Shown here one piece after another: positions 1 to 6,172 of a DNA stretch of 6,172 nt. The translations under genes were made by a program, and so were the position numbers. The notes beneath the pieces were generated by a model. The model was not told where the DNA came from. It was given only the letters and a program-made list of their open reading frames with translations, and made no database searches. Source of the DNA: Candidatus Mcinerneyibacteriota bacterium (GTDB taxonomy: Bacteria > AUK180 > JAQVHJ01); NCBI GenBank assembly GCA_030630935.1, contig DAOVMD010000200.1, positions 1-6,172 on the forward strand, read 5' to 3'. The number at the start of each line of letters is the position of its first letter. Positions within the stretch are counted from its first letter, which is position 1.

Positions 1-73
1 CATTGCAGAGCGAAGCGATGCTATTATCCCATTAATCATGTTTTCGGAATCCTTGATTCCAATCTCTGTTAAA
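1..73. repeat. Direct repeat A, copy 1 (may continue left of the window)
   Basis: This copy matches 145-217 at 68 of 73 positions. The first 45 bases are identical, and the five differences are at 46, 52, 54, 56 and 60. The copies are spaced exactly 144 bp apart. The unit contains GCAGAGCGAAGCGATGC and has no open frame. Since it begins at base 1, its left boundary is unknown. It looks like an intergenic dispersed repeat and not a coding remnant, but this is inference. Confidence 0.85.
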
Positions 74-116
74 AACTATCGTTCTAAGCCAAAGCAGTGA
101 AATCTATAATGCAAAT

Positions 117-149
117 AATTCTTCACTCTTCATTTTTCATTCTTCATTG
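117..149. repeat. Pyrimidine-rich simple tract (CTTCATT-like)
   Basis: A degenerate run of CTTCA and CTTCATT words sits immediately before repeat A copy 2 and runs into it without a gap. Read on the minus strand it is an AATGAAGA-type purine tract. Such tracts are commonly seen between genes in AT-rich environmental genomes. No function can be read from it. Confidence 0.6.
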
Positions 150-217
150 CAGAGCGAAGCGATGCTATTATCCCATTAATCATGTTTTCTGAATCTTCGC
201 TTCAAATCTCTGTTAAA
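145..217. repeat. Direct repeat A, copy 2
   Basis: This is the second copy of the 73-bp unit at 1-73, with five substitutions and no gaps. The copies part at 218. Between them lies a 71-bp spacer (74-144) that ends in a CTTCATT-type tract. A matching tract before copy 1 would lie outside the window, so the true tandem unit could be the full 144 bp. Confidence 0.85.
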
Positions 218-338
218 GAGTTACAGTTTCCAAAAAGTTCCAAAGATTATTTCGAAATATGAAAATAAATTAAGTTCCAGATGAACACAACTATAAAATC
301 GTTTACGATTCCTATGAAAATAATGCGTAGCCTGGGGA

Positions 339-360
339 AAAGTTTCCTCTCGGAAACTTT
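339..360. other. Perfect 9-bp hairpin
   Basis: AAAGTTTCC at 339-347 pairs perfectly with GGAAACTTT at 352-360 across a TCTC loop. No long T-run follows on the + strand. On the minus strand the stem is followed by TTCCCC, which is also a poor terminator tail. There is no gene within 300 bp on either side inside the window. It may be a repeat fragment or an RNA-end structure for a transcript entering from outside. Confidence 0.55.
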
Positions 361-366
361 AGTTCG

Positions 367-445
367 AGTAAGAAGTAAGAGTTTGCTCCCCTAATCGGGG
401 AGTATCTTATTAAAAACGTCTCTTACCCATACTCTTACTCTTACT
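367..445. repeat. Nested inverted repeat: long outer arms with an inner GC hairpin
   Basis: The outer arms are 367-382 (AGTAAGAAGTAAGAGT) and 431-445 (ACTCTTACTCTTACT). They are complementary apart from a single extra A in the left arm. Inside lies a second hairpin, CTCCCC at 386-391 with GGGGAG at 397-402 and a five-base loop. The arms are built from an AGTAAGA word, so part of the symmetry may come from a simple-repeat origin. No coding frame runs through it. Confidence 0.6.
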
Positions 446-467
446 GAAAATAAAGATAAATTACTTT

Positions 468-507
468 CAATGTTCTGTTCTCTACTCTCTGTTATCTGTT
501 CTCTGTG
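468..507. repeat. Pyrimidine-rich simple tract (TGTTCTCT-like)
   Basis: Imperfect repetitions of TGTTCTCT, CTACTCTC and TGTTATC make up this tract, which leads into the GGTTAAC inverted repeat at 509. It lies in the 700-bp gene-free stretch at the left of the window. It resembles the CTTCATT tract at 117-149 in style but not in word. No gene or known regulatory site is evident. Confidence 0.5.
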
Positions 508-508
508 A

Positions 509-525
509 GGTTAACAGAGTTAACC
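509..525. other. 7-bp perfect inverted repeat GGTTAAC-AGA-GTTAACC
   Basis: GGTTAAC (509-515) and GTTAACC (519-525) form perfect inverted arms around AGA. It lies about 130 bp upstream of the -35 of the first promoter. The size and symmetry would suit a dimeric DNA-binding protein, but the distance is large and the preceding simple tract already contains related GTTA words, so a repeat origin is equally possible. Confidence 0.35.
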
Positions 526-654
526 GAAATGGCATTTATGCCGCGTATGAAAACAATAAAAATTAAACATAAAAAACACCCTCCCAATATATCGACATTT
601 AAGCATATAAATGCAACAAAATGCAACCTCCGTCCCTTAAAACAAATTAAAATC

Positions 655-684
655 TTGACTTTTATATATCTGTTATGTTATACT
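655..684 (+). promoter_or_regulatory. Promoter P1 for the SUMF1-like gene (sigma70-type, extended -10)
   Basis: The -35 is TTGACT at 655-660 and the -10 is TATACT at 679-684, separated by 18 bp. TG at 676-677 plus one base precedes the -10, giving an extended -10. Transcription would begin near 691, leaving a leader of about 34 nt before the ATG at 725. The same architecture recurs at 1899-1928 and 2616-2645. Confidence 0.8.
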
Positions 685-724
685 AAAAATGTTAAAAATT
701 GAGGAAAAATGTCGGGAGTAAAAG

Positions 725-1681
725 ATGAATGAACAGGTTCAACCTAAGAAAAGCAACAATGTTACGATTGTTATCTTAGTTATTAGTTCTATTACTATAT
801 TACTTTTAGGTTATTGTATTATATCTAATATTAAGAAAAATAATGAGAAAAGAAAAGAGATTAAAATCCAAAATGCAGAGGCTCGAAAGAGGGATATAAT
901 ATTCGAAAATAAATATAATCTAATTAGAATTCCAGCAGGGGAATTTAAGATGGGTAGCCGTTTTAGAGAATCCGTTTCACCTTCATATCCGCGTCATAAG
1001 GTTTATCTAGATGAGTATTATATATCCAAGTATGAAGTAACAAATAAAAAGTACTGCGATTTTCTTAATAAAAGAGGTAAACATAAAGCTTCATCAACAC
1101 ATCCCTGTTTAGACCTGAATGATAGGGATTGTCTTATTAAAAAGCTTGATGATCGATATATTCCAAAATTAGGTTATGATAATTATCCGGTTGGAGAAGT
1201 AACATGGTATGGAGCGGTAGAATATTGTAAATGGTTATCAGAAGAAACGGGTTTGAATTTTCGTTTACCCACGGAAGCAGAGTGGGAAAAAGCCTGCCGT
1301 GGCGGCAATGACGGTAGATGGTGTTTTGGAGAGAATGAATCATTATTGAAAGATTATTCTTGGTATAGTGCTAATTCTGGGAGGAAAACTCATCCGGTTG
1401 GAGGAAAGAAGCCTAATGCTTTTGGATTGTATGATATGCATGGTAATGTCGCTGAGTGGTGTAGTGATTGGTGGTCAGGTTCTGAGTTCATGCCTTGTAT
1501 ATACTATATAAAATCACCTTATCGAAATCCTCAAGGACCATCATCGGGTCGATTGCGAACATTTCGTGGTGGTCATTGTTGCAACTACGCCATAAGTAAT
1601 AGTTCAACAATTCGACGCAGCAATGGTCCTTGCGGGACAAGTCCTTATATAGGTTTTCGCCCCGTAATGACATTGCGCTGA
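725..1681 (+). CDS. Membrane-anchored SUMF1/FGE-sulfatase domain protein, probably not a true formylglycine-generating enzyme
   Basis: The 318-residue product has a short cytoplasmic N-terminus, one hydrophobic segment (about 12-34) and a basic linker, so the main domain is probably anchored and displayed outside the inner membrane. The SUMF1/FGE fold (C-type-lectin-like) runs from about 66 to the end. Its hallmarks are RIPAGEFKMGS (68-78), YEVTN (103-107), PVGEVTW (155-161), RLPTEAEWEKACRGG (180-194), GLYDMHGNVAEW (234-245), RGG (281-283) and GFRPV (310-314). True FGE converts a sulfatase cysteine to formylglycine using two cysteines, the first four residues after RGG and the second five later. 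Here RGG is followed by His-Cys-Cys (Cys285, Cys286), with Cys303 further on, so the catalytic pair is not conserved in place. A binding or structural role is more likely, as in many paralogues of this family. GGGAG at 714-718, six bases before the ATG, supports the start. The gene stands alone behind promoter P1, with no sulfatase gene nearby. Confidence 0.88.
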   Translation: MNEQVQPKKSNNVTIVILVISSITILLLGYCIISNIKKNNEKRKEIKIQNAEARKRDIIFENKYNLIRIPAGEFKMGSRFRESVSPSYPRHKVYLDEYYISKYEVTNKKYCDFLNKRGKHKASSTHPCLDLNDRDCLIKKLDDRYIPKLGYDNYPVGEVTWYGAVEYCKWLSEETGLNFRLPTEAEWEKACRGGNDGRWCFGENESLLKDYSWYSANSGRKTHPVGGKKPNAFGLYDMHGNVAEWCSDWWSGSEFMPCIYYIKSPYRNPQGPSSGRLRTFRGGHCCNYAISNSSTIRRSNGPCGTSPYIGFRPVMTLR

Positions 1682-1698
1682 GAATAGGATACCAGCCA

Positions 1699-1728
1699 AT
1701 AGTACTACTCACCATTTTCGAGTACTAT
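1699..1728 (+). terminator. Weak putative terminator or inverted repeat after the SUMF1-like gene
   Basis: ATAGTACT at 1699-1706 pairs perfectly with AGTACTAT at 1721-1728 across a 14-base loop, starting 18 nt after the stop codon. The stem is AT-rich and the loop long. The downstream sequence has only a short TTATTTCTTATATT stretch, so intrinsic termination would be weak. It is the only hairpin candidate directly behind this gene. Confidence 0.3.
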
Positions 1729-1780
1729 GAACCGCTCTTATTTCTTATATTAAAATTTATTATTTTCATTGTATTGATTT

Positions 1781-1830
1781 GGGAGGATTAAGTTCTTTTG
1801 GTCAGGGCGTCCGGCCGGAAGCCCCTACTG
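1781..1830 (+). repeat. GC-rich palindromic repeat B, copy 1
   Basis: This 50-bp unit matches 2458-2507 at 47 of 50 positions. Its last 29 bases match the reverse complement of 2362-2390 at 28 of 29. The core 1805-1824 is a near-palindrome: GGGC, G, TCCGGCCGGA, A, GCCC, with one G-A mismatch. This GC-rich block contrasts sharply with the AT-rich flanks. The remainder of the 1682-1997 gap holds only a weak hairpin and promoter P2. A REP-like dispersed intergenic element is the best reading. Confidence 0.85.
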
Positions 1831-1898
1831 CTTGAATCAAACATTACGTTAATATATCAAAATATTGAAACTGAATTCATTTTTATATATAAATATTC

Positions 1899-1928
1899 TT
1901 GACTTTTCTCTTTTTGGTATGTTATACT
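1899..1928 (+). promoter_or_regulatory. Promoter P2 for the small membrane protein gene (sigma70-type, extended -10)
   Basis: TTGACT at 1899-1904 and TATACT at 1923-1928 are separated by 18 bp, with TG at 1920-1921 making an extended -10. It shares CTTGACTTTT and ATGTTATACT with promoter P1. The predicted start near 1935 leaves a leader of about 60 nt before the ATG at 1998. Confidence 0.8.
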
Positions 1929-1986
1929 GAATTATATGAAATAAAAATGGATGTTGCTAATGGAAAAGTATAAACAAACCAAATAA

Positions 1987-1991
1987 AGAGG
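1987..1991 (+). promoter_or_regulatory. Ribosome binding site deciding the ATG at 1998
   Basis: AGAGG ends six bases before the ATG at 1998, which is ideal spacing. An in-frame TTG two codons upstream (1992) would directly abut this site and is therefore unlikely to be the start. Confidence 0.7.
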
Positions 1992-1997
1992 TTGATA

Positions 1998-2348
1998 ATG
2001 AAAATTTATTGGTCATTGAAATCCATACCTGAATTAAAGTCTTTCCCGGAAAAAGAAAGGAAGAGGATTTGGAAAGAGAGTTATTCCAAGAGCTTTAAAC
2101 AAAGGAAAACTTGGGTAGCAATAATTTTAAGTTGGTTAGTTTTAGCTTTTGTTTATATTATATTAAGTTATTTTATAGCCGAATATTTCTTTTGGAATCT
2201 TTGGATTTCCTGGATAAGTTGGTTAGTTTTGTGTGGAATTTGGGCTCCTTTTTATACCATTATTATACAACGATTGACAATCCCAATCATTAGGGAAAAG
2301 TTTAATAAAAAATCAGAAGATAAAGACAATTTTGGTGTTAAAAATTAA
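1998..2348 (+). CDS. Small two-helix membrane protein of unknown function
   Basis: The 116-residue product is not a family I can name. It begins with a charged, cytoplasmic-looking segment (1-37) containing WSLKSIPELKSFPEKERKRI and several Lys/Arg/Glu residues. Two strongly hydrophobic, Trp/Phe/Tyr-rich helices follow at about 38-64 and 67-91, joined by a very short turn, and a hydrophilic C-terminal tail ends at 116. With two helices, both ends probably face the cytoplasm. The start at 1998 is fixed by AGAGG six bases upstream. The gene has its own promoter (P2), lies between repeat copies B1 and B2/B3, and appears monocistronic. The codon pattern (AT-rich, Lys/Ile-rich) resembles its neighbours. 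The promoter, ribosome binding site and sensible protein profile together argue that it is a real gene. Confidence 0.75.
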   Translation: MKIYWSLKSIPELKSFPEKERKRIWKESYSKSFKQRKTWVAIILSWLVLAFVYIILSYFIAEYFFWNLWISWISWLVLCGIWAPFYTIIIQRLTIPIIREKFNKKSEDKDNFGVKN

Positions 2349-2361
2349 ATTTTCTCAAAAT

Positions 2362-2390
2362 CAGTAGGGGCTTCAGGCCGGACGCCCTGA
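2362..2390 (-). repeat. GC-rich palindromic repeat B, copy 2 (inverted, short form)
   Basis: Read on the minus strand, this 29-bp element matches 1802-1830 and 2479-2507 with one substitution, which breaks the perfect TCCGGCCGGA core. It lacks the 21-bp GGGAGG-to-TTTTGG arm of the other two copies. It starts 14 bp after the stop of the small membrane protein gene and can still fold into a GC-rich hairpin, so it may protect or end that transcript, although no T-run follows. Confidence 0.8.
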
Positions 2391-2457
2391 TTATAATAAG
2401 TAAGTCACCCATTTGAAAAAAGAAATTATCAATGTTGCAAAGATTTTTATTTCACAC

Positions 2458-2507
2458 GGGAGGGTTAATTCCTTTTGGTCAGGGCGTCCGGCCGGAAGCC
2501 CCTACTG
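2458..2507 (+). repeat. GC-rich palindromic repeat B, copy 3
   Basis: This is a full-length 50-bp copy in the same orientation as 1781-1830, with three differences, all in the first 14 bases. The palindromic core TCCGGCCGGA is at 2487-2496. Repeat C follows within 60 bp. A 70-codon open frame over this area (2432-2644) consists of repeat and promoter sequence and is not taken as a gene. Confidence 0.85.
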
Positions 2508-2566
2508 TATTTTCAAAAGTTAGATTGCCGCACTTTGCTTTAGCGCGTGGCTGGAGTGTAACGGAA

Positions 2567-2593
2567 GTCATCCCGACGCGTCGGGACAATGAC
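2567..2593. repeat. GC-rich palindrome C (TCCCGACGCGTCGGGA core)
   Basis: Positions 2571-2586 form a perfect 16-bp palindrome. The outer bases GTCA (2567-2570) and TGAC (2590-2593) extend the symmetry with a CAA bulge. The preceding stretch from about 2522, containing ATTGCCGCACTTTGC and GCGCGTGG, is also GC-rich against the local background and probably belongs to the same element. Elements of the GTCATCCCG...CGGGATGAC style are known dispersed repeats in several bacterial groups, but assignment to any named family is not possible here. Confidence 0.7.
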
Positions 2594-2615
2594 AATTTAA
2601 AAATAATTTTATTTC

Positions 2616-2645
2616 TTGACTCTTTTATATTATATATGTTATAAT
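2616..2645 (+). promoter_or_regulatory. Promoter P3 for the asd-lol operon (sigma70-type, extended -10)
   Basis: TTGACT at 2616-2621, an 18-bp spacer, and a consensus TATAAT at 2640-2645 with TG at 2637-2638 give a very strong predicted promoter. The predicted start near 2652 leaves a leader of only about 27 nt before the ATG at 2679. It has the same layout as P1 and P2. Confidence 0.85.
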
Positions 2646-2678
2646 TATCTTTAATTATAAAAATATAAAGATAAAAAT

Positions 2679-3677
2679 ATGAAAAAAGATCTTTTAATAC
2701 TCGGCGCGACTGGAGCAGTTGGTCTTGAGTTATTGAAGCTGTTAGAAAAGCGTGATTACCCCGTAGATAGATTAGGGCTCTTTGCAACCAAGCGTTCAGC
2801 TGGTAAGTGTTTAAAATTTCGTGGACGAGAAATTGAAGTTCAGGAAATTTCCGAAAGTTCCTTTGCTGATTATGACATTGCAATTTTCAGTGCGGGTGGT
2901 ACAGCATCGAGATATTGGGCACCGATTGCGGTTGAACATGGTTTAATAGTAATTGATAATTCAAGTGCCTGGCGCATGGATGATGCAATTCCGCTTGTGG
3001 TTCCCGAGATAAACCCTGAAGCGGTTCCAGATAATTTTTCAAGAGGAATCATTGCCAATCCGAACTGTTCCACTATTCAGCTTGTTCTTTCTTTGAAACT
3101 ATTAGCTGATGAATTTGGCCTTCAGGAGGTTTTCGTTTCCACTTACCAATCTGTTTCCGGGACTGGTCATGACGCGATAACCGAGCTTGAAACTCAGATC
3201 ACCGCGCACGGGAGCCGTGAAGAATTTGAGATTAAGGTTTACGAGAAACAGATATTCTTAAATGTTCTTCCTAAGATTGGAGAGTTTACTGAGACTGGCT
3301 CAACGTCTGAGGAAGATAAAATGTTATTTGAAACCAGGAAAATTTTAAACCTTCCTTCGCTTAAGGTTTACCCTACTGCAGTTAGAGTACCTGTTATCAG
3401 GGGTCATTCAGAAACGGTGACTGTCAGGTTGGAGAAGGAGTTTAATATTGAAGATGTTCTAAAGTTATTTTCGGAATCGAGTTATTTGAAATTAGTGAAG
3501 ACGCCTGATTATCCCACTTCGATTGAATCTGAAAACCGGGAAGAAACCTTTATCGGTAGAGTCAGGAAGTCGAAGTCGGATAAGAATGTTTTAAGTTTTT
3601 GGGTTGTATCAGATAATCTTTGGAAAGGTGCAGCTCTAAATGCAATTCAGATTGCAGAGTTATTTAAAGGAAGTTAA
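2679..3677 (+). CDS. asd: Aspartate-semialdehyde dehydrogenase
   Basis: The 332-residue enzyme makes aspartate-4-semialdehyde from aspartyl-4-phosphate with NADPH (EC 1.2.1.11). This is the branch point towards lysine/diaminopimelate, threonine and methionine, in the cytosol. Visible motifs are GATGAVG (9-15) for dinucleotide binding, SAGG (71-74), DNSSAWRM (93-100), NPNCST (127-132) with catalytic Cys130, QSVSG (157-161), RVPVIRGHSE (236-245) with the catalytic His243, and NLWKGAALNAIQIAE (313-327). Length and order fit the bacterial family. Trp97 replaces the Phe more usual in DNSSAFRM. The ATG lies three residues before the first beta strand, so the start is secure. There is no clear Shine-Dalgarno sequence: the short leader is almost all A and T, with only AAAG about eight bases upstream. 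It is the first gene of the operon behind P3, and the next gene starts four bases after its stop. Confidence 0.96.
   Translation: MKKDLLILGATGAVGLELLKLLEKRDYPVDRLGLFATKRSAGKCLKFRGREIEVQEISESSFADYDIAIFSAGGTASRYWAPIAVEHGLIVIDNSSAWRMDDAIPLVVPEINPEAVPDNFSRGIIANPNCSTIQLVLSLKLLADEFGLQEVFVSTYQSVSGTGHDAITELETQITAHGSREEFEIKVYEKQIFLNVLPKIGEFTETGSTSEEDKMLFETRKILNLPSLKVYPTAVRVPVIRGHSETVTVRLEKEFNIEDVLKLFSESSYLKLVKTPDYPTSIESENREETFIGRVRKSKSDKNVLSFWVVSDNLWKGAALNAIQIAELFKGS
3666..3673 (+). promoter_or_regulatory. Ribosome binding site for the TTG start at 3682
   Basis: AAAGGAAG lies in the last codons of asd, eight bases before the in-frame TTG at 3682. It favours that TTG over an in-frame ATG at 3640, which is 38 bases inside asd and has no comparable site. 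Confidence 0.6.
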
Positions 3678-3681
3678 AATA

Positions 3682-4395
3682 TTGAAACTAAAACCTATTC
3701 AAACATTACTATTATTATTTGCACAGATCATATTTATTTCGATTTCTGATACCCCTGTATTTCTTCAATTATTCCTGATCCTGATTTTAGCGACATTCAT
3801 ATTTTCTGGAGTTAAGGGTTTTGTTAATTTAATAAAGGCGGAGTTAAGGATATTTTGGTTAGTCGCATTTATATTCTTAATGTATACCTTTTTTGAGAAA
3901 TTACCAGTCGTCGGGTTTTCCCAGACCGGGTTTTTAAGTTCTATAAAGCTTTGCACAAGGATTTTTCTGATTGTTGGATTTGTCAGTTTATATTTTAATA
4001 TATTTTTATTTGATGATATAATTCAAGACCTTATGAGTTTTTCAGGCAAGCTAAGGAAATTTAACTTCATGAATAGGGCTCTTTCGATTTTTGTAATGAG
4101 TATTTTTCTATTTGACCCGGTTTTTAAAAGGACAAAAGAAGAAGTTAAAGGTATAAAACGCTCAGGTGACCGAATCAGATTAGCTAAATTGGGAAGTTAC
4201 CTATTCAGGATTTTCATTTCCACATTAAACCTTGCTGATTCCAAGTTTAATGAATACACGGAGAGATTATCCCAGTCAACTAAGACTGAGTACAAACTTT
4301 TACCTGTTTTTATCTGGGTTATTGTAATGATAATTTTAAACACAACCATGATTCTAAGTTCAGAATATTTTTTAAATTTAAAAGGAATATTTTAA
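3682..4395 (+). CDS. EcfT/CbiQ-like integral membrane protein
   Basis: From the TTG at 3682 the product is 237 residues; an ATG at 3640 would add 14 residues encoded within asd. Hydrophobic segments are near 8-21, 25-41, 55-71, 92-112, 131-147 and 205-226. The pattern resembles the T component of energy-coupling-factor transporters: N-terminal helices, then CTRIFLIVGFVSLYF (91-105) followed by DDIIQDL (111-117), a charged cytoplasmic stretch, and a final helix. EcfT binds its ATPases through two Ala-Arg-Gly-type helices. KGIKRSG (156-162) could match the first in degenerate form and LADSKFNEYTERL (184-196) the second, which lacks the Arg-Gly. If the family is right, the partner ATPases and substrate-binding S subunit are elsewhere or replaced. 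The gene sits 4 nt after asd and 1 nt before the lolC/E gene, so it is surely co-transcribed. A generic membrane protein remains possible. Confidence 0.55.
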   Translation: MKLKPIQTLLLLFAQIIFISISDTPVFLQLFLILILATFIFSGVKGFVNLIKAELRIFWLVAFIFLMYTFFEKLPVVGFSQTGFLSSIKLCTRIFLIVGFVSLYFNIFLFDDIIQDLMSFSGKLRKFNFMNRALSIFVMSIFLFDPVFKRTKEEVKGIKRSGDRIRLAKLGSYLFRIFISTLNLADSKFNEYTERLSQSTKTEYKLLPVFIWVIVMIILNTTMILSSEYFLNLKGIF

Positions 4396-4396
4396 T

Positions 4397-5662
4397 ATGA
4401 AATTTGAGAATTTTATAGCAGTCAGGTATTTTATAACGAAAAAACGTCATCGTTTCATATCACTTTTATCGTTTATTTCAGTATTTTCAGTTGCGGTCGG
4501 AGTATTTGCATTGATCGTGGTTATTTCTGTAATGAATGGTTTTCAGTATGATCTTCGCGATAAGATTCTTGGAGCCAAAGGGCACATCCAAGTTTCGAGT
4601 ATATTTAATAATGGAATAAAGAATTGGGAGGAAGTAATCAAGATCATTGAGGAAGACAAGGATGTTATTGGAGCAGCTCCCTTTTTTACCGGTCAAGTTA
4701 TGATTAAGACAAAGAGTGACATTAAAGGTGCCGCGATATTTGGGATTGAGCCGTCTTATGAAGTTAAGGTAACAGAATTAAAGAAATATATTATCAAGGG
4801 CGACCTTGAACAAATTAAGCAGGAGGTTGTCGGATTAACCGATGATGGAGAAGAGGTCACCGCTCCCGGGATAGTTCTTGGTTCTGAACTCGCAATGCTT
4901 TTAGGTTTAAGTGTAGGAGATGTAATTAAAATATTTTCTCCGGTCTTTACTTCAATTCTTCCTGATGGTACTCCTGTTCCGACTGTAAAGAATTTTGTAG
5001 TTTGCGGAATAATAAAGTCAGGTCTCTATGAATTTGATTTGACCTTCACCTATATTTCTCTGGCATCATACCGGATTTTATTTAATACAATGGAAGAGGT
5101 TTCAGGGATTCAGGTTAAGGTGAATAATCCATTTCACGCTCGAATCATTGCAGACCGCCTGGAAGAGAAGTTACCTGAAAGACTTCTACTCCGTGACTGG
5201 ATGGAGATGAACTCAAATTTATTTACTGCGCTCAAGACAGAGAAATATGTAATGTTTATAATCTTATTTTGTATTATCATAGTTGCGGCATTCTCTATTA
5301 TAAGCACTTTGATCATGCTGGTTATGGAGAAGCAGAAGGATATTGGAATACTTAAGGCGATGGGTGCATCAGAAAAGATGATTAGGAAAATATTCATTAT
5401 GCAGGGAATGGTAATAAGTATCATAGGAACAATATTAGGAGTTGCGATGGGTGTGCTAACAAATGAATTAATAAGAGATAAATTACCGATTCCAGGGGGC
5501 GGTACGGTATACTATATAAAAACGATTCCGGTTAAGATGGTTTTATACCCGGATTTCACATTTATAATTTTAGGGACATTACTAATTTCGTTTATTTTTT
5601 CGTATCTCCCGGCGTTGGGAGCATCGAAATTAAGTCCAATTGAGGCGATTAGACATGAATAA
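4397..5662 (+). CDS. lolC: Lipoprotein-releasing ABC transporter permease (LolC/LolE family)
   Basis: The 421-residue product matches the inner-membrane permease that, with LolD, extracts mature lipoproteins for delivery towards the outer membrane. The N-terminus (FENFIAVRYFITKKRHRFIS) precedes helix 1 (about 21-46). MNGFQYDLRDKILG (46-59) is typical of LolC/E. A large periplasmic MacB-like domain spans about 60-280. Helices 2-4 are near 284-309, 333-357 and 386-406. EKQKDIGILKAMGAS (311-325) is the cytoplasmic coupling segment expected to contact LolD. The end, LSPIEAIRHE, is the family's usual C-terminus. AAAGGA lies ten bases before the ATG, one base after the previous stop. Only one permease gene is visible, so it could be called lolC, lolE, or a single homodimer-type permease (lolF-like); the sequence alone does not decide. 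Confidence 0.92.
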   Translation: MKFENFIAVRYFITKKRHRFISLLSFISVFSVAVGVFALIVVISVMNGFQYDLRDKILGAKGHIQVSSIFNNGIKNWEEVIKIIEEDKDVIGAAPFFTGQVMIKTKSDIKGAAIFGIEPSYEVKVTELKKYIIKGDLEQIKQEVVGLTDDGEEVTAPGIVLGSELAMLLGLSVGDVIKIFSPVFTSILPDGTPVPTVKNFVVCGIIKSGLYEFDLTFTYISLASYRILFNTMEEVSGIQVKVNNPFHARIIADRLEEKLPERLLLRDWMEMNSNLFTALKTEKYVMFIILFCIIIVAAFSIISTLIMLVMEKQKDIGILKAMGASEKMIRKIFIMQGMVISIIGTILGVAMGVLTNELIRDKLPIPGGGTVYYIKTIPVKMVLYPDFTFIILGTLLISFIFSYLPALGASKLSPIEAIRHE

Positions 5663-6172
5663 AAGTATTTTAAAAATAATTAATCTACATAAATATTATG
5701 AAACCGGGAAAGTTACACAAAAGGTTTTAGCCGGGATAAATCTTGACATTGATTCCGGAGAATTTCTCGGGATCACAGGCGATTCCGGTTCAGGGAAATC
5801 TACATTTTTAAATGTAATTGCTACACTCGATAACATTACCCAGGGAAAGATAATTTTTAATTCTGCTGAGTTAAGTGCGTTGAATTCAAATCAGAAAGCA
5901 GTTATCAGGAATAAGAATTTTGGTTTCATTTTTCAATTTCATCATTTATTAAATGAATTTACTGCACTTGAGAATATAATTATCCCCGGCTTAATTCTCA
6001 GGGTTGATAAATCAGAATTAATTGAGCGTGGTAGGGAACTTTTAAATCAAGTTAAGTTATCTGATAAGGAGGATTCGCGTCCTAATCAACTTTCAGGTGG
6101 AGAGCAGCAGCGGATTGCGGTTGCACGAGCTTTAATTAATAACCCATCAATAATATTTGCCGATGAACCAAC
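5655..6172 (+). CDS. lolD: Lipoprotein-releasing ABC transporter ATPase LolD (3' end beyond window)
   Basis: 172 complete codons are present before the window ends; the family is usually about 220-230 residues, so roughly the last quarter is missing. Visible motifs are Walker A GDSGSGKST (42-50), the Q-loop region FIFQFHHLLNEFTALEN (91-107) with Gln94, the ABC signature LSGGEQQR (146-153), and Walker B IIFADEP (166-172). FQFHHLLxEFTALEN is highly characteristic of LolD and not of other MacB-type ATPases. The ATG overlaps the end of the permease gene by 8 nt, with GAGG at 5642-5645 nine bases upstream, so translation is probably coupled. The protein should power lipoprotein release with the permease encoded before it. 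The missing part should include the D-loop and the switch histidine. Confidence 0.95.
   Translation, partial: MNKSILKIINLHKYYETGKVTQKVLAGINLDIDSGEFLGITGDSGSGKSTFLNVIATLDNITQGKIIFNSAELSALNSNQKAVIRNKNFGFIFQFHHLLNEFTALENIIIPGLILRVDKSELIERGRELLNQVKLSDKEDSRPNQLSGGEQQRIAVARALINNPSIIFADEP

Follow-up and report, generated by a model that had tools for sequence, protein, structure and literature searches.

GTAG-type REP sequences bracketing a small membrane protein gene in Candidatus Mcinerneyibacteriota, and a RAYT-type gene as their likely mobiliser

The repeats that bracket a gene for a small predicted membrane protein in this Candidatus Mcinerneyibacteriota genome are very probably (about 0.9) GTAG-type REPs, one solo and one forming a REPIN/BIME-like dimer, of a genome-wide non-autonomous family whose most likely mobiliser is a RAYT-type gene carried by another contig (C326). 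The window, i.e., the whole stretch of 6,172 nucleotides that was analyzed, corresponds to contig C315 of a draft genome (3.16 Mb, 471 contigs, 80% complete). The sequence-only reading of this window had hesitated between a REP-like element moved by a transposase encoded elsewhere and a cassette boundary. The first proposal is well supported by the number of copies, their intergenic location, their GTAG foot, their head-to-head dimers and the REP-flanked RAYT-type gene of C326.

The two direct copies (1781-1830 and 2458-2507) are, as first described, identical at 47 of 50 positions and span 727 bp in total. The longest exact direct repeat of the window reaches 45 nt, compared to 11-18 nt in 20 mononucleotide shuffles. 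The inverted 29-nt copy reported after the gene was also found again (2362-2390, 28 of 29 positions matching), although it lies 13 nt and not 14 bp past the TAA stop codon (2346-2348). The contrast between a GC-rich, near-palindromic core and an AT-rich background holds, with 85% GC in the repeat core and 35% in the window. However, the element extends beyond the limits first drawn: a GTAG foot is found on the minus strand for both direct copies and on the plus strand for the inverted one. The covariance model of the family detects the three copies with E-values of 1.6e-14 to 3.5e-12, a match that is partly by construction since all three were included in the model. The features of the locus are listed in Table 1.

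Table 1. Features of the REP-bearing region of the window (bit scores: family covariance model, R1)
Feature	Positions	Strand	Description
REP 1 tail extension	1735..1780	-	Resembles the linker of long (~195-nt) head-to-head dimers, e.g., C10:12520 and C394:10824
REP 1 (solo)	1779..1830	-	GTAG foot, hairpin GGGCTTCCGGCCGGACGCCC, 3′ tail TGACCAAAAGAACTTAATCCTCCC; 75.1 bits
Sigma-70-like promoter of the 116-aa gene	1899..1928	+	TTGACT-18-TATACT; consensus scan; downstream of REP 1
116-aa predicted membrane protein gene	1998..2348	+	Flanked by REP 1 upstream and the dimer downstream; does not belong to the element
REP 2, left half of head-to-head dimer	2362..2413	+	Hairpin GGGCTTCAGGCCGGACGCCC; 64.3 bits
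Full head-to-head REP dimer (REPIN/BIME-like)	2364..2505	.	GTAG ... CTAC, 142 nt
REP 3, right half of head-to-head dimer	2456..2507	-	68.5 bits

REP 1 is probably the solo remnant of a long head-to-head dimer, since about 46 nt of long-dimer linker appear to persist beyond its tail; AATCCTCCCAAATSAATACAAT.AAAATAATAAATTTT is common to this extension and to the linkers, as judged by comparison and not separately scored. Its exact 28-nt core recurs on C96, C314, C326 and C456. REP 2 has a tail (TGATTATAATAAGTAAGTCACCC) almost the same as the one carried by the REP adjoining the RAYT gene on C326. Elsewhere in the window, another dispersed repeat (TTGCAGAGCGAAGCGATGC...) is present as two copies (1-73 and 145-217) that are 93% identical and 144 nt apart, and its core also occurs in five loci from other contigs of the genome.

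Read on the opposite strand, the REP unit consists of GTAG, a hairpin (GGGC..CCGGCCGG..GCCC) and a conserved 3′ tail of about 24 nt, for which three variants were found (TGATCAnnnGAACTTAATCCTCCC, TGACCATAAGAAATAAAACACCC and TTATCGTATGAAATAAGTATCCC). From this strand, the copies follow the common pattern CA-GTAG-GGG...CCC, with CA immediately 5′ of GTAG in 45 of 55 distinct copies. The GTAG and the GGG/CCC foot are invariant in all 35 aligned distinct copies; the search pattern selected GTAG-like feet, and the covariance model search had no strict GTAG requirement. Two copies, C143:7453 and C417:4381, carry a double foot (GTAG..CTAC). The middles of the palindromic stems alternate yet stay complementary (CTTCCGGCCGGACG, CGACCGGCCGGTCG, TTAACGGCGTTAA and CGAAGGGCCTTCG). 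Among the 35 distinct aligned copies, five of the eight stem pairs are altered on both sides, giving 36 such compensatory cells compared to 14.4 in shuffles, and shifting the partners abolishes this signal.

The 28-nt core has 39 matches in the genome (at most three mismatches, both strands; none for the reversed control), and 91 contigs together carry at least 124 copies detected by the covariance model at E ≤ 1e-3, a lower bound because no more than 150 candidates were scored. The repeat is hence not confined to this locus. No Rfam family reached its gathering threshold for the repeats of the window. Rfam matches of the dimer by E-value were rejected as generic long hairpins (e.g., plant miRNAs), and a literature search for the core yielded only chance matches in unrelated papers.

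None of the 77 readable copies lies inside an ORF of at least 120 aa, compared to 59% expected from random positions (context statistics covering about 164 kb of contigs). Copies located at most 260 nt apart form 13 head-to-head and two head-to-tail pairs but no tail-to-tail pair; the head-to-head pairs span 113-200 nt, the dimers being about 120 or about 195 nt long. The orientation and position counts that the sequence-only reading had called for show predominantly head-to-head close pairs and, for the readable copies, an extragenic location. Their gene contexts (22 tandem, 10 convergent and eight divergent) mirror the available intergenic space, and this count revealed no deficit of REPs in divergent gaps.

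This distribution bears on whether the hairpins are retained mainly as RNA elements, acting as transcription terminators or 3′ mRNA stabilisers. Roles of this type are known for REPs of E. coli, and in the window REPs 2 and 3 follow the stop codon of the 116-aa gene; folded as RNA, the dimer gives one long hairpin (-78.9 kcal/mol, z -10.1), and its transcription should place a strong 3′ hairpin on the mRNA of this gene. However, the hairpin is not followed by a T-run and the terminator scan of the window found no intrinsic terminator. A primary role in termination is disfavoured because of this lack of a terminator-like T-run and because the contexts follow intergenic space, without depletion of divergent gaps. 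Furthermore, an RNA role explains neither the specific GTAG foot nor the REP-flanked transposase. We therefore consider this explanation unlikely as the main one; an RNA role of the hairpins could be secondary.

The candidate mobiliser is a RAYT-type Y1/HuH transposase gene with an intact frame (C326:206-838, 210 aa). It was reached only via its 196-aa homologue from a sister genus (54% identity, E 5.9e-60) and was not among the first three finds of the PF01797 scan. The Pfam cut-off is narrowly exceeded (24.7 versus 23). The curated cut-off of NCBIfam NF047646 (80 bits) is missed, the sister RAYT reaching 60.5 bits; among the Y1 matches listed in the class, one passes it. Compared to E. coli TnpA-REP (PDB 4er8), the RAYT family gave an E-value of 0.0012 as a single sequence and of 3.8e-7 as a profile. 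Although sequence identity is weak, the HuH motif (MPNHLH), W172, Q173, R182 and Y193 align with residues of the E. coli protein, including the WQ and R contacts to GTAG and the catalytic tyrosine, Y115 in E. coli (PMC8266576). Inverted REP pairs are another feature shared with E. coli BIMEs, but REPs of E. coli contain a bulge and differ in stem sequence.

A head-to-head REP pair (941 and 1114) lies directly upstream of the RAYT start on C326, and one of its members carries the exact 28-nt core of the window together with the tail resembling that of REP 2. The gene itself contains a degenerate REP (L156:505-555, 26.5 bits) between the HuH and Y regions. The RAYT gene of the sister genus carries a trace at the corresponding place, whose tail is of the type found in the genome of the window and not of the sister's own type. 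A further repeat family (GAGTAAGAAGTAAGAGTT..CTCCCCTAATCGGGGAGTATTTTAT..GTTAACAGAGTTAACCG) occurs on both sides of the RAYT gene (L156:1-180 and 1200-1500) and at positions 330-540 of the window. The scan with PF01797 also found three other Y1 transposase genes in the genome, on C247, C338 and C343; they were rejected as movers, no REPs being found around them.

According to the proposed mechanism, the RAYT of C326, a predicted Y1/HuH single-strand transposase, would recognise the GTAG foot and the hairpin on single-stranded DNA, cut next to them, CA preceding GTAG in most copies, and move the unit into intergenic sites. Characterised TnpA-REPs cut at CA or CT (PMC8266576). The copies of the window would have landed in this way in the spacers flanking the 116-aa gene.

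Among the 41 genomes searched, only that of the sister genus (G001) also has these repeats (50 model matches); genomes of the same class belonging to the other family gave no covariance model match. The copies of G001 display the same hairpins (e.g., GTAGGGGCTTCCGGCCGGAAGCCC) with different flanks and are mostly arranged in head-to-tail arrays, compared to the head-to-head dimers found here. In two of its loci (L118 and L133), the repeat units of these arrays measure very roughly 130-440 nt. The gene of the 196-aa Y1 protein is embedded amid REPs. In the fetched flanks of 14 RAYT homologues from other genomes (13 related at the domain level only, one from the same class), a GTAGGG-type hairpin was found beside or inside the gene in every case; for nine of the 11 homologues with a readable frame, it is located within the gene, in frame, after the HuH motif and before the tryptophan.

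Other dispersed repeats of the genome exist with and without an internal REP (C275/C187, C273/C415 and C165/C140). In C275 and C187, the 79 nt that end with ...AATGC show 95% identity; C275 continues with an insert of about 260 nt that contains a REP, and the two sequences then rejoin. In the two other pairs, the left junction is located at this break point or within a few bases of it. The left break corresponds to the GTAG end, and the right junctions vary. These filled and empty sites support movement or GTAG-directed recombination, short of proving catalysis by the RAYT; we infer that the units probably transpose and that the RAYT would be the catalyst.

The same junctions could be read differently, the family being an old immobile interspersed repeat that was spread as a mosaic by recombination or duplication rather than by the RAYT. 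The modular flanks common to several copies would fit such a history, and mosaic recombination may contribute because the right junctions of the filled sites vary. As a full account it is nevertheless improbable: the GTAG foot recurs as the left junction, the sister genus has the same hairpin with different flanks, and the frame of the REP-flanked RAYT is intact. Assuming mobile REPs, a more specific proposal is that the mobile unit comprises the hairpin together with its lineage-specific tail of about 24 nt, moves only as a solo or head-to-head unit and, when inserting, favours one constant position (..AATGC|AGTAG) within a second dispersed repeat. We put this forward as a tentative and rather doubtful idea; if true, one mobile family would use another as landing pads.

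The second proposal of the sequence-only reading was that the direct copies delimit a module, so that recombination between the two would bring in or remove the 116-aa gene. The bracketing copies indeed share 94% identity and the same orientation, at a distance of 677 bp, and the gene is an orphan: the homology search found a single copy of it and nothing homologous in G001 or elsewhere in the class, and its product matches Pfam DUF6170 below the cut-off only. However, the bracketing repeat is found at 120 or more other places, the gene neither accompanies REPs elsewhere nor is multi-copy, and the lower bracketing copy belongs to a head-to-head dimer with the inverted copy, downstream of the gene. 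Deletion between direct copies is possible for any such pair and does not imply a designed boundary. The cassette idea is unsupported and appears highly improbable, given an orphan gene that occurs once and bracketing copies that do not stand out from the rest of a dispersed family. G001 has no detectable asd homologue and lacks the 116-aa gene; no syntenic relative was found, and relatives of Asd come only from distant MAGs (49% at best). Each of the first three genes in the window is preceded by a promoter-like stretch (TTGACTTTT...ATGTTATA; 650-682, 1894-1926 and 2611-2643), with 66-75% identity among these stretches over 44 nt.

The family of GTAG-type REPs proposed here shares with previously described GTAG-tagged REPs, REPINs and BIMEs (Di Nocera 2013, PMC3733652; Bertels & Rainey, PMC3116915) the GTAG foot, an 8-10 bp stem, covarying subfamilies, dimer spacers of 20-100+ bp, head-to-head as the usual dimer type, an intergenic location and more than 100 copies. 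It differs from them by its conserved 3′ tail, which is longer (~24 nt), accompanies nearly every copy and varies between sister genera, by the lack of tail-to-tail dimers among those seen and by its uncultivated host lineage. The system of C326 also resembles TnpA subclass 2.4, characterised by a REP in frame between HuH and Y, three G-C foot pairs and double-foot REPs (Corneloup 2018, PMC6006769). The GGG/CCC foot, double-foot REPs and flanking REPs are found here as in the REPtrons of this subclass; unlike in these, the only REP inside the RAYT gene is degenerate, and D178 stands where E. coli has E100.

REPs or REPINs with a cognate RAYT are a known kind of system, of which this is a new example in an uncultivated lineage. 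Its REP/RAYT pair kept the hairpin between genera, and the tail and arrangement changed. The spread of REPs is not directly observed in most systems; the comparison of filled and REP-free copies of host repeats marks the end of the element and bears on how REPs spread. It should also be emphasized that REP pairs around a gene need not mean a cassette.
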